Position numbers and translations under genes: made by a program. 64,000 nucleotides of DNA from contig NZ_CP068393.1 of the NCBI RefSeq assembly GCF_018128945.1, forward strand, positions 2,852,001-2,916,000, written 5' to 3'. The stretch comes from Aristaeella hokkaidonensis (GTDB taxonomy: Bacteria; Bacillota; Clostridia; Christensenellales; Aristaeellaceae). Numbering within the stretch: the stretch's first letter is position 1; every line of letters starts with the position of its first letter. Below the pieces are notes generated by a model that did no database searches, had not been told where the DNA came from, and worked only from the letters and a program-made list of their open reading frames with translations. Below, piece by piece: positions 1-64,000 of the stretch.

Positions 1-1066
1 GAAGAAGACCATTATCACAGCTTTTTTTGCCATTTTTACGATGACGATCACAGACTATGGCGTACCGATTATGATCGGCGGCCAGGTACAGACACTGCCG
101 GTTATGATGTATAACAAGGCAGTGGCGATGACAGATTACAGTACGGGAAGCGTTATCGGAATATTCCTGCTGATTCCTGCAATTGTGGCGTTCATCGTGG
201 ACCTGATGAATCCTGAAACAAACCAGAACACTTATGCCGCTGAATTGTTCAAACCCCGCAGGAACAAGGTGCAGTCGACAATGGCACTGGTGTTTTCCAT
301 CCTGTTGTGTGTGATGATTCTCTCACCGGTGATATCATTCAGCTTTATGGTGTTTGAGGAACGGTATCCGTCTGTAACAACGTTTACGCTGTATCATATT
401 GAAAAAACATTGAACAGGGGAGCACTGACCTATCTGGGAAATTCTCTCCTGTATGCTGTGCTTACCTCGACAGCGGGTACAGTATTTGCGTTCTTCTGCG
501 CGTATGAAACAGCGCGTGTGAAGGAACGGCTGGGGAAACTGATTCACCTTATCTCCCTGACATCAATGGCAATCCCGGGCATTGTGCTGGGTTTGTCCTA
601 TATCATATTTTTCCATGGAAGCGCTGTTTATGGTACCATCTGGATCGTTGTGATCATGAACTGTATTCATTTCTTCTCCTCTCCGTACCTGATGATGTAT
701 AACACGCTGGGGAAGGTGAATCCCAACCTGGAAGCCGCAGGATCGACACTGGGGATTAAAAGGTGGCGGATTGTCAGGGACGTCATCCTGCCCAAAGTCA
801 GCGGGACGGTCCTGGAGATGTTCAGTTACTTTTTTGTGAACAGCCTTGTGACCATTTCAGCGGTGTCCTTCTTGAGTCCGCCTTCTCCCAAACCGCTGTC
901 ACTGCTGATCAACCAGTTTGAAGCCCAGCGGCAAATGGAGAGCGCTGCGTTTGTATCCCTGCTGATTTTCCTGGTGAATGTGCTGCTGCGGATTTCCATC
1001 CGGGGAATGAAAAAAATCCTTGCCCTGAAAAAGGCAAGGATCGGAGAAGGCCAGACTGCCTGTTAA
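1..1066 (+). CDS. ABC transporter permease, Fe(III)/2-aminoethylphosphonate type (5' end outside window)
   Basis: The reading frame is open from base 2, so the true start lies before the window and only about 354 C-terminal residues are seen. The protein is an integral membrane permease with many hydrophobic segments. The stretch [11 protein letters not shown] is typical of the first half of fused iron-type permeases, and [21 protein letters not shown] is close to the EAA loop that contacts the ATPase subunit. It would form the channel of a binding-protein-dependent importer; the binding protein and ATPase should lie to the left. Substrate (ferric iron, polyamine or phosphonate) cannot be told from sequence alone. 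The stop overlaps the convergent aminotransferase gene by 4 bases, so there is no room for a terminator between them. Confidence 0.85.
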
Positions 1067-2160
1067 GCGAAATCATTTACGGCGCTGATAACTGCCTGTA
1101 CTTCAGCGTCTGTCATACCGTAGAACATGGGCAGGCTCAGTTCTGTGCGGCTGATCTCCTCGGCAATGGGGAAGTCGCCTTCACTGAACCCGAGATCCCG
1201 GTAGCATTCCTGCAGATGCATCGGGATCGGATAATGCTTGTTGGTGGTGATGCCCCGGCTGGACAGATGTTTTTCGAGTTCATCCCGCCGGCTGCATCGG
1301 ATACCGAAAATATGCCATACCGGTACGTATTCCTCCGAGACAAGGGGGAGGATTACGGCCGGATTTTTTATTTCCGACAGGTACCGGTCTGCAATCTGCC
1401 GACGGGCGGCATTCATCCGTTCCAGATGGGGAAGCTTCGCGGAGAGGAAAGCAGCCTGAAGTTCATCGAGGCGGCTGTTGTTTCCCTTATAGATATGGTG
1501 ATACTTGTAGTCCGAACCATAATTGCCCAGGGCCCGGACTTTGACAGCTATATCTTCGTTGTCTGTGACAACAGCGCCGGCGTCTCCCAGCGCGCCGAGG
1601 TTTTTGCCGGGATAGAAGCTGAAACCGGCCGCGTCCCCGAAGGTACCGACCTTCCGGCCTTTATAGGTTGCACCGTGTGCCTGGGCACAGTCTTCAATTA
1701 TCCGCAGACTGTACTTTGCGGCAATGGACATGATGGGATCCATATCGCAGGCACGTCCATACAGATGAACCGGCATGATGGCCTTTGTACGGGCGGTAAC
1801 AGCTGCTTCAATCCGGGAAGGATCGATGTTGAATGTTTCCATTTCCGGTTCCACAAATACCGGCTTTGCCCCGACATAGGTCACAGCAAGGGCAGTAGCA
1901 ATGTAGGTGTTGGAGGGGACGATGACCTCATCACCTTCGCCGATATCCAGGGCTTTCAGGATCAGCATCAGGGCGTCGAGCCCGTTGCCGACACCAATAC
2001 AGTACTTTGTTCCGCAGAAAGCGGAAAAAGCTTTTTCAAAGGCTGCATCCTCCTGTCCCTCAATATACCAGGAGCGGGTGAATACCCGGTTGAAGGCGTT
2101 ACGGAGATCAGAATCAAGCTCTCTTTCCATGGGAAGAAACGAAACAAACGGTACGTTCAT
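1063..2160 (-). CDS. DegT/DnrJ/EryC1/StrS-type sugar aminotransferase
   Basis: PLP-dependent aminotransferase that aminates a nucleotide-linked keto sugar. Length (365 residues) is normal for the family. The Schiff-base lysine lies in [16 protein letters not shown], and the N-terminal [14 protein letters not shown] stretch is the usual cofactor-phosphate region. The ATG at 2160 is chosen because AGGAGG sits 9 bases upstream; a TTG nine bases earlier would lie directly against that ribosome site. Its neighbours include rfbC, rfbB and rfbA, whose intermediate dTDP-4-keto-6-deoxyglucose is a common precursor for such enzymes (after isomerisation to the 3-keto sugar), so a dTDP-amino-deoxysugar is a reasonable inferred product. 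FdtB/QdtB-like activity is the best guess but not provable here. Confidence 0.88.
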
Positions 2161-2181
2161 ATTATGCAACCTCCTTAAATC

Positions 2182-2210
2182 ATTCTACCTCTTCCTTTCA
2201 GACACGTCAA
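2182..2210 (-). promoter_or_regulatory. Sigma-A-type promoter for the sugar aminotransferase
   Basis: On the minus strand TTGACG and TAGAAT are separated by 17 bases, about 20 bases upstream of the aminotransferase start. Confidence 0.6.
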
Positions 2211-2258
2211 TCTGAACAGGTGGCATCGAAAAGGAACCGGGGCAAACAGGAGATGCTT

Positions 2259-2287
2259 TTGCAATTTGGGCGTAAAACGCATATAAT
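2259..2287 (+). promoter_or_regulatory. Sigma-A-type promoter for the LRR/CW-binding protein
   Basis: TTGCAA, 17 bases, TATAAT, ending 31 bases before the chosen start at 2319. It is divergent from the aminotransferase promoter. Confidence 0.6.
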
Positions 2288-2318
2288 CAAGCTGAAAACA
2301 ACACGGAGGGAATTGAAA

Positions 2319-4097
2319 ATGAAAAGGCTGATCGGGTTTGTTCTGTTTCTGACGGCACTCTGCGTTTTTTTCTCAGCCTATGCAGTTGAAAGCGGTTCAA
2401 ATGACCACCTGACCTGGACGTTGGATGCGAATGGAACCCTGACCATCAACGGCACAGGAGACATGGACTTAATATTCAGCAGAAATGCAGAGATCAAAAC
2501 AGTTGTGATCGGGAAAGGGATTACCAGGATTAGTAATCCCGCATTCTATTGCTGTGAGAATCTCAGCAGCATATCGTTTCCGGACGGTATGAAAGAGATT
2601 GGCAATTACGCATGTTACGGATGTACAAAACTGACAGGCGTCACATTGCCGGACAGCCTGACCGTTATTGGTATATCCGCCTTTAGCTACTGCCCCGGAA
2701 TGACCAGCATCTCCCTTCCGGACCAGGTGAAGTCTGTTGGGAGTGATGCCTTTGGCAGTATGATGGTTTATGCCCGGATCGGTACGGACGGTGCAAAAGC
2801 GCTGGGGAAGGCGGGCATGGCTTTCTGCGTCCCGGGTGGAAACTGCCAGCTGAGATACAGATATCAGGGTGATCAGCTGCTGGATCTGGAAATAACGGCT
2901 GCGAACAACGGCGTAACAAAACTGGTGATTCCGAATGGCGTTACCAGGATTGCAGCTTACGCGTTTTCAGGCAACAGCACCCTGACCAATGTTGTGCTTC
3001 CTGAAAGCGTCAAAAGTATCGAAAAGGGAGCGTTCTATCGTTGGAACGGACACCTTGTGTTTATGGGAGACGCCCCGGTCATTGATGCGGAAGCCTTCTA
3101 TGGCGGATCCATTGTGGCTGTCTATCCATATGCCCGTTACGGATGGGATACAACGGTTAAGAATAGTTTCGCGGCTAGTTGGATCTACTGGCAGCAAGAC
3201 AAGCTGACCGGTTTGCAGTACATTAATGGAAAGTTCTATTACTTTAACGACCAGGGGGTCAAGCAAACCGGCTGGATCAAGAATAATACGACCTGGTATT
3301 ATGCTATGGCAGACGGCGTTCTGTGCGATAACGGATGGACAAAGATTGAAGGAAACTGGTATTATTTCCATCCAACCGGCGCAATGGCAGTGGGATGGCT
3401 TTCTGTCGGCGGCGTTAACTATTATCTGAATGAGTCCGGCGTAATGCAGACCGGCTGGGTTCAGACCGGCGGCAAGTGGTATTACATGAATGCCAGCGGC
3501 GCTATGCAGACCGGCTGGGTTCAGTCCGGCGGCGCATGGTACTATCTGGACAAAAATGGTGTGATGCAGACCGGCTGGATCAAGGATGGCAAAAAGTGGT
3601 ACTACCTGAGCCAGAGTGGTGCAATGCAGATCGGCTGGGTTCAGGACGGCGACAGATGGTATTATATGAATGCCAGCGGCGCTATGCAGACAGGCTGGGT
3701 TCAGTCCGGCGGCGCATGGTATTATCTGGATTCCAGCGGCGTGATGAAGACCGGCTGGGTGAAAGACGGCGGAAAATGGTACTATTTGAGCACGGGCGGT
3801 TCGATGCAGACGGGCCTGGTCCAGGTAGACGGTTCCCGGTATTATCTCGGTGCAGGCGGCGCGATGCAGACCGGCTGGACGCAGATTGGAGGCAGCTGGT
3901 ATCATTTTGATGATTCCGGCAGAATGACAACTGGATGGTTTGAAGACCGGGCAGCGGAAGCAAAGCAGAAGAAAAACGGGCTGTGGTACTGGTTCGATGA
4001 ACAGGGCAGGATGGCCACAGGATGGAAAGAAATAAACGGGAAATGGGAAATGTTCGGGGATAACGGCCTTTGGCAGTATACATGGAACGGACAGTAA
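2319..4097 (+). CDS. Secreted BspA-like LRR protein with CW-binding repeats
   Basis: A 592-residue exported surface protein. The start at 2319 has ACGGAGGG 7-8 bases upstream and gives a signal peptide (MKRLIGFVLFLTALCVFF, cleavage near AYA). Residues about 30-270 are BspA-type leucine-rich repeats with the pattern LxxIxFPDGMKEIGxxAF, a module used for adhesion to proteins or cells. From about 290 to the end there are some 14 CW-binding units of about 20 residues (GWxxxxGxWYYxxxxGxMQT), the choline/glucan-binding type that holds proteins on the cell wall or on polysaccharide. No catalytic domain is visible. A DNA segment of about 180 bases inside the repeat tract is nearly duplicated (around 3486-3549 and 3666-3729). 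It lies between sugar-nucleotide genes, so a role at the polysaccharide surface is plausible. Confidence 0.85.
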   Translation: MKRLIGFVLFLTALCVFFSAYAVESGSNDHLTWTLDANGTLTINGTGDMDLIFSRNAEIKTVVIGKGITRISNPAFYCCENLSSISFPDGMKEIGNYACYGCTKLTGVTLPDSLTVIGISAFSYCPGMTSISLPDQVKSVGSDAFGSMMVYARIGTDGAKALGKAGMAFCVPGGNCQLRYRYQGDQLLDLEITAANNGVTKLVIPNGVTRIAAYAFSGNSTLTNVVLPESVKSIEKGAFYRWNGHLVFMGDAPVIDAEAFYGGSIVAVYPYARYGWDTTVKNSFAASWIYWQQDKLTGLQYINGKFYYFNDQGVKQTGWIKNNTTWYYAMADGVLCDNGWTKIEGNWYYFHPTGAMAVGWLSVGGVNYYLNESGVMQTGWVQTGGKWYYMNASGAMQTGWVQSGGAWYYLDKNGVMQTGWIKDGKKWYYLSQSGAMQIGWVQDGDRWYYMNASGAMQTGWVQSGGAWYYLDSSGVMKTGWVKDGGKWYYLSTGGSMQTGLVQVDGSRYYLGAGGAMQTGWTQIGGSWYHFDDSGRMTTGWFEDRAAEAKQKKNGLWYWFDEQGRMATGWKEINGKWEMFGDNGLWQYTWNGQ

Positions 4098-4133
4098 AAC
4101 GGCAGAAACGGCCTGATATCCGGCTGAACAGGA

Positions 4134-4162
4134 TTGATTTCACAAGCGGTACGTGATAGGAT
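4134..4162 (+). promoter_or_regulatory. Possible promoter for rfbC-rfbB
   Basis: TTGATT, 17 bases, TAGGAT, 45 bases before the rfbC start. The -10 element is weak. Confidence 0.4.
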
Positions 4163-4207
4163 AAATCATTGAAGACAATTTAATGAAACGGGAACGGAGG
4201 ATGCCGG

Positions 4208-4777
4208 GTGAAAAAGATTGCTACCAAGCTGGATGGAGTATACATTATTGAGCCGGATGTACATGGAGACGCACGTGGATATTTTATGGAGGTCTGGAGC
4301 ACCCGCAATTTTGAGGAGCTGGGTCTGCATTATGATTTTGTGCAGGACAACCAGAGCTTCTCTTCACAGAAAGGAATACTGAGGGGAATCCACTTCCAGA
4401 ATAATCCGATGGCACAGGCCAAACTGGTGCGGGTAAACCGTGGCGCGGTGCTGGATGTAGCGGTGGACCTGCGGAAGGGAAGCCCGACCTATAAGCAGTG
4501 GGTCGCTGTGAAACTGAGTGCGGAGAATCGCCGTATGCTGATGATCCCCCGGGGATTCGGACACGGATTCAGAACGCTGACGGATGACGTGGAATTCTGC
4601 TACAAAGTGGATAATCTGTACAGCAAGGAATGTGACAGGGGAATCCGTTTTGATGACCCGACGATTGGTGTGGAATGGGGCGAAGTGAGGACAGAACTGC
4701 TGAGCCAAAAGGATACGACTTCTCCGCTGCTGGACGACAGCGACTGCAATTTTGTTTATTCTGAAGAAGAGAAATGA
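4208..4777 (+). CDS. rfbC: dTDP-4-dehydrorhamnose 3,5-epimerase
   Basis: Third enzyme of dTDP-L-rhamnose synthesis: it epimerises C3 and C5 of dTDP-4-keto-6-deoxyglucose. The 189-residue length is standard. Conserved catalytic positions are visible: His62 in RGIHFQ, Lys72 in AKLVRV and Tyr132 in EFCYKVD, the same numbering as in well-studied RmlC enzymes. The GTG at 4208 is chosen because GGAGG ends 7 bases upstream; a nearer ATG at 4201 is out of frame. It is followed after 45 bases by rfbB, with which it probably forms an operon. The cytosolic product feeds rhamnose or related deoxysugars into cell-surface polysaccharide. Confidence 0.96.
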   Translation: MKKIATKLDGVYIIEPDVHGDARGYFMEVWSTRNFEELGLHYDFVQDNQSFSSQKGILRGIHFQNNPMAQAKLVRVNRGAVLDVAVDLRKGSPTYKQWVAVKLSAENRRMLMIPRGFGHGFRTLTDDVEFCYKVDNLYSKECDRGIRFDDPTIGVEWGEVRTELLSQKDTTSPLLDDSDCNFVYSEEEK

Positions 4778-4822
4778 TATGTATATTTCAGGATAATGAA
4801 TTAAAAACTGGAGGATGAATCT

Positions 4823-5842
4823 ATGACTATTATCGTTACAGGCGGCGCCGGCTTTATCGGAAGCAATTTCGTATTTCATATGCTGAAAAAGTATCCGGAT
4901 TACCGGATCATCTGCCTGGATAAACTGACTTATGCAGGAAACCTGTCCACGCTGAAAAGCGTGATGGATAACCCCAATTTCCGGTTTGTGAAAGCAGACA
5001 TCTGTGACCGGGAAGCGGTATATAAACTGTTTGAAGAAGAACACCCGGACATCGTGGTGAATTTCGCGGCAGAAAGCCATGTAGACCGGAGTATTGAGGA
5101 TCCCGGAATCTTCCTGCAGACAAATATTATCGGTACTGCAACCATGATGGATGCCTGCCGCAAATACGGAATCAAGCGCTATCATCAGGTTTCCACCGAT
5201 GAAGTTTACGGTGACCTGCCGCTGGACCGGCCTGACCTGCTGTTCACCGAAGAAACACCGATCCATACAAGCAGTCCGTATTCTTCTTCCAAGGCCGGAG
5301 CGGATCTGCTGGTGATGGCCTATTACCGGACGTATGGACTGCCCTGCACAATCAGCCGGTGCAGCAATAACTACGGCCCCTATCATTTCCCGGAAAAGCT
5401 GATTCCCCTGATGATTGCCAACGCGCTGAACGATAAGCCCCTGCCGGTTTACGGGGAGGGAAAGAACGTACGTGACTGGCTGTATGTGGAGGATCACTGC
5501 AAGGCGATCGACCTGATCATCCATAAAGGCCGGGTGGGCGAAGTGTACAATATCGGCGGACACAACGAGATGGCGAATATCGATATTGTGAAGCTGATCT
5601 GCAAAGAACTGGGCAAACCGGAAAGTCTGATCACCTATGTGAAGGATCGGAAGGGCCACGATATGCGCTATGCTATCGACCCGACCAAGATCCATAACGA
5701 GTTGGGCTGGCTGCCGGAGACAAAGTTTGCCGACGGCATCAAGAAGACGATTAAGTGGTATCTGGAAAACCGCGAATGGTGGGAAGAGATTGTAAGCGGA
5801 GAATACCAGAATTACTATGAGAAAATGTACGGGAACCGGTAA
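4823..5842 (+). CDS. rfbB: dTDP-glucose 4,6-dehydratase
   Basis: Second enzyme of dTDP-rhamnose synthesis, an extended short-chain dehydrogenase that converts dTDP-glucose to dTDP-4-keto-6-deoxyglucose. The NAD-binding motif GGAGFIGS is at residues 7-14, the catalytic pair Asp126-Glu127 is in STDEVYG, and the YxxxK pair is Tyr153/Lys157 in YSSSKAGAD. At 339 residues it is full length. An ATG with GGAGGA 7 bases upstream gives the start. It lies directly after rfbC. Its product is also the branch point for the aminotransferase encoded at the left of the window, which supports one shared deoxysugar pathway. Confidence 0.97.
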   Translation: MTIIVTGGAGFIGSNFVFHMLKKYPDYRIICLDKLTYAGNLSTLKSVMDNPNFRFVKADICDREAVYKLFEEEHPDIVVNFAAESHVDRSIEDPGIFLQTNIIGTATMMDACRKYGIKRYHQVSTDEVYGDLPLDRPDLLFTEETPIHTSSPYSSSKAGADLLVMAYYRTYGLPCTISRCSNNYGPYHFPEKLIPLMIANALNDKPLPVYGEGKNVRDWLYVEDHCKAIDLIIHKGRVGEVYNIGGHNEMANIDIVKLICKELGKPESLITYVKDRKGHDMRYAIDPTKIHNELGWLPETKFADGIKKTIKWYLENREWWEEIVSGEYQNYYEKMYGNR

Positions 5843-5913
5843 GGATTCCCGCTGCATAAACTAACTGTCGGGAAGACGCAGGGAAAACGAACGGCGAGGA
5901 CAGACGAAAGATC

Positions 5914-7119
5914 ATGAGAAAAGTTATACCGGTAATCCTTGTGACTGTTGCTTTGATATTGATCTTTTCGGCAGCAGCTGCGGAAGACTGGCAGAATGAA
6001 GCCCGGAGTATGCTGACGCTGATAAATGAATTCCGGACAGGAGACAACGCCTGGTACTGGAACAGGAATAACCGGACTACGACAGTAGAGACGGGCTTGT
6101 CCAGCCTGGTGTACGATTATCAGCTGGAAGAGATCGCAAAGATCCGGGCTGCAGAGATTGCTCAAAGCTTCAGTCACACCCGCCCGGACGGAAGAAAATG
6201 GGACACTGCATTTCCGGCAGGCAACTACTATAAAGGTGAAAATCTGGCCTGCGGCTTTGAATCGGCGGCTGACGCCTTTGAGGGCTTTCGGGAAGAAAAC
6301 GAAAACTACGACGGACAAGGGCACCGGCGGAATATGCTGCGCAGGCAGTTTACCCGGATCGGTCTTGCGGCAGTGGAGGTTGACGGTACCGTTTACTGGG
6401 TGCAGGAGTTCGCGTCGGGGAATGCGGTCAGTGCTGCACTGGCCAATGCACAGATCAGCTGGGCGATTGAGGATGGGAAGTACGTCTGTAGAGATGCTGA
6501 CGGAAACCCGGTTACCGGCTGGATACAGGATAAAGGCGCCTGGTATTATATGAACCAGAGCGGCGTAATGCAGACCGGCTGGGTGCTGGATAACGGTTCC
6601 TGGTATTATATGAATCAAAGCGGCGCGATGCAGACGGGCTGGATCCAGACTGGCGGCACCTGGTATCATATGGATCCAAGCGGTGCAATGCGGACCGGAT
6701 GGATCCGGGATGGCGGTTCATGGTACTACCTGGATCCGGACGGCGTGATGCAGACCGGATGGATCAAAGACAGAGGAAAGTGGTATTACTCCAACAGCAA
6801 GGGAGTCATGCAGACCGGCTGGGTGCAGGATGACGGGAAGTGGTACCATTTCGGCAAAAACGGAATGATGGACACCGGATGGATCAAAGACAAAGGGAAA
6901 TGGTATTACTGCGAGGATTCCGGCGCAATGGTGACCGGCCGCTGTACAGTGGACGGGCAGACGGAAGTTTTTGACGCATATGGAATCTGGCAGTACAGTG
7001 AGATCAATGACTATGATACACCGCTTGGCACTAGTTCATGGATCTTACTGATCCGGTCAATTCGGCAGTACTTCAGAGAGTTTTTGGAGCTTATGAGTAT
7101 TCCTGGAGAAGTGTTGTAA
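5914..7119 (+). CDS. Secreted CAP/SCP-domain protein with CW-binding repeats
   Basis: A 401-residue exported protein. Residues 1-23 form a signal peptide ending SAAAAE. Residues about 30-170 are a CAP (SCP/PR-1, YkwD-type) domain: HTRPDGRKWDTAF, GENLACGF and GHRRNMLRRQFTRIGLAAV are its usual motifs, with the cavity His and Glu residues present. About nine CW-binding units follow (residues about 180-355). Bacterial CAP proteins are common in sporulating and gut Firmicutes but their activity is mostly unknown. The protein does not stop after the usual GIWQYS ending; about 37 extra residues with a hydrophobic patch (SSWILLIRSIRQYFREF) follow, which may come from recombination in the repeats. It is 71 bases after rfbB. 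Confidence 0.83.
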   Translation: MRKVIPVILVTVALILIFSAAAAEDWQNEARSMLTLINEFRTGDNAWYWNRNNRTTTVETGLSSLVYDYQLEEIAKIRAAEIAQSFSHTRPDGRKWDTAFPAGNYYKGENLACGFESAADAFEGFREENENYDGQGHRRNMLRRQFTRIGLAAVEVDGTVYWVQEFASGNAVSAALANAQISWAIEDGKYVCRDADGNPVTGWIQDKGAWYYMNQSGVMQTGWVLDNGSWYYMNQSGAMQTGWIQTGGTWYHMDPSGAMRTGWIRDGGSWYYLDPDGVMQTGWIKDRGKWYYSNSKGVMQTGWVQDDGKWYHFGKNGMMDTGWIKDKGKWYYCEDSGAMVTGRCTVDGQTEVFDAYGIWQYSEINDYDTPLGTSSWILLIRSIRQYFREFLELMSIPGEVL

Positions 7120-7169
7120 TTTCCGGGGAATACCAGAAAACATGATAAGATAAATAAGTGAATAAAATG

Positions 7170-7198
7170 CAGGAGTGCTTAAGGCGCTCCTGTTTTTT
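7170..7198 (+). terminator. Rho-independent terminator after the CAP-domain gene
   Basis: CAGGAG and CTCCTG arms around an 11-base loop are followed by six T. It lies 50 bases after the stop of the CAP-domain gene and would end the rfbCB-CAP transcript. Confidence 0.75.
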
Positions 7199-7209
7199 GA
7201 ACTCAATAG

Positions 7210-7353
7210 TATGACAAGGCTTTAAGGCGGGATGATTCCTGCTGTGCCGAAACGGAAAGGAATTGGTCTATTACGGTGAAAGCAAGCGATGATAAAGTTG
7301 AGGTCAACGGAACAACCTACAAGTTTGACGCGAACGGTGCATGGGTTCAGTAA
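7210..7353 (+). pseudogene. 3' remnant of a CW-binding-type surface protein
   Basis: There is no ATG, but the frame is open from 7210 and ends with KVEVNGTTYKFDANGAWVQ then TAA. That ending has the look of the last unit of a CW-binding or secreted surface protein (compare INGKWEMFGDNGLWQY in the gene at 2319). Nothing resembling a start or signal peptide is present, so I read it as the decayed tail of a lost third repeat protein in this region. It is bracketed by terminators on both sides. Confidence 0.5.
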
Positions 7354-7387
7354 TATGAAGCAAAAGTAAACAGATCAAAACGAAACG

Positions 7388-7433
7388 GGATCCCGGCAGA
7401 AATGCCGGGATCCTTGTTCCGGTTGTTTTTTTT
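7388..7433 (+). terminator. Rho-independent terminator upstream of rfbA
   Basis: An 11-bp perfect stem (GGATCCCGGCA / TGCCGGGATCC) closes a GAAA loop, followed by TTGTTCCGGTTG and a run of nine T. It ends the remnant gene transcript and isolates the rfbA promoter. The bases 7120-7515 hold only the two terminators, the remnant frame and the rfbA promoter; I see no other gene. Confidence 0.8.
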
Positions 7434-7451
7434 ACACATGAAAGGTATAAT
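7423..7451 (+). promoter_or_regulatory. Promoter for rfbA
   Basis: TTGTTT, 17 bases, TATAAT. The -35 element overlaps the T run of the preceding terminator. Confidence 0.55.
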
Positions 7452-7515
7452 AAATCAACGTACCGGTTGATGATGCCGGGGAATTGTGATGCACAATTGA
7501 GGAGGAACTGAAAAA

Positions 7516-8400
7516 ATGAAAGGGATTATTCTTGCCGGCGGTGCCGGAACACGCCTGTATCCTCTGACGATGGTTACGAGTAAGCAACTGCTGCCGGTAT
7601 ATGATAAGCCTATGATTTATTATCCCCTGAGCACGCTGATGCTGGCTGGGATCAGGGATATTCTGATCATTTCCACGCCGGAAGATACTCCTCGTTTTGA
7701 GCACCTGCTGGGAGACGGACACCAGTTTGGTATCCGGCTGCAGTATACGGTACAGCCTTCTCCTGACGGACTGGCCCAGGCCTTCCTGCTGGGAGAGAAG
7801 TTCATCGGTGATGAAGCCTGCGCAATGGTGCTGGGTGACAACATCTTCTACGGCAATGGCTTCAGGAAAGTACTGAAAGCGGCTGCCGCGGACGCAGAAA
7901 GCGGTCGGGCAACCATTTTCGGCTACTATGTGAATGATCCGGAACGCTTTGGTATTGTGGAGTTTGACGCGGAAGGCCGTGTTATCTCTGTGGAAGAGAA
8001 ACCAAAGAATCCGAAGAGCAATTACTGTATTACCGGCTTGTATTTTTATCCCAAGGGAGTATCCGGGATGGCGCATCAGGTGCAGCCCAGCGCACGGGGA
8101 GAGCTTGAGATTACAACGCTGAATGAAATGTACCTGAAAGACGGCAAACTGGATGTGCAGCTGCTGGGCCGGGGCTTCGCATGGCTGGATACCGGTACGA
8201 TGGACAGCCTGGTGGAAGCGGCGGATTTTGTGCGTATGATCCAGCAGAGGCAGAGCATTGTGGTTTCTGCACCGGAAGAGATTGCGTTCATCAATGAATG
8301 GATAACCAAGGAAGAATTGATGAAGAGCGCAAAGAAGTATGGCAAGAGCCCATATGGTGCACACCTGAAAGCGGTGGCGGAGGGAAAGGTCAGATATTAA
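7516..8400 (+). CDS. rfbA: Glucose-1-phosphate thymidylyltransferase
   Basis: First enzyme of dTDP-rhamnose synthesis; joins dTTP and glucose-1-phosphate to give dTDP-glucose. The nucleotide-binding signature [11 protein letters not shown] is at residues 8-18 and [17 protein letters not shown] follows directly, as in RmlA. 294 residues is the normal length. GAGGAGG lies about 10 bases before the ATG. It starts a transcript of its own with the NusG-like and methyltransferase genes, and is separated from rfbCB by a CAP-domain surface gene and two terminators. rfbD, the last step, is at 33.1-34.0 kb on the other strand. Confidence 0.97.
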
Positions 8401-8426
8401 AAAGCCGGAAAACGGAGTGAGTCTCA

Positions 8427-8948
8427 TTGTATGTATATTGTCTGTTCTGCGTGACGCAGCGGTGCAAGGTGATTGCACAGCTGATGGAAATCCGCGGAGC
8501 AAACCGGGCCTTTTCTCCCCAGATTATCCGGAAACAGCGGAAGCAGGGAGAAAATATTGAACGCTGCTTTGATCTTTTGCCGGGCTATGTATTTATATAC
8601 AGTGATGAAAGACTGACAGATTACCGTATGTTCTACGGAATAGATGGTGTGGTGCGCCGGGTCGGCAAGCAGGATGACGGATACGAACTGAAAGGTCCGG
8701 ATCTGGATTTCGCGATGGGGCTGCTGGGAAAGAACGGAATCGTCAGAACGATGAAAGTCTGCCGCATCGGGGATGAAGTCACCCTGGAGGATCCCCTGTT
8801 CAACAGCTGCCAGGGGCAGGTGACTGAGATTGATTACCGGAAAGAGCGGGCAAAGGTGGAGTTTATGTTCGACCAGAACAGCTGCTCTACCTGGATCGCG
8901 CTGGAAGACGTAAAGCATCTGCACATAATCAGAGGGGAGCAGACATAA
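8427..8948 (+). CDS. NusG-family antitermination paralogue, LoaP-like
   Basis: A 173-residue protein with the NusG layout: an N-terminal domain starting YVYCLFCVTQRCKV (compare WYVLxVxTGKE of NusG), a middle LPGYVFI motif that marks the family, and a C-terminal KOW-type end (IGDEVTLEDPLFNSCQGQVTEIDYRKERAKV). Such accessory NusG proteins (LoaP, RfaH, UpxY) let RNA polymerase read through terminators in long polysaccharide or antibiotic operons. A TTG start with GGAG 9 bases upstream fits; the nearby ATG is out of frame. Placement directly after rfbA supports a role in surface-polysaccharide expression, though its own target operon is not obvious here. Housekeeping NusG is less likely given the divergence and the context. 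Confidence 0.75.
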   Translation: MYVYCLFCVTQRCKVIAQLMEIRGANRAFSPQIIRKQRKQGENIERCFDLLPGYVFIYSDERLTDYRMFYGIDGVVRRVGKQDDGYELKGPDLDFAMGLLGKNGIVRTMKVCRIGDEVTLEDPLFNSCQGQVTEIDYRKERAKVEFMFDQNSCSTWIALEDVKHLHIIRGEQT

Positions 8949-9676
8949 TGCCGTCATTATCTGTCTATAAAAGCGAGTTGGATTACAGCTACGCGCCGGG
9001 GATTTTCCCCAGCATGGAATGCATGCTGCACCGGCCGGAGAAGACACGGCGGGTACTGATCCATTCTTCCGCCGCGGGACGGGAAGGAACGGATCGGTTG
9101 CGCGCGCTGGCGGATAAAGCCGGGGTACGGGTGGAAGAAGCAGACCGCGTACTGGCCCGAATCAGCGGGAAGGATAACTGTTACGCGGCAGCTGTGTTCG
9201 AAAAGTTTGAGGACATGCCGGATCCCGAAAAGCCCCATGTTGTGCTTCACAATCCCGGGGACAGCGGAAACGTGGGTACAATCCTGCGGACGGCACTGGG
9301 ACTTGGTATTGAAGACGTTGCACTGATCCGTCCCTGTGTGGATCTGTTTGATCCCAAAACAGTCCGGGCAAGCATGGGCAGCCTGTTCCAGCTCCGGGTG
9401 AAGGTGTATGACCGGTTTGAGGATTATCGGGAAGCGTTCCCGGACAGGACAATGTTTCCGTTTATGCTGGATGCATCTGTGCCGCTTCAGGAGGCAGTGA
9501 AAACCCGGCCGGAAAAGTGGACCCTGGTCTTCGGAAACGAAGGAAAAGGCCTGCCGAAGGAGTTCGCGACGTACGGACAGGCGGTGCGGATTGAAAGTAA
9601 TGAGAAAGTCGACTCGCTGAACCTGGGGATTGCGGCAGGGATTGGCATCTATCAATTCATGATGCATGACGCATGA
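8948..9676 (+). CDS. TrmH/SpoU-family RNA 2'-O-methyltransferase
   Basis: A SAM-dependent SPOUT (knotted-fold) methyltransferase of 242 residues. The three SpoU motifs are present: HNPGDSGNVGTILRTALGLG (motif 1), LVFGNEGKGLP (motif 2) and VDSLNLGIAAGIGIYQF (motif 3). The N-terminal substrate-binding domain is the shorter rRNA/tRNA type. The exact target nucleotide is unknown. Its ATG shares one base with the TAA of the NusG-like gene, so the two are translationally coupled. The last codons and the stop lie within a perfect 10-bp inverted repeat and lead into a row of hairpins. Confidence 0.88.
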   Translation: MPSLSVYKSELDYSYAPGIFPSMECMLHRPEKTRRVLIHSSAAGREGTDRLRALADKAGVRVEEADRVLARISGKDNCYAAAVFEKFEDMPDPEKPHVVLHNPGDSGNVGTILRTALGLGIEDVALIRPCVDLFDPKTVRASMGSLFQLRVKVYDRFEDYREAFPDRTMFPFMLDASVPLQEAVKTRPEKWTLVFGNEGKGLPKEFATYGQAVRIESNEKVDSLNLGIAAGIGIYQFMMHDA

Positions 9677-9685
9677 TGAATTGAT
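9651..9685 (+). repeat. Inverted repeat spanning the stop codon of the TrmH-family gene
   Basis: ATCAATTCAT (9651-9660) pairs perfectly with ATGAATTGAT (9676-9685); inside it ATGC pairs with GCAT around ATGAC. The TGA stop is at 9674-9676, so the arms come from coding and non-coding DNA. Confidence 0.75.
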
Positions 9686-9794
9686 ATGAAATATTTGCCT
9701 GCGGCAAATGTGAAACAATGGACGTACCGTCCATTATGAAATATCCTGCTTCGCAGGATGTGAAATATTCGCCGTAGAACGGCGAATGTGACAG
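9686..9794 (+). repeat. Row of four hairpins with constant spacers
   Basis: Four perfect stems with 3-base loops follow each other: 9693-9709 (7 bp, loop TGC), 9717-9735 (8 bp, loop TAC), 9743-9759 (7 bp, loop TTC) and 9767-9787 (9 bp, loop AGA). Stem sequences differ completely, but the spacers are nearly the same: ATGAAAT, GTGAAAC, ATGAAAT, GTGAAAT, GTGACAG. The unit length is 24-28 bases. There is no T run, so these are not ordinary terminators; a terminator follows at 9815. Confidence 0.8.
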
Positions 9795-9814
9795 ATACTG
9801 TAAACTGAAAAATG

Positions 9815-9846
9815 ACCGTTCCGGAATAATCCGGAACGGTTTTTTG
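9815..9846 (+). terminator. Rho-independent terminator after the hairpin row
   Basis: Perfect 11-bp stem ACCGTTCCGGA / TCCGGAACGGT with loop ATAA, followed directly by a T run. It should end the rfbA-NusG-TrmH transcript. Bases 9677-9986 otherwise hold the hairpin row and the araR control region, with no further gene. Confidence 0.88.
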
Positions 9847-9902
9847 TTAGAGGTTTGTATCTGTAAAAGGAATAGTTACATGGCTGTAAAGGGGTGAATC
9901 CA

Positions 9903-9920
9903 AAAATGTCCGTACCTTTT
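9903..9920. promoter_or_regulatory. Putative AraR operator
   Basis: AAAATGTCCGTACCTTTT has the GTNCGNAC core with A and T flanks, close to the Bacillus AraR box (core TTGTCCGTACAA from memory). It lies 13 bases before the -35 element of the araR-like gene, which suggests self-repression. Confidence 0.5.
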
Positions 9921-9932
9921 TACGAAGATGTA

Positions 9933-9961
9933 TTGAATTTTACAGATTTGTCTGGTATTAT
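9933..9961 (+). promoter_or_regulatory. Promoter for the AraR-like regulator
   Basis: TTGAAT, 17 bases, TATTAT, 25 bases before the start region. Confidence 0.6.
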
Positions 9962-9986
9962 AGGAACAACATAATGGGGAAAGGAT

Positions 9987-11090
9987 GTGTTTATAGTGGC
10001 GGATCAGCCCAAATATCTGCAGGTTGCGGACGTTCTGCGCAGAGAGATCGCGGAAGGCGTTTTTCGTGACGGACAGACTCTGATGACAGAGGAGGAGCTG
10101 CGTTTCCGTTTTAATGTGTCTCGCCAGACCATTCGTCAGGCAATTGCGCTGCTGGAGGAGGACGGTCTGGTGGACCGGCGCCGCGGCAGCGGTACTTACG
10201 TGCGCCACGGACCCCGCAGAAGGATGCAGGGCACTGTCCATGTGGGCGTCATCACGTCCTATATTACTGACTATATTTTCCCGTCCATCGTTTCGGGTAT
10301 TGAATCCGTGCTGAGCGAAAACGGTGTGGTTATGAATCTGAGCGCCACCTATAACGACAGCAAGACGGAACGGAGCATCCTGGAGCGCATGCTGGATGGC
10401 CAGGTGGACGGTCTGATCGTGGAAGGCGTGCAGACCGCCCGGGAGACGGAGAATGAGGATCTGTACCGCCGCCTGGCGGAACGGAACATCCCGGTTCTGT
10501 TCATGAACGCCTATTATCCCGGAATGACGAATGTGCCCCACGTGGTGATGGACGACTACGGCGGAGGACGTACTGCTGCGCGTGAGGTGCTGAGCCGCGG
10601 ATACCGGAAGCCGGGCGGAATGTTCAAGGTAGATGACATCCAGGGCAAGGAACGGCTGAGAGGCTTCCTGGACGAAATGCAGAGTGAAGGCGTCATCATT
10701 CCTGATGAGCATCTGCTGCTGTTTGGCACCAACGAACGTATGTCCTGGCAGATCAATCCGGAAGGAACCAAGTTTATTGAGCGGCTGAAGAACCATGAAA
10801 TGGACTGCATGACCTGCTACAATGACGTGTTTGCTGTCAGCCTGATGAACCGTCTGACCCAGGAAGGCATGAAGCTGCCGGAAGAGATGGGCTTTATTGG
10901 CTTTGACAATACTGCCTACGCTGAAATGGCCACCCCGAAACTGACCACGCTCGGCCATCCGAAGGAAGCCTTTGGTTCCCTGGCGGCGGAAAAGCTGCTG
11001 CGGATGATCGACGGCGAGCGGGAACGCAGCGTGAACATGGCCTGGACCCTGGTTGAGCGGGATAGTCTGCCCCGGGTGGAACGGCTGTGA
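9987..11090 (+). CDS. AraR-like repressor (GntR DNA-binding domain plus LacI-type sugar domain)
   Basis: Transcription regulator of 367 residues. Residues about 5-75 are a GntR winged helix (LRREIAEGVFRDGQTL, then SRQTIRQAIALLEEDGLV and RRRGSGTYV). From about 85 onward it has a periplasmic-binding-like fold as in LacI (VGVITSYITDYIFPSIVSGI; GFIGFDNTAYAEM). This combination is that of AraR, the arabinose repressor. The start is uncertain: GTG at 9987 or GTG at 9996, both with purine-rich sequence upstream. A GH51 arabinofuranosidase lies about 10 kb to the right, so arabinose is the likely effector. It overlaps rlmH by 4 bases (GTGA). Confidence 0.85.
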   Translation: MFIVADQPKYLQVADVLRREIAEGVFRDGQTLMTEEELRFRFNVSRQTIRQAIALLEEDGLVDRRRGSGTYVRHGPRRRMQGTVHVGVITSYITDYIFPSIVSGIESVLSENGVVMNLSATYNDSKTERSILERMLDGQVDGLIVEGVQTARETENEDLYRRLAERNIPVLFMNAYYPGMTNVPHVVMDDYGGGRTAAREVLSRGYRKPGGMFKVDDIQGKERLRGFLDEMQSEGVIIPDEHLLLFGTNERMSWQINPEGTKFIERLKNHEMDCMTCYNDVFAVSLMNRLTQEGMKLPEEMGFIGFDNTAYAEMATPKLTTLGHPKEAFGSLAAEKLLRMIDGERERSVNMAWTLVERDSLPRVERL

Positions 11091-11569
11091 GCACGCAGAT
11101 TCTCTGCGTTGGGAAGATGAAGGATAAGCCGTACCGGCAGATGGCGGATGAATACCTGAAGCGTCTGAGCCGGTACGGGAAGTACGAGGAATGCGAGGTT
11201 CCGGATCTGCCGGAACCCGCCTCCGGTTCTTCCGCGGCGCTGGAGGAGCAGCTGAAAACAAAGGAAGGGGAAGCCCTTCTGGCAAAAATCCGGCCGGGGG
11301 ACCGGGTGATTGCGCTGACAATCGGGGGAAAACTGCGTTCATCTGAGGAACTGGCGAAGCACCTGGCGGAACTGAAGACCGGTGGAGTGAGCAGTCTGGT
11401 GTTTGTGATCGGCGGAAGCCTGGGACTGGGCAAAAATGTGCTGGCCCGGGCGGACGAGGAAATGTCCATGAGTCCGATGACTTTTCCGCACCGGCTCGCA
11501 AGGGTGATGCTTCTGGAACAACTCTATCGGGCGGAGAAGATAAACGCAGGGGAAAGATACCATAAATAA
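11087..11569 (+). CDS. rlmH: 23S rRNA pseudouridine1915 N3-methyltransferase
   Basis: SPOUT methyltransferase that modifies helix 69 of 23S rRNA. The C-terminal end is diagnostic: FVIGGSLGLG, then SMSPMTFPHRLARVMLLEQL and KINAGERYHK. At 160 residues it is the normal size. The GTG start overlaps the araR stop, so translation is coupled; this pairing with a sugar regulator looks accidental rather than functional. The stop is immediately followed by a four-unit heptad repeat. Confidence 0.96.
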   Translation: MSTQILCVGKMKDKPYRQMADEYLKRLSRYGKYEECEVPDLPEPASGSSAALEEQLKTKEGEALLAKIRPGDRVIALTIGGKLRSSEELAKHLAELKTGGVSSLVFVIGGSLGLGKNVLARADEEMSMSPMTFPHRLARVMLLEQLYRAEKINAGERYHK

Positions 11570-11573
11570 AATT

Positions 11574-11601
11574 CAGAATTCAGAATTAAGAATTCAGAAC
11601 T
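11574..11601 (+). repeat. Four-unit heptad array (CAGAATT type)
   Basis: Units CAGAATT, CAGAATT, AAGAATT, CAGAACT, 28 bases, directly after rlmH and 31 bases before the barnase gene. Confidence 0.85.
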
Positions 11602-11632
11602 AGGTAGTCTGGAGATATGGAGATGGTCGGCA

Positions 11633-12160
11633 ATGATTAAACGAAATAAAGTTGTTCGGCTGATCGTTCTTTTATTGACGGTTGCTCTGCTGCTGAGCAG
11701 CTGCACGGCGAATGCGCTGGAAACGGCGAAAAAGAAAAAGAATACCGCGGCACCGCAAGCGACGGCTGTGGTGGAAACGCCCACGGCCGTGCCGGGACCG
11801 ACCGCGACTCCCGGGCCGTTGGATGAAGCACAGCGGATCGCAGACTACATTTTTGAGCACGGAGAACTGCCGGACAACTTTATCACGAAGAAAGAAGCTC
11901 AGGCTCTTGGCTGGGATCCTGAATATAAGCACAACAAAGTAAGTGATGTTGCACCGGGCAAGAGCATTGGCGGAGACTATTTCGGAAACTATGAGCAGAA
12001 GCTGCCGGTTGTGAAAGGCCGGAAGTATTATGAAGCGGATTGCTTTTACAAGGGCGGGAGTCGAAACGCGTACCGGATCATCTATTCGACAGACGGACAT
12101 GTATGGTACACGGAAGACCACTATAACACGTTTATTGAATTATTTCCCACAAAGGATTGA
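11633..12160 (+). CDS. Barnase-family guanyl-specific ribonuclease, lipoprotein form
   Basis: A 175-residue protein. Residues 1-24 are a lipoprotein signal with lipobox LSSC (Cys24). Residues 25-62 are a low-complexity linker rich in T, P and A. Residues 63-175 match barnase closely: LPDNFITKKEAQALGW, DVAPGKSIGGDYFGN, then YYEADCFYKGG and EDHYNTF. All barnase catalytic positions are kept: Lys86 (K27), Glu134 (E73), Arg144 (R83), Arg148 (R87) and His163 (H102). It should be an active secreted RNase held on the outer face of the membrane. No barstar-like gene is visible next to it. The next genes encode a PG-binding lipoprotein and a caspase-like protease. The start has GGAGAT 8 bases upstream. 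Confidence 0.93.
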   Translation: MIKRNKVVRLIVLLLTVALLLSSCTANALETAKKKKNTAAPQATAVVETPTAVPGPTATPGPLDEAQRIADYIFEHGELPDNFITKKEAQALGWDPEYKHNKVSDVAPGKSIGGDYFGNYEQKLPVVKGRKYYEADCFYKGGSRNAYRIIYSTDGHVWYTEDHYNTFIELFPTKD

Positions 12161-12201
12161 TATACCAGATCCCTATCAGCTATAAGGAGGCGAGAGGGAA
12201 G

Positions 12202-14157
12202 ATGAAAAGAAATCTGAAGATTATCGGACTGGCGGCTGTGCTGGCATTATGCCTGCTGCTGACGGGCTGCTATCAGCCGCCGGACGAAGTAAATAACGGC
12301 GGACAGTCGGGGACGACTTCCACACCTTTTTTCAAGACAATCGAGCCGTCACCAACGATCCAGGTGACGCCGGACACGATCCCCGTGGACGTGCAGAATA
12401 CCATTGGAATCAATAACGGGCAGGGAACTGCCCAGCCGACGCAGACACCCGGCACGGACAACGGATGGGGCAACTGGGGATCAGAACCGACAGCAAGCGT
12501 AACACCGATTCCTGATGTGGTAGTGCTGAATCCTTCCACAACGCAGGGGAACATCCTCACGACTGACGGAACATTCACCGCTATCCCGGTTACGCCGACG
12601 CCTACACCGGCACCGGTGACCCCAACGCCGACACCGAAGAGCCTGCAGCGCGGCTTTACCGGCAGCGACGCGGTGCGCGCAGTGCAAAAACGGCTGAAGG
12701 AACTGGGCTATTATAAGGGATCAGCGGACGGCGATTTCGGTCCGGCAACGGAAGAGGCCGTAAAGGCCTTCCAGAAGGCAAACGGCCTGACCGCAGACGG
12801 CAAGGTCGGCGAAAAAACCCTGGCCAAGATGAACGGAACAAGCGCAGTGAGCGCGAAGGAGGCCAGTTCCGGCACCGGTACCGGGAAAACAACGGCCAAG
12901 CCCACAAGCAAAGTGACCAACACGCCCAGACCTACGGCGACCCCGGACCTGACGAAGGATATATACCTGGAACGGGGATCCAAGGGCAAGAAGGTAGAAA
13001 CGCTGCAGCGCCGGCTGATTGAGCTGGGCTGGCTGAGCGGATCCGTGACGGGCAACTATGACGAAACGACAGAAGCAGCGGTAAGCGCGTTCCAGAAGAA
13101 GGCCAAGCTGTGGGTGGATGGCAAAGCCGGCCCGGATACGCTGAAAAAACTGTATTCTTCTGACGCTCCCCGGACTTCCACGCCGATTTCCAGCAAACGG
13201 GAAACGCTGGAGATGGGCAGCGAGGGCAGCGAAGTGAAACAACTGCAGCAGAAACTGAAAGAACTGAATTACCTCAGCGGCAGCGCGGATGGCAAATTCG
13301 GCGTGGCTACAGAGGCTGCCGTAAAGGCATTCCAGAAGAACAACAACCTGACCGCGGACGGCAAGGCGGGTACCGCAACGCTGAACAAACTGTACAGCGG
13401 TACAGCGAAGGCTTCCTCCGGAAGTCAGATTAACCTGGATAACGTGGGCGGGAACTCTTCCGGACGGGACACTTCCGGTATTTCTTCCACGGGATATATC
13501 ACCCTGGAGGACGGCAGCTCCGGAGAACAGGTCAAAACGCTGCAGAAACGGCTGAAGGACCTGGGATATTATGATGGCAGTGTGGACGGGAATTACGGCG
13601 ACGGTACCAAGTCGGCTGTGATTGCCTTCCAGCAGCGTAACAACCTGAAAGCGGACGGCAAGGCCGGTCCAGCCACGCAGCGGGTGCTGTACCAAAGCAA
13701 ATCGAACATTACCTACGGCTCCATGCGACAGGGTGAAGAAAGCTCCGCAGTGAAGAACCTGCAGTATACGCTGTATGAGCTGGATTATTATGACGGAGCA
13801 ATCGACGGGAAATACGGCCAGACGACCGCGGACGCGGTACGGGCGTTCCAGATCCAGAACAATATCACGCCGGTGGACGGCGTGGCAGGCAGCAAGACCC
13901 TGAGCGTGCTGTATTCTTCTGACGCACTCCCTGCAACAGCTGCGAATCCGAATTACGGAACAGTGCAGTATGGAGATACGGGATTACTGGTGCAGGAAGT
14001 GCAGGGCTGCCTGATTGATCTTGGCTACCTGAATGAAATGACAGGCGTGTATGATGACGCGACCGTAGCTGCGGTGAAGGCGTTCCAGGGCGCGAACGGG
14101 CTGACGCAGGATGGCAAGTGCGGAAAGAATACGCTGCAGGTTCTGTTTGGATACTGA
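12202..14157 (+). CDS. Lipoprotein with six PG-binding domains
   Basis: A 651-residue exported protein. The start at 12202 follows AAGGAGG and gives a lipoprotein signal (LLLTGC). A T/P-rich region to about residue 145 is followed by six PG_binding_1 domains of about 65 residues (for example VRAVQKRLKELGYYKGSADG and AVKAFQKANGLTADGKVG), separated by short Thr/Ser-rich linkers. No catalytic domain is seen, so it probably binds peptidoglycan or acts as a scaffold between membrane and wall. It lies 41 bases after the barnase gene and may be co-transcribed. Domains 1 and 3 are most alike, suggesting growth by internal duplication. Confidence 0.88.
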   Translation: MKRNLKIIGLAAVLALCLLLTGCYQPPDEVNNGGQSGTTSTPFFKTIEPSPTIQVTPDTIPVDVQNTIGINNGQGTAQPTQTPGTDNGWGNWGSEPTASVTPIPDVVVLNPSTTQGNILTTDGTFTAIPVTPTPTPAPVTPTPTPKSLQRGFTGSDAVRAVQKRLKELGYYKGSADGDFGPATEEAVKAFQKANGLTADGKVGEKTLAKMNGTSAVSAKEASSGTGTGKTTAKPTSKVTNTPRPTATPDLTKDIYLERGSKGKKVETLQRRLIELGWLSGSVTGNYDETTEAAVSAFQKKAKLWVDGKAGPDTLKKLYSSDAPRTSTPISSKRETLEMGSEGSEVKQLQQKLKELNYLSGSADGKFGVATEAAVKAFQKNNNLTADGKAGTATLNKLYSGTAKASSGSQINLDNVGGNSSGRDTSGISSTGYITLEDGSSGEQVKTLQKRLKDLGYYDGSVDGNYGDGTKSAVIAFQQRNNLKADGKAGPATQRVLYQSKSNITYGSMRQGEESSAVKNLQYTLYELDYYDGAIDGKYGQTTADAVRAFQIQNNITPVDGVAGSKTLSVLYSSDALPATAANPNYGTVQYGDTGLLVQEVQGCLIDLGYLNEMTGVYDDATVAAVKAFQGANGLTQDGKCGKNTLQVLFGY

Positions 14158-14224
14158 GAAGCTGAATCAGAATCTGAACCAATCATAAATCATTAAATGG
14201 TTTAGTCTCAGAGTATTGTTGAAG

Positions 14225-14254
14225 TACCGGATTGCCCAGGCGGGCAATCCGGTA
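14225..14254 (+). repeat. Perfect 13-bp hairpin before the caspase-like gene
   Basis: TACCGGATTGCCC pairs with GGGCAATCCGGTA around AGGC. It ends 14 bases before the ATG used for the caspase-like gene and has no T run. It may limit translation or serve as a processing or termination element. Confidence 0.6.
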
Positions 14255-14268
14255 TATGAGTGGAAGGA

Positions 14269-15480
14269 ATGAAGAAGAAATTACTCTGCTTTTTCCTCTG
14301 TGTGCTTCTGCTTCCGCTGGGAGTGATGAAAAGCGCGGGAGGAGACGGCGTGACCAGATGCCTGCTGATCGGGTGCGACCGGTTTGTATCAATGCCGGAT
14401 ACGGAGCCTGCCAGTGCCAACAACGTGGAAACGATGGGGGCACTGCTGAAGGATTTCCTTCCGGGAGAAGTCAGGATACAACGGTATGTAAACGGGCCGG
14501 GGACTGTCGAGGGCTTTGAACGGCTGGTGGCGGACACCTTCCGGGACGCGAACGACGCGGATACGGCGCTGATTTACCTGAGCACCCATGGCCTGCTGCG
14601 GGAAGAGTCAGGAGAGGAACGAGTGGAATTCCTGCTTTCAGACGGCGAAAGCGAGGAATACCTTGAACCGGAAAAGCTGAAACAGGTTCTGGACAAGATA
14701 TCCGGAGATAAGACGCTGATCCTGGACACCTGTCATTCCGGCGCGGTGATCGGCTGCGGCGGAAACAGCGTGAACTGGTTTGAGGACGGATCATGCCGGG
14801 TGCTGACTTCCAGCGGCGCACTGGAGGACAGCTGGTTCTGGAGTACAACAGAGGATATATACAGGGGAACGGGATATTTTACCGCGGCCATGGACTGTGC
14901 CCTGCGGTCCAGTGATTTTGATCAGATTGACCCGGACGGTGACGGAAAGGTCAGCCTCGGGGAACTGACCTTACGGCTGCGGGCAATTCACGGAGCCAGT
15001 ACGGTTTACTGCTGGCCGGAGAACAGCGATGCCCCCCTGTTCCGTATGATGGATGACCGGAAACCGACAAACCGGTTCAGGGCCGTTTGTTTTGATCCAC
15101 TTGAACCGCAGGATCAAAAAGTTGTGCAAACAATGCATTTCCGGATAGAGGAAAATATGCGGCTGGAGTTCCATGTAATCCCCAGCTATAACGGGGCATG
15201 GGATTTTGAACATACTGTGAGCAGAAAAGATACTGAAAAAGACGGATTGATCCGTATGATGAAGGTGGGCGAGAAACAGAAAAAGATCCGTAATCCCCGA
15301 ACGAACTTTGGTAAGGACGGCCGGATCCTGTTGCAGTTGGTTTCCACGAAAGTGGACGGATCGGCTCCCATCGTGGAAGCAGGGAAAGTGATGAGCCTGG
15401 AAGAACTGGACAGCCTTTATCAGGACGGCGAACTGATCCAGGAAGAAACTGACGGACAGACGGAACAGGAAGAATCATAA
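14269..15480 (+). CDS. Secreted caspase-like (peptidase C14) protein with an EF-hand loop
   Basis: A 403-residue protein with a signal peptide (MKKKLLCFFLCVLLLPLG). Residues about 28-240 are a caspase/metacaspase-type fold: catalytic His107 in YLSTHG and catalytic Cys155 in LILDTCHSGA. An EF-hand-like calcium loop, DPDGDGKVSLGE, lies at residues 221-232, still in the region expected for the protease domain. The C-terminal 150 residues are unassigned and end in an acidic tail. The start is uncertain; GTG at 14260 is an alternative, and the only purine-rich site (GGAAGGA) touches the ATG. Exported bacterial caspase-like proteins are poorly understood. Calcium control is an inference from the loop. 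Confidence 0.8.
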   Translation: MKKKLLCFFLCVLLLPLGVMKSAGGDGVTRCLLIGCDRFVSMPDTEPASANNVETMGALLKDFLPGEVRIQRYVNGPGTVEGFERLVADTFRDANDADTALIYLSTHGLLREESGEERVEFLLSDGESEEYLEPEKLKQVLDKISGDKTLILDTCHSGAVIGCGGNSVNWFEDGSCRVLTSSGALEDSWFWSTTEDIYRGTGYFTAAMDCALRSSDFDQIDPDGDGKVSLGELTLRLRAIHGASTVYCWPENSDAPLFRMMDDRKPTNRFRAVCFDPLEPQDQKVVQTMHFRIEENMRLEFHVIPSYNGAWDFEHTVSRKDTEKDGLIRMMKVGEKQKKIRNPRTNFGKDGRILLQLVSTKVDGSAPIVEAGKVMSLEELDSLYQDGELIQEETDGQTEQEES

Positions 15481-15595
15481 GCCGGATGGTTCTGATCTGT
15501 TTTTTACCGGATGGGTCATGGACAATTGATGGTTTATCATGCATAATATATCGGTTGGATCCCTTTATGAAGAACGAAGACTGAGGTGAAATGTC

Positions 15596-16438
15596 ATGTC
15601 TGAATGCACGCACGATTGCTCCAGCTGCGGGGCGGATTGCGCATCCCGCAATAAGCCGGAAAGCCTGCTGGAAGCACAGAACGCGTTCAGCAATGTAAAA
15701 AAAGTGATTGCTGTGGTAAGCGGCAAGGGCGGCGTGGGTAAGAGCCTGGTTACCAGCCTGCTGGCTGTGCTGACCAGGCGCAACGGCCACAGCACCGCGG
15801 TGCTGGACGCTGATATCACGGGCCCGTCCATCCCGAAGATTTTTGGTATCCGCGAAAAGGCGATGGGTACGGAAGACGGGATCCTGCCGGTGGAAAGCCG
15901 CACGGGCGTAAAGCTAATGAGCGTGAACCTGCTGCTGGAAAACGATACGGATCCGGTGATCTGGCGCGGCGCGCTGATCGCGGGAACGGTGAAGCAGTTC
16001 TGGACCGACGTCCTCTGGGGCGATGTGGACTTCATGTTTGTGGATATGCCTCCGGGAACCGGTGACGTTCCGCTGACAGTGTTCCAGAGCCTGCCGGTGG
16101 ACGGTATCATTATCGTGACCAGCCCCCAGGAACTGGTTGGCATGATCGTGGAAAAGGCCGCCAAGATGGCGAAGATGATGAACATTCCGGTGCTGGGCCT
16201 GGTGGAAAACATGAGCTGGATCGGCTGCCCGGACTGCGGAAAGAAGATCTTCCCCTTCGGCGAAAGCCAGACCGCGAAGGTGGCGCTTGAAGAGGGTATC
16301 CCGCTGCTGGCTCAGCTGCCTATTGATCCGGCGGTGGCCAAGGAATGCGATACCGGCGTGATCGAGCTGTTCAATGAAGACTGGATGGATCCGGTCATCA
16401 GCGCAGTGGAGAACTGTCCAAAACGAATTCAGAATTAA
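15596..16438 (+). CDS. Mrp/NBP35-family P-loop ATPase (Fe-S carrier)
   Basis: Cytosolic ATPase that builds or delivers iron-sulfur clusters. Residues 4-15 hold four cysteines (CTHDCSSCGADC), residues about 42-49 the deviant Walker A GKGGVGKS, and a CxxC pair lies near the C-terminus (GCPDCGKK), which bridges the cluster in this family. 280 residues is normal. GAGGTGA is 7 bases before the ATG. The last residues (IQN) and the TAA stop are encoded by the heptad repeat that begins at 16430, so the gene end has been reshaped by the repeat. Confidence 0.93.
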   Translation: MSECTHDCSSCGADCASRNKPESLLEAQNAFSNVKKVIAVVSGKGGVGKSLVTSLLAVLTRRNGHSTAVLDADITGPSIPKIFGIREKAMGTEDGILPVESRTGVKLMSVNLLLENDTDPVIWRGALIAGTVKQFWTDVLWGDVDFMFVDMPPGTGDVPLTVFQSLPVDGIIIVTSPQELVGMIVEKAAKMAKMMNIPVLGLVENMSWIGCPDCGKKIFPFGESQTAKVALEEGIPLLAQLPIDPAVAKECDTGVIELFNEDWMDPVISAVENCPKRIQN

Positions 16439-16457
16439 GAATTCAGAATTCAGAATT
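16430..16457 (+). repeat. Four-unit heptad array (CAGAATT type) over the mrp stop codon
   Basis: Units CAGAATT, AAGAATT, CAGAATT, CAGAATT. The first unit and part of the second encode the last residues and the TAA of the Mrp gene. Confidence 0.88.
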
Positions 16458-16539
16458 ATATCCGGTAGTTACAGGACGTGAATACGTCAGATTGACGGTG
16501 TTCTGACAGATTTACAGAACGAAGTCAGTATCCGGAATT

Positions 16540-16574
16540 ATGAATTATGAATTATGAATTGTGAATTATGAATT
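16540..16574 (+). repeat. Five-unit heptad array (ATGAATT type)
   Basis: Units ATGAATT three times, GTGAATT, ATGAATT, just before the DUF5711-like gene. Confidence 0.85.
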
Positions 16575-16592
16575 TAACGAGGAACGAGGATA

Positions 16593-17786
16593 ATGGCAAG
16601 AGGGAACCAGAACATTAACGACCAGCTGTTCCGGACACGCGGCAGAAACGCTGCGGAAAGCCGGGAAAGCCAGGAGGAGATCCGGCGGCGGCAGATTCGC
16701 AGCTGGATTATCCTGGTGAGCGTTGCGCTGGCTGTGGTGCTGGGAATTCATTTTCTGGGCCGGTACGGTAAGGGCAAAGAGATCAGTATGGCCAAGCTGC
16801 CCTGTTACGCAAACCAGAACGTGACGCCCTTCCGGGACGGACTCGTCTACTATGACGGCGTGTCCATCCATCACCTGTCTTCCTCCGGAACGATCCGCTG
16901 GAGTTTTCCGGCGGGAAGCGACGTGAAGTTTACTGTCGGACCGACGCACATGGCGATCTGGTCCGGTACGCAGCTGTTCCTGGTGGATAAAAACGGAAAC
17001 GCGACCTATAACGAGAGTATGGAAGCCAAGGTTCAGCTCGCCCGGGTGGGTGAACGGTTTGCCGCGGTGGTTATAGGTGAGGAAGATACAGAACCGAAAC
17101 TGATCGTGAAGGACCTGAAGGGCGCCCAGGTGGACCAGGAACAGGAAGCCTACAGCGGCCTGATGATCCTGGATGCCGGATTCTACGGAGAACAGGGTGA
17201 ATACCTGTGGACGCTGGCACTGGACGTGTTCGGTACCGCACCGAATACGGTGATGAACACCTTCCAGGTCGGTAAGATGAATTACCGGGAGGTTTCCCTG
17301 GGTGAATCCCTGACCTATAAGGTGATTTATGAGAACGCCCGGCTGCGGGTGTTTACCACCCAGCAGGTGTACACCTATGACTACAAGGGCACACAGGACA
17401 CAAACAGCACGATGCTGGTATACGGATGGAAGCTGATTGACGCGGACATTCCGGAACGCGGACGTGCCAAGCTGCTGCTTGCTCCGACCAGCCAGACTTC
17501 CAGCGCGCAGCTGATTTCTGAACTGCGAGTACTGGAAGGCATGAATGACAAGCGGTACACGCTGCCGACCTCCTGCGTAGGCGCAAGCATCCACAAGGGG
17601 AACATCTACGCGATTTCCGAAGATTATATCTACCGGGCGGACATGTCCAGTCAGCGGTTCTTCGGATATCAGATTCCCGCGCCGGAAGGGGTTAAAATCA
17701 CCGCTTTCTACGGAATCACGGATGACGGCCGGATGCTGCTGGCCTCGGGTGAAACCATGTACTCACTGACCTTACCTGAAAGGTAA
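16593..17786 (+). CDS. Membrane-anchored beta-propeller protein, DUF5711-like
   Basis: A 397-residue protein with a charged cytoplasmic N-terminus, one transmembrane helix at about residues 36-55 (SWIILVSVALAVVLGIHFLG) and a large extracellular part with repeating strands typical of a propeller (FRDGLVYYDGVSIHHLSSSG, then LFLVDKNGNATYNESM). This layout fits the DUF5711 group of clostridial proteins, whose function is unknown. GAACGAGGA lies before the ATG. It shares the one-helix-plus-propeller plan with the much larger protein at 47341-50628, but the sequences are not obviously related. Heptad arrays flank it on both sides. Confidence 0.72.
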   Translation: MARGNQNINDQLFRTRGRNAAESRESQEEIRRRQIRSWIILVSVALAVVLGIHFLGRYGKGKEISMAKLPCYANQNVTPFRDGLVYYDGVSIHHLSSSGTIRWSFPAGSDVKFTVGPTHMAIWSGTQLFLVDKNGNATYNESMEAKVQLARVGERFAAVVIGEEDTEPKLIVKDLKGAQVDQEQEAYSGLMILDAGFYGEQGEYLWTLALDVFGTAPNTVMNTFQVGKMNYREVSLGESLTYKVIYENARLRVFTTQQVYTYDYKGTQDTNSTMLVYGWKLIDADIPERGRAKLLLAPTSQTSSAQLISELRVLEGMNDKRYTLPTSCVGASIHKGNIYAISEDYIYRADMSSQRFFGYQIPAPEGVKITAFYGITDDGRMLLASGETMYSLTLPER

Positions 17787-17796
17787 AAAACGAATT

Positions 17797-17824
17797 CAGG
17801 ATTCAGAATTAAGAATTCAGAATT
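17797..17824 (+). repeat. Four-unit heptad array, left arm of the S23 composite
   Basis: Units CAGGATT, CAGAATT, AAGAATT, CAGAATT. It is matched by an inverted array at 18208-18235 on the far side of the S23-type gene. Confidence 0.88.
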
Positions 17825-17843
17825 AAAGGTTATGGAGGTGACG

Positions 17844-18206
17844 ATGAAAGATAGCAATCCGGTTGTTCAGAAGAGCAAGGCTTTTGCTATCAGAATTATT
17901 CGTCTCTACCAGCACCTGACAGTAGAAAAGAAAGAGTTTATCCTTTCAAAGCAGGTGCTTAGAAGTGGTACAAGCATTGGCGCAAACATCAGAGAAAGCA
18001 TAAGAGCCCAGAGCACAGCTGACTTCCTGGCCAAGATGCAGATTTCACTTAAGGAAGCGGATGAAACACAGTATTGGTTGGAGTTGTTGAGGGAAACGGA
18101 TTATATTTCCGGTAAGGCAGCAGATAGTCTGATTGCTGATTGTGAAGAGATCATTCGATTGGTTGCAGCGATCGTAAAAACCTCGAAGGAGAATCAGCAA
18201 CAGTAA
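17844..18206 (+). CDS. Four-helix-bundle protein, S23 / 23S rRNA intervening-sequence family
   Basis: A 120-residue protein rich in helix: KSKAFAIRIIRLYQHL, then LSKQVLRSGTSIGANIRES and FLAKMQISLKEADETQYWL, which is the conserved core of the S23/IVP family (related in fold to Avd of diversity-generating retroelements). These proteins were first found encoded inside intervening sequences of 23S rRNA; their function is unknown. GGAGG lies 5 bases before the ATG at 17844, which is preferred over the ATG at 17832 inside that ribosome site. The gene lies between two heptad arrays in inverted orientation, and its base composition is more AT-rich than its neighbours, both suggesting it arrived as a unit. 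Confidence 0.87.
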   Translation: MKDSNPVVQKSKAFAIRIIRLYQHLTVEKKEFILSKQVLRSGTSIGANIRESIRAQSTADFLAKMQISLKEADETQYWLELLRETDYISGKAADSLIADCEEIIRLVAAIVKTSKENQQQ

Positions 18207-18207
18207 T

Positions 18208-18235
18208 AATTCTGAATTCTGAATTCTTAATTCTG
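18208..18235 (-). repeat. Four-unit heptad array in reverse orientation, right arm of the S23 composite
   Basis: Plus strand reads AATTCTG, AATTCTG, AATTCTT, AATTCTG; on the minus strand this is the same unit order as the array at 16430. It starts one base after the S23 stop. Confidence 0.88.
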
Positions 18236-18308
18236 AATTATTACAAATACCGGGTTGGGAATGGCAGTATAATACAGTTGGGAATCCAACATTTGGAGGC
18301 GTTCAATC

Positions 18309-19337
18309 ATGACGATCTACGTTGACGCGATGGGCGGAGACCTGGCACCGGAAGCACCGGTAAAAGGCGCACTGAGAGCACTGCGGCAGTATCCGCATCT
18401 GACCATCATCCTGGCGGGCAAGCTGGATGAAGTCAAGCCTTTCCTGGGCGACTATGAAGACGTGAAGGACCGGCTGATCCTGGAGGAAGAGCCGGAAGTG
18501 ATTACGAATCACGAGAGCCCGGTGATGGGTGTGCGCAAGAAGGTCAACAGCGCCACCGTACAGGGGATGCTGAAGGTGCGCAGCGGCGAAGCGGACGGCT
18601 TTGTATCCGCCGGCTCCACCGGTGCGACGCTGGCCGGCGGTATGTTCCGCCTGGGCCGGATTCCCGGTATTGAACGACCTGCCCTGGCGCCGCTGATGCC
18701 CAACGGACGGGGCCATTTCCTGCTGATTGACTGCGGCGCCAATGTGGACTGCAAGCCGGAATACCTGGTGCAGTTCGGTATCATGGGCGACGCTTATATG
18801 CGGGGCGTGATGGGAATGAAGAATCCCCGGATCGGCCTGGTGAACATCGGTGCGGAGGCTGAAAAAGGCAATAAGCTGGTGAAGGAAACCTATCCGCTGA
18901 TGGAAAAGGCTCCCTACAACTTCATCGGCAACGTGGAAGCCCGGGACGTTCCGCTGGATCAGGCGGATGTGTGCGTAACGGACGGCTTCGGCGGCAACCT
19001 GATCCTGAAGTATACCGAAGGCCTGGCCAGCGCACTGCTGGGTACCATCAAACATGAACTGATGGCGGATACCCGCGGCAAGATTGCCGGACTGATCGCA
19101 AAGCCAGCCTTTAAGCGGGTGAAAAAGACAATGAGCTCCGACGAAATCGGCGGCGCTCCGCTGCTGGGTGTCCAGGGCGCGGTGATCAAGGCGCACGGAT
19201 CCAGCAATGACTACGCATTTTGCAGCGCTATCAGCCAGTGCGTGAAGATGATTGACGGCAACGTCGTGAAGATCATCGAGGAAGGCGTAGCAAAGATGCT
19301 GGCTGCTGAAAGCGAAGCAGCTTCCAGTGAAGAATAA
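18309..19337 (+). CDS. plsX: Phosphate acyltransferase PlsX
   Basis: Makes acyl-phosphate from acyl-ACP for phosphatidic acid synthesis, working with PlsY at the membrane. The start MTIYVDAMGGDLAP, the SAGSTGATLAGG loop and the C-terminal GGAPLLGVQGAVIKAHG are family hallmarks. 342 residues is standard. TTGGAGGCG stands before the ATG. acpP and rnc follow within 62 and 13 bases, the usual lipid-synthesis cluster, here without fabD/fabG between them. A TATAAT at 18268-18273 is a possible -10 but has no clear partner. Confidence 0.97.
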   Translation: MTIYVDAMGGDLAPEAPVKGALRALRQYPHLTIILAGKLDEVKPFLGDYEDVKDRLILEEEPEVITNHESPVMGVRKKVNSATVQGMLKVRSGEADGFVSAGSTGATLAGGMFRLGRIPGIERPALAPLMPNGRGHFLLIDCGANVDCKPEYLVQFGIMGDAYMRGVMGMKNPRIGLVNIGAEAEKGNKLVKETYPLMEKAPYNFIGNVEARDVPLDQADVCVTDGFGGNLILKYTEGLASALLGTIKHELMADTRGKIAGLIAKPAFKRVKKTMSSDEIGGAPLLGVQGAVIKAHGSSNDYAFCSAISQCVKMIDGNVVKIIEEGVAKMLAAESEAASSEE

Positions 19338-19399
19338 GTATATCCATCCGGGGAAACCCGGCTGAATATAATGGAGAAGAAATGAAGGAGGATCTGACA

Positions 19400-19630
19400 A
19401 TGGATTTTGAAACCGTAAGAGACATGATCGCTGAACAGCTGAAGGTGGATGCCGCAGAGATCAAGCCCGAAAGCCGCCTGATGGAAGACCTGAAGGCCGA
19501 CAGCGCAAACATCATGGTTATGATCATGGACATGGAAGACCGTTTTGGCATCACGGTGGAAGACGATCAGATCATGAAGCTGAAGACCGTCGGTGACGTG
19601 GCCGAATATATCGCCAAGGTGAAGGGCTGA
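19400..19630 (+). CDS. acpP: Acyl carrier protein
   Basis: Small acidic carrier of growing acyl chains, 76 residues. The start at 19400 has AAGGAGG 8 bases upstream; an earlier in-frame ATG at 19382 contains the ribosome site and is rejected. The phosphopantetheine serine is in LKADSANIMVMIMDMEDRFG, so the usual DSL motif reads DSA here. That change is unusual for a primary ACP, but the position between plsX and rnc is the classical one for acpP. Confidence 0.92.
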   Translation: MDFETVRDMIAEQLKVDAAEIKPESRLMEDLKADSANIMVMIMDMEDRFGITVEDDQIMKLKTVGDVAEYIAKVKG

Positions 19631-19643
19631 GAACAGCAAGATC

Positions 19644-20300
19644 ATGCTTGATCAGGTAATGAAAGCCCTGGGGTACACATTCCGCGACGAAGCATTGCTT
19701 CGCCGCGCTTTGACGCACCCGTCCATGGGGAAAAACGACAACCAGCGGCTTGAATTTCTGGGAGACGCGGTGCTCCAGTACCTGATGAGCGACGCGCTGT
19801 ATCAGGCTCATCCGGATGAGCGGGAAGGCGCGCTGACCCACCGGCGGGCGCTGCTGGTCTGTGAAGCGGCATTGAGCCCCATTGCGAAAAAGCTGGGGCT
19901 GGGTGAGGCGCTGATCATGGACCGGGGCGAAGAACTGACCGGCGGCAGGGAAAAACCGAGCGTACTGTGCGACACCATGGAGGCAGTACTGGCCGCAGTC
20001 TATCTGGACGGCGGCATGGAAGCTGCCCGCGGTGTTGTGGAACGCTGCTGGCCGGAAGAGGGAGAAGTTTCCCGTCCGCTGCAGGATGCCAAGGGCGCCC
20101 TGCAGGAAGTCCTTCAGAAAGACGGGGGAGACGCTCCGACCTACGAGATTACCGGCCAGAGCGGCCCGCCCCATGCACCGGTGTTCCGTGCCACGGTATA
20201 CCGGTATGGGAAAGCACTGGCTGAAGGTGAGGGTAAAACCAAAAAGCAGGCGGAACAAGCCGCAGCGCTGGCTGCGCTGCAGCAAATTCAGAATTCATAA
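19644..20300 (+). CDS. rnc: Ribonuclease III
   Basis: Double-strand-specific endoribonuclease for rRNA and mRNA processing. The catalytic signature [13 protein letters not shown] is at residues about 34-46, and the double-stranded-RNA-binding domain occupies about 150-215 ([30 protein letters not shown]). 218 residues is slightly short. The last residues IQNS and the stop are encoded by a heptad repeat, so the native end may have been replaced. Confidence 0.95.
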
Positions 20301-20316
20301 TTCACAATTCACAATT
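20289..20316 (+). repeat. Four-unit heptad array over the rnc stop codon
   Basis: Units CAGAATT, CATAATT, CACAATT, CACAATT. The TAA of rnc (20298-20300) lies in the second unit. Confidence 0.85.
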
Positions 20317-20381
20317 ATATTGTGTGTGAATGAATTGATCAGCCGGACAAAACTTTTTCAGGCAGAAAAAGTCCGCATTCT

Positions 20382-20409
20382 GATCATTATGAATTATGAA
20401 TTAGAAATT
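20382..20409 (+). repeat. Degenerate four-unit heptad array before the GH51 gene
   Basis: Units GATCATT, ATGAATT, ATGAATT, AGAAATT, ending just before the ribosome site of the GH51 gene. Confidence 0.55.
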
Positions 20410-20427
20410 ACCGGAGGTAATTGGTTG

Positions 20428-21891
20428 ATGGCTAAGATCAGTCTGGACCGGAACCGGTCCAAGGGAACCATATCCAGGTATATCTACGGTTCTTTTGCCG
20501 AGCATCTGGGCCGCTGTATTTACGGCGGCATTTATGTGGGCAAAGACAGCCCTATCCCGAATGTGAACGGCATGCGTAAAGACGTGGTCGAGGCCATGAA
20601 GAACCTGAGAATGCCGGTGCTGCGCTGGCCGGGCGGCTGCTTTGCCGATGAATATCACTGGCGTGACGGTATCGGTGAACAGCAGGACCGGAAACGCATG
20701 GTGAATACCCACTGGGGCGGCGTGGTGGAAGATAACAGCTTCGGCACGCATGAGTTCATGGAGCTTTGCCGTCAGGTTGGCTGCGAACCGTATATCACGG
20801 GCAACGTGGGCAGCGGCACGGTGAAGGAAATGAGCGAGTGGGTGGAATACCTGAACTCCGACGGTGACAGCACCGTGGTGCAGGAAAGGTGGAAGAACGG
20901 ACAGAAGGAAGCCTGGGGCGTACGCTACTGGGGCGTCGGCAATGAAAGCTGGGGCTGTGGCGGCAACATGCGGGCGGAATATTATACGGATGAATACCGC
21001 CGTTTCCAGACTTACTGCAGGCAGTACGGCGACAACAAGCTGTATAAGATCGCCTGCGGACCTTCAGACGCGGACGTGAGCTGGACCGAAGTGCTGATGA
21101 AGAACGCGGCCAATATGATGGACGGTCTGAGCATGCACAGCTACACGATTCCCGGCGGATGGAACAACAAGAACCGGGCGACTGTGTTTACCCAGGATGA
21201 TTACTGGGAAACTCTGTCCTTTGCGGCGGACATTGACCGGAAGATCGGTCTGCACGCGGCGATTATGGACCGGTACGATCCGGAGAAGCGGGTCGGCCTG
21301 ATCATTGACGAATGGGGAACCTGGTTCCAGGTGGAACCGGATACGAACCCGGGCTTCCTGTATCAGCAGAATACGATGCGGGACGCGATGGTGGCGGCGG
21401 TGTCGCTGGACATCTTCAACAAGCGCTGCGACCGGGTTCATATGGCCAATATCGCCCAGACGGTAAACGTGCTGCAGGCGATTATCCTGACCGAAGGCGA
21501 CCAGATGGTGCTGACGCCCACGTATCATGTGTTTGACCTGTACAAGGAGCACATGGACGCCAAGGAGCTGGACTGCTATGTGGAAGCGGAGCAGACCGGT
21601 ACCGAGAAGTACCCGATGCCTTCTGTGACGGCTTCCGCTTCTGAAAAAGACGGCCGGATCACACTGACCGTGTCCAACCTGGAGCCGGAAAAGGCACAGG
21701 AAATTACTGTGAGCCTGAAGGGAGAAGCCATCCGCGGCGCGGAGGGACGGATCCTGACCGGCAAGATGGACGAATACAACGACTTCGGCAAAAACACGCT
21801 GGCGGTGAAAGCGTTCTCCGACTTCGAAGTGAAGGACGGAGCACTGGTGATCCGGATGCCGGCGTGCGCCGTGGCAGAGATCAGACTGTGA
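20428..21891 (+). CDS. Alpha-L-arabinofuranosidase, GH51 family
   Basis: Removes arabinofuranose side groups from arabinoxylan or arabinan fragments. 487 residues, no signal peptide, so it acts in the cytosol on imported oligosaccharides. GH51 features: [18 protein letters not shown], the acid/base Glu173 in GVGNESWGC, and the nucleophile Glu295 in IIDEWGTWF. The start at 20428 has GGAGGT 9 bases upstream. The AraR-like regulator at 9987 is a natural candidate to control it, but I see no AraR box in the 100 bases upstream. The gene overlaps the next one by 4 bases (GTGA). Confidence 0.94.
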
Positions 21892-22166
21892 TAAGACCCT
21901 GCAGATGCCTGATCGGCGAAATGCCCGATGAGGCCGAATTGGCTGAGATTATCCGGGAACGGATTGAGACGATCCCGGAGGAAGAGCGTACCCCTGAAAA
22001 GGAGTACGCTTTTCGTCTTTCCCGGTGCAGGGAGTGTGAGAGCCTGCAGCGGGGTACCTGCGGAAAGTGCGGCTGCTACGTGGAGATCCGGGCAGCGAGG
22101 AAATGGCAGGGGTGTCCTGATGTGCCTGCACAGTGGCAGGCATATCAGGACATAATGAATAATTAA
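21888..22166 (+). CDS. Small Cys-rich protein, DUF6171-like
   Basis: A 92-residue protein with seven cysteines in metal-site spacing: PCRCL near the N-terminus, then [20 protein letters not shown] and [11 protein letters not shown]. This pattern (CRxCLxxxMD, then CRxCxxLxxGxCxxCGCxVxxRAA) is that of the DUF6171 group of Firmicutes, of unknown function; zinc binding is the likely role of the cysteines. The GTG start at 21888 overlaps the GH51 stop, so it is translated from the same message. The last residues (MNN) and the TAA lie in a heptad repeat. Confidence 0.75.
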
Positions 22167-22187
22167 AACTTAAGACTTAAAACTTAA
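22153..22187 (+). repeat. Five-unit heptad array (ACTTAA type)
   Basis: Units TAATGAA, TAATTAA, AACTTAA, GACTTAA, AACTTAA. It contains the stop of the preceding Cys-rich gene. A closely similar array sits at 24667-24701, after the large PG-binding gene. Confidence 0.75.
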
Positions 22188-22193
22188 AAATGT

Positions 22194-22284
22194 GGAACGA
22201 TAGGGACGGTTCTTTTCGTTCCTTTTTTTATTAATTTTTCTTTTTTTCGAGCAGGGGAACGAAGAGAACCGTCCCTATCATTCC
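22194..22284. repeat. REP/MITE-like 29-bp inverted repeat
   Basis: Arms 22194-22222 and 22256-22284 are 29 bases each and complementary at 27 positions; the core is GGGACGGTTCT / AGAACCGTCCC. The 33-base loop is T-rich. Both ends read like GGAACGATAGGGACGG. Such elements often occur in dispersed copies moved by REP-type transposases; only one copy is in this window. It may also terminate transcription from the GH51 operon. Confidence 0.75.
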
Positions 22285-22331
22285 CTTTTTCCCTAATTGT
22301 GAAGAAATATTACAGAAAAATGAATAACTCG

Positions 22332-22360
22332 TTGACATTGTGTAACGCATGAGATAAAAT
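22332..22360 (+). promoter_or_regulatory. Promoter for the SH3/PG-binding gene
   Basis: Consensus TTGACA, 17 bases, TAAAAT. A TATAAT six bases further on is too far from this -35. Confidence 0.65.
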
Positions 22361-22423
22361 TATAATGTATACGAATGTGGGCGGGAGGATTATGCCCTTT
22401 TCCCGTCTGTGGGAGGTTATCGT

Positions 22424-24655
22424 ATGTCTCAGCTGAAGATTCGCCTTCGTACGCTGATGGCGATTATTGCCGCGCTGACACTGCTTGTCTGCGCTGTTCC
22501 CGTGAGCGGGTTTACCGCGTCCGGATCGGAACAGACAACGGAAGAAGCATTGGAAACCGTCAGCAGCTATCCTTATACCACGAAAACGAAGGTTAAGGTG
22601 AATCTGCGGGCCAGCCGCTCTACCCGGAGCACACTGCTGAAGAAGATCCCTGCGGATGCGGAGATCACGGTCAACGCTGTGAAAGGCTCCTGGGCTGAGG
22701 TGCAGTACAAGAAATACTCCGGCTATGTGAAGACGGACTACATTGTATTGAAGGAAGTCAAAAAGGTTAAAGCGACACCTACTCCCACACCGATTGTGAC
22801 ATTGAGTCCTGAAGAGGATGCCGGCGGATATACTATCCTGCAAAAGGGCGCGGAAGGCGCGGAAGTAAGTTCCCTGCAGGAAGCGCTGATTGAGCTGGGA
22901 TTCCTGACCGGCAGCGCGGACGGTAAATTCGGAGCGAGTACGGAAAAAGCTGTTATCGCCTTCCAGGAGAAGAATGACTATCCAGCTACCGGCATCATGG
23001 ATGCGAATATCCAGGCATTCCTGTATTCCGGCCAGCCGAAGAATGCCAAAGGCACAAAGACCAGCATCAAGACCCTGAGCCCCGTGAAGGAAGTATCCAT
23101 GAAGAAGGGCAACAAGGGCGCGGCTGTTACCGAACTGCAGCAGAAGCTGATTGAGCTGGGCTACCTGAAGGGTACTCCTTCCGGAACATATGATACGGAT
23201 ACCATCGGAGCGGTACGCTCCTTCCAGAAAAAGAACGGCCTGACCTCCAACGGTACAGCCGACGCCACCACCAGGGCACTGATTATGTCCGGTACTGCTC
23301 TGGGTGCGAAGGACACAGCGACCCCGACCGTGGCGATTACCCCCAGTCCCACACCTACTATGGCGGTTCCTTCTGAATCCCTGAGGAACGGGGACAAGGG
23401 AGACGACGTGAAGCTGCTGCAGAAGCGGCTGAAGGATCTGGGTTATTACAAGAGTTCTGTGGACGGCAAGATGGGTAAAGGAACCGTGAAGGCCCTGAAG
23501 GAATTCCAGAAGGCCCATGGCCTGAAGGATGACGGTGTGGCCGGCCAGGCAACCTATGCGATCCTGTTTACCGACAACGCCCTGAAGAAGGGTACAACAC
23601 CAACTCCTCAGCCTACGACCAGCTCGACGCCCGCGCCGGAAGTGACCGCTACAGCGAATACTTCCGCCAGCTGGCCGACCCTGCGCAAGAATGACTCCGG
23701 AACCGACGTGGCCCAGCTTCAGGAAGCCCTGATCCAGCTGGGATACCTGTCCGGGAAAGCAGACGGCAATTACGGTGCCAAGACTGTGGATGCCGTGAAG
23801 GCCTTCCAGAAGGCAAACGGCCTGACCGCTGACGGTACAGCGGGAGAACAGACGCAGCGAACGCTGTACGGCGGCAACGCGAAAGCTGCCAATGTGAAAG
23901 CCACAGCTACCCCGAAGCCGGGAACTACAGCAGCTCCGGCAACAAATACCAACGGCACTCTGAAGGTCGGCTCCACCGGTGCGGACGTCAAGACCTTGCA
24001 GCAGAAGCTGATTGAGCTGGGTTACCTGAAAGGAACCGCGGATGGCGTGTTTGGAAAGCAGACAGCCTCTGCAGTCAAGGCTTACCAGAAGGCCAGCAAC
24101 CTGACCGCGGACGGCATTGCAGGCTCGCAGACCCTGAGCAGCCTGAGCAACGTAGCTGCTGCCAACAATGCTGCCGCAAGCAGCAGCACAGCCTCCAATA
24201 CAAACCAGAAAACTACTGTGACGCCCAGCGCATCCAAGGTACAATACGCGAACTGGTACGATAAGGTAAAATCCGTGGCGAGGAGTTACCCCTACGCGAC
24301 GGTGTATGATATCGCTACAGGCATCAGCTGGCAGGTTCATATCTTCTCCCTGGGTGCGCATGCGGACTATGAGCCCGTAACAGCGAACGATACCGCACGG
24401 ATGGAAAAGGTATTCGGCGGTAATACATGGAACCCGCGGGCTGTTTGGGTGGTCTTCTCCGACGGAAGCGTCTACATCGGATCCACGCACTCCATGCCGC
24501 ATGAAGTGCAGCACGTGAGGGATAACAATTTCGCCGGACATTCCTGCCTGCACTTCCCGAGGACACAGGAGCAGGTGAACTCCATCGGACCGTATGCCAC
24601 CAAGCATCAGGAAACGATTGACGCGGGATGGGCAGCGACACAAAAGATGAAGTAA
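22424..24655 (+). CDS. Secreted SH3 plus five PG-binding domains plus unassigned C-terminal domain
   Basis: A 743-residue exported protein; the start at 22424 has GGAGGT 6 bases upstream and gives a signal peptide ending near VSGFTASG. Residues about 50-115 are an SH3_3 domain (VNLRASRSTRSTLLKKIPAD), followed by five PG_binding_1 domains of about 65 residues separated by TPTP linkers. The last 140 residues form a different domain with conserved-looking HSMPHEVQHVRDNN and FAGHSCLHFPRT, where His and Cys residues sit as in a thiol enzyme; I do not recognise the family with certainty. It resembles modules seen at the end of other clostridial PG-binding proteins. Two similar heptad arrays flank the gene. 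Confidence 0.83.
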   Translation: MSQLKIRLRTLMAIIAALTLLVCAVPVSGFTASGSEQTTEEALETVSSYPYTTKTKVKVNLRASRSTRSTLLKKIPADAEITVNAVKGSWAEVQYKKYSGYVKTDYIVLKEVKKVKATPTPTPIVTLSPEEDAGGYTILQKGAEGAEVSSLQEALIELGFLTGSADGKFGASTEKAVIAFQEKNDYPATGIMDANIQAFLYSGQPKNAKGTKTSIKTLSPVKEVSMKKGNKGAAVTELQQKLIELGYLKGTPSGTYDTDTIGAVRSFQKKNGLTSNGTADATTRALIMSGTALGAKDTATPTVAITPSPTPTMAVPSESLRNGDKGDDVKLLQKRLKDLGYYKSSVDGKMGKGTVKALKEFQKAHGLKDDGVAGQATYAILFTDNALKKGTTPTPQPTTSSTPAPEVTATANTSASWPTLRKNDSGTDVAQLQEALIQLGYLSGKADGNYGAKTVDAVKAFQKANGLTADGTAGEQTQRTLYGGNAKAANVKATATPKPGTTAAPATNTNGTLKVGSTGADVKTLQQKLIELGYLKGTADGVFGKQTASAVKAYQKASNLTADGIAGSQTLSSLSNVAAANNAAASSSTASNTNQKTTVTPSASKVQYANWYDKVKSVARSYPYATVYDIATGISWQVHIFSLGAHADYEPVTANDTARMEKVFGGNTWNPRAVWVVFSDGSVYIGSTHSMPHEVQHVRDNNFAGHSCLHFPRTQEQVNSIGPYATKHQETIDAGWAATQKMK

Positions 24656-24667
24656 TTCATCTTTTGT
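24640..24667 (+). repeat. Perfect 12-bp inverted repeat spanning the PG-binding gene stop codon
   Basis: ACAAAAGATGAA (24640-24651) pairs with TTCATCTTTTGT (24656-24667); the TAA stop (24653-24655) sits in the loop. Confidence 0.8.
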
Positions 24668-24701
24668 AATGAATAATGAATACTTAAAACTTAAAACTTA
24701 A
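24667..24701 (+). repeat. Five-unit heptad array (ACTTAA type)
   Basis: Units TAATGAA, TAATGAA, TACTTAA, AACTTAA, AACTTAA, the same family and order type as 22153-22187. Confidence 0.75.
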
Positions 24702-24717
24702 GAATACTATATAGTTA

Positions 24718-24745
24718 AGAGCCGCAAGCTTATGCTTGCGGCTCT
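24718..24745. terminator. Hairpin between convergent genes
   Basis: AGAGCCGCAAGC pairs perfectly with GCTTGCGGCTCT around TTAT. The T runs on either side are distant, so termination is likely but imperfect in both directions. Confidence 0.65.
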
Positions 24746-24768
24746 GCTCTATCTTATGTTTTTTGGGA

Positions 24769-25962
24769 TTATTGGCTTTTGCGGCTCTTGGAATTGAGCT
24801 CGTCGATCTTTTCCTTCCGGGGCATGGGAGCACAGGCGGGACAGGCGGTCAGTTTGTTATACGGTTTCTTGTCCAGTTCACCGTAGGTAAAGGCGGTCAT
24901 GGGTTCGTATTTATCCTTGACCATCGTGCAGGTGGCCTGGGAATGATAGTTTGTTCCGCCGTTGGGATTATAGTACAGGGTCAGGTCATCAGACGGATAA
25001 CAGAGCTCCCGGTCCAGGTCATCCCAGATAATCACCTTGGTATAGGGCTTGCGGGAAAGATGATCCCAAAGCCATTTGGCATTGACGCCTTCGGGCGTCA
25101 GCTGGCGCTGGACCCGGATGCAGCCGTGGCTGGCCTTTTCCCCGAGATAGCGTTCACACCGGGCATAGGACGTATAGGTTTCACCGGCTTTGTTGGTTTC
25201 CTGCCGGCTGGGAACTTCGTGGATCAGGATACCGCTGTTGATGCGTATGCCATAGGCACACCAGAGGGTTTCCGCCTGGAAACCGCCGACCCAGCTGACC
25301 ATGAGGAATTCCCCGGCGGGAGTCTCGTGGAAGAGGTTGGCTTTGTTCTTCGCGAAACCGGTGGAGCACAGCAGGGTGCTGAAGAGCTTTCCTTCTTTAA
25401 AGACATAGAGCCGCTGCTGAAGCTTATCAACGACCAGGCCGTAGGTCTGGTCCACTTCCTCTGTTTTGAGACGGCTGGTTTTGACCCAGCCCTGGAAGTG
25501 CTCAGCAAAGACCTTGACGGCGGAACCTTCCTCGGAAGAGGAATAGGCTTCAATCAGGGACCAGTCTCCTTCCTCCCGCAGTACGTGAACACCCTGGCTG
25601 GTGCAGGTGACCACACCCACATAGTCAGTGCATTTCTCATCCGGCTCGGCGAGGATACGTACCTGTTCCCGCTGCTTGCCGGTAAGCACTGTCACCGGCT
25701 GGGTGAGCACCTTCCAAATGGCTTCCTCATCCATACGGCCCATTTCCAGATTCCAGAAGCACAGTTCATGGTCACATTTGACAGCGCTGAGCTCATTGGG
25801 CGTATGGTAGAAGACATCGGTGGCGAGAAGGGTATCCTTCACGTCTGCGAGCTCTTCCCATTCCTCTTCCACATCTTCTGTCTCTTCGGCGAAGGACAGG
25901 CAGGGAAGAAGGAACAGAAAAACCAGGAGCAGGGACAGGAGTTTTTTCAATTTATCATTCAT
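24769..25962 (-). CDS. L,D-transpeptidase (YkuD) with SH3-like and C-terminal Cys domain
   Basis: A 397-residue exported enzyme that cross-links or trims peptidoglycan. Signal peptide residues 1-25 (LLLVFLFLLPCLSFAEE). Residues about 92-165 look SH3-like. The YkuD domain covers about 172-312 with His248 in LIHEVPS and the catalytic Cys281 in SHGCIRV. After it, residues 330-380 hold YHSQATCTMV and LTACPACAP, a Cys/His cluster that resembles small metal-binding tails of secreted nucleases. The start codon lies in a degenerate heptad repeat (GTGAATT, ATGAATG, ATAAATT on the coding strand) and only a weak GGTGA precedes it. Confidence 0.9.
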   Translation of the reverse strand: MNDKLKKLLSLLLVFLFLLPCLSFAEETEDVEEEWEELADVKDTLLATDVFYHTPNELSAVKCDHELCFWNLEMGRMDEEAIWKVLTQPVTVLTGKQREQVRILAEPDEKCTDYVGVVTCTSQGVHVLREEGDWSLIEAYSSSEEGSAVKVFAEHFQGWVKTSRLKTEEVDQTYGLVVDKLQQRLYVFKEGKLFSTLLCSTGFAKNKANLFHETPAGEFLMVSWVGGFQAETLWCAYGIRINSGILIHEVPSRQETNKAGETYTSYARCERYLGEKASHGCIRVQRQLTPEGVNAKWLWDHLSRKPYTKVIIWDDLDRELCYPSDDLTLYYNPNGGTNYHSQATCTMVKDKYEPMTAFTYGELDKKPYNKLTACPACAPMPRKEKIDELNSKSRKSQ

Positions 25963-26009
25963 AATTCACCAGGGATTCCAGTCTAGGGCTGCCATAATAC
26001 CTTTCAGCA

Positions 26010-27014
26010 TTAAAGCAGCGGAATATTGCCGTTGCGGCAGGCCTTGACGACTTCTTCCGGCCACATGCTGGCCTGAACCTCGCCGACGTGGGCCTTCCGG
26101 AGGAAGTAGACGCACATGCGGCTCTGGCCGATACCGCCGCCGATGGTCTGGGGCAGTTCACCAGCTAGCAGGGCCTTCTGGAAGGGCAGTTCCGCCCGCT
26201 CTTCACAGCCGCGGATCTTCAGCTGCTTGCGCAGGGTGTCCGGATCCACGCGGATACCCATGGAGGAAACCTCCAGAGAGATGTCCAGCAGGGGATCATA
26301 GAGCAGGATGTCGCCGTTCAGGTTCCAGTCGTCATAGTCCGGGGCGCGGCCGTCATGGGGCTGGCCGCTGCGCAGGGCACCGCCGACCTGCATGAGGAAT
26401 ACTGCACCGTACTTCTTGGCCGCAATATACTCGCGTTCCTTGGGCGTCTTGTCCGGATAATCATCTTCCAACTGCTGGGTGGTGACGAAGGTGATGGCGT
26501 CCGGCAGTTCCGGTTTGATGTGGGGATAGTGGGCACAGACAAAGCCTTCCGTCTTGCGGAGGGTCAGGTAGATGCGGTTGACAATGTCCCGCAGGAACTG
26601 CTCATTCCGCTCGGAAGGAGCCATGATGCGCTCCCAGTCCCACTGGTCTACAAATATAGAATGAATATTATCGGTAATTTCATCCCGGCGGATAGCATTC
26701 ATATCTGTATAAAGGCCTTCACCCACGGAAAAACCGTAGGTTTTAAGGGCCTGGCGCTTCCATTTGGCCAGGGAGTGAACAATTTCCACGGTGGCGCCGG
26801 TTTCCAGCACATCGAAGGAGACGGGGCGTTCCACACCGTTCAGGTTATCATTCAGACCGCTTTCCGGCGTGACCATGATGGGTGCGGAAACGCGGGTGAG
26901 GTTCAGGGCTTTGGCCAGTTCCTGCTCGAAGAAGTCCTTAACGAGCTTGATGGCAATCTCTGTGTCGCGCAGATCCAGGACAGGGTTGTAGTCCTTGGGG
27001 ATAATGAGGTTCAT
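26010..27014 (-). CDS. asnA: Aspartate-ammonia ligase (asparagine synthetase A)
   Basis: Makes asparagine from aspartate, ammonia and ATP; cytosolic enzyme with a class II tRNA-synthetase fold. 334 residues, the family length. MVTPESGLNDNLNGVERPVSFDV near the N-terminus and IGGGIGQSRMCVYFLRKAHVGEVQ near the C-terminus are family signatures (shown here in part). The ATG at 27014 is preceded by GGAGGGG; an upstream in-frame ATG at 27068 has no ribosome site. I found no T-box in the upstream region. Downstream lies the L,D-transpeptidase on the same strand, 47 bases away. Confidence 0.95.
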   Translation of the reverse strand: MNLIIPKDYNPVLDLRDTEIAIKLVKDFFEQELAKALNLTRVSAPIMVTPESGLNDNLNGVERPVSFDVLETGATVEIVHSLAKWKRQALKTYGFSVGEGLYTDMNAIRRDEITDNIHSIFVDQWDWERIMAPSERNEQFLRDIVNRIYLTLRKTEGFVCAHYPHIKPELPDAITFVTTQQLEDDYPDKTPKEREYIAAKKYGAVFLMQVGGALRSGQPHDGRAPDYDDWNLNGDILLYDPLLDISLEVSSMGIRVDPDTLRKQLKIRGCEERAELPFQKALLAGELPQTIGGGIGQSRMCVYFLRKAHVGEVQASMWPEEVVKACRNGNIPLL

Positions 27015-27125
27015 GGAGAACCCCTCCTTCCGAAACATCTGTAAGATAATACAAAAGGATAACACCAAAAGCGCTAAAAAGAAAGTTTTCGGTATGTACT
27101 AATGGCTGGAAACCCTATGCTGTTC

Positions 27126-27156
27126 TTGACATAAGCCCCTAAAAATGCAATGATAT
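27126..27156 (+). promoter_or_regulatory. Possible promoter for pth-mfd
   Basis: TTGACA at 27126-27131 with TGATAT 19 bases later. Spacing is long. A hairpin GCGAAG / CTTCGC lies downstream in the leader (about 27163-27189). Confidence 0.45.
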
Positions 27157-27249
27157 GAAACAGCGAAGGGGAGGGAATCTCTCACTTCGCCAATACCTTT
27201 TGCAGAAAACGCGATTCAGTATGAATGAAACAGTTTGGAGAAGACCAAT

Positions 27250-27825
27250 ATGGTAAAGACGTTACTCATTGTCGGCCTGGGAAATCCGGGGGAGAAGTAT
27301 GCCCACACCCGCCATAACGCGGGCTATGAGGTGATGAGCCGGCTGGAAGAATATTATGGCGTGAAACTGCGCAAAAAGCTGTTTGTACAGGACATGATCG
27401 CGGAAGTGACGGACGGAGAAACCAAGATTGTGCTGTGCGAGCCGCTGACCTTCATGAACCGGAGCGGGGAATGTGTGAAGCGCCTGTTGAACCGTTTCAA
27501 GGTGCCGCAGGAGAATCTGCTGGTGATCTATGACGATATCGACCTGCCTCCGGGAAAGGTACGGGTGCGCAAGAACGGCGGCCCCGGAACGCATAACGGA
27601 ATGCGGAGTATCGCATCCTGCCTTGGAAAGACGGATTTCCCGCGGATCCGGGTAGGAACGGGCGACCGGCCGGCGGGTCAGGATCTGGCAGCCTGGGTGC
27701 TTGGACACTGGAGCGCAGAAGACAAAGAAAAGATGGAAGCGGCCTTTGATAAGGCGGCGGAATCCGCGCGCCTATGGGTAAAGGAAGGCATTGATAAAGC
27801 GATGCAAAAAGGCAACAGTAATTAA
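27250..27825 (+). CDS. pth: Peptidyl-tRNA hydrolase
   Basis: Releases tRNA from stalled peptidyl-tRNA. 191 residues. The catalytic His is in GNPGEKYAHTRHNAGYE, with the usual Asn in TFMNRSG and Asp in YDDIDLPPGK. The ATG at 27250 has GGAGAA 7 bases upstream. Gene order pth-mfd is typical of Firmicutes. The stop is directly followed by a heptad array. Confidence 0.97.
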   Translation: MVKTLLIVGLGNPGEKYAHTRHNAGYEVMSRLEEYYGVKLRKKLFVQDMIAEVTDGETKIVLCEPLTFMNRSGECVKRLLNRFKVPQENLLVIYDDIDLPPGKVRVRKNGGPGTHNGMRSIASCLGKTDFPRIRVGTGDRPAGQDLAAWVLGHWSAEDKEKMEAAFDKAAESARLWVKEGIDKAMQKGNSN

Positions 27826-27827
27826 TT

Positions 27828-27855
27828 CAGAATTCAGAATTAAGAATTCAGAATT
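27828..27855 (+). repeat. Four-unit heptad array between pth and mfd
   Basis: Units CAGAATT, CAGAATT, AAGAATT, CAGAATT. Confidence 0.88.
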
Positions 27856-27888
27856 ATTGGATGGACGTAAAACGTTAAGGGAAAGTAT

Positions 27889-30800
27889 ATGGCATCGAGT
27901 TTTGTTTCTTCGATTGCGATACCTGGTTTAGAGGCATTGCTGGAGACGGCGCAGGGAAAGACAACGGCAGTCGCCGGCGTGAACCAGACGCTGGCGGCAG
28001 TGATTGCCTGTATCGCGGCAGAAAAAGGGAAAAAGACGCTGCTGGTGGCGGACAACGACCTGAAGGCAGCCCGGGCAGCGGATGACGTGCGTCAGCTGAC
28101 GGGCGAAGGCTGTTGCCTGCCCGGCGGTGAGATTGACCTGACCCGTGCGGCGGGAAGCCTGGAGAGCAATTGGCGGAGACTGGAAGCACTGGCGGCTGTG
28201 ACGGAAGGCAAGGTCAGGATCCTGTGTGCCGGAGCGGAAGCCATGGCACAGCGGATGGGCCGGCCGGAGCCTTTCAGGGCACTGAGCCTGACGCTCAAGC
28301 CGGGAGACGTGTTTCCGCCGGCGGACCTGGCCAGGCGGCTGAGCCGGATGGGCTATGACCGCGTGGGCATGGTGGAAGGCAAAGGCCAGTTCGCGCAGCG
28401 CGGATCCATCCTGGACGTGTATCCTCCGGCATTGGCACAGGGTCTGCGGATTGAGTTCTTTGACGATGAGATTGACGGAATCCGGGAGTTTGACTGCATC
28501 AGCCAGCGGAGCCTGGGAGACGTTCCGGAAGCCGTACTGACGCCTGCGTGCGAAGTGCTGCTGGAAGAAGACGAATATCCGGAAGCTGCCCGCCGGATGC
28601 GGGAAGCCATCAATGATCAGCCGGATACGGACATCGGGAAGGATTTGCTGTTTGACGACCTGCCGCCGCTGCCGGACGATGAAGATGACGCGGAGCTTTT
28701 TGATAAAAAGATTGCTCCGAAGGTTCGGGAAAAGCAGTATAAGGAACAGAAGGAACTGGAAGCTGACCGGCGGATGGAACGGCTTCGCCAGGATGCGGAA
28801 ACGCTGGAACAGGGGCTGCCTTTCCGGCGGATGCGGGCCTGGCTGCCGGTGCTGACGGATAAGACGGCATCGGTATGCGACTGGTTTGAGCCGGATCTGG
28901 TGCTGCTGTGCGAACCGGACCGCCTGCGGAACCGGATTGAGGAGCGGCTGCAGGGCTTTGCGGAAGACCTGCAGAGCGCGATTACCCGCCGGGAGGCGGT
29001 CACAGACCAGGAAAGCCTGCTGAAGGACTGGGAAACGGTGCTGAAAGAACTGAAACCGTATCCCAAGGGACTGCTGACGGAGATTCTGCTCGGACTTGGC
29101 GGCATCAAGCCGGACAATACGGTGACGGTGGAAGCAACCGGCATCCAGGGCTATGGCGGGCAGATGCGCGCGCTGAAGAACGATATTGCCCTTTGGCGGG
29201 AGCATGGATACAGGATTTACCTGCTTTCAGGCGGAAGCAGCCGCGGTAAGCGGCTGGAGGAAAGCCTGAAGGAGCTGGAAGAGAAAACAGAATTCCGGGA
29301 AGAACTCAGCGCGGCAAAGCCGGGCGAAGCGGTGATCCTGCCGATCACGCTCAGCGGAGGCTTCATCATCCGAGGCGGGGAAGGCTGCCCCGGAACGGCG
29401 GTGGTTTCCGACGCGGATATCTGGGGTGAGGGCTACCGGCGGAGCAAGAGCCGGAAGCGCTCCGGTGAACGGATTTCCACATTCACGGACCTGAAGGTGG
29501 GCGACTATGTGGTACATGAAGACCACGGCGTCGGTATCTACCAGGGCATTACCCGGATCCAGAGTGAGGGAAGCTGGCACGACTACCTGCTGATTCACTA
29601 CGGCGGAAACGACAAGCTGTATGTGCCGGTGGAACAGCTGGAACGGGTACAGCGCTATATTGGCAATCCGAACCAGGCGCCGAAGCTGAACCGCCTGGGC
29701 GGAGGAGAATGGGCCCGGCAGAAGGGCAAGGTTAAGGAAGGCCTGAAAGCGCTGGCCTTTGACCTGAAGGCCCTGTACGCGGAACGCTCCCAGAACACGG
29801 GACATGCCTTCGGACCGGATACGGACTGGCAGCGGGAGTTTGAAGATGAATTCCCGTGGGAACTGACCCCGGACCAGGCACAGAGCGTACAGGAAATCCG
29901 GGAAGACATGGAAAGCGACCGGAACATGGACCGGCTGCTGTGCGGCGACGTGGGCTACGGAAAAACTGAAGTCAGCCTGCGGGCAGCCTTCAAGGCGATC
30001 GCGGATAACAAGCAGGTGGCCCTGCTGGCGCCTACCACGATCCTGGTGCAGCAGCACTACAACACCATTGTGAAGCGGTTCCGGCATACCGGGGCGCGGG
30101 TGGATTTCCTGAGCCGGTTCCGGACTCCGGCGGAACAGAAGGACGTGCTGGCCAAGCTGGCCATGGGCGACATTGACCTGATTGTCGGTACGCACAAGCT
30201 GCTGGGCAAGGACGTAAAGTTCAAAGACCTGGGCCTGCTCATCGTGGACGAAGAGCAGCGCTTCGGCGTGGCCCATAAGGAAGTTATCAAGAACATGAAG
30301 CGGCAGGTGGACGTGCTCACCCTGAGCGCGACGCCGATTCCGCGGACCCTGCATATGTCCATGACGGGCATCCGGGACATGAGCGTGCTGGAAACCCCGC
30401 CGGAAGAACGGATCCCGGTACAGACCGTGGTCACGGAGTATTCCGACGCCCTGATCCGGGACGCTATCCTGCGTGAGCTCGGCAGGGGCGGACAGGTCTA
30501 TTTCCTGTATAACCGGGTGCGGAGCATCGGCAGCTTCTATGAGCGGCTGCGGGCCCTGGTACCGGAAGCCCGGGTGGGTGTGGCCCACGGGCAGATGAAG
30601 GAGCACCAGCTGGAAGACGTGATGCTGGACTTCTACAACGGCAATTATGACGTGCTGCTGTGCACAACCATTATTGAAAACGGCCTGGACGTGCCGAACG
30701 CAAATACCCTGATTGTGTATGACGCGGAACGGTTCGGCCTCAGCCAGCTTTATCAGCTGCGGGGCCGGGTGGGCCGGAGCAACCGGCAGGCCTATGCCTA

Positions 30801-31542
30801 CTTCACGGTGCGGGCGGACCATATGCTGACGGAAACGGCCCAGCAGCGGCTGACGGCTATCCGGGAGTTTACGGAGTTCGGCGCCGGTTTCCGTATCGCG
30901 ATGCGGGACCTGGAAATCCGCGGTGCGGGCAATATCCTTGGACCGGAACAGCACGGTCATCTGGCTACGGTCGGTTATGATATGTACTGTAAGCTGATGG
31001 AAGAAACCCTGAACGAGGTACAGGGCCGGCAGACCGCACGGGAGCTGGAGACCCGGGTGGATCTGCGGGTGGACGCCTTCCTGCCTTCCGACTATGTAGC
31101 GGAAGAAAAGCAGCGGATGGAAATGTACAAGCGGATTGCTTCCGTGGTAACGGACGAAGACCGGGCAGACGTGACGGACGAACTGATTGACCGCTACGGC
31201 GACCTGCCGCCGGCTGCCGAGACACTGCTTGACGTAAGCCAGCTGCGGGCACTGTGCAACCGGCTGGGCGTCAGCCAGGTGACTCGCGGCAAGGAAGGCC
31301 TGATCATGAAGGTAGACGAGCGGTATGTGCCGGATCCGGCATGCCTGTTGCAGGCAATCTCTGAGACTGACGGACGGCTGATCCTGTCCGCCAGGGCACC
31401 GGCCAGGATGATCCTGAAGGTGCAGAACCTGCAGGAGCAGGAAATGCTCCAGGAGGCGCTGAAGGTGACAAGGAAACTGGTGGCGCGGATTAAAGAACTG
31501 GAAGAAGAAAAGAGCGAACACAGTGAAGAGAACGATGACTAA
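27889..31542 (+). CDS. mfd: Transcription-repair coupling factor
   Basis: A 1217-residue DNA translocase that removes stalled RNA polymerase and recruits UvrA. N-terminal UvrB-like part to about residue 500; RNA-polymerase-interacting (CarD-like) domain at about 535-600 (VGDYVVHEDHGVGIYQGI, then YGGNDKLYVP); helicase motor with Walker A GDVGYGKTEV, DEEQ box IVDEEQRFGV, SATPIPRTLHMSM and QLRGRVGRSNRQAYAYF; C-terminal TRCF domain (about 1040-1150) and an acidic tail. AAGGGA precedes the ATG. lspA starts within its last 8 bases. Confidence 0.98.
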   Translation: MASSFVSSIAIPGLEALLETAQGKTTAVAGVNQTLAAVIACIAAEKGKKTLLVADNDLKAARAADDVRQLTGEGCCLPGGEIDLTRAAGSLESNWRRLEALAAVTEGKVRILCAGAEAMAQRMGRPEPFRALSLTLKPGDVFPPADLARRLSRMGYDRVGMVEGKGQFAQRGSILDVYPPALAQGLRIEFFDDEIDGIREFDCISQRSLGDVPEAVLTPACEVLLEEDEYPEAARRMREAINDQPDTDIGKDLLFDDLPPLPDDEDDAELFDKKIAPKVREKQYKEQKELEADRRMERLRQDAETLEQGLPFRRMRAWLPVLTDKTASVCDWFEPDLVLLCEPDRLRNRIEERLQGFAEDLQSAITRREAVTDQESLLKDWETVLKELKPYPKGLLTEILLGLGGIKPDNTVTVEATGIQGYGGQMRALKNDIALWREHGYRIYLLSGGSSRGKRLEESLKELEEKTEFREELSAAKPGEAVILPITLSGGFIIRGGEGCPGTAVVSDADIWGEGYRRSKSRKRSGERISTFTDLKVGDYVVHEDHGVGIYQGITRIQSEGSWHDYLLIHYGGNDKLYVPVEQLERVQRYIGNPNQAPKLNRLGGGEWARQKGKVKEGLKALAFDLKALYAERSQNTGHAFGPDTDWQREFEDEFPWELTPDQAQSVQEIREDMESDRNMDRLLCGDVGYGKTEVSLRAAFKAIADNKQVALLAPTTILVQQHYNTIVKRFRHTGARVDFLSRFRTPAEQKDVLAKLAMGDIDLIVGTHKLLGKDVKFKDLGLLIVDEEQRFGVAHKEVIKNMKRQVDVLTLSATPIPRTLHMSMTGIRDMSVLETPPEERIPVQTVVTEYSDALIRDAILRELGRGGQVYFLYNRVRSIGSFYERLRALVPEARVGVAHGQMKEHQLEDVMLDFYNGNYDVLLCTTIIENGLDVPNANTLIVYDAERFGLSQLYQLRGRVGRSNRQAYAYFTVRADHMLTETAQQRLTAIREFTEFGAGFRIAMRDLEIRGAGNILGPEQHGHLATVGYDMYCKLMEETLNEVQGRQTARELETRVDLRVDAFLPSDYVAEEKQRMEMYKRIASVVTDEDRADVTDELIDRYGDLPPAAETLLDVSQLRALCNRLGVSQVTRGKEGLIMKVDERYVPDPACLLQAISETDGRLILSARAPARMILKVQNLQEQEMLQEALKVTRKLVARIKELEEEKSEHSEENDD

Positions 31543-31996
31543 GAAAAGCCTGGGATTCTGGCTGATTGCGGCGGTTGTACTGATCCTGGACCGAATCACA
31601 AAGGAACTGGCGCCTGGACTTCCGGCGGACGGCTTCACCCTGATTCCGGGAGTTATCGGCCTGCGGTATGCGGAAAACACCGGGATTGCGTTCTCCCTGC
31701 TGAGCGGGCTGCCGAGACTGACGGGTGTCCTTGGGCTGGCAATTGTCATCGGGGGCTTTGTATGGCTGCGGAACAAGGAATTCGTGGCGCTCCCGCTGAC
31801 CGGGCTTGCCCTGATGGCGGGCGGAGCAACAGGAAACATGCTGGATCGGCTGATCCGGGGCTTTGTGCCGGATATGATTGAGACGCTGTTTGTGAATTTT
31901 CCTGTGTTTAATGTTGCGGACAGCTGCCTGACAGTGGGCTGTGTGTTGGTGATGATCAGCCTGCTGTGCAGGCCGCAGGACTGGGCGAAACTCTGA
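31535..31996 (+). CDS. lspA: Lipoprotein signal peptidase (signal peptidase II)
   Basis: Membrane aspartic protease that cleaves lipoprotein signal peptides, for instance those of the two lipoproteins encoded at 11.6-14.2 kb. 153 residues with four membrane helices. Catalytic Asp residues are in NMLDRLIRGFVPD and NVADSCLTVG; YAENTGIAFSLL is the other conserved block. The ATG at 31535 overlaps the end of mfd; a GTG 12 bases earlier is the alternative. Confidence 0.95.
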   Translation: MTKKSLGFWLIAAVVLILDRITKELAPGLPADGFTLIPGVIGLRYAENTGIAFSLLSGLPRLTGVLGLAIVIGGFVWLRNKEFVALPLTGLALMAGGATGNMLDRLIRGFVPDMIETLFVNFPVFNVADSCLTVGCVLVMISLLCRPQDWAKL

Positions 31997-32017
31997 CAAC
32001 TGCCAGGGGGAAGAAAT

Positions 32018-32959
32018 ATGACTGAAGGAATGGAGTACCGGGTTGCATCCGATGGACGCCGGCTGGACGTATTGCTGAGTGAAGCAACAGGACTCAGCAG
32101 GAGCCGGGTGGCTTCGCTGATGGAAGACGGCTTGTGCGTTTCCGGCGGAAAGGCTTGCACAAAGGCCGGCACTAAGCTGCCTGCGGGCCAGGAGATTGTC
32201 CTGACAGTGCCCGCACCGAAGGAAGCTGTTCCGAAGGCGGAGGATATTCCGCTGGAAATCCTGTATGAGGATGAGGACCTGGCCGTGGTGATCAAGCCAC
32301 GGGGCATGGTAGTGCATCCGGCGGCAGGACATCCGGACGGAACGCTGGTGAACGCATTGCTGGCCCGTCTGGATTCACTGGGCGGCATCGGCGGCGAACT
32401 GCGCCCTGGGATTGTTCATCGGCTGGATAAGGAAACCAGCGGCCTGATGCTGGTAGCGAAGAATGATGAAACCCAGGAAGAACTGAGCCGGATGCTGAAA
32501 GACCGGGAGATCGAGAAACATTACCGGGCTCTGGTAGAGGGCCGGTTCAAGGAACCGGAAGGTGAAATCAACGCGGCTATTGACCGGAGCAAGAAAGACC
32601 GGAAGAAGATGGCTGTTGATCCGGAAGGCCGACCGGCCCTGACCCGCTGGAAAGTACTGGCGGAAGGACAGGCCTGCACGCTGCTGGACGTGCACATCCT
32701 GACCGGGCGGACGCATCAGATCCGCGTCCACATGCGGAGCATCCAGCATCCGGTCTGCGGAGACGAACTTTATGGCTTTGAAAAAGGTGTGAAGGTACCG
32801 TGCCTCATGCTCCATGCCTACAGCCTGAGGTTTAAACATCCCCGGACAAAAGAAGAAATGGCCTTCCAGGCTCCTCTGCCGGAGGACTTCCTGAAAGGCC
32901 TCAAGAGCAATGGGATCGAGATTAATTCAGAATTCAGAATTCATAATTCAGAATTATAA
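32018..32959 (+). CDS. RluA/RluD-family pseudouridine synthase
   Basis: Converts uridine to pseudouridine in rRNA. 313 residues: an S4 RNA-binding domain at about 8-60 (RRLDVLLSEATGLSRSRVASL) and the catalytic domain with the active Asp in HRLDKETSGLMLVAK; HILTGRTHQIRVHM is another family motif. It follows lspA as in many Firmicutes. The last 12 residues (INSEFRIHNSEL) are encoded by a heptad repeat, a clear case of the repeat changing a protein end. Confidence 0.93.
   Translation: MTEGMEYRVASDGRRLDVLLSEATGLSRSRVASLMEDGLCVSGGKACTKAGTKLPAGQEIVLTVPAPKEAVPKAEDIPLEILYEDEDLAVVIKPRGMVVHPAAGHPDGTLVNALLARLDSLGGIGGELRPGIVHRLDKETSGLMLVAKNDETQEELSRMLKDREIEKHYRALVEGRFKEPEGEINAAIDRSKKDRKKMAVDPEGRPALTRWKVLAEGQACTLLDVHILTGRTHQIRVHMRSIQHPVCGDELYGFEKGVKVPCLMLHAYSLRFKHPRTKEEMAFQAPLPEDFLKGLKSNGIEINSEFRIHNSEL
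32928..32955 (+). repeat. Four-unit heptad array inside the 3' end of the pseudouridine synthase gene
   Basis: Units CAGAATT, CAGAATT, CATAATT, CAGAATT; it is read through in frame up to the TAA at 32957-32959. Confidence 0.88.
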
Positions 32960-33063
32960 CGGAAGCTATATCGTTACGATTTTTCTTCAAAGCAGCGATG
33001 AAAACGGTTTTGTCAAAGGAATTGCATTCTGCCAATGACTTGGCAACGATGTTGAAAATACTA

Positions 33064-33103
33064 AAAGCGCACTTCGGATTATCCGAAGTGCGCTTTGTTT
33101 TTT
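33064..33103. terminator. Bidirectional terminator between the pseudouridine synthase gene and rfbD
   Basis: AAAGCGCACTTCGGAT pairs with ATCCGAAGTGCGCTTT around a single T, followed on the plus strand by GTTTTTT. Confidence 0.85.
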
Positions 33104-33113
33104 ATTGATTCTG

Positions 33114-33968
33114 TCACCAGTTCTCGTCCTTGATTTCGTCCAGGTAACGATCCAGGGCGTTCTCAACGGAGGGCATGGGCGCGAAGCCTGCCTCGGTGAG
33201 CTTGGAGCCATCCAGGCGGGAGTTGAGGGGTCGCTTCGCGGGAGTGGAATACTCGGAAGAAGGAACCGGGATGACCCTGCAGGGAAGACCGGCCTTTTCC
33301 ATGATCATTTTCGCAAAGTCGTACCAGGAGAGGAAGCCCTCATTGCGAACGTGATAGATGCCATACTTTTCGGTCGGCAGTACGTCGCAGATGACGCGGG
33401 CAAGATCCCTGGAGTAGGTGGGAGATCCGATCTGGTCATTGACCACACGGATCTCTTTCTTTTCCTTGCCCAGGTGCAGCATGGTGCGGACGAAGTTGCG
33501 GCCGTTTTTGCCGTAAACCCAGCTGGTCCGGAGAATGAAGTAGCGGGTCATCAGGGAACGGACGGCGTCTTCTCCCTGAACTTTACTCATGCCATAGACG
33601 TTCAGGGGACCATAGGGATCGTCAACCCTGAAGGGTTGATCCCCGGTGCCGGGGAAGACGTAATCCGTTGAGATGAAGACCAGCTTTGCGCCGACGCTCA
33701 GGGCGGCACGGACGATATTGACGGTGCCCATGCCGTTGACGGCCGCACAGATTTCCGGCTGTGATTCCGCCTTGTCCACACCGGTATAGGCAGCGCAGTG
33801 GACAATGGCGGTGGGACGGTAGCTTTGAACATAGTCTTTGACGGCCTGACCGTCTGTCAGGTCAAAGTCCTGCATGTCGACACCGCGGCATTCAATGCCC
33901 CGGGCTTCCAGCTGGCGTACGGTATCCCAGCCCAGCTGACCAGCGTATCCGGTTACAAGAACCTTCAT
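33114..33968 (-). CDS. rfbD: dTDP-4-dehydrorhamnose reductase
   Basis: Last step of dTDP-L-rhamnose synthesis, an NAD(P)H-dependent reductase of the SDR fold. MKVLVTGYAGQLGWD gives the Rossmann motif, STDYVFPG and YGMSKVQGE the catalytic region (YxxxK). 284 residues. The ATG at 33968 is chosen because it starts this canonical N-terminus and has GGGGTG upstream; an upstream frame extension is only heptad repeat. It lies about 25 kb from rfbA, rfbB and rfbC, so the four rhamnose genes are split over three transcripts. Confidence 0.95.
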   Translation of the reverse strand: MKVLVTGYAGQLGWDTVRQLEARGIECRGVDMQDFDLTDGQAVKDYVQSYRPTAIVHCAAYTGVDKAESQPEICAAVNGMGTVNIVRAALSVGAKLVFISTDYVFPGTGDQPFRVDDPYGPLNVYGMSKVQGEDAVRSLMTRYFILRTSWVYGKNGRNFVRTMLHLGKEKKEIRVVNDQIGSPTYSRDLARVICDVLPTEKYGIYHVRNEGFLSWYDFAKMIMEKAGLPCRVIPVPSSEYSTPAKRPLNSRLDGSKLTEAGFAPMPSVENALDRYLDEIKDENW

Positions 33969-33991
33969 TCCAGGCACCCCCATATTCAATT

Positions 33992-34019
33992 CAGAATTCA
34001 TAATTCAGAATTCAGAATT
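33992..34019 (+). repeat. Four-unit heptad array upstream of rfbD
   Basis: Units CAGAATT, CATAATT, CAGAATT, CAGAATT, in the rfbD 5' leader (antisense to rfbD). Confidence 0.88.
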
Positions 34020-34046
34020 AAAGGATTGATTTACTTTATTGTATTG

Positions 34047-34076
34047 AGTTTACCACATAGTCACTCAGGATGACAA
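34047..34076 (-). promoter_or_regulatory. Possible rfbD promoter, proximal
   Basis: On the minus strand TTGTCA, 18 bases, TAAACT. Confidence 0.5.
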
Positions 34077-34099
34077 ATCAGCGGTAACGGGATGTTGTA

Positions 34100-34129
34100 A
34101 TTATATAACATTACAGGTTTTTTCGGCAA
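34100..34129 (-). promoter_or_regulatory. Possible rfbD promoter, distal
   Basis: On the minus strand TTGCCG, 18 bases, TATAAT. Confidence 0.5.
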
Positions 34130-34140
34130 GAAGTCAGGGA

Positions 34141-34182
34141 AAAGAAAAAGCCCGCAGTGAAGCTGACGCTTCCGCAGGCTTG
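34141..34182 (-). terminator. Rho-independent terminator after lysC
   Basis: On the minus strand AAGCCTGCGGAAG pairs with CTTCACTGCGGGCTT with small mismatches, followed by TTTTTCTTTT. Confidence 0.8.
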
Positions 34183-34197
34183 ATTGTCATCGAATGT

Positions 34198-35520
34198 TCA
34201 TCCCACGAACTCGTGGTAGATGGCGTGGATGGTGGCTTCGAAGTCATTGTCGTTAACGCCAACGATGATGCTCAACTCGCTGGAGCCCTGGTCGATCATC
34301 CGTACGTTGATGCGGGCGCGGCTCATGGCGGAGAAGAGACGGGCGGCAGTACCGCAGTTATGCACCATGCCGCGGCCGACAGTGGCAATGATGGACATGT
34401 TGTCGCTGACAGAGACGCTGCCGCTGCCGTTGACCAAGGCTTCGATCTCCCTGAGGATATCGGCGCGATGAGGCTCCAGGGTGGCACTGTTCACCACGAC
34501 GCACATGCTGTCGATACCGGTGGGCATATGTTCAAAAGATACGCCGTAGTTTTCGAGCACCTGCAGCACCTTGCGGCCGAAACCGACTTCGCTGTTCATC
34601 ATGCTCTTTTCAATGGAGATGACGCTGTATCCCTTGTGACCGGCGATACCGGTGATGGTGGGAACAGAAATCTCGTTGGGAGCGTTCTTGCTGATCATGG
34701 TGCCGGGATGATACGGCTTGTTGGTATTACGGATGTTGGTGGGGATGCCGGCCTTGTGCACCGGGAACATCGCGTCCTCATGCAGGACGGAAGCTCCCAT
34801 GTGGCTCAGCTCCCGCAGTTCCTTATAGGTGATGGAGGAGATTTCCGCCGGGTTTTCGATGATCCGGGGATCCGCCATCAGGAAACCGGAAACGTCGGTC
34901 CAGTTTTCATACACATCGGCATTCACCGCACGGGCCACCAGGGCACCGGTGATATCGCTGCCGCTGCGGGAGAAGGTGCAGACTTCACCGTTTGCCTTGG
35001 AACCGTAGAATCCGGGCACAACAGCAGGCTCGCCGTCCGCAAGGAGGGCAGAGAGCTTTTCCTGGGTCTTTTCATCATCCAGGGTGCCGTTATCGTTGAA
35101 GAAAATTCCGTCAATGGGATCCACAAAGCGCCATCCCAGATAGTCAGCCATGAGGATGCCGCAGAGGTATTCGCCGCGGCTGGCGCACCAGTCCTTGCCC
35201 TTGCCGGAGGAGATTCCCTGCTCCACTTCATCCAGTTTGGAGTTGATATCCACTTTCAGGTGCAGAGCGCGGGCGATGGACAGATAGCGATCCCGGATAC
35301 GGGAAAAAGGCTCCGCGATGGATTTGCCTTCGCAGGCAAGGTCATAGCACTGATACAGCAGATCAGTGACTTTATCGTCTTCCTTGAAGCGTTTGCCGGG
35401 AGCGCTGGGGACCAGGTAGCGACGGGTGGGTTCCAGCTCCAGAATGCTGCGAACCTTACGGAACTGTTCATCATTGGCCAGCGAGCTGCCGCCGAATTTT
35501 GTCACGATACATTCAAGCAC
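34198..35520 (-). CDS. lysC: Aspartate kinase
   Basis: First step of lysine, threonine and methionine synthesis; phosphorylates aspartate. The N-terminal KFGGSSLAN motif binds ATP, and the C-terminal 140 residues hold two ACT domains for feedback by amino acids. 440 residues. The GTG at 35520 is preferred because GGAGG lies 8 bases upstream; the ATG 15 bases earlier overlaps that site. It stands alone, with its own terminator. Sequence alone does not tell which amino acid inhibits it. Confidence 0.96.
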   Translation of the reverse strand: MLECIVTKFGGSSLANDEQFRKVRSILELEPTRRYLVPSAPGKRFKEDDKVTDLLYQCYDLACEGKSIAEPFSRIRDRYLSIARALHLKVDINSKLDEVEQGISSGKGKDWCASRGEYLCGILMADYLGWRFVDPIDGIFFNDNGTLDDEKTQEKLSALLADGEPAVVPGFYGSKANGEVCTFSRSGSDITGALVARAVNADVYENWTDVSGFLMADPRIIENPAEISSITYKELRELSHMGASVLHEDAMFPVHKAGIPTNIRNTNKPYHPGTMISKNAPNEISVPTITGIAGHKGYSVISIEKSMMNSEVGFGRKVLQVLENYGVSFEHMPTGIDSMCVVVNSATLEPHRADILREIEALVNGSGSVSVSDNMSIIATVGRGMVHNCGTAARLFSAMSRARINVRMIDQGSSELSIIVGVNDNDFEATIHAIYHEFVG

Positions 35521-35544
35521 AGGGCAAACCTCCAAATACTAATT

Positions 35545-35572
35545 CAGAATTCAGAATTCAGAATTCAGAATG
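35545..35572 (+). repeat. Four-unit heptad array upstream of lysC
   Basis: Units CAGAATT three times, then CAGAATG. The rest of 35573-35794 holds no gene; it includes GCTCAGGATAACGAA, related to a CTCAGGATGAC stretch at about 34063-34073 on the other side of lysC, and an isolated GAATTCGGAATTC. Confidence 0.85.
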
Positions 35573-35794
35573 ATCCGCTGCGGCGGAAAGTTTCCTGACA
35601 CATACGCTCAGGATAACGAATACTTCCCAGGGATCATAGTGAATACCGACACGGATTTAAACAAAATCCTTTTAAACGTGGAATTCGGAATTCAATACTA
35701 TTGGCTGTTATGAAAAGAGCTGAACGTCAAAAAACGTTCGCCTGATCGCAACAGACCAACGTATATATTACTGCCGAAAGGGCTTATATGTCAA

Positions 35795-36499
35795 TCATTT
35801 TCGGGCTGTGACGGTCAGACCGAAAATCTTTTCCGCACCGCCGGATCGCAGAGCTTCTGCACAGCGGCAGAGAGTGGTGCCCGTGGTGCGCACATCGTCC
35901 ACGATGAGCACCGGAAAAGAGATCTTTTCCTTAGGGGTGAAAGCGCCTGCCAGATTGGCGGCGCGCTCTTTCTCATTCAGTCCTACCTGGCGCTTTTCCC
36001 GGCGGTCCCGACGAAGCAGCAGCTGCCTGCAGGGCAGGGACAGCTTTTCCGCGAAGGCTTCCGCCAGCAGGCGGCCGTGGTCGACAGCCCGCTCCCGGCG
36101 GCGGGATTCCGGCATAGTGACCCAGGTGACAACCGTGTCCGGTGGGAAGACAACGTCGTCCGGCAAGGGAAGCAGCAGGCTTGCAAGGATACGGGCGGCA
36201 CGTGCTTCCGCACCGTATTTGAGCCGGATGACCAGTTCCCGGGGGACGCCTTCGTGTGGACGGAGCGACCAGGCTGGAAGATCCGGATCCGGATCGGAAC
36301 GTTCCCAGGCAAAAAAGAAGCCGTCATGCTCCAGGGATTCACGGCAGGAAGCACAAAGACCGTCCCTGTCTGTTACCCTGCCGCAGACACAGCAGAGGGC
36401 ATCCTCGGGCCAGATGACGTCTTTTCCCCAGCGGGCAAGGGCTTTTTCAAGCGGCCCCCACTTGCCGAACAGCCAGGTTTCAAAAGGACGGGGACTCAT
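35795..36499 (-). CDS. ComF-family phosphoribosyltransferase-like protein
   Basis: A 234-residue ComF homologue, needed in competent bacteria for DNA uptake or handling. The N-terminal zinc ribbon is ALCCVCGRVTDRDGLCASC and the PRPP-type motif is VLIVDDVRTTGTT near residue 200. Its ATG overlaps the recD2 stop by 4 bases (ATGA), so the two are translated as a pair. This coupling of a RecD-like helicase and ComF suggests a shared role in processing incoming single-stranded DNA. Confidence 0.9.
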   Translation of the reverse strand: MSPRPFETWLFGKWGPLEKALARWGKDVIWPEDALCCVCGRVTDRDGLCASCRESLEHDGFFFAWERSDPDPDLPAWSLRPHEGVPRELVIRLKYGAEARAARILASLLLPLPDDVVFPPDTVVTWVTMPESRRRERAVDHGRLLAEAFAEKLSLPCRQLLLRRDRREKRQVGLNEKERAANLAGAFTPKEKISFPVLIVDDVRTTGTTLCRCAEALRSGGAEKIFGLTVTARK

Positions 36500-38730
36500 T
36501 GTACGAGCTCCCGGGTTTCGATCAGCCGGCGGGCCAGGGTGGTATAGCGGCGGATCACATGATCGTTTTCCACCATGCGGCGGATGACGGCCTCAGCGCC
36601 GACCAGCACCACAAGGCTGCGGGCCCTGGTCAGGGCGGTGTAGAGCAGGTTGCGGGTGAGCAGCATGGGCGGTCCGGGCGTCACGGGCATGACGACAACC
36701 GGGAATTCACTGCCCTGGGATTTATGTACGCTGAGGCAGTAAGCGGGCTCCAGGTCTTCCAGGTCTCCGGATTCATAGGTAGCTTCCCGCTCTTCGTCAA
36801 AGCGGACGGTAAGCATATGGTTTTCCGGATCCACGTCGATGATGAAGCCGATATCGCCGTTGAATACGCCGGCGCCGTCCTCAATGCCGGCGGAGGTTTC
36901 CCGGCGCCAGGGAAGACGGTAATCATTCCGGGTCTGGATGACCTTGTCCCCCAGACGGAAGATGGTTTCGCCCCATTGCAGCTGCGGCTTATCCGCGGCG
37001 GGCGGGTTGAGCATTTCCTGCAGACGGAGGTTGAGGCTGTTCACACCGCATTCTCCTTTGCGGGAGGGGGCAAGAACCTGGATATTCCGGACGGAAAGAG
37101 CAAGACGTTCCTCTTCCGGATAATGCAGATAACCGGGAAGCCGGGAAGTGACCAGCGCAGTGATGCTCTGGGCTGCGTCGGCCAGGGCGGTTTTACGCTC
37201 AAAGAAGAAATCGGTGCCTTTACCGTTAAGCACGGGCATCTGTCCGCTGTTGATCAGGTGGGCGTTTACGACAATCTGGCTTTCACCGCTCTGGCGGTAG
37301 ATTTCCGTAAGGCGGACGCAGGGAACCTCACCGCTGTCGAGGATATCGCCGAGCACGTTGCCTGGGCCGACGCTGGGCAGCTGATCTGCATCACCGACGA
37401 GGATCAGACGGGTGCCGGGACGGATGGCCTTCAGCAGGGCGCGCATCAGGACCAGATCAATCATGGAGGTTTCATCTGCTATGACGCAGTCCGCCTCCAG
37501 AGGGTTGTCATCCGTGCGGGTGAAGGCACCCTGCTCACCGCCGTATTCCAGCAGGCGGTGAATGGTACGCGCCTCGGCGCCGGTGGCCTCGCTCATCCGC
37601 TTGGCAGCGCGGCCAGTGGGGGCGCACAGGACGGTTTCGTTATCCTTCGAGAGCAGCTCCAGAATGCAGTTGATGATGGTGGTTTTGCCGGTGCCGGGAC
37701 CGCCGGTGATCACGAAGACGCCGTTTTCCAGCGCGCCGGCGATGGCCTGGCGCTGGGTGGGGGAAAAGGTGATGTTCCGGCGCTTTTCAAAGGACGATAT
37801 AGCCCGGGAAATGCCGGCATATTTATCCGGAGCAATGGCAGTCATCAGACGGCGGATCATGAGGGCAACTTCCTGCTCCGCGTACCGGTAATAAGGCAGG
37901 TAAACCCGGCGGCATTCCTCAGCTTCATCTGTTTCGGAATGAAGGGCACCGGAAACCAGCAAGCTGCGCAGTGCCTGCTGACAAAGAGTGAGCGGCACAT
38001 TGAGCAGAGAGGCAGAAGCGGAACAGAGTTCTGCCTCCGGCAGGTAAACATGACCTGAAGCAGCGGCGGCATCCCGCAGGATATAGGTCATGGCGGATTT
38101 GACGCGGTTTTCGCTGTCGGGTGGGATGCCCAGGGATAGTCCGATACGGTCCGCAGTTTTGAAACCTACGCCTTCGAGATCATCGCACAGGCGGTAAGGG
38201 TTTTCCCGGACGATTTCCGGGGTGCGGTCGCCGTAATGCCGGCTGATCCGGATAGCCAGGGCGGGAGAAATGCCGTAGGACTGGAGGAAAACCATAGCAC
38301 GCCGGGTGCTCTGCTGCTCCCGGAAGCTTTCCGCAATCATGATGGCCCGCTTTTTGCCGATGCCGCGGACTTCGCTCAGACGCTCCGGATGCTCGGAGAG
38401 GATCACAAGGGTTTCCTCCCCAAAGGCTTCAACAATAAGCTGGGCAGTGGACGGACCCACGCCGTGGATCAGGCCGCTGCCGAGGAACCGCTCAATACCC
38501 AGAAGGGTTGTGGGCGTTTTCAATTCGCAGGAGATACAGTGAAACTGGCGGCCGTAGGTACGGTGTTCTATCCAATCACCTGAAAAAACAGCCTGTTCAC
38601 CGGGGCTCAGCTCCGGCAGGGAGCCGACCACGGTGATCTCTGACCGGCCAGAACGGACGGTCAGTACGGACCAGCCATTTTCCTCATTCCGGAAAACGGT
38701 CCCCTGGATGGTCGCCTCAAGCTGTTCCAT
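36496..38730 (-). CDS. recD2: RecD2-type ATP-dependent DNA helicase
   Basis: A 744-residue superfamily 1B helicase moving 5' to 3' on single-stranded DNA. N-terminal OB and helix-hairpin-helix part (GIGKKRAIMIAESF); Walker A TGGPGTGKTTIINCI; Walker B VIADETSMID; GDADQLPSVGPGN; C-terminal SH3-containing motor part with SVHKSQGSEFPVVVMP and LLYTALTRARS. This is the stand-alone RecD2 found in bacteria without a partner RecBC here. ATG start at 38730. It is followed by comF in the same transcript. Confidence 0.95.
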   Translation of the reverse strand: MEQLEATIQGTVFRNEENGWSVLTVRSGRSEITVVGSLPELSPGEQAVFSGDWIEHRTYGRQFHCISCELKTPTTLLGIERFLGSGLIHGVGPSTAQLIVEAFGEETLVILSEHPERLSEVRGIGKKRAIMIAESFREQQSTRRAMVFLQSYGISPALAIRISRHYGDRTPEIVRENPYRLCDDLEGVGFKTADRIGLSLGIPPDSENRVKSAMTYILRDAAAASGHVYLPEAELCSASASLLNVPLTLCQQALRSLLVSGALHSETDEAEECRRVYLPYYRYAEQEVALMIRRLMTAIAPDKYAGISRAISSFEKRRNITFSPTQRQAIAGALENGVFVITGGPGTGKTTIINCILELLSKDNETVLCAPTGRAAKRMSEATGAEARTIHRLLEYGGEQGAFTRTDDNPLEADCVIADETSMIDLVLMRALLKAIRPGTRLILVGDADQLPSVGPGNVLGDILDSGEVPCVRLTEIYRQSGESQIVVNAHLINSGQMPVLNGKGTDFFFERKTALADAAQSITALVTSRLPGYLHYPEEERLALSVRNIQVLAPSRKGECGVNSLNLRLQEMLNPPAADKPQLQWGETIFRLGDKVIQTRNDYRLPWRRETSAGIEDGAGVFNGDIGFIIDVDPENHMLTVRFDEEREATYESGDLEDLEPAYCLSVHKSQGSEFPVVVMPVTPGPPMLLTRNLLYTALTRARSLVVLVGAEAVIRRMVENDHVIRRYTTLARRLIETRELVQ

Positions 38731-38742
38731 ACGTCACCCCAA

Positions 38743-38928
38743 AAGAATTTATAATTCACAAATCATAATTATATATTTTACCCAAACGACTTATGGTTGT
38801 TTGGGAACACACAGCGTGTGTGTACCGTTGTTTCAAGGAGGGCTGTTTTTCGAAACATCCAGCCTCTGTTCAGGGAAGCCCTGAAGGTTATGAAACAGAT
38901 AATTCTGAATTCTGATTTCTGAATCCTG
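38743..38928. repeat. Composite: forward heptad array, structured spacer, reverse heptad array
   Basis: Left array 38743-38770 (AAGAATT, TATAATT, CACAAAT, CATAATT) and right array 38901-38928 in reverse (AATTCTG, AATTCTG, ATTTCTG, AATCCTG). Between them are hairpins CCCAAAC/GTTTGGG (38781-38805), ACACACA/TGTGTGT with loop GCG (38807-38823), GGCTG/CAGCC (38841-38864) and TTCAGGG/CCCTGAA with loop AAG (38869-38885). No reading frame of note. The rest of 38731-39040 is the promoter region of the next gene. Confidence 0.7.
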
Positions 38929-38967
38929 AATTGTCATATCGCCTGATTCTACCATACAAAACTTCTA

Positions 38968-38996
38968 TTGTCATCAGAGTCGGGGTTTGATATAAT
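38968..38996 (+). promoter_or_regulatory. Promoter for the PG-binding gene at 39041
   Basis: TTGTCA, 17 bases, TATAAT. Confidence 0.7.
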
Positions 38997-39040
38997 AATT
39001 CGAAAGATGGTTCAATTCTAAGGAACGAGGAGTGGCGTAT

Positions 39041-40267
39041 ATGGATCTGATGAAAACCCTGCTGATCTACATGTCGGCGACAATGGCGCTGGCTGTGAAT
39101 AGTACGGCTGCTCCGAAGGAAACGCCCGTCCCCACTCCTGCTGCGACCGCAATTGTGGAGACAGTGGATACACAGGCAGAAAATCCCGAAAAGGTTCCCG
39201 CAGTGGCAGTGACGAACGCTGCAAAACCTACGGCGCAGATTACTCCGGCACCGGTACCCACCATCACGCCGAACGTGAAGGCTTATCATAACCTGACAAT
39301 GGGAACCAAGGGCAAGGAAGTAAAGAAACTGCAGGAAAAGCTGATTGAAAAAGGATATCTGCCTGAGGGAAGTGCGGACGGCGCCTACGGACGGCAAACC
39401 TATAATGCAGTCAAGAAATTCCAATACTACAACGGGTTGAAGGCTGACGGTATCGCCGGCAGAGCCACGCAGACCAACCTGTTTGAAAACCCGGAAATGG
39501 TAGACAACCCGGAGAAGACGGAAGAAACGGAAACACCCGCTCCGGAGGCAAACTCTGTGGTTATGCTTGCGACCCCGGCACCGGCTGAAACGGCAGCACC
39601 GGAAGCAACAGACGCTCCGGAACCGGAAGCCACGGCTGACGAAGTTCCCGCCACGGACGTGCCTGCGACCGATGCGCCTGTAACAGAAACGCCTGCAGGG
39701 GAAGCAGAAGCCACGGCAGAACCGGAGCCGACTGCTGAACCGGAGAAAACAGAAGAACCGAAAGAAGAAACAAAGCAGACCGCAGAAGATGTTCCGGAAG
39801 ACATTGAGGATATCGACCTGGACGCGGAAGAATACGAAATCATTAACGCGCTGGTTGCTCTGAACGAGGCGGATGGCCCGCTGGAATTCATCGCGACAGA
39901 AGACGGTGTGCCGGTAACGGCGAAGCCGAGGGTGAGCCAGTGCAAGGATAAGATCCGGATCAGCCTGGACGACCTGTGCAAGTGTGTGGAAGGCTGGAAA
40001 CTGACGGACGACGGCGTGGGTACCGTTGTGCTGGAGGCAGCCGGATATACCCTGGCCCTGTATGATGAAAACCAGGGCTGCACCGCGACTGTGAACGGAA
40101 CGCAGATTACCATAGCAGAGGATGATTATGACTTCGTATCCGAAGGCCATTTCATCAATGCTCAGTTCCTGGCGACAGCCCTGAAGGGCGAGGCGGCCTG
40201 GGACAAGGAAGAAAATACCCTGATGCTTCGGATCCGGGACAAGGACGCGGTTCAGTACGCGGATTGA
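39041..40267 (+). CDS. Exported protein with one PG-binding domain and a copper-amine-oxidase-N-like domain
   Basis: A 408-residue protein. The start at 39041 has GAGGAG 8 bases upstream; the N-terminus (LMKTLLIYMSATMALAVNS) is a likely signal peptide. Residues about 85-150 are a PG_binding_1 domain (KEVKKLQEKLIEKGYLPEGS). Residues about 155-270 are low-complexity, rich in E, T, P and A. The last 120 residues (RISLDDLCKCVEGWKLTD, then GHFINAQFLATALKG) resemble the small alpha/beta domain named after the N-terminus of copper amine oxidase, a common extracellular module. No enzyme is visible; a wall-attached binding or structural role is likely. Confidence 0.78.
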   Translation: MDLMKTLLIYMSATMALAVNSTAAPKETPVPTPAATAIVETVDTQAENPEKVPAVAVTNAAKPTAQITPAPVPTITPNVKAYHNLTMGTKGKEVKKLQEKLIEKGYLPEGSADGAYGRQTYNAVKKFQYYNGLKADGIAGRATQTNLFENPEMVDNPEKTEETETPAPEANSVVMLATPAPAETAAPEATDAPEPEATADEVPATDVPATDAPVTETPAGEAEATAEPEPTAEPEKTEEPKEETKQTAEDVPEDIEDIDLDAEEYEIINALVALNEADGPLEFIATEDGVPVTAKPRVSQCKDKIRISLDDLCKCVEGWKLTDDGVGTVVLEAAGYTLALYDENQGCTATVNGTQITIAEDDYDFVSEGHFINAQFLATALKGEAAWDKEENTLMLRIRDKDAVQYAD

Positions 40268-40381
40268 TGGACAATCCGGTTCGGAAACGGCCGGACAGGA
40301 GATTGAAACCGATACCGAAATGCTGTATGATAGGAACCCGCGCCGGAACCCCGGCGACGAATACGAAGGAGGTGCTTTGCC

Positions 40382-40618
40382 GTGAAGTCCGCTATGATCA
40401 GACTGAGCCTGGTTGAGAATGTGAACAATTTCGTCAACATCGTTGCGCGCTACCCCTATGAGATGGATCTGCGTGCAGGGCGCCATGTGGTGGACGCCAA
40501 GTCAATCCTGGGTATTTTCTCCCTGGATCTGTCAAAGCCGATCACCCTGGAGATCTACAGTGATGACTGCAGCGACCTGCTGGAAGAGATCAGCCCTTTC
40601 CTGATGAAGGAAGAGTAA
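40382..40618 (+). CDS. HPr-like protein without the active-site histidine
   Basis: A 78-residue protein whose second half (AKSILGIFSLDLSKPITLEI) matches HPr around regulatory Ser46. The region that should contain the phosphorylated His15 (GxHARPA) reads ENVNNFVNIV, so it cannot carry phosphate as a PTS carrier. The serine is kept, which leaves room for a regulatory role like that of Crh, but this is inference. GTG start with AAGGAGGTG about 8 bases upstream. It follows the PG-binding gene by 114 bases and is followed by a strong terminator. Confidence 0.78.
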   Translation: MKSAMIRLSLVENVNNFVNIVARYPYEMDLRAGRHVVDAKSILGIFSLDLSKPITLEIYSDDCSDLLEEISPFLMKEE

Positions 40619-40633
40619 ACAGGCAAAGAATAG

Positions 40634-40667
40634 AGACCGGTCAGATGACCGGTCTTTTCTTTTTTTC
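40634..40667 (+). terminator. Rho-independent terminator after the HPr-like gene
   Basis: AGACCGGTCA / TGACCGGTCT stem, then TTTTCTTTTTTT. Confidence 0.85.
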
Positions 40668-40706
40668 CGAACAATACGGATAAAAATCTTTGAATCATTC
40701 GGATAT
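40663..40706. promoter_or_regulatory. PurBox pair upstream of purR
   Basis: TTTTCCGAACAAT (40663-40675) matches the PurBox AWWWCCGAACWWT except at the first base. ATCATTCGGATAT (40694-40706) is the inverted half, weaker, 18 bases away, which is close to the Bacillus spacing. The second box lies between -35 and -10, as expected for self-repression relieved by PRPP. Confidence 0.65.
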
Positions 40707-40717
40707 TGTGCTATAAT
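40690..40717 (+). promoter_or_regulatory. Promoter for purR
   Basis: TTGAAT, 16 bases, TATAAT, 58 bases before the start. Confidence 0.6.
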
Positions 40718-40775
40718 TACCTGTTGTGAAATGATTTACCAGAGGATGCTTCGGAAGCAGAATTGGAGAAGAAAG

Positions 40776-41591
40776 ATGGACAGAATCCGCCGGAACGAGC
40801 GCATGACCGCAATGATCAAACTGCTGTCGGGAACCCCCAACAGGATCTTTACGCTGAACAGCTTCTGTGAACTGTTCGGATCCGCGAAATCAACGATGAG
40901 CGAGGATGTTGACCTGCTGCAGCAGGTGACAAAGGCTTTTGACCTGGGAGAAATCGATACGGTGACCGGCGCAGCTGGCGGCGTAAGGTACCGCCCGAAG
41001 GTGAGCCGGGAAAAGGCGCGGGCTACCATTGAAAAGCTGTGCGCGGATCTCAGCGGCACGGAACGGGTGCTTCCAGGCGGATTCCTGTATTACAGCGATA
41101 TCCTTTCCATGCCGGAGATCGTGAACCGGATGGGCGAAATCATTGCTACCGAGTACTATGACACAGAGCCGGATTTTGTGCTGACGATGGAAACCAAGGG
41201 AATTCCGGTGGCTTTCGCGACGGCCAATGCGCTGGGCGTGCCGCTGGTGATTGCCAGGCACTCCTCCCGGGTTTACGAGGGTTCTGCGGTGAATATCAAC
41301 TACGTTTCCGGCAGCGGGAGCATCGAGACGATGAGCCTGAGCCGTCGGGCGGTGAAGGAAAACCAGCAGGCGCTGATTGTGGACGACTTCCTGAAGGGAG
41401 GCGGCACAGCCGGCGGTATGGTGGAACTGATGCGGGAATTCAATGTGAAAGTGGTCGGCATGGCGTTCGTCATGGCAACCGCTTCACCGGAAAAGAAGCG
41501 GATTACGGGTGAAAAATCCCTGATGACGCTGGAAGTCACAGACGGGGATCCGGCGGTGGCCGTTGTCAGGCCGGCGGAGTGGCTGAAATAA
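40776..41591 (+). CDS. purR: Purine operon repressor PurR
   Basis: Gram-positive PurR of 271 residues: winged-helix DNA-binding N-terminus (residues about 1-75) and a phosphoribosyltransferase-like domain that senses PRPP (ALIVDDFLKGGGTAGGM is the PRPP loop). The ATG at 40776 has GGAGAA 5 bases upstream. An earlier in-frame ATG (40731) lies at the end of the leader without a ribosome site. The PurBox pair in its promoter suggests feedback on its own gene. Confidence 0.94.
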   Translation: MDRIRRNERMTAMIKLLSGTPNRIFTLNSFCELFGSAKSTMSEDVDLLQQVTKAFDLGEIDTVTGAAGGVRYRPKVSREKARATIEKLCADLSGTERVLPGGFLYYSDILSMPEIVNRMGEIIATEYYDTEPDFVLTMETKGIPVAFATANALGVPLVIARHSSRVYEGSAVNINYVSGSGSIETMSLSRRAVKENQQALIVDDFLKGGGTAGGMVELMREFNVKVVGMAFVMATASPEKKRITGEKSLMTLEVTDGDPAVAVVRPAEWLK

Positions 41592-41600
41592 GCTGCTGAT

Positions 41601-41630
41601 TTGCCAAAGGATAAAAACGCATGATATAAT
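41601..41630 (+). promoter_or_regulatory. Promoter for the HlyD-like/division cluster
   Basis: TTGCCA, 18 bases, TATAAT, 33 bases before the GTG of the HlyD-like gene. Confidence 0.6.
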
Positions 41631-41662
41631 AACAGAATGTCAGAAAGGGGGGTGAACCGCAG

Positions 41663-42901
41663 GTGTACGATATGCAGCCTCCGCAGCCGGTACAGATGCC
41701 GACACTGCAGGAGAAAAAACGCATGAGCGTGCCACAGATTATGCTGATCGTGCTGGCGCTGGCTTTTGCTGCCTGGTATCTGATCACCTCGCTGGCTCCC
41801 GAAGCTGCCCCCTATGCCCAGATTACCGCAGGTGTAATCGGCTCCCGTTATACCGGAGACTGCCTGATCGTGCGGGATGAGACGCCCTTTGATCAGGAAG
41901 CCGTATCCAGCGTTGAATACCTGGCGGAAGAGGGAAGCTATGTTTCCCCGGGCACAGATATCTGTAACGTCTATTCCTCCGGCTTCAGCACACGGGAACT
42001 GGAAACCCTGCAGGATTTCCGGGACCAGATCAAGGAATACCAGGTAAAGCTGCTGAACGCGGAAATCAATACAGACCCGCAGATGGAAAAACTGGAAGCG
42101 GAAGTGCTGACGCGGGCTCGTGAAGTCCGGGAACTGATCGGCGGTGCCCGGGGCAACATGAATAACCAGGAAGCGCTGCTTGCGGCAGCAATCCGTGCGC
42201 GTCAGAGCCGGCTGAAGGAGAAGTACAGCGGAGATCAGCGGATGACCCGTTTGTATGATGACGAACAGAGCCAGCTGCAGCGAATCGCCAGCTGGACCAA
42301 GAAGTCTGTTGCGCTGAAAGAGGGCCTGGTCAGCTTCTATTCCGACGGATATGAGTATGACCTGACAATTACCAACTATGACAAGTTCAGTCCGGCCCAG
42401 GTCCGTGCGATGATCAACGGACAGAAACCGGCTTCCTCCAACGATATCAGTTCAAAGGGAAAAACCACGATCTACCGTGTGGTACGCGATGGGCACTGGG
42501 TTGTGCTGATGCTGATCAAGGACAGCAACTGGAATCCGGTGGAAGGCGCGATATACGAACTGAAACTGGAGAACTTCAAGGATACCATGGTTCAGGCGCA
42601 GGTGCTCAGTTTTACCCGGACCGGCGGTGAACTGGAGGTCCGGCTGGACGTGCAGTCCAAGGTGCAACCGGTATTGTATATCCGGACATGTTCAGGTGTG
42701 CTGGGAGACAACGTGACCAGCCTGACGGTGCCGACAAAGGCCATATATACGCAGGACAACATGCCCGGCGTTGTGGTCGTGGATGGAGAATATCCGTTCT
42801 TCATTCCCGTCAATGTGATGGATGAAAAGGACGGGATGGTTTACATCTCTCCGATACAGCAGGGTACGCTCTATGAAGGGCAGACTGTAAAGCTGTTCTG
42901 A
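41663..42901 (+). CDS. HlyD-like membrane adaptor protein
   Basis: A 412-residue protein with a short cytoplasmic N-terminus, one membrane helix (about residues 27-46, IMLIVLALAFAAWYLITSLA) and an extracellular part with a lipoyl/barrel-sandwich half (VEYLAEEGSYVSPGTDICNV), a helical region around residues 110-210 and a C-terminal beta part. This is the plan of membrane-fusion (HlyD) proteins. In clostridia such genes often stand before yggS-sepF, as here, so a link to cell division or envelope assembly is possible. GTG start after GGGGGGTG. Confidence 0.8.
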   Translation: MYDMQPPQPVQMPTLQEKKRMSVPQIMLIVLALAFAAWYLITSLAPEAAPYAQITAGVIGSRYTGDCLIVRDETPFDQEAVSSVEYLAEEGSYVSPGTDICNVYSSGFSTRELETLQDFRDQIKEYQVKLLNAEINTDPQMEKLEAEVLTRAREVRELIGGARGNMNNQEALLAAAIRARQSRLKEKYSGDQRMTRLYDDEQSQLQRIASWTKKSVALKEGLVSFYSDGYEYDLTITNYDKFSPAQVRAMINGQKPASSNDISSKGKTTIYRVVRDGHWVVLMLIKDSNWNPVEGAIYELKLENFKDTMVQAQVLSFTRTGGELEVRLDVQSKVQPVLYIRTCSGVLGDNVTSLTVPTKAIYTQDNMPGVVVVDGEYPFFIPVNVMDEKDGMVYISPIQQGTLYEGQTVKLF

Positions 42902-42921
42902 TCAGGGAGGAGACAGACACC

Positions 42922-43608
42922 ATGACCCGGGAGGAACTGGAAAGCAGAGTTGAACGAGTCCGGCAGGAGCTGGAAGAAGCTTCGGCAGGACGTTATCCCA
43001 TACCGAAACTGATTGCCGTGACGAAAACCCACAGCGCGGAGGAAATCCTGCCGCTGGCTGAAATGGGAATCACAGACATCGGCGAGAACAGGGTGCAGGA
43101 GCTTCTGACCAAGCTGCCGGAGCTTCAGGACCGGTTTCAGATTCACCTGATCGGCCGCCTGCAGCGGAACAAGGTGAAGCAGATTGTCGGAGATGTATGT
43201 ATGATTCAATCCGTGGACAGCGAACCGCTGGCCAGGGAGATTCATAACCGGGCGCTGGCTGCCGGGAGGCGGATGCCGGTGCTGGTGGAAATCAGCCCCG
43301 CGGGAGAAGAACAGAAAGGCGGCGTACCGTTTGAGGAGACGGAAGCGTTTCTGAAGCAGATTGCGCCCCTGGAGGGGATTGAGATCCGGGGACTGATGGC
43401 GGTGATGCCGCTGACAGAGGATCAGGATTATCTGGACGGATTATTTGCACGGACGCGCGGACTGTTTGACAGGATCAGGGATAAAAACCTGAGCGGGATC
43501 GTGATGGAAGAGCTGAGCATGGGCATGTCCGGTGATTACCGGCTGGCTGCGGCTCACGGAGCGACGATGGTCCGGGTGGGAAGCGCAATTTTCGGACCCC
43601 GCGGATGA
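42922..43608 (+). CDS. YggS-family PLP homeostasis protein
   Basis: A 228-residue PLP-binding protein; the cofactor lysine is in LIAVTKTHSAEEI, and ELSMGMSGDYRLAAAHGATM with VRVGSAIFGPR is the C-terminal signature. It helps keep PLP and amino-acid pools balanced and is often found beside division genes. It follows the HlyD-like gene by 20 bases and precedes sepF by 25. GGGAGGAG precedes the ATG. Confidence 0.96.
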   Translation: MTREELESRVERVRQELEEASAGRYPIPKLIAVTKTHSAEEILPLAEMGITDIGENRVQELLTKLPELQDRFQIHLIGRLQRNKVKQIVGDVCMIQSVDSEPLAREIHNRALAAGRRMPVLVEISPAGEEQKGGVPFEETEAFLKQIAPLEGIEIRGLMAVMPLTEDQDYLDGLFARTRGLFDRIRDKNLSGIVMEELSMGMSGDYRLAAAHGATMVRVGSAIFGPRG

Positions 43609-43633
43609 CGGGAAAGAGGAGAGGAAAACACGT

Positions 43634-44617
43634 ATGGCATTTAAGGATCTGATGAAGAGCATTGAAGGGGTTTTTTCCCGCGTGTCGGCGGATATCACAC
43701 GCCGGCCGGACGGAGGCACCAGTCATTATCGTCCGCTGCGGAAGAAGACCGCGGAAGCCCAGCCCGGTGATATGACACAGATGCAGGGACAGGATCCCCG
43801 TTTTGTGCATACCGGTTTCACAGGCATGAATCCGCCGGTGAATTTCGGAGGATATGAGCAGGGCACCTTCGGCCAGACTGCATATGGCCAGACTGCTTTT
43901 GATCAGACCGCATACGGTCAGACTGCTTACAACCAGACAGCCTATAATCAGACAGCCTTCGGCCAGACGGCTTACGGTCAGCCGCAGGGCACCAGCTATT
44001 TCCCGCAGCAGGATCAGAATGCCCAGCAGGATTATGTGGGCAAGGGAAGCTTCAGCGGTCAGACCGGATTTACCCAGGCCCAGAGGAACAATATTTCCTA
44101 TATGCCGGGCGTTGAGCCGCGGATGGAACGCGGACAGGTGCATGTTGAGCACATCATCACACTGACCGGCCTGAAGAGCTGCTACGAAGCAATTGAGTGC
44201 ATGAAGGACGGGGAAACCCTGATCGTGATGCTGGACGCGATTGCCAATGACAGCGAAAGCATGCGGTGTCAGGATATGCTGGCCGGTGCTGCGTTTACAC
44301 TGGGATGCTCAGTCCGGCTGCTGCAGGGCGCGCAGATCGTCATCATCGCACCGGAAGGCGTCAAGATCCTGCCCGAGCAGAACAATGCCCGCGTGATGAT
44401 GCCCGGCGGGATGATGCAGCCGCCGGAAATGGTGGTACCCCCCATGACCGAGCCCGCGGAAGTTCCCTTCCAGGGCCGGCGGGAACACAGAACCAGCGCG
44501 AACGCGGCCGATTGGAACGCGGCGCGAAACGGCGAACTGCAGGGTTATAATCCCTACACCGGAACCATGCCGGTGGCAGCCGGAGCTTATGGCAGCTTCG
44601 GAGGGTATGGCTATTGA
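43634..44617 (+). CDS. sepF: Cell division protein SepF with a long repeat-bearing linker
   Basis: SepF ties FtsZ filaments to the membrane and to each other. The N-terminal amphipathic helix (MAFKDLMKSIEGVFSRV) and the core domain (residues about 165-246: KSCYEAIECMKDGETLIVML, then MLAGAAFTLGCSVRLL) are normal. At 327 residues it is much longer than usual, because of a linker (24-164) with seven consecutive five-residue repeats [FY]xQTA at 79-113 and a glycine/proline-rich tail after 246. The start at 43634 has GAGGA upstream. The last codons and the TGA lie in a 13-bp perfect inverted repeat. It is followed by divIVA, the usual order. Confidence 0.93.
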   Translation: MAFKDLMKSIEGVFSRVSADITRRPDGGTSHYRPLRKKTAEAQPGDMTQMQGQDPRFVHTGFTGMNPPVNFGGYEQGTFGQTAYGQTAFDQTAYGQTAYNQTAYNQTAFGQTAYGQPQGTSYFPQQDQNAQQDYVGKGSFSGQTGFTQAQRNNISYMPGVEPRMERGQVHVEHIITLTGLKSCYEAIECMKDGETLIVMLDAIANDSESMRCQDMLAGAAFTLGCSVRLLQGAQIVIIAPEGVKILPEQNNARVMMPGGMMQPPEMVVPPMTEPAEVPFQGRREHRTSANAADWNAARNGELQGYNPYTGTMPVAAGAYGSFGGYGY

Positions 44618-44640
44618 TTTGGCGGAACCAAATCAATAGC
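44610..44640 (+). repeat. Perfect 13-bp inverted repeat spanning the sepF stop codon
   Basis: GCTATTGATTTGG pairs with CCAAATCAATAGC around CGGAA; the TGA (44615-44617) is inside the left arm. Confidence 0.8.
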
Positions 44641-44667
44641 AATTAACAATGAATAATTAACAATTCA
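44640..44667 (+). repeat. Four-unit heptad array between sepF and divIVA
   Basis: Units CAATTAA, CAATGAA, TAATTAA, CAATTCA, a different heptad family but again 28 bases. Confidence 0.65.
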
Positions 44668-44696
44668 GACTGAAAGTACCGGAAGGAGGGACGGAC

Positions 44697-45170
44697 ATGG
44701 AAAGAATCACTTCAGAAGTTATTGCGGAGAAAGAGTTTACTATCGCGTCAAGAGGGTACAATCAGGAAGAGGTGGATACCTTCCTGGACCTGATCTGTGA
44801 GGAAATGGACCGGCTGAACAACGAAATCCAGGACCTGCGCCAGAAGACAACAATGGTGCGTCCGTCCGCGCCGGCGGCTGAATCCTCCAGCGTGAGCAAA
44901 GAGGATGAGAACAAGTTCCGGGAGATCCTGGAGATGGCTGCAACCGTGAAGGAAGAAACCATCCGCAAGGCCCGGGAAGATGCTGAGGCGATCCGCCTGA
45001 AGGCAGAGACAGAGGCGAATGAGCGCCTGAACGGGTTGGCCGAAGAACGGGAAGGCCTGGAAAAAGAGGTTACCGCGCTGAAGGAAACTGCTGTGGAATA
45101 CCGGCGCCAGTTTGAAGAGCTCCTGCATGCACAGCAGGAAGCCCTGGAAAAGGCTACGGGTCTGTTTTAA
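44697..45170 (+). CDS. DivIVA-domain protein
   Basis: A 157-residue coiled-coil protein that senses membrane curvature at poles and division sites. The N-terminal membrane-binding part is KEFTIASRGYNQEEVDTFLD, followed by two coiled coils (residues about 30-55 and 75-150). Shorter than Bacillus DivIVA but normal for clostridia. GAAGGAGGG lies before the ATG. Same operon as sepF. Confidence 0.93.
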   Translation: MERITSEVIAEKEFTIASRGYNQEEVDTFLDLICEEMDRLNNEIQDLRQKTTMVRPSAPAAESSSVSKEDENKFREILEMAATVKEETIRKAREDAEAIRLKAETEANERLNGLAEEREGLEKEVTALKETAVEYRRQFEELLHAQQEALEKATGLF

Positions 45171-45189
45171 CTGAAAGGGAGGCCTGAAC

Positions 45190-46086
45190 ATGTTTGGACG
45201 CAGACCGGATGGCAGACGACTCAATGACGTGGACCCGATCGTGCAGATTACCCCTTACCTGATGCCCATGCGCTGTGACGCGCAGGTTTTCCTGGAACAC
45301 AAGATGGACTATGAGAAAGCCGCGCGCTATATCGCGGAAAAGAATCGGCAGGGGGAAAGAATTACCTTCATGCAGATCATTGCCGCGGCGTATGTGCGGT
45401 CTGTCAGCCAGCTGCCTGAACTGAACAGGTTTATTTTCAACAAGCAGTATTATGCCCGGAACAACTGCTCCCTTTCCTACGTGGTCCTCAAGGATCCGCA
45501 GAACAATGAGAGCAACGAAGTCACAGCCAGGATCGAGTTCGACCTGACAGATACGATCTTCGACGTCCGGGACCGGATGGTTGCCGCACAGGAAAAAATC
45601 CGGGATGAAGAGGATGACGCATTCCTGACCAAGCTGGCAGGGGCATTGCTGAAGATTCCGGGACTGGCCACCGGCATTGTGGGCCTGTACCGGCTGCTGG
45701 ACCGCTACGGCCTTGCACCCGGATTCCTGATCCGGGAACTGCCCTTCTACAGCGGCCTGTTTATCACCAACAACGCGTCCATCGGCCTGAACCATGTATG
45801 GCATCACATCTATAACTTCGGCAATGTGAGCATGTTCATCGGCATGGGCACGATCATGAAGGAAGCCACTGTGGACAGTGAAGGCAAGAGCCGCATGAAG
45901 CGGTGGCTGCCGCTGGGCATGACCGCGGATGAGCGGATGTGCTCCGGCGCCCATTATTCCGCCTTCTTTGCCTCCATGGTCAAGTATATGGATGATCCGT
46001 CCCTGCTGGAAGTTCCGCCGGAATCTGTCCGGTTTGACATGGGCGGAAAGTATGAATACCACGTACCCAAAGTTAAAAAATTCTGA
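45190..46086 (+). CDS. E2/CAT-fold acyltransferase-like protein lacking the catalytic histidine
   Basis: A 298-residue stand-alone catalytic domain of the 2-oxoacid dehydrogenase E2 / chloramphenicol acetyltransferase fold (RITFMQIIAAAYVRSVSQLP, then FGNVSMFIGMG). The active-site motif that should read DHRxxDGA is DERMCSGA here (residues 247-254), so both the catalytic His and the Asp are replaced. There is no lipoyl domain. Such proteins occur alone in clostridia and their role is unknown. It follows divIVA by 19 bases with GGGAGG before the ATG. Confidence 0.8.
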   Translation: MFGRRPDGRRLNDVDPIVQITPYLMPMRCDAQVFLEHKMDYEKAARYIAEKNRQGERITFMQIIAAAYVRSVSQLPELNRFIFNKQYYARNNCSLSYVVLKDPQNNESNEVTARIEFDLTDTIFDVRDRMVAAQEKIRDEEDDAFLTKLAGALLKIPGLATGIVGLYRLLDRYGLAPGFLIRELPFYSGLFITNNASIGLNHVWHHIYNFGNVSMFIGMGTIMKEATVDSEGKSRMKRWLPLGMTADERMCSGAHYSAFFASMVKYMDDPSLLEVPPESVRFDMGGKYEYHVPKVKKF

Positions 46087-46090
46087 CAAC

Positions 46091-46117
46091 AAAAAGCCTG
46101 ACAATGTCAGGCTTTTT
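46091..46117 (+). terminator. Rho-independent terminator after the division cluster
   Basis: AAAAAGCCTGACA / TGTCAGGCTTTTT, perfect 13-bp stem with a T run. Confidence 0.9.
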
Positions 46118-46122
46118 CAATT

Positions 46123-46284
46123 CATAATTCATAATTCACAATTCATAATTATATAATGGTTAGCACTGAAAACTCGTTAACAATAATATATGTGCCCGGC
46201 GGAATCTAAAGCCAGGCAGCATCTGTGTGGAGAGCGTTTTTCGCCGGCACACATTTAATTCTGAATTCTGAATTCTTAATTCTT
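46123..46284. repeat. Composite: forward heptad array, spacer, reverse heptad array
   Basis: Left array 46123-46150 (CATAATT, CATAATT, CACAATT, CATAATT), right array 46257-46284 in reverse (AATTCTG, AATTCTG, AATTCTT, AATTCTT). The 106-base spacer contains a long imperfect stem between about 46190 (ATGTGCCCGGCGGA) and about 46254 (TCGCCGGCACACAT). No reading frame. Confidence 0.7.
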
Positions 46285-46286
46285 AA

Positions 46287-47159
46287 TTATACAAAGCTCT
46301 CATCCCGGTTGAACAACGGAATAAAGTCCCGGTCGGCGGAATCCGGTTCCTGCAGGAAACCGGGAAGATCCAGGGCGATCATATGATCGCGGACACGGCT
46401 GTACTCCTTTTCCGTTATACGCCGGTCAAGTCCGGGAACGGATACGTCGTTGCAAGGGATATACTGGCGCATGAGGCTGACAGGAACGCCGGCGGGGAGT
46501 TCATCCCGAACCCAGGTGAGCAGGCGCAGGCTTTCCGAAGTGAAACCCGGCAGGATCAGGTGGCGGACCAGGGTGCCCCGGAGCATGATGCCGTTTTCAT
46601 CATAAACGGGAGCACCGGTCTGGCGGCACATTTCCTTAATCGCGGCGGAGGTGACAGCAAAATAGTCCGGTGCCGCGGCGCACAGCCGTCCGGCACGGGC
46701 GGAGAAATGCTTCAGATCCGGAAGGTATACGTCAATGACTCCTTCGAGACGGCGGAGGGTATCCACGGTTTCATAGCCGGAGGTATTCCATACCAGGGGC
46801 AGAGGCGGGTGCCAGAGTTCCAGCGCCTCCAGGATCCGGGGAACAAAAGGGGTGCCTGTGATGAAGGACAGGGTGTGGACGCCCAGGTCCGTCAGGCGCT
46901 TCAGAGCGTCTGAAAGCTCCCGCGGGGTAAAAGGGCGGCCCTCATTCCGGTGGGAGATATCCCCGTTCTGGCAGTAGACGCAGCGGAGCGTGCAGCCGGA
47001 GAAAAAGACAGCGCCGGTTCCGTGGCTGCCGGATATGGGTGGTTCTTCCCACAGATGCGGGGCAATACGGGCAATAAGAATCTCCTCGCCGAGGCCGCAG
47101 AAGCCCGGCTGAAGGGAACGGTCAGCACCGCATTGACGAGGACAAAGTGTACATTTCAT
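46287..47159 (-). CDS. Radical SAM protein, PflX / PflA-like
   Basis: A 290-residue radical SAM enzyme. The cluster motif is CTLRCVYCQN (C-x3-C-x2-C). The N-terminus has four extra cysteines (CTLCPRQCG, GFCG), as in the PflX group of pyruvate-formate-lyase-activase homologues, whose targets are unknown. The start is placed at the ATG beginning MKCTLCPRQC; upstream in-frame codons have no ribosome site and no homology. It is monocistronic here and converges on the division cluster. Confidence 0.87.
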   Translation of the reverse strand: MKCTLCPRQCGADRSLQPGFCGLGEEILIARIAPHLWEEPPISGSHGTGAVFFSGCTLRCVYCQNGDISHRNEGRPFTPRELSDALKRLTDLGVHTLSFITGTPFVPRILEALELWHPPLPLVWNTSGYETVDTLRRLEGVIDVYLPDLKHFSARAGRLCAAAPDYFAVTSAAIKEMCRQTGAPVYDENGIMLRGTLVRHLILPGFTSESLRLLTWVRDELPAGVPVSLMRQYIPCNDVSVPGLDRRITEKEYSRVRDHMIALDLPGFLQEPDSADRDFIPLFNRDESFV

Positions 47160-47340
47160 AATATAAAACAATAACCATCTTTCAGAATAAAAACAGGACG
47201 AACTGCAACGGAAAAACGTCCGCATCCGTATTATATAAGGGCGCAGGGGAAAAGGCAACGGCCGCGGGACTTGTGAACAAAAACGCTTTCAGATATAATA
47301 CACACTGTCGGAAACTTTGCAGAAAAGGAGAAGACGAAGA

Positions 47341-50300
47341 TTGGACAGATGGAATCGGAAAGATCAGAATACATATACCGGGATGAATGCCCAGCGCAGA
47401 AACCGGCGGAAACCGGAAACGGGCATTCCCGTCAGAGCGGAAGAATCGTCTGAATCCTCCGAAGTGCTGGCCAGCCTTGAACGCTGGCTTATTGATGATG
47501 AGCCCGAAAAGGAAACACAGGAGAAAGCGCCTGTAACAGAAGTGGCGGAGCAGACCGAAGAGGCGGATTTTCCTGAAGAGCCCGATATGCCGGCGGAGGA
47601 AGAACCGGCTGAGGCGAAGGAAACAGCAATTCCGGATCCTGAAAAGAAAGAAGAAAGTGATACTTCCGCGGCACCTGAGCTGCCGGAAGAATCTGAACCT
47701 GTCGAAAAAACAGAAGCATCTGAAGAGACACCGGCCGCGGTGCAGGGCGCGGACAGCCGGGTACCCGCGGAAGCGCGGCGCATGAGCGCCGCTCCTTACG
47801 GCACCGTCAAGCCGGAGGCCAGACGTCCAGGCACCCGTCCGCAGAACGCGTACCGCAGGCCGCCTATGCCTGAACAGAAGCAGACGCCGGTCCGTCCCAG
47901 GCGGGACGTACGGGAAGAGCCGCTTCGGACCGGCAGCAACAAAACCCAGGATAAAACATCCAGGGTACGGGTTGGCTATGCCCCGGGACGGATGAGCGAC
48001 GGTATGACGCAGCAGGTTCCGATCCGGGAAACTGCCCGGGACACTGCCTGGGAACGGGAACAGCCGATGTATTCCCGTGACGCGAAAGCATATCTTGAAA
48101 AACGGAGTCAGCCTTTCCGGACGGAGAATGCAAAGGAAAAGGTGCAGGATCGTCCGGAGCATAAACTGCTGAGGATCATTGTGGCGCTGCTGGTGGTGAT
48201 CGGCATCATCATTACCGGTGTACTGATCTTCAGGGACAGGGCGAACCAGAAGAATAATCCTGTCCGTGAAGCTCCGCGCGTCATCAACTTTATCCCGGTG
48301 GATGAAACGGAAGGACGCACCGCACCGGTGGATCTGGCTTTTACCGTGCTTACGGAGAAGGATGTATCCGGAATCCGCCTGCGGGGAGAAAACGACGAGG
48401 ACCTGGATACTGAGGCCGCATCGACTGACAACTCGGATGGTACCAAGATATGGACCATGAAGATGCACGTGGAAACCGGACGGAACGGTACCGCCATTCT
48501 CCAGGTGCGCCGGGCTGATGAAGATAAGTGGTATGATACCAATTCCACGGTGGAACTGGAGATCCAGGGACCGCTGGATCTGCTGACGCCGAAGCCGGAG
48601 GAAGACGCTGAACCTGATCCGGTTGAGTATGACGATGACGATTATTACGACGAGGATGCGGAAAGAGCGAAAGAAGAAGGCGCTGAAGAAGGTGCCAACG
48701 GAGAGGCGTATCCTGAAGCAGAATCGGATGAGAATCCGAATATAGAGGCAGAAGACGTTACCGCAGATATATGGGCAGAGAACGTAGAAGGCGATCCGGA
48801 TAACGAAACGGAGGGCGAAGGAGAACGGTATGACGACCTGCCGACCGGAGAATTGCGTACGCCTGAACCGACGCCTACCGTTGCACCGCCAACCCCTGTG
48901 CCGACTGAGACCCCGCCGCTGACGGCGCAGGCAGCGCCGGAAGCTGATCCGGGATTGATTTCCAGTACAACAGTATATACCAGTGCCACAAAGAAGGTTA
49001 AGAACTACAGCAGGCCGGCCAAGGAACTGATCCGTATGCCGGAGGCGGATGAATACACCACCAAGCAACTGGGCGTGATGACTTTCCGTGGCGACAATTT
49101 CCGCCGGAACGCAGCGGTAGGTACGCTGAGCGCGGCACCGACGGGACTGAAGGAAAAGTGGCATGCGGAGAGCGGAAGCTCACGGGGAACAAACCAGACT
49201 TATTACGGCTACGGATGGACCGGCCAGCCGGTGATTGCCCGCTGGAGCACACAGGTGCGTGAAGGAAGCAATCTGTTTGAAAAGAAAATCAATACAAAGG
49301 CCCTGAAGGAAGTCATCATTGCGGGTATGGACGGCAATATCCGATTCCTGGATCTGGCTGACGGAGAATTAACCCGCAACAGTATCAAGCTGGGCTACCC
49401 CATGCGCGGTACGCCGACACTGCATACCGGCGGTTATCCCTTCATGAGTGTAGGTCAGTTTGCCCGGAAGATGAAGGTGAAGACCGGAAAAATCGGCCTG
49501 AGGCAGTACAACCTGTATTCCCAGAAAGAGCAGAAACTGCTGGACGGCCTGGATGGAAAGTACCATCGGCCGCTGAACGATGTCGGAAGTTTTGAAACCT
49601 CAGCGCTGATTGACAGGACCAGCGATACGCTGATCGCTGCCGGATCAAACGGCATGCTGTACCTGGAATCCCTGAACTCGAGCTTCGACTATAACGCGAA
49701 GGTGCTGACCATTGATCCTTCCATCACCGTTATGAACTATAAGGTGAAGGGACAGAAGAGCACAGCCCTGCTGGCAATCGAATCCTCTCCCGCCGCGTAT
49801 GACAAGTACGTCTACATGGCAAACATGGGAGGCGTTCTCATGTGCATTGACACGGATACCCTGAAGCCTGTCTGGGCAGTGAATACCGGGGACTCCGTCA
49901 TGGCGGCGGTTGCCATGGATATGCAGATCAGGGAGAATGCCCAGGAAACGTCGGTGCCTGCAGAGGCAGGAGACGAAGACGATCCCAAGGACAAGGCTCC
50001 GGCGGACAACCGGGAGCTGAGTCTGTACACGGCGAATATGCTGAACAACCGGAAAAAGGGTGACAGCGATATCCAGATCCGCAGGTATGACGCACTGAGC
50101 GGAAAGGAAATCTGGAAGGCTTCCGTCGGCGTAACCAAGGGCAAGAAGGATAAGGATGACGTCGGCGCCAAGGCCTCCCCGGTGATTGGACAGCATGAAC
50201 TGAACAACCTGGTTTATTTCACGGTGACCGGTCTTTCTGACGAAGGCAGGCAGCAGCTTGGCCTTTCCGGTGAGACGCCTGCCGTCCTGATTGCGCTGGA

Positions 50301-50628
50301 AAAAGCAAGCGGAAAGATTGTCTGGTCCTACGGTCTTTCCAGCCGCAGCGAATCTTCACCCATCGCGGTGTATGACGAAAAAGGAAACGGCTGGATCATC
50401 CAGTGTGAACAGAACGGCACCATCCACCTGCTGGAGGGACTGACAGGAAGCGTTGTGGATACAATGCAGCTGAATGCTGAGATTGAAGCTTCCCCCGCCG
50501 CCTATGGCAGCACGGTGGTTATCGGTACTACGGGTAAAAACACGTCCTTTGTTTACGGCATTGAACTCGAGCTTGCGCAGGTGCATGATGAGGAGGGCGG
50601 CTATGAAGAAGATTCTGGCGGCGCTTGA
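47341..50628 (+). CDS. Large membrane protein with acidic N-terminus and PQQ-like beta-propeller
   Basis: A 1095-residue protein. Residues 1-275 are a disordered cytoplasmic part rich in Glu, Pro and Arg; a single transmembrane helix spans about 276-297 (LLRIIVALLVVIGIIITGVL); an acidic region with a TPxPT linker follows (to about 550); the last 530 residues repeat propeller-type blades (GMDGNIRFLDLADGEL, VLMCIDTDTLKPVWAVNTGD, GSVVDTMQLNAEIEASPAAYGS). The fold suggests an extracellular scaffold or wall-assembly factor. A TTG start at 47341 has AAAAGGAG 10 bases upstream. The 3' end overlaps glpK by 26 bases. Confidence 0.8.
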   Translation: MDRWNRKDQNTYTGMNAQRRNRRKPETGIPVRAEESSESSEVLASLERWLIDDEPEKETQEKAPVTEVAEQTEEADFPEEPDMPAEEEPAEAKETAIPDPEKKEESDTSAAPELPEESEPVEKTEASEETPAAVQGADSRVPAEARRMSAAPYGTVKPEARRPGTRPQNAYRRPPMPEQKQTPVRPRRDVREEPLRTGSNKTQDKTSRVRVGYAPGRMSDGMTQQVPIRETARDTAWEREQPMYSRDAKAYLEKRSQPFRTENAKEKVQDRPEHKLLRIIVALLVVIGIIITGVLIFRDRANQKNNPVREAPRVINFIPVDETEGRTAPVDLAFTVLTEKDVSGIRLRGENDEDLDTEAASTDNSDGTKIWTMKMHVETGRNGTAILQVRRADEDKWYDTNSTVELEIQGPLDLLTPKPEEDAEPDPVEYDDDDYYDEDAERAKEEGAEEGANGEAYPEAESDENPNIEAEDVTADIWAENVEGDPDNETEGEGERYDDLPTGELRTPEPTPTVAPPTPVPTETPPLTAQAAPEADPGLISSTTVYTSATKKVKNYSRPAKELIRMPEADEYTTKQLGVMTFRGDNFRRNAAVGTLSAAPTGLKEKWHAESGSSRGTNQTYYGYGWTGQPVIARWSTQVREGSNLFEKKINTKALKEVIIAGMDGNIRFLDLADGELTRNSIKLGYPMRGTPTLHTGGYPFMSVGQFARKMKVKTGKIGLRQYNLYSQKEQKLLDGLDGKYHRPLNDVGSFETSALIDRTSDTLIAAGSNGMLYLESLNSSFDYNAKVLTIDPSITVMNYKVKGQKSTALLAIESSPAAYDKYVYMANMGGVLMCIDTDTLKPVWAVNTGDSVMAAVAMDMQIRENAQETSVPAEAGDEDDPKDKAPADNRELSLYTANMLNNRKKGDSDIQIRRYDALSGKEIWKASVGVTKGKKDKDDVGAKASPVIGQHELNNLVYFTVTGLSDEGRQQLGLSGETPAVLIALEKASGKIVWSYGLSSRSESSPIAVYDEKGNGWIIQCEQNGTIHLLEGLTGSVVDTMQLNAEIEASPAAYGSTVVIGTTGKNTSFVYGIELELAQVHDEEGGYEEDSGGA

Positions 50629-52093
50629 TCAGGGAACTACCAGCTCCCGGGCGGTGATCTTTACCGAAGACGGAGAGATTATTGCGGCCTTCAACAAGGA
50701 ATTCCCCCAGCATTACCCGAAACCCGGCTGGGTGGAACATGATCCCAAAGATATCCTGAACAGCCAGATTACGGCCCTGAGGGAAGCTGTACGCCTGAGT
50801 GGTGTGAACGCGGCGGATATCGCCGCGATCGGCATTACCAATCAGCGGGAAACCACTTTCCTCTGGGACCGGAACACAGGCGAATGCGTAGGCAACGCCA
50901 TTGTCTGGCAGTGCAGGCGGACCAGCCAGATTGTGGACCGGCTTGTGGCGGACGGCTGCGGCGACATGATCCGTGAAAAGACGGGCCTGGTGCCGGATGC
51001 TTATTTCTCCGGTACAAAGCTGAAGTGGCTGCTGGATTATTACAACCTGCGGGATCGGGCGGAAAAAGGAGAACTGTGCTTCGGCACAGTGGACAGTTTC
51101 CTGTGCTGGAACCTGCTGGAGGGCAGGCCGCATGTAACGGACGCAACCAACGCCGGCCGCACAATGCTGTTTAACCTGCATACCCAGGACTGGGACGATG
51201 ATCTCCTGAAGCTGCTGGATATTCCCAAAGCGTGCCTGCCCCGGGTAGTGGATACGGCGGGAATGATCGGCATGCTGGATCCGGCAATCCTTGGCCGGGC
51301 TATTCCGGTGACTGCCATGGCGGGTGACCAGCATGCGAGCCTGTTCGGCCAGGCATGCCTGAAGACCGGAGATATCAAGAACACCTACGGCACAGGCTGC
51401 TTCATGCTGATGAATACCGGGGACAAACCGGTGATGAGCGAGCACGGACTGTTGACCACGATGGCCTGGCGTATTGACGGAAAACCGACCTATGCACTGG
51501 AAGGCAGCGTGTTCATGGGCGGAGCTACTATTCAGTGGCTGCGGGATGAACTGAAGATTATTGAAAACGCCGCAGAAACGGAAGGGATTGCGCAGTCAAT
51601 CCAGAGTACCGGCGGCGTATACCTGGTGCCGGCATTTACCGGACTGGGCGCACCCTGGTGGGATATGTACAGCCGGGGAACACTGATCGGCATGACCCGG
51701 GGAACCGGCCGGGCGCATATTGTCCGGGCGGCGCTGGAGGCAATTGCTTACCAGAGCGCGGACTTGATGGACGCGATGATCGCGGACTGCGGCAGCCGGC
51801 CGGAAAGCCTGCAGGTAGACGGCGGTGCCAGCGCGAACAGCTTCCTGATGCAGTTCCAGGCGGATATCACGGGCATTCCGGTCATCCGGCCGCGAGTGCT
51901 GGAAACCACCGCCCTGGGCGCGGCCCTGCTGGCCGGACTCGGCGCGGGGATCTACAGCAGCCTGGAGGAAACCACAAAGGTCTGGCAGAAGGATCTGGAG
52001 TTTACGCCCCGGATGGATGACGCTACAAGGCTGCTGAACCTCAAGGGATGGCACGAGGCCGTAAAGAGGTCATTACTTTGGGCGAAGGACTGA
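50603..52093 (+). CDS. glpK: Glycerol kinase
   Basis: Phosphorylates glycerol to glycerol-3-phosphate, which feeds phospholipid synthesis (PgsA is next) and glycolysis. 496 residues. The ATP-binding start LAALDQGTTSSRAVIF and the C-terminal LQVDGGASANSFLMQFQADI are FGGY-kinase signatures; QCRRTSQIVDRL is in the substrate region. ATG with GAGGAGG 6 bases upstream, inside the 3' end of the propeller gene. No uptake facilitator gene is beside it. Confidence 0.97.
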   Translation: MKKILAALDQGTTSSRAVIFTEDGEIIAAFNKEFPQHYPKPGWVEHDPKDILNSQITALREAVRLSGVNAADIAAIGITNQRETTFLWDRNTGECVGNAIVWQCRRTSQIVDRLVADGCGDMIREKTGLVPDAYFSGTKLKWLLDYYNLRDRAEKGELCFGTVDSFLCWNLLEGRPHVTDATNAGRTMLFNLHTQDWDDDLLKLLDIPKACLPRVVDTAGMIGMLDPAILGRAIPVTAMAGDQHASLFGQACLKTGDIKNTYGTGCFMLMNTGDKPVMSEHGLLTTMAWRIDGKPTYALEGSVFMGGATIQWLRDELKIIENAAETEGIAQSIQSTGGVYLVPAFTGLGAPWWDMYSRGTLIGMTRGTGRAHIVRAALEAIAYQSADLMDAMIADCGSRPESLQVDGGASANSFLMQFQADITGIPVIRPRVLETTALGAALLAGLGAGIYSSLEETTKVWQKDLEFTPRMDDATRLLNLKGWHEAVKRSLLWAKD

Positions 52094-52141
52094 CGACCGC
52101 CTAAAATGAATAACAAAGTGTGTTGAAGGAAGGTCCTCTTT

Positions 52142-52735
52142 TTGAAAGAGAAGATTCGTAAGCTGTTTTCCAATGTCTGGACGATTCCGAACGTCCTGAC
52201 CATCATCCGGATGCTGCTGATTCCGGTGTTTGTGGTGCTGTTTTTCCACGAGGAAGAGATTAAGGTCGCCTCACTGTGCGTGTTCTGCGCGGCAAGTCTG
52301 ACGGATATGCTGGACGGATATCTGGCACGAAAACTGAACCAGATTACCGATTTCGGCAAGCTGTTTGACCCGCTGGCAGACAAGCTGATGGTGCTGACGG
52401 CGATGGTATGCCAGACGTTCTGGGGCCCGCTGCCGCTGATCGCGGTGATCATTGTGGCGGCCAAGGAGCTGCTGATGGTCCTGGGCGGCGTGTTCATGCT
52501 GAGCAAGGACGTGGTGGTATACAGCAATTACTTCGGCAAGTCAGCGCAGGTGGGTTTTATCGCCTCCCTGGTGCTGTCGTTCTTCCATAAGGCGTTTGTG
52601 GAAGGAAATATCATGCTGTGGGGCATGACGCCGGACATCCTCCTGCTGTGGATTACGGTGGCGCTGGCGATTGTCGCCATGGTGGTTTACGCAGCAGAGG
52701 CAATGAAAACAATCAGGAATAACGGGAAGGAATAA
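52142..52735 (+). CDS. pgsA: CDP-diacylglycerol-glycerol-3-phosphate 3-phosphatidyltransferase
   Basis: Membrane enzyme that commits lipids to phosphatidylglycerol. 197 residues with several membrane helices. The CDP-alcohol transferase motif (D-x2-DG-x2-AR-x8-G-x3-D-x3-D) is complete: LTDMLDGYLARKLNQITDFG, then KLFDPLADK. TTG start with GAAGGAAGG 8 bases upstream. It is 48 bases after glpK, whose product is its substrate precursor. Confidence 0.95.
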   Translation: MKEKIRKLFSNVWTIPNVLTIIRMLLIPVFVVLFFHEEEIKVASLCVFCAASLTDMLDGYLARKLNQITDFGKLFDPLADKLMVLTAMVCQTFWGPLPLIAVIIVAAKELLMVLGGVFMLSKDVVVYSNYFGKSAQVGFIASLVLSFFHKAFVEGNIMLWGMTPDILLLWITVALAIVAMVVYAAEAMKTIRNNGKE

Positions 52736-52738
52736 ACA

Positions 52739-54055
52739 ATGAGAGCAGACGGAAGAAAACCGGACGAGAAGCGCCCGATCAGCATTGAAACAGACTTTGT
52801 GCGCACGGCCTACGGCAGCTGCCTGATTGCCACGGGAAACACCCGGGTAATCTGCACAGCCAGCGTGGAAGAAGCGGTACCGCCCTTCCTGAAGGGTAAG
52901 GGCCAGGGCTGGGTGACAGCGGAATACGCGATGCTGCCGGCATCCACCACGGAACGGAAAAAGCGGGACGGCATCAAAAAGGATGGCCGGAGCGTGGAAA
53001 TCCAGCGGCTGATCGGCCGGGCACTGCGCCAGGCTGTGGACCTGAAGGCGCTGGGCGAGCGGACAATTACGCTGGACTGCGACGTGCTGGAAGCGGATGG
53101 CGGTACCCGCACAGCTTCCATTACCGGCGCCATGGTTGCACTGACCTGTGCCGCGGAGCGTCTGGTCAGGGAAAAGAAGCTGCCCATCAGCCCCATCATC
53201 CATCAGGTGGCTGCTATCAGCGCAGGTGTGATTGACGACGAACCATGCCTGGATTTGTGCTACCAGGAGGACAGTCATGCCCAGGTGGATATGAACTTTG
53301 TCATGAATGAAAAGGGCGAATTCATTGAGCTGCAGGGAACCGGAGAAGGCCGTGCCTTCACCAAGAAAGAACTGGATACCATTATGGAATATGGTGAAAA
53401 AGGAATCCGTGAGCTGATGGATGCCCAGCGGGAAGCGCTCGGAGACCGTGCCCGTTATATTGCTCCCAAGCCGCTGCTGCTGGTAGCCACGGGTAACGAA
53501 CATAAACTGCGTGAATTGCAGGAGATGTTCAAAGATTACTATACACTTGCTCCGATGACAGCTGTCGGTTTCTTCGGCCCGATTGAAGAGAACGCAGACA
53601 CCTTTGCCGGAAATGCCGCCATCAAGGCGGAAGCTGTGTGCGAGGCGACCGGACTGCCTGCTATCGGTGATGACAGTGGACTGGAAGTGGACGCGCTGGA
53701 TGGTGAACCGGGTGTCTATTCCGCACGGTATGCCGGCGAGCATGGAGACGATGAGGCGAATAACGATCTGCTCCTGAGCCGGATGGAAGGAAAGGAAGAC
53801 CGTTCCGCAGCTTTCAAGTGCGCGCTTGCACTGAAGATTCCGGGAAAAGAGACTATCATTGCCGAGGGCAGCTGCCCCGGAACGATTCTGACAGAACGCA
53901 GGGGTACCGGAGGCTTTGGCTACGATCCGCTGTTCCTCTATGAGCCAATGAACAAAACCTACGCGGAAATGAACGCGGAGGAAAAGAACCAGATCAGTCA
54001 CCGCTCCCGTGCGGCGGAGATGATGCGCAGCATCATGTCCCAGCTGTTGTCATAA
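52739..54055 (+). CDS. Fused RNase PH and RdgB-type ITP/XTP pyrophosphatase
   Basis: A 438-residue fusion. Residues 1-238 are RNase PH, a phosphate-dependent exoribonuclease for tRNA 3' ends (MRADGRKPDEKRPISIE; GWVTAEYAMLPASTTERKKR; LDCDVLEADGGTRTASITGA). Residues about 244-435 are RdgB, which removes non-canonical purine NTPs (LVATGNEHKLRELQEMF; IGDDSGLEVDALDGEPGVYS; GTGGFGYDPLFLYEP). In many Firmicutes these are adjacent separate genes; here they are joined in frame with no stop. It begins 3 bases after pgsA. Confidence 0.95.
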   Translation: MRADGRKPDEKRPISIETDFVRTAYGSCLIATGNTRVICTASVEEAVPPFLKGKGQGWVTAEYAMLPASTTERKKRDGIKKDGRSVEIQRLIGRALRQAVDLKALGERTITLDCDVLEADGGTRTASITGAMVALTCAAERLVREKKLPISPIIHQVAAISAGVIDDEPCLDLCYQEDSHAQVDMNFVMNEKGEFIELQGTGEGRAFTKKELDTIMEYGEKGIRELMDAQREALGDRARYIAPKPLLLVATGNEHKLRELQEMFKDYYTLAPMTAVGFFGPIEENADTFAGNAAIKAEAVCEATGLPAIGDDSGLEVDALDGEPGVYSARYAGEHGDDEANNDLLLSRMEGKEDRSAAFKCALALKIPGKETIIAEGSCPGTILTERRGTGGFGYDPLFLYEPMNKTYAEMNAEEKNQISHRSRAAEMMRSIMSQLLS

Positions 54056-54106
54056 TCACATTTCTCAAGCATTCCAATCAAAAACGGACATAGACAAAAC
54101 AAATAA

Positions 54107-54139
54107 TCCGGCAGGCAGACAAAAAGTCCGTCTGCCGGA
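54107..54139. terminator. Hairpin downstream of the rph-rdgB fusion
   Basis: TCCGGCAG pairs with CTGCCGGA, with further pairing inside around an A-rich loop. No T run follows on the plus strand. Confidence 0.5.
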
Positions 54140-54206
54140 ATTATGTTATTATGTGACACTAATAAAAGATAAAGGAGTATCAGCCTGACCGGCTTGGAAA
54201 GAACAC

Positions 54207-54989
54207 ATGACAGATGGCCATATTCATATTGAACGGGGACCGTATACACTGGAGTGGATCAGGAAGTTTGTGGACAAGGCGGTGGAGATGGAACTGGATG
54301 AGATCCGTCTGCTGGAACACAATTTCCGCTTTGAAGAGTTTGTGTCCATGTATGATTCTGTGTGCGCGCACAGCGAATTTGTAAATGAGTGGTTTCACCG
54401 GGTGGGCGGTGTAAAAAAGCTGGACGAATACCTGGAACTGATTGAGAAAGTCAGGAAGGAACAGTTCCCTGTAAAAATCAAGTTCGGGCTCGAGATATGC
54501 TACTTCCCGGAATTTGAAGGGTTGACTGCTGAACTGACCAAGGATAAGGGTTTTGATTTCCTGCTGGGCAGTATGCACTTTGTGGATGATTTTGCCTTTG
54601 ATCACAAGCCCGAACACTGGATTGGTGTGGACGTGGACAGGATCTATCGCAGGTACTTTGAGGATTCCGTTTTATTGGCCAGGAGCGGGCTTTTTGACGG
54701 GATCGGACATCCGGATACCATTAAACTGTTTGGCTATAAGCCGTCGTACTCACTGACGGAATACTACGAAAAGCTGGCAGAAGCGCTGGCGGAGAACGGA
54801 ATGTACGCGGACCAGAACAGCGGTGCGGCCAGAAGATGTCCGGATACAGCTTCCCTGGGTATGGATGGGGAACTGATCAGGATCCTGAAGAAACACCAAG
54901 TGAAAATCATCACTTCTTCTGACGCGCATTGTCCGGAAGATGTGGGGGATAAAATCAGGGAATTGAACGATTGTATACAGAATTGCTGA
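54207..54989 (+). CDS. PHP-domain histidinol-phosphatase-like protein
   Basis: A 260-residue metal-dependent phosphoesterase of the PHP fold: DGHIHIERGPYTLEWI at the N-terminus, GLEICYFPEFE, LLGSMHFVDDFAFDHK and ITSSDAHCPEDVG carry the expected His/Asp/Glu metal ligands. HisK-type histidinol phosphatase is the closest named relative, but no his genes are near, so the substrate is open. The ATG start has no strong ribosome site. Confidence 0.8.
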   Translation: MTDGHIHIERGPYTLEWIRKFVDKAVEMELDEIRLLEHNFRFEEFVSMYDSVCAHSEFVNEWFHRVGGVKKLDEYLELIEKVRKEQFPVKIKFGLEICYFPEFEGLTAELTKDKGFDFLLGSMHFVDDFAFDHKPEHWIGVDVDRIYRRYFEDSVLLARSGLFDGIGHPDTIKLFGYKPSYSLTEYYEKLAEALAENGMYADQNSGAARRCPDTASLGMDGELIRILKKHQVKIITSSDAHCPEDVGDKIRELNDCIQNC

Positions 54990-55070
54990 AAGCCTTAAAA
55001 GAATGGAAAAAAAGGACAAAAAGAACCGCGTCAAACATGCACTAAATACAATCGAAAAGCCTTGAAAACC

Positions 55071-55099
55071 TTGACGGTACAAGGGAAACTGTGTAAAAT
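55071..55099 (+). promoter_or_regulatory. Promoter for the HerA-like ATPase gene
   Basis: TTGACG, 17 bases, TAAAAT, about 40 bases before the start. Confidence 0.65.
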
Positions 55100-55140
55100 A
55101 TAGCAAAAGAAATCAATAACAGGATATGGGAGGGATACAG

Positions 55141-56511
55141 GTGCTTTACGATGGCAAGATCTGGATCGGGTCCTGTGATAAAGGCCCTGTGTTTCTGCTG
55201 CCTTCCATGGCCAACCGCCACGGCCTGATCGCCGGCGCGACAGGTACCGGTAAAACCGTATCCCTGAAGGTGCTGGCGGAAGGCTTTTCCGACATGGGCG
55301 TTCCGGTGTTCCTGAGTGATATCAAGAGCGACCTGAGCGGCATGGTGATGGACGGCGCTGAGTCAGAAGCGATTGATAAGCGGCTGGCAAAATGCGGCGT
55401 ACCGAGGGAAGTGTTCAAATATACCTCCTATCCGACAGAATACTGGGACGTATACGGAGAACAGGGCATCCCGATCCGGGCAACAGTACAGGACATGGGT
55501 CCGCTGCTGATGAGCCGGATGCTGAACCTGAATGAGACCCAGAGCGGCGTGATGAATATCGCGTTCCGGGTGGCAGGCCGGGAAAACATCCCGCTGGAGC
55601 ACCTGCAGGACCTGAAAAACCTGCTGATCCATGTGGGTGAGAATGCGAAGGAATATACCCTGGAGTACGGCAATGTTTCCGCAGCCAGCGTGGGCGCCAT
55701 CCAGCGGGCTGTGGGCGTGCTGGAAGACCAGGGCGGCAACGTGTTTTTCCGGGAGCCGGCCATTGACATCAACGACTGGATCCAGGTTGACCCGGCCAGC
55801 GGCAGGGGTAAGATCAACATCCTGTGTGCAGACCGGCTGTTCAACAATCCTACGATGTATTCCACCTTCCTGCTGTGGATGCTGACGAAGCTGTATGATC
55901 TGCTTCCTGAGCGGGGAGACGCCGATAAGCCGATTGTTGTGTTCTTCTTCGATGAAGCACACCTGCTGTTCAACAACTGCAGCCGGTCACTGATGGAAAA
56001 GATTGAGCAGGTGGTCCGGCTGGTCCGCTCCAAGGGCGTGGGCGTATACTTTATCACCCAGAGCCCGGCGGACATCCCGATGACGATTCTCGGCCAGCTG
56101 GGAAACAGGATCCAGCATGCATTGCGGGCTTATACCCCGCTGGATCAGAAAGCCGTGAAAGTCGCCGCACAGACGTTCCGGACGAATCCGTCCTTTGATA
56201 CAGAAGAAGCCATTACCACCCTGAAGACAGGCGAGGCGCTGGTTTCTTTCCTGGATGAGCACGGAGCTCCGAGCGTGGTGGAGCGGGCCACCATACTTCC
56301 CCCGCAAAGCTATATGGGTGCGATCAGCCAGGAAATCCGCAGGATGGTCATCGACGCCAGTCCCATGAAGGACAAGTATGCCGATGAAATTCCTGCTGAT
56401 GATCCCGGAACTCAGGAACAGCCGACACCGCCTGCACCGCCGGTACCACAGGTACAGGAAATGGATCCACAGCGGTTTAAGCTGATAAACGGCCAGTGGT
56501 ACTATTTCTGA
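55141..56511 (+). CDS. HerA/FtsK-like ATPase, DUF853 (YjgR) family
   Basis: A 456-residue P-loop ATPase. Walker A GATGTGKT is at residues 32-39 and Walker B is VFFFDEAHLLFNN; VGVYFITQSPADIP is the sensor-like region. Relatives such as YjgR are predicted helicases or translocases of unknown role. The GTG at 55141 is preferred, since GGGAGG lies 7 bases upstream and inside the alternative ATG. It ends in INGQWYYF, without the Arg/Gly-rich tail I expect for this family; a tail of that kind occurs in the next gene. Confidence 0.85.
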   Translation: MLYDGKIWIGSCDKGPVFLLPSMANRHGLIAGATGTGKTVSLKVLAEGFSDMGVPVFLSDIKSDLSGMVMDGAESEAIDKRLAKCGVPREVFKYTSYPTEYWDVYGEQGIPIRATVQDMGPLLMSRMLNLNETQSGVMNIAFRVAGRENIPLEHLQDLKNLLIHVGENAKEYTLEYGNVSAASVGAIQRAVGVLEDQGGNVFFREPAIDINDWIQVDPASGRGKINILCADRLFNNPTMYSTFLLWMLTKLYDLLPERGDADKPIVVFFFDEAHLLFNNCSRSLMEKIEQVVRLVRSKGVGVYFITQSPADIPMTILGQLGNRIQHALRAYTPLDQKAVKVAAQTFRTNPSFDTEEAITTLKTGEALVSFLDEHGAPSVVERATILPPQSYMGAISQEIRRMVIDASPMKDKYADEIPADDPGTQEQPTPPAPPVPQVQEMDPQRFKLINGQWYYF

Positions 56512-56596
56512 GGTGCGGCAGAAAGCTGATCTACAATGTCACTGTTTACTCAACGACCCCGGAACGGCGCAGGGAGGAGAGCGCCGCAGAGAGAAG

Positions 56597-57361
56597 ATGG
56601 CAACATTCAAAGTATTCGATCCTACCACCGGTCAGTATGTTGAAAAAGAAGTCGAAGGCATGGCTCCTGTGGCTGAAGCCGTTCAGGAAGCTGCTGCTCC
56701 CGTAGTGGAAGCTGTTCAGGAAGCTGCCGCTCCCGTGGTTGAAGCAGTCCAGCAGGCCGCGGCTCCCGTTGTTGAAGCCGTGCAGCAGGCAGCTGCCCCC
56801 GTGGTTGAAGCAGTTCAGCAGGGCAATGTGGCTGAAGCAGTCCAGCAGGCTGCCGCTCCCGTTGTGAACGCCGTGCAGCAGGCTGCTGCTCCCGTGGTTG
56901 AGGCTGTCCAGCAGGCGGCTCAGCCCGTGGTGCAGGCCGTGCAGCAGGCTGTTCCCACCATTCAGGTGCAGCCCCAGGCCCAGAAGATGCCTGTGATGGT
57001 GCTCGACCAGGCGACCGGTCAGTATGTGCAGCAGATGGTGGACATGGTACTGGATCCCGCGACAGGGAACTATGTGCCCGCTCCCGTTGCTGTTGACCCC
57101 AAGGCCCTGGAAGCCCAGCAGAAGGCTGCTGCCGCTGCCGCGAAGGAAGCGGAGCGGAAGGCCCGCGAGCAGGAAGCGGCCGAGCGCCGTGCCCGCAATG
57201 ATCAGCTGCGTGAAGAAGCCGCTGAGCGTGCCCGCCGGAATGACTCTGTTGCCGGCCGTGTGAAGAACACCGCGATCAGCACCGCAACCCGTCAGCTCGT
57301 TTCCAGCCTGACCAGGAGTCTGACCAAGGCGATCGGCGGCATTTTCGGCGGCAAGAAGTAA
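56597..57361 (+). CDS. Repeat protein with eleven-residue units and RQL..GGIFGGKK tail
   Basis: A 254-residue protein not recognised as a named family. Residues 25-120 are nine units of the type VVEAVQQAAAP (eleven residues, one unit shortened). A short motif occurs three times: FDPTTGQYV (7-15), LDQATGQYV (136-144), LDPATGNYV (152-160). Residues 165-215 are a charged Ala/Glu/Arg helix, probably coiled coil. The end (TRQLVSSLTRSLTKAIGGIF) is like the C-terminal tail of DUF853 ATPases. No signal peptide or membrane helix. It lies 85 bases after the ATPase gene and before mscL, so a partner role for the ATPase is a reasonable inference. Confidence 0.7.
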   Translation: MATFKVFDPTTGQYVEKEVEGMAPVAEAVQEAAAPVVEAVQEAAAPVVEAVQQAAAPVVEAVQQAAAPVVEAVQQGNVAEAVQQAAAPVVNAVQQAAAPVVEAVQQAAQPVVQAVQQAVPTIQVQPQAQKMPVMVLDQATGQYVQQMVDMVLDPATGNYVPAPVAVDPKALEAQQKAAAAAAKEAERKAREQEAAERRARNDQLREEAAERARRNDSVAGRVKNTAISTATRQLVSSLTRSLTKAIGGIFGGKK

Positions 57362-57422
57362 TAATGACCGGGTGTCCAAATCATTCATACTGAGATGATA
57401 ATAATATAGGAGGTCTGCATAT

Positions 57423-57818
57423 ATGAAAAAGCTTTTGAAAGAGTTCAAGGATTTTGCAATGAAGGGTAACGTCCTGGATCTGGCGGTTGCCGTCGTTCTG
57501 GGCGCTGCGTTCAACAAGGTTGTCACCGCTGTAGTGGAAATCTTCCTGAACCCCATTATCGAGAGCCTGCCCAAGATTGAAGAAGGCGGATCCGCATGGA
57601 CTGCTCCCCTGATTTCCTTCGCGGCTGTGGTTGTTGAATTCCTCCTGACCGCACTGGTGCTCTTCCTCATTGTGAAGGCTGCCAACAAGGCCAAGAACCT
57701 GAAGAAGAAGGAAGAAGCTCCCGCGGAACCCACCACCAAGGTGTGCCCCTTCTGCCAGAGCGAGATCAGCATCAAGGCGACCCGCTGCCCGCACTGCACC
57801 AGCGAACTGAAAGACTAA
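57423..57818 (+). CDS. mscL: Large-conductance mechanosensitive channel with C-terminal zinc ribbon
   Basis: Pressure-relief channel of the membrane, 131 residues. The N-terminal EFKDFAMKGNVLDLAVAVVLG is the MscL signature (S1 and TM1). The extracellular loop is short, TM2 is FAAVVVEFLLTALVLFLIV. Instead of the usual cytoplasmic helix the end carries CPFCQSEISIKATRCPHC, a four-cysteine zinc ribbon. ATAGGAGGT is before the ATG. Confidence 0.92.
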   Translation: MKKLLKEFKDFAMKGNVLDLAVAVVLGAAFNKVVTAVVEIFLNPIIESLPKIEEGGSAWTAPLISFAAVVVEFLLTALVLFLIVKAANKAKNLKKKEEAPAEPTTKVCPFCQSEISIKATRCPHCTSELKD

Positions 57819-57828
57819 TCAAACAATT

Positions 57829-57856
57829 TATAATTCATAATGCATGATGCATAATG
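57829..57856 (+). repeat. Degenerate four-unit heptad array after mscL
   Basis: Units TATAATT, CATAATG, CATGATG, CATAATG. Confidence 0.6.
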
Positions 57857-57863
57857 AATGGAT

Positions 57864-57902
57864 ACGGAGGCACATATGCACTGGCGCATATCGTGCCTCC
57901 GT
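57864..57902. terminator. Long hairpin after mscL
   Basis: ACGGAGGCAC pairs with GTGCCTCCGT and inner TATGC with GCATA. No T run; a terminator or processing site is possible. Confidence 0.5.
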
Positions 57903-57987
57903 GCTATACTTTGTAATCGGATGATCTGCCTGAAGCAGAAGCAAAGGCCGGTATCCGCGACAACAACAGAAAGAGGGACATATTTCC

Positions 57988-58560
57988 ATGAAACAGATTC
58001 TGGTTGAAACTTCTGCCCGTCACGTGCATGTTACCAAAGAAGATCTCGAGACCCTGTTCGGCGCAGGCCATGAGCTGACCGTCAAGAGTTGGCTGAGCCA
58101 GCCCGGACAGTTCGCCAGCGAAGAGCAGGTGGATATTGTCGGACCCAAGAACACCCTGAAGCGCGTTCGTATCCTTGGGCCTGTCCGCCCCGCTACCCAG
58201 GTGGAGCTTTCCCTGACCGACGCCCGTTCCATCGGCGTGACCGCTCCCGTGCGTGAGTCCGGTGACATTGCCGGTTCCGGCGCCTGCAAGCTGGTTGGCC
58301 CCGCGGGTGAAGTGGAAGTGACCGAAGGCGTTATCGCTGCCAAGCGTCACATTCACATGACTCCTGCTGACGCTGAAGAGTTCGGTGTGAAGGACAAGGA
58401 TGTTGTTTCCGTGAAGGTTGATACCAACGGCCGTGCCCTGGTCTTTGGTGATGTTGTGGTTCGTGTGAGCGAGAAGTTCTCCCTGGCGATGCACATTGAC
58501 ACGGATGAAAGTAACGCTGCCTGTGCTGTGAATGGCACCATGGGAGACATGATCAAATAA
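57988..58560 (+). CDS. PduL-type phosphate acyltransferase (phosphotransacylase)
   Basis: Exchanges acyl groups between CoA and phosphate, giving acetyl- or propionyl-phosphate. 190 residues. The zinc-binding histidines are in RHVHVTKED, KRHIHMTPADAEEFG and MHIDTDESNAA, as in PduL. There is no microcompartment targeting extension and there are no pdu/eut genes around, so a general acetate-pathway role (in place of Pta) is most likely. GAAAGAGGGA precedes the ATG. Confidence 0.93.
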   Translation: MKQILVETSARHVHVTKEDLETLFGAGHELTVKSWLSQPGQFASEEQVDIVGPKNTLKRVRILGPVRPATQVELSLTDARSIGVTAPVRESGDIAGSGACKLVGPAGEVEVTEGVIAAKRHIHMTPADAEEFGVKDKDVVSVKVDTNGRALVFGDVVVRVSEKFSLAMHIDTDESNAACAVNGTMGDMIK

Positions 58561-58580
58561 TTAACAATGAATTGTTAATT
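58559..58580. repeat. Perfect 10-bp AT-rich inverted repeat at the pduL stop
   Basis: AATTAACAAT pairs with ATTGTTAATT around GA, overlapping the TAA. It could end the pduL transcript. Confidence 0.55.
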
Positions 58581-58610
58581 GTTTGCCAGTCACCAGTATA
58601 CGATAAGGTG

Positions 58611-58639
58611 TTGACAGATAATACCAAATCGTATATTAT
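58611..58639 (+). promoter_or_regulatory. Promoter for the metK riboswitch transcript
   Basis: Consensus TTGACA, 17 bases, TATTAT, about 20 bases before the riboswitch. Confidence 0.8.
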
Positions 58640-58658
58640 ACGTTTCGCAACTTAATAC

Positions 58659-58769
58659 CTTATCACGAGTGACCGAAGGACGGGCCTGATGACGTCACGG
58701 CAACCGGCGAAAAGCAAGGTGCCAAATCCCGCAGCGTGCACACCCCACAGGGAGGCGCTGACAGATAAG
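58659..58769 (+). ncRNA. SAM-I (S-box) riboswitch
   Basis: The aptamer starts CTTATC and closes with GATAAG (P1). Inside it has the S-box core: ACGAGTGACCGAAGGA, GGGCCTGATGA, CGGCAACC and AAGGTGCCAAATCC. It lies upstream of metK, the classical S-box target, and binds S-adenosylmethionine, the product of metK, to shut the gene off. Confidence 0.96.
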
Positions 58770-58790
58770 GACGGTCAATAAGATCGAATC

Positions 58791-58825
58791 CCGCCTGGTT
58801 TGTGTGCAAGCCAGGCGGTTTTTTT
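58791..58825 (+). terminator. Riboswitch-controlled terminator
   Basis: CCGCCTGG / CCAGGCGG stem followed by seven T, 22 bases after the aptamer. It is the likely expression platform. 58826-58943 is the remaining leader without other features. Confidence 0.9.
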
Positions 58826-58943
58826 CCGGCTGGACCGTCGCAAAAACAGAAGAAGTCCTGATGACAGCCACCAGGGCGAGGTTGCGGAATACGGCGAGAA
58901 TCAAAGCCCCGCACCGGACGACAACAAGAAAAGGAGAAGAAAG

Positions 58944-60113
58944 ATGCGCAGACTGTTTACTTCTGAATCCGTTACTGAAGGACATCCCGACAAACTGTGT
59001 GATCAGGTTTCCGACGCGGTGCTGGACGCCATCCTGGAAAATGATCCCAAAGCCCGCGTGGCTTGCGAAACCTTCGCGACCACCGGAATCATCACCGTTA
59101 TGGGTGAAATTACCACCACTTCCTATGTGGATATCAATGCCATTGTCCGGAAGGTTGTGACCGAGATTGGTTATGACGCTCCGGAAAAATCCTTCAACGG
59201 CAACACCTGTGCCGTGATGACCGCCATTCATGAGCAGAGCCCGGATATCGCCATGGGCGTGAATGACGCCCTGGAAACCCGGGACGGCAGCAAGGAAGCG
59301 GATATCGGCGCCGGCGACCAGGGTATGATGTTCGGCTATGCCTGCACGGAGACACCCGAAAGGATGCCTCTGGCCATTGCCCTGAGCCACCGGATGGCGC
59401 TTCGCCTGACGCAGGTGCGTAAAGACGGCACACTGCCTTTCCTCTATCCGGACGGAAAGACCCAGGTGACCGTGGAATACGAAGATGACAAGCCTGTTGC
59501 GGTGGACACCGTGGTGGTTTCCGCCCAGCATTCCGCTGATGTGGATATGGAAGAGCTGAGGAAGGGCATCAAGGAACAGGTGATCCTGCCCATTATTCCA
59601 AAGGAGCTGCTGACGGACAAAACCCGGATCCTGATTAACCCCACCGGACGTTTTGTGATCGGTGGACCGACCGGAGATACCGGCCTGACCGGACGGAAAA
59701 TCATCGTGGATACCTACGGCGGATCCGCACCTCACGGCGGCGGATGCTTCTCCGGTAAGGATCCGACCAAGGTGGACCGCAGCGCTGCCTACGCCGCACG
59801 CCATGCCGCAAAGAACGTGGTGGCTGCCGGCCTTGCGGAACGCTGCCAGATCCAGCTGGCCTATGCCATTGGTGTGGCGGAACCCGTCAGCGTGCTGGTT
59901 GACACTTTCGGAACAGGCGCACTGCCGGATGACAAGCTGGCGGAAATCGTGACCAAGGTGTTTGACTTCCGGCCTTCTGCCATCATTGAGCGGCTGAACC
60001 TGCGCCGGCCCATCTACCGTCAGACCGCGGCCTACGGCCACTTCGGACGGACGGATGTGGATCTGCCCTGGGAAAAGGAAGACTATGTTGAAAAGCTGAA
60101 GGCTTTTCTGTAA
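58944..60113 (+). CDS. metK: S-adenosylmethionine synthetase
   Basis: Makes SAM from methionine and ATP. 389 residues, full length. [20 protein letters not shown] is the N-terminal signature, [12 protein letters not shown] the central one, and [20 protein letters not shown] the C-terminal one. The ATG at 58944 has AAGGAGAAG upstream. Controlled by the SAM-I riboswitch and terminator in its leader. SAM also serves the many methyltransferases and the radical SAM protein in this window. Confidence 0.98.
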
Positions 60114-60137
60114 TGAACAATGAATAATGGTGGAGAA

Positions 60138-60168
60138 GAAAGCTTCCGGAAGGAAGCTTTCTTTTTTT
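60138..60168 (+). terminator. Rho-independent terminator after metK
   Basis: GAAAGCTTCC / GGAAGCTTTC with loop GGAA, then seven T. Confidence 0.88.
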
Positions 60169-60179
60169 GAACGAAAAGA

Positions 60180-60294
60180 GGAATACCAGACCGGTTCGAT
60201 TTATCTGTAGTATGCAGGTTTTTGCTGAGCTACAGGATATTGTGTACGGGGTGCAGGCGGTGAAAAATAAAGGCTGGATGCCTGTCGGTATTCC
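60180..60294. other. Possible structured RNA with a three-way-junction layout
   Basis: GGAATACC (60180-60187) pairs with GGTATTCC (60287-60294). Inside are CTGTAG/CTACAG (60205-60235, with inner CAG/CTG) and CAGGC/GCCTG (60254-60284). There is no reading frame. No own promoter is clear, so it may also be a DNA element. It occupies most of the 60169-60303 gap. Confidence 0.35.
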
Positions 60295-60303
60295 AAAAAA
60301 GGC

Positions 60304-60333
60304 TTGACAAGCATTTGCATATTCTGATATATT
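60304..60333 (+). promoter_or_regulatory. Promoter for rpmH-rnpA
   Basis: TTGACA, 18 bases, TATATT, about 100 bases before rpmH. I see no DnaA-box cluster in 60334-60435. Confidence 0.7.
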
Positions 60334-60435
60334 TATTAGGCTGTCCGCACTGTGGACATGCATTGTAAGATGTTCTCGGACCGGGTCATCTCCCGGGATC
60401 CGCAAACGAGTTTGAATCTGTGAGGAGTGTTGACC

Positions 60436-60570
60436 ATGTTCCGTACTTATCAGCCCAAGAAGCGCCAGCGCAGCAAGGTGCATGGCTTCCGTGCCCGGAT
60501 GGCGACCAAGAACGGCCGTCGTGTTCTGGCTGCCCGCCGTCGCCGCGGCCGCAAGGAGCTGACGGTGTAA
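60436..60570 (+). CDS. rpmH: 50S ribosomal protein L34
   Basis: A 44-residue, very basic ribosomal protein: [20 protein letters not shown] and then [16 protein letters not shown]. Full length. GAGGAG lies 9-10 bases before the ATG. It heads the conserved rpmH-rnpA-yidD-yidC-jag block. Confidence 0.98.
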
Positions 60571-60610
60571 TTACCGTCATAAAGCCTGCTTCAGTATGAC
60601 TGTGGATGAG

Positions 60611-60639
60611 GCCCGCCCGTTAAAGATGGGCGGGCTTTT
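60611..60639 (+). terminator. Hairpin between rpmH and rnpA (attenuator-like)
   Basis: GCCCGCCC / GGGCGGGC stem with a 9-base loop, then TTTT. Probably partial, giving more rpmH than rnpA message. Confidence 0.65.
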
Positions 60640-60701
60640 CCTCATAAAAGACGCTGTTTAACAGCGCAATGGGATTTTCCGCGCAGAGCGGAAGGAAGAG
60701 A

Positions 60702-61064
60702 ATGGAAAGACGTTATCGGCTGAAGAAAAATAAAGCGTTCCAGTATGTCTATCACAGGGGACATTCTGTGGGATGCCGCAATCTGGTCATGCTTCTTGCC
60801 CCGGGCAGGGAGCTGAAGATCGGTTTTTCCGTCAGCAAGAAAACAGGCAATGCCGTGACCCGTAACAGGATCAAACGGCGCCTGCGGGAATGCTTCCGGC
60901 CCTATTTGGGGGACGTGAAAACCGGTCTGTACGTTGTTGTCGCCAGACCTTCAGCTGCAGAGGCCGCCTTCGGGGATCTGAAGAAGGATGTACACTATCT
61001 GCTGAAAAAGCAGAATGCGCTGATTAAGCGCTCTTCAGAAAACGAGGGGAACCGCGCCGAATGA
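60702..61064 (+). CDS. rnpA: Ribonuclease P protein component
   Basis: Protein subunit of the enzyme that makes tRNA 5' ends. 120 residues; [20 protein letters not shown] with RRLRE is the RNR signature. The start at 60702 has GGAAGGA upstream. It overlaps yidD by 4 bases. Confidence 0.97.
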
Positions 61065-61303
61065 AACGCTTTCTTCTGTTCCTGATTCGTTTCTACAGAC
61101 GGGAACTGAGCCATCGTAAGCGGAAGCCAACCTGCCGCTATATTCCCACCTGTTCCGAGTATGCCGTGACAGCCATTGAACGTTACGGCGCATGGAAGGG
61201 CGGACTGATGGCGCTATGGCGCCTGCTGCGATGCAACCCCTTCAGCAAGGGTGGCTATGATCCCGTACCGGAGGATCCCTGCATAACATTAAGGAGGGAA
61301 TAA
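61061..61303 (+). CDS. yidD: Membrane protein insertion efficiency factor YidD
   Basis: An 80-residue membrane-associated protein; [20 protein letters not shown] and [18 protein letters not shown] are family-defining. Starts with ATGA overlap on rnpA. Confidence 0.97.
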
Positions 61304-61309
61304 CCCGGA

Positions 61310-62314
61310 ATGAATGATTTTGTTTACGGTATTCTGGCCTGGATCCAAAGCTGGGTCGGAAGCTGGGGTTGGTCGATCGTAGTATTCGCGATCCTGATCC
61401 GGCTGGTTCTGACCCCACTTGATTTCAAGAGCCGCGTCAGCATGCGCAAGACCCAGAAGCTGCAGCCCCAGCTGCAGGCGCTGCAGAAAAAGTACGCCAA
61501 TGACAAGGAAAAGCTGAACGCCAAGACGGCTGAACTCTACAAAAAAGAGCATATCAATCCTCTGTCCAGCTGCCTGCCGCTGCTGCTGTCCTGGCCTGTC
61601 CTCATTGCTGTGTGGGGCGCCATGCGTATGGTGGCCAACAAGGAGCTGCTGATTCAGCTGACCCAGATTCTGAACAACGAAATGCCCGCGCTGGAACCCT
61701 GGCTGTGGGTCAAGAACCTGTGGATGCCCGATAACCTGTTCTCTGCCTGCCTGCCGGACCTGAACACACTGCGCGTGATTCCTGCCGACCAGTGGCAGAC
61801 CTGGTTCAGCAGCCTGGATCAGAGCAATCTGCCTATCCTGATCAAAGACCTGGGCCTGACTGCCGCAAGCTTTGACGGGAACGCCCTGCAGGGAACCCTG
61901 CAGCAGATCCTGGAAGCCGTGCAGCAGAATGCGGCTTATGTGGAAGCGGTTGCGGTCAGACCCGGCTGGACCTTTAACCTGCTGATTACCCAGGTTTCAC
62001 TGATTAACCAGTACAACGGCTGGCTGCTTCTGCCGATCCTGTCTGCAGTGAGCCAGTTTGCAATGTCCAAGGCGATGGGCACTGCCCAGCAGCAGCCTGC
62101 AGCCCAGGGATCCGCTGCGGGAAGCGGAAAGTTTATGCAGTATTTCTTCCCGCTTTTCTCCCTGGTGATCTGTCTTGGTTATTCTGCCGCTTTCTCCCTG
62201 TACTGGGTATTCAGCGGTGTGGCCAGCATGGCGCAGACCATTATCATCAACAAGTGGCTTGACAATAAGGAACAAGCGGCCAAAGCAGTGGCCGGGGAAG
62301 GATCTGTGAAATGA
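61310..62314 (+). CDS. yidC: Membrane protein insertase YidC
   Basis: Inserts membrane proteins with or without Sec. 334 residues with about five membrane helices. The conserved cytoplasmic part is MRKTQKLQPQLQALQKKYAN, and the late helices hold FPLFSLVICLGYSAAFSLYW. It lacks the lipoprotein signal common in bacilli; this is usual for clostridia. AAGGAGGG precedes the ATG by about 11 bases. Confidence 0.96.
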   Translation: MNDFVYGILAWIQSWVGSWGWSIVVFAILIRLVLTPLDFKSRVSMRKTQKLQPQLQALQKKYANDKEKLNAKTAELYKKEHINPLSSCLPLLLSWPVLIAVWGAMRMVANKELLIQLTQILNNEMPALEPWLWVKNLWMPDNLFSACLPDLNTLRVIPADQWQTWFSSLDQSNLPILIKDLGLTAASFDGNALQGTLQQILEAVQQNAAYVEAVAVRPGWTFNLLITQVSLINQYNGWLLLPILSAVSQFAMSKAMGTAQQQPAAQGSAAGSGKFMQYFFPLFSLVICLGYSAAFSLYWVFSGVASMAQTIIINKWLDNKEQAAKAVAGEGSVK

Positions 62315-63219
62315 AGCAGTATGAATTTTCCGCCAGAACCCAGGATGAAGCCGTAGAAATGGGTCTTCAGGAACTGGGTGTTTCCATTGCAGACGTAGAT
62401 ATCCAGGTTGTTGAAGAAGGCAGCAAGGGCCTGTTCGGCCTGTTCGGTTCCCGTCCGGTGAAGGTTCGCCTGACGCTGAAGGACGCTGAAGAAGATCCGC
62501 TGGCTGATCTGCTGGAAGACAAGAAGCCGGCCAAACCGCAGATCGAGCCCGAAAAGAAACAGGAAAAGAAGCCTGAGAAGAAAGCCGAAAAGAAGCCTGT
62601 TGAGAAGAAGGCTGAAGAGAAGAAGCCCGCTCCCGAAAAGAAGAAGGCTGAGAAAAAGGCTGAACCCGCTGAGAAGAAGGAACAGGAAAAGCCTGCTGTG
62701 AAGGCTGAAATCCGTCCGATGGAAAAGCCCGAAGTGACGATGATCGCCGCTGAAGAGCTGACTGATGATTCTCCCGCCGGTACCGCCCATGCTTTCCTGG
62801 CTGAGCTGACCAAGCTGATGGGCGTGGACGTGACCATCGATATGGGCACAGACGCCGAAGGCAATGTTTACGGTTATATCAACGGTGATACGCTGGGCAT
62901 CCTGATCGGCCGCCGGGGCGAAACTCTGGATGCCGTGCAGTACCTGACCAGCCTGAAGGTGAACCGGGGCCGTGAAGGCTATACCCGTGTGACCCTGGAC
63001 ACCGAAAACTACCGCGCGAAGCGGGAAGATACCCTGATCCGCCTGGCCAACCGGATGGCGAACCGTGCGCTGCGTACGGGCCGGAAGGTAAGCCTGGAGC
63101 CCATGAATCCCTATGAGCGCCGGATCATCCACTATGCGCTGCAGCAGACTGAAGGCGTTACCACCCACTCAGAGGGTGAAGAACCCAACCGTCACGTGGT
63201 CATTACCAACAAGAAGTGA
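62311..63219 (+). CDS. jag: Jag/KhpB RNA-binding protein
   Basis: A 302-residue RNA-binding protein. Jag-N domain at residues 1-50 (EFSARTQDEAVEMGLQELGV), a long linker rich in Lys, Glu, Pro and Ala (about 70-140), a KH domain (DTLGILIGRRGETLDAVQYL) and an R3H domain (REDTLIRLANRMANRAL). It is longer than usual because of the linker. It overlaps yidC by 4 bases. Known to form a complex with KhpA and to affect division and wall synthesis. Confidence 0.96.
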   Translation: MKQYEFSARTQDEAVEMGLQELGVSIADVDIQVVEEGSKGLFGLFGSRPVKVRLTLKDAEEDPLADLLEDKKPAKPQIEPEKKQEKKPEKKAEKKPVEKKAEEKKPAPEKKKAEKKAEPAEKKEQEKPAVKAEIRPMEKPEVTMIAAEELTDDSPAGTAHAFLAELTKLMGVDVTIDMGTDAEGNVYGYINGDTLGILIGRRGETLDAVQYLTSLKVNRGREGYTRVTLDTENYRAKREDTLIRLANRMANRALRTGRKVSLEPMNPYERRIIHYALQQTEGVTTHSEGEEPNRHVVITNKK

Positions 63220-63264
63220 TAAATTGCGGAAACCAACACTATATGACTTTGGGAGGTTTAAGCA

Positions 63265-64000
63265 ATGTTAGACATTAATCTGCTCAGAAACGATCCCGAG
63301 AAAGTACGGGAGAATATCCGGAAAAAGTTCCAGGATGAAAAGCTGCCCATGGTGGACGAAGTGATCAGCATGGACAAGGAATACCGCGAAGCGATCCAGC
63401 AGGGTGACAACCTGCGCAACAAGCGCAAGGTGCTGTCCAAGGAGATCGGTGGACTGCTGGGCAAAGGCCAGAAGGAAGAAGCCGAGAAGGTCAAGGCCCA
63501 GGTGGCCGAGATGGCCGAAGAGCTGGCTGCGCTGGAAGTGAAGGAAGAAGAGCTGAAGGCGGAAATCCGCAAGCGCATGCTCGTGATTCCCAACATCATC
63601 GACGACAGCGTGCCGATCGGCAAGGACGACAGTGAGAACGTGGAAATCCAGCGATATGGCGAGCCCGTTGTGCCGGAATGGGAAGTTCCCTACCACGTGG
63701 ATATCATGGAACGGCTGTCCGGTATCGATCTGGATGCTGCACGTAAGACCAGCGGCAACGGATTCTATTACCTGATGGGCGACATTGCTCGCCTGCACAG
63801 CGCGATCCTGAGCTACGCCCGTGACTTCATGATTGACCGGGGCTTCACCTATGTTGTGCCGCCCTTCATGATCCATGGCAACGTGGTGACCGGCGTGATG
63901 AGCTTCGCCGAAATGGAAAACATGATGTACAAGATCGAAGGCGAGGATCTGTACCTGATCGGTACTTCCGAGCATTCGATGATCGGTAAGTTCATTGATA
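63265..64000 (+). CDS. serS: Seryl-tRNA synthetase (3' end outside window)
   Basis: First 245 residues of the class II synthetase that charges tRNA-Ser. MLDINLLRNDPEKVRENIRK starts the tRNA-binding arm, the two helices of the coiled-coil arm run from about 30 to 105, and the catalytic domain begins with KTSGNGFYYLMGDIARLHSA and continues to LYLIGTSEHSM. ATG with GGGAGGT 7 bases upstream. Only 45 bases separate it from jag, which leaves no space for a T-box. Confidence 0.96.
   Translation, partial: MLDINLLRNDPEKVRENIRKKFQDEKLPMVDEVISMDKEYREAIQQGDNLRNKRKVLSKEIGGLLGKGQKEEAEKVKAQVAEMAEELAALEVKEEELKAEIRKRMLVIPNIIDDSVPIGKDDSENVEIQRYGEPVVPEWEVPYHVDIMERLSGIDLDAARKTSGNGFYYLMGDIARLHSAILSYARDFMIDRGFTYVVPPFMIHGNVVTGVMSFAEMENMMYKIEGEDLYLIGTSEHSMIGKFID

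Follow-up and report, generated by a model that had tools for sequence, protein, structure and literature searches.

What is an S23 gene doing between two inverted copies of a short repeat, amid protein-coding genes? The gene in question lies in the window that we analyzed, a 64-kb stretch (G000:C1:2852001-2916000) of the single-contig, 3.39 Mb genome of Aristaeella hokkaidonensis (G000). It is enclosed by an array of seven-nucleotide units (heptads) and by an inverted copy of that array.

The S23 gene and its inverted arrays

17794-17824, + strand: left heptad array of the S23 element (sequence inspection)
17844-18206, + strand: S23/IVP gene, intact, 120 amino acids (alternative start at 17832)
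18208-18239, - strand: right heptad array, inverted, with five AATT motifs (sequence inspection)

A Pfam profile search matched the open reading frame at 17832-18206 (+) to PF05635 (23S_rRNA_IVP, or S23; 100 bits, E = 1.1e-28, cut-off 33.8). It is the sole ORF of at least 50 amino acids on the + strand between the two arrays. The start codon at 17844 is preceded by GGAGGTGACG, which gives the gene a Shine-Dalgarno sequence, and starting there yields 120 amino acids, the same length as the closest homologues. The PF05635 match and our reading of the arrays confirm a first-pass annotation, made from the DNA letters, which had described a four-helix-bundle gene of the S23/IVP type enclosed by a forward and a reverse heptad array. 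The arrays had been placed at 17797-17824 and 18208-18235; the forward and inverted pair is real, and both members are slightly longer than that. The base-for-base match upon inversion is also present, and it covers 24 contiguous bases instead of 22. As had been noted, a single base separates the S23 stop codon from the right array. The whole element (array, S23 gene, and inverted array; 17794-18239) is about 450 bp long.

In the predicted RNA fold, the arrays close a 25-bp stem around the S23 gene (z = -5.16; 0 of 100 shuffled sequences were equally stable), so the suggested stem enclosing the whole gene is predicted at the RNA level. To the right lies plsX (18309-19337; Pfam FA_synthesis), and the ORF to the left (16593-17786) has no Pfam match. 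An RNA family scan found no rRNA family anywhere in the 64-kb window, which agrees with the earlier description of the neighbors as unrelated to rRNA.

An AlphaFold2 model of the protein (pLDDT 94.8) most resembles 2rld and 2gsc, so we predict that it has the four-helix-bundle fold of these two solved S23 proteins; Avd was less close, and families outside the fold-search list are not counted as excluded. Both 2rld and 2gsc contain five chains, and the PDB entries of S23 structures are titled as hypothetical proteins or proteins of unknown function. The S23 protein of X. campestris is a homopentamer with a toroidal structure, according to the passages of PMC4990558 on S23. The dN/dS ratio of S23 was 0.03-0.12 in 10 of 12 pairs (the other two were saturated), and therefore the protein does something. 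S23 is not known to have a catalytic domain, a point against the role that we propose for it below.

Heptad arrays accompany S23 genes across phyla

Do other S23 genes have such arrays? Within this genome, where the first-pass annotation had proposed to look, the answer is mixed: of the four S23 matches, two are flanked by arrays on both sides, a fragment has a single array, which belongs to another class, and L003 lacks arrays. Across 45 genomes of the genus, arrays were found in all nine genomes with an S23 match over the cut-off (5 to 425 matches) and in 5 of the 36 others (48, 12, 11, 1, and 1 matches; Fisher p = 2.3e-6, without phylogenetic correction). One of those five counts against our proposal: G036 has 48 array matches and no S23 was found in it, at a genome completeness of 85%. 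Among 24 S23 loci from the genus (a weak match and a fragment included), 19 have a near array, by which we mean one within 300 bp, and 11 have arrays on both sides. The units fall into classes by S23 group (AATTCAG/AATTCAT, AATGCAT, AGAGTGA, CCTACTT, and AAAACTT). Thus, the idea that the arrays are this genome's own repeat was too narrow, as other S23 groups have heptad arrays of different sequence.

In a sample of the phylum, 36 of 199 genomes had an S23 match (32 over the cut-off). Near arrays were present at 21 of 29 loci from this phylum set and on both sides at 11; searches at periods of 5, 6, 8, and 9 found none. We also considered the best 80 of at least 415 confirmed relatives from species genomes, which come from Bacteroidota, Clostridia and other Firmicutes, Treponema, Lentisphaeria, Rubritalea, Thermoguttaceae, Fibrobacter, Campylobacterales, Desulfohalobiaceae, Ignavibacteriae, and others. 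(L100 and L008 look like the same locus, and contig ends shorten some flanks.) Period-7 arrays lie within 300 bp of 70 of these 80 genes and on both sides of 46. By period, there were 134 near arrays at 7 nucleotides, none at 4, 5, 8, 9, 10, or 12, three at 6, one each at 11 and 13, and eight at 14, which is a harmonic. When genes were placed at random (1000 trials, with loci too short for placement scored as zero), the mean number of loci with a near array was 8.7 and the maximum was 17, versus the observed 70. A scan of viral contigs gave one S23 locus.

The inversion is also general. In 42 of 46 cases, the upstream unit resembles the downstream one more closely in inverted than in direct orientation (the exceptions are L111, L124, L132, and L153), and the mean inverted similarity is 0.764 for a gene's own pair of arrays versus 0.584 for shuffled partners (maximum 0.616 in 100 shuffles). 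Furthermore, the similarity of units tracks the similarity of the S23 proteins across 105 loci (Mantel r = 0.570; 0 of 999 permutations). In genome-wide counts for 12 chosen S23 genomes, TAGCT arrays numbered 107+153 in G131, 10+14 in G153, and 0 to 2 in the other ten, and TTCGA arrays numbered 15+14 in G160, 2 in G200, and 0 in the other ten. (The reversed TTCGA control had 43 matches in G131, as its sequence, AGCTT, is part of G131's own unit.)

Some S23 loci have no near array (10 of the 80 species-genome loci, 8 of the 29 phylum loci, and 5 of the 24 genus loci), and we weigh these against our proposal. We also noticed S23 proteins with a longer N-terminus (IKDFK.L..WQKA) at L078, L090, and L094, and none of the three has a near array; these proteins may have another role. 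Overall, we are practically certain of the association between S23 and the arrays and of the anatomy of the element.

The commonest array has five motifs

Among the 136 near arrays of the 80 loci, 65 are 31-33 bp long, 11 are 24-26 bp, and 6 are 38-40 bp. The commonest length is 32 bp (36 arrays), which corresponds to five motifs. Similarly, 44 of 60 arrays in sampled G000 stretches plus the window are 31-33 bp (some of these stretches were chosen because the pattern search had already shown arrays there), as are 55 of 85 arrays in a region that is syntenic among five genomes. In G131, 9 of the 17 listed left arms have five TAGCT motifs under a strict pattern. The peak is blunter in the phylum set, with 12 of 33 arrays at 32-34 bp, which counts against our proposal.

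The 32-bp arrays of the five-genome syntenic region contain 160 motifs, of which 138 read AATT; most of the 3-nt spacers are CAG, CAT, AAG, or CAC. This division, with four positions fixed and three free, applies to the window's class and is not clean across phyla, another point on the debit side.

Could the arrays be ordinary slippage microsatellites that lie near S23 by chance? The number of units does differ at some sites, and long arrays occur, the longest in the 80 loci being 145 bp. However, this is contradicted by the restriction to period 7, the proximity to S23, and the inversion. Slippage alone would not be expected to give a peak at 32 bp, and the lengths do not form a falling curve. 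We consider this explanation very improbable. We infer that there are five motifs for five subunits.

Arrays without genes

A pattern of four AATT motifs at 7-bp steps has 412 matches in G000 versus 14 for a reversed control (overlapping matches inside one array are counted apart), and therefore the array pattern is more than chance. The arrays of G000 occur singly or as inverted pairs; the arms of most pairs are separated by 70-140 bp and enclose no gene. Those in the window are:

11570-11599, + strand: solo array at site A (occupied by an S23 element in G001 and G027)
16425-16457, + strand: left arm of a gene-less inverted pair
16535-16574, - strand: right arm of the 16425 pair, whose core is different in G006, G001, and G027
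20285-20316, + strand: left arm of a gene-less inverted pair
20386-20410, - strand: right arm of the 20285 pair
27824-27855, + strand: solo array with fewer units at the same place in G031, G001, and G027
32924-32955, + strand: solo array
33988-34019, + strand: solo array
35541-35571, + strand: solo array
38901-38932, - strand: solo array, degenerate
46119-46150, + strand: left arm of a gene-less inverted pair that is absent in this form or place from G031 and G001
46257-46288, - strand: right arm of the 46119 pair

The gene-less cores of G000 are not one family, which counts against our proposal: only 4 of 120 core pairs score at least 30, one of these being a doubly listed core, and the other three share another dispersed repeat, as judged by eye. 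In favor of our proposal, 10 of 105 pairs of gene-less cores in G131 are related versus 0 of 105 flank pairs (with a doubly listed core dropped).

Other features of the window and of related loci deserve mention. Arrays of a second heptad class, ACTTAAA, lie at 22161-22192 and 24667-24706 of the window and resemble the arrays adjacent to two S23 genes, L010 and L015, from G006 and G021; we saw no intact S23 gene of this class in the G000 genome. A palindromic repeat, CGACT..GCTCGGGATGACA, recurs upstream of plsX in L044 and L037 and in the G000 cores in L204, L209, L217, and L005. In L044 and L037 it adjoins a small ORF, which we take to resemble a GIY-YIG nuclease, and the repeat and ORF are perhaps another gene-plus-repeat element. 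At the place of the solo array at 32922 of the window, G031 has about 16 kb and G001 has 7.8 kb of other DNA. The window also contains 60-bp coding repeats of a repeat-rich protein (3407-3878 and 6514-6910) and a SAM riboswitch (58657-58771).

The orientation of arrays tracks the chromosome arm, with 31 to 1 on one arm and 3 to 17 on the other; these counts cover the region up to 2.95 Mb (100 of the 124 matches), with arm limits set after inspection of the data. In a mixed stretch at 2.15-2.72 Mb, the ratio is 13 to 11. Orientation broadly matches GC skew. There are exceptions: the skew is negative at 2.70 Mb, just before a run of + arrays, and at 400 kb, within the + arm. An orientation set by gene strand was not supported: solo arrays between co-directional genes are sense in 7 cases and antisense in 11. 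(Gene strands for this count are approximate, from a simple gene caller; a cruder caller served for array pairing only.)

S23 units inside structured RNA genes

The first-pass annotation had likened the element to rRNA intervening sequences (IVSs). In support of this, S23 copies within 23S rRNA genes elsewhere also have heptad arrays at their ends. According to Rfam matches, five of the S23 matches at the 29 phylum loci are inside 23S rRNA (L082, L087, L091, L095, and L099). A further six S23 copies from G098, G157, G220, and G141 are inside 23S rRNA; L184, the seventh, matches L183. When the threshold was loosened, each of the seven had a heptad array near at least one side, and L195 and L197 had arrays on both sides. 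Identical copies within each of these four genomes are not proof of transposition, as they are copies of rRNA operons. At L186 of G220 (2153-2238), an inverted heptad pair separates the two pieces of a broken S23 frame inside 23S rRNA. We presume that the 23S-borne copies in this analysis are placed in helix 45 and other named helices. Helix 45 is given as an IVS site in the passages of PMC4990558 that deal with IVSs.

Other RNA genes are also involved. Two S23 matches from the phylum set (L089 and L092, of G090 and G163) are inside RNase P RNA genes, and the interrupted genes span 775 bp for an Rfam model of 367 positions. The S23 gene at L098 adjoins tmRNA. And in one rRNA operon of G160, we found a gene-less TTCGA pair in the 16S gene, another in the 23S gene, and, also in the 23S gene, an S23 element whose reading frame contains a stop. 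The pair in the 16S gene was seen again in two further operon pieces.

Presence and absence in close relatives

At the site of the window's element (site B), the element is present in G000 and in G031, where it is frameshifted; intact copies exist. With the same neighbors, G006 has one heptad and no gene, and G027, G005, and G020 have neither. At site A, 6 kb away, G001 and G027 have a related element (79 and 84% DNA identity); this site has a solo array in G000 and no array in G006 or G031. Constant presence of the gene in the same place among relatives had been named as a finding that would speak against a mobile cassette, and this is not what we see. At 16425-16574, all five compared genomes have an inverted pair, and the core in G000 and G031 differs from the core in G006, G001, and G027. 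At a site adjacent to a tRNA gene, the upstream flanks of G000 and G006 are 97.6% identical, and their S23 genes belong to two different groups.

Inheritance in place is common as well. At three further sites in the genus, S23 is present in five, six, and four genomes (at the second of these sites, one genome matched over just 237 bp), and 19 of the 24 genus loci are at sites common to other genomes. Therefore, these loci are not independent, and we count the frequent inheritance in place against our proposal. As for the suggested mobile cassette, then, site presence does differ among relatives, the movement itself is deduced from comparing them, and a number of the genus's S23 sites are kept in place.

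Was the element gained at site B or lost from G006? Upstream flank identity is 97.1% for G000-G031, 96.0% for G006-G031, and 94.9% for G000-G006, and on the plsX side the values are 95.8, 94.9, and 95.4%, respectively. Flank identities on both sides do not settle the polarity. G006 keeps one heptad at the site and no clean target-site duplication is readable there, which also weighs against our proposal.

We considered that S23 might be a regulator instead of a mobilizer: the pentamer would bind five-motif arrays in transcripts or DNA and control its own gene and other genes with arrays, and the arrays would spread slowly by recombination. This would suit arrays that adjoin gene ends, an S23 gene that is under purifying selection and often inherited in place, and solo arrays that stay in place across genomes. 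However, movement fits better with the gene-less pairs in 16S and 23S rRNA, with the different cores at one site in close relatives, and with a related element at a new site, and the lack of a preferred sense among co-directional solo arrays also disfavors regulation. We think this explanation is unlikely.

Alternatively, the arrays and S23 might be passengers, and S23 would only process or protect RNA. The agent that moves them would then be a Y1 transposase, a reverse transcriptase, or simply recombination between arrays. The long RNA stem of inverted arrays does resemble the RNase III substrate of IVSs as presented in the IVS passages of PMC4990558, and Y1 transposase genes are present in 6 of the 9 S23 genomes of the genus. 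But they are equally common in genomes without S23 (22 of 36; p = 1.0), so we reject Y1/RAYT as the driver. As Avd shares the fold, we also considered a resident canonical reverse transcriptase as a needed partner; this was rejected, as no RVT_1 match at E = 1e-3 was seen in 7 of the 9 S23 genomes, G000 among them. Nor would either agent account for the tracking of unit class with the S23 protein. We consider the passenger explanation quite unlikely.

A proposed role for S23

On balance, we favor the view that the stretch 17794-18239 is a small mobile element in its coding form, and that an S23 pentamer binds its inverted five-motif ends. The gene-less inverted pairs, the solo arrays, and the rRNA IVSs would be other states of the same kind of unit. 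We propose that the pentamer, a torus of five four-helix bundles, binds a single-stranded array with one subunit per motif. Such binding would explain why five motifs are frequent, why the step is fixed at 7 nt, and why the unit can have any sequence. By holding both ends, S23 would allow the element, or other DNA between two arrays, to be copied or moved. Insertion would be at intergenic sites and at the tips of RNA hairpins. Host enzymes would do the chemistry. The copying or moving would probably occur at the replication fork: the arm-linked orientation, together with the commonness of five motifs, points to single-stranded DNA at the fork, or a transcript, as what the pentamer may hold.

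The steps of this proposal differ in strength. We think it likely that S23 binds the arrays, and we give roughly even chances that it moves arrays or elements; coupling to replication is likewise proposed. More tentatively, and with slightly less than even confidence, we suggest that S23 elements are a distinct class of mobile elements that crosses phyla, whose sole protein is a non-enzymatic pentamer that counts five motifs per inverted end. These elements would be the source of the IVSs in rRNA and RNase P RNA and of many intergenic heptamer repeats; the unit would drift with the protein while the period and count stay fixed, and insertion would be coupled to replication.

The link between S23 and heptads ties a gene family to common, unexplained seven-letter repeats of bacteria, and both become testable. 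It would also account for the nature of rRNA IVSs and for the inversion of their ends, and it extends the known locations of such units to RNase P RNA and 16S rRNA genes. If S23 moves the arrays, then this would be a mobile element without a known catalytic domain of its own.

Comparison with known systems

With the 23S rRNA IVS of Coxiella burnetii, as described in the relevant passages of PMC4990558, the window's element has in common an S23 ORF, inverted stem-forming ends, and its size (428 nt versus about 450 bp here). However, the window's element lies between protein genes and not inside 23S rRNA, and since there is no rRNA match in the window, we do not file it as an IVS. Those passages mention a few tandem heptameric repeats before the S23 ORF and cite an earlier idea that the ORF of the IVS served mobility; they concern one species and do not present heptads as general, inverted, or dispersed.

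The intergenic heptamer repeats of the SPADE survey (PMC6344855) and the TAACTGA repeats (PMC4679880) are also tandem 7-bp intergenic units, found in many phyla. The term S23 is absent from the main text of both papers. On function, these texts either state that there is no known one or speculate about a binding protein, and PMC4679880 suggests that the repeat-binding protein might be the mobile element. In the open PMC literature, which leaves out most subscription papers, we found no paper that connects S23 genes as a whole with heptamer arrays; the Coxiella IVS paper comes nearest.

Like a DNA transposon or MITE, the S23 element has terminal inverted repeats. The window's S23 protein is predicted to have an Avd-like fold, as in the Avd of diversity-generating retroelements (4dwl and 8ub7; 9-10% identity). 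But the reverse transcriptase of those retroelements is absent from G000, in that there was no RVT_1 match.

In REP/RAYT systems, a gene lies between inverted copies of a dispersed short repeat, and gene-less pairs and single copies occur elsewhere. The S23 element has this layout, except that the gene is S23, with no Y1 transposase between the repeats, and the heptad arrays do not track Y1. For the proposed mode of binding, we looked to TRAP, a ring protein that reads evenly spaced triplets, one per subunit. We take its fold to be unrelated to that of S23. By analogy, TRAP provides a model for putative binding in which S23 would read evenly spaced short motifs, one per subunit.
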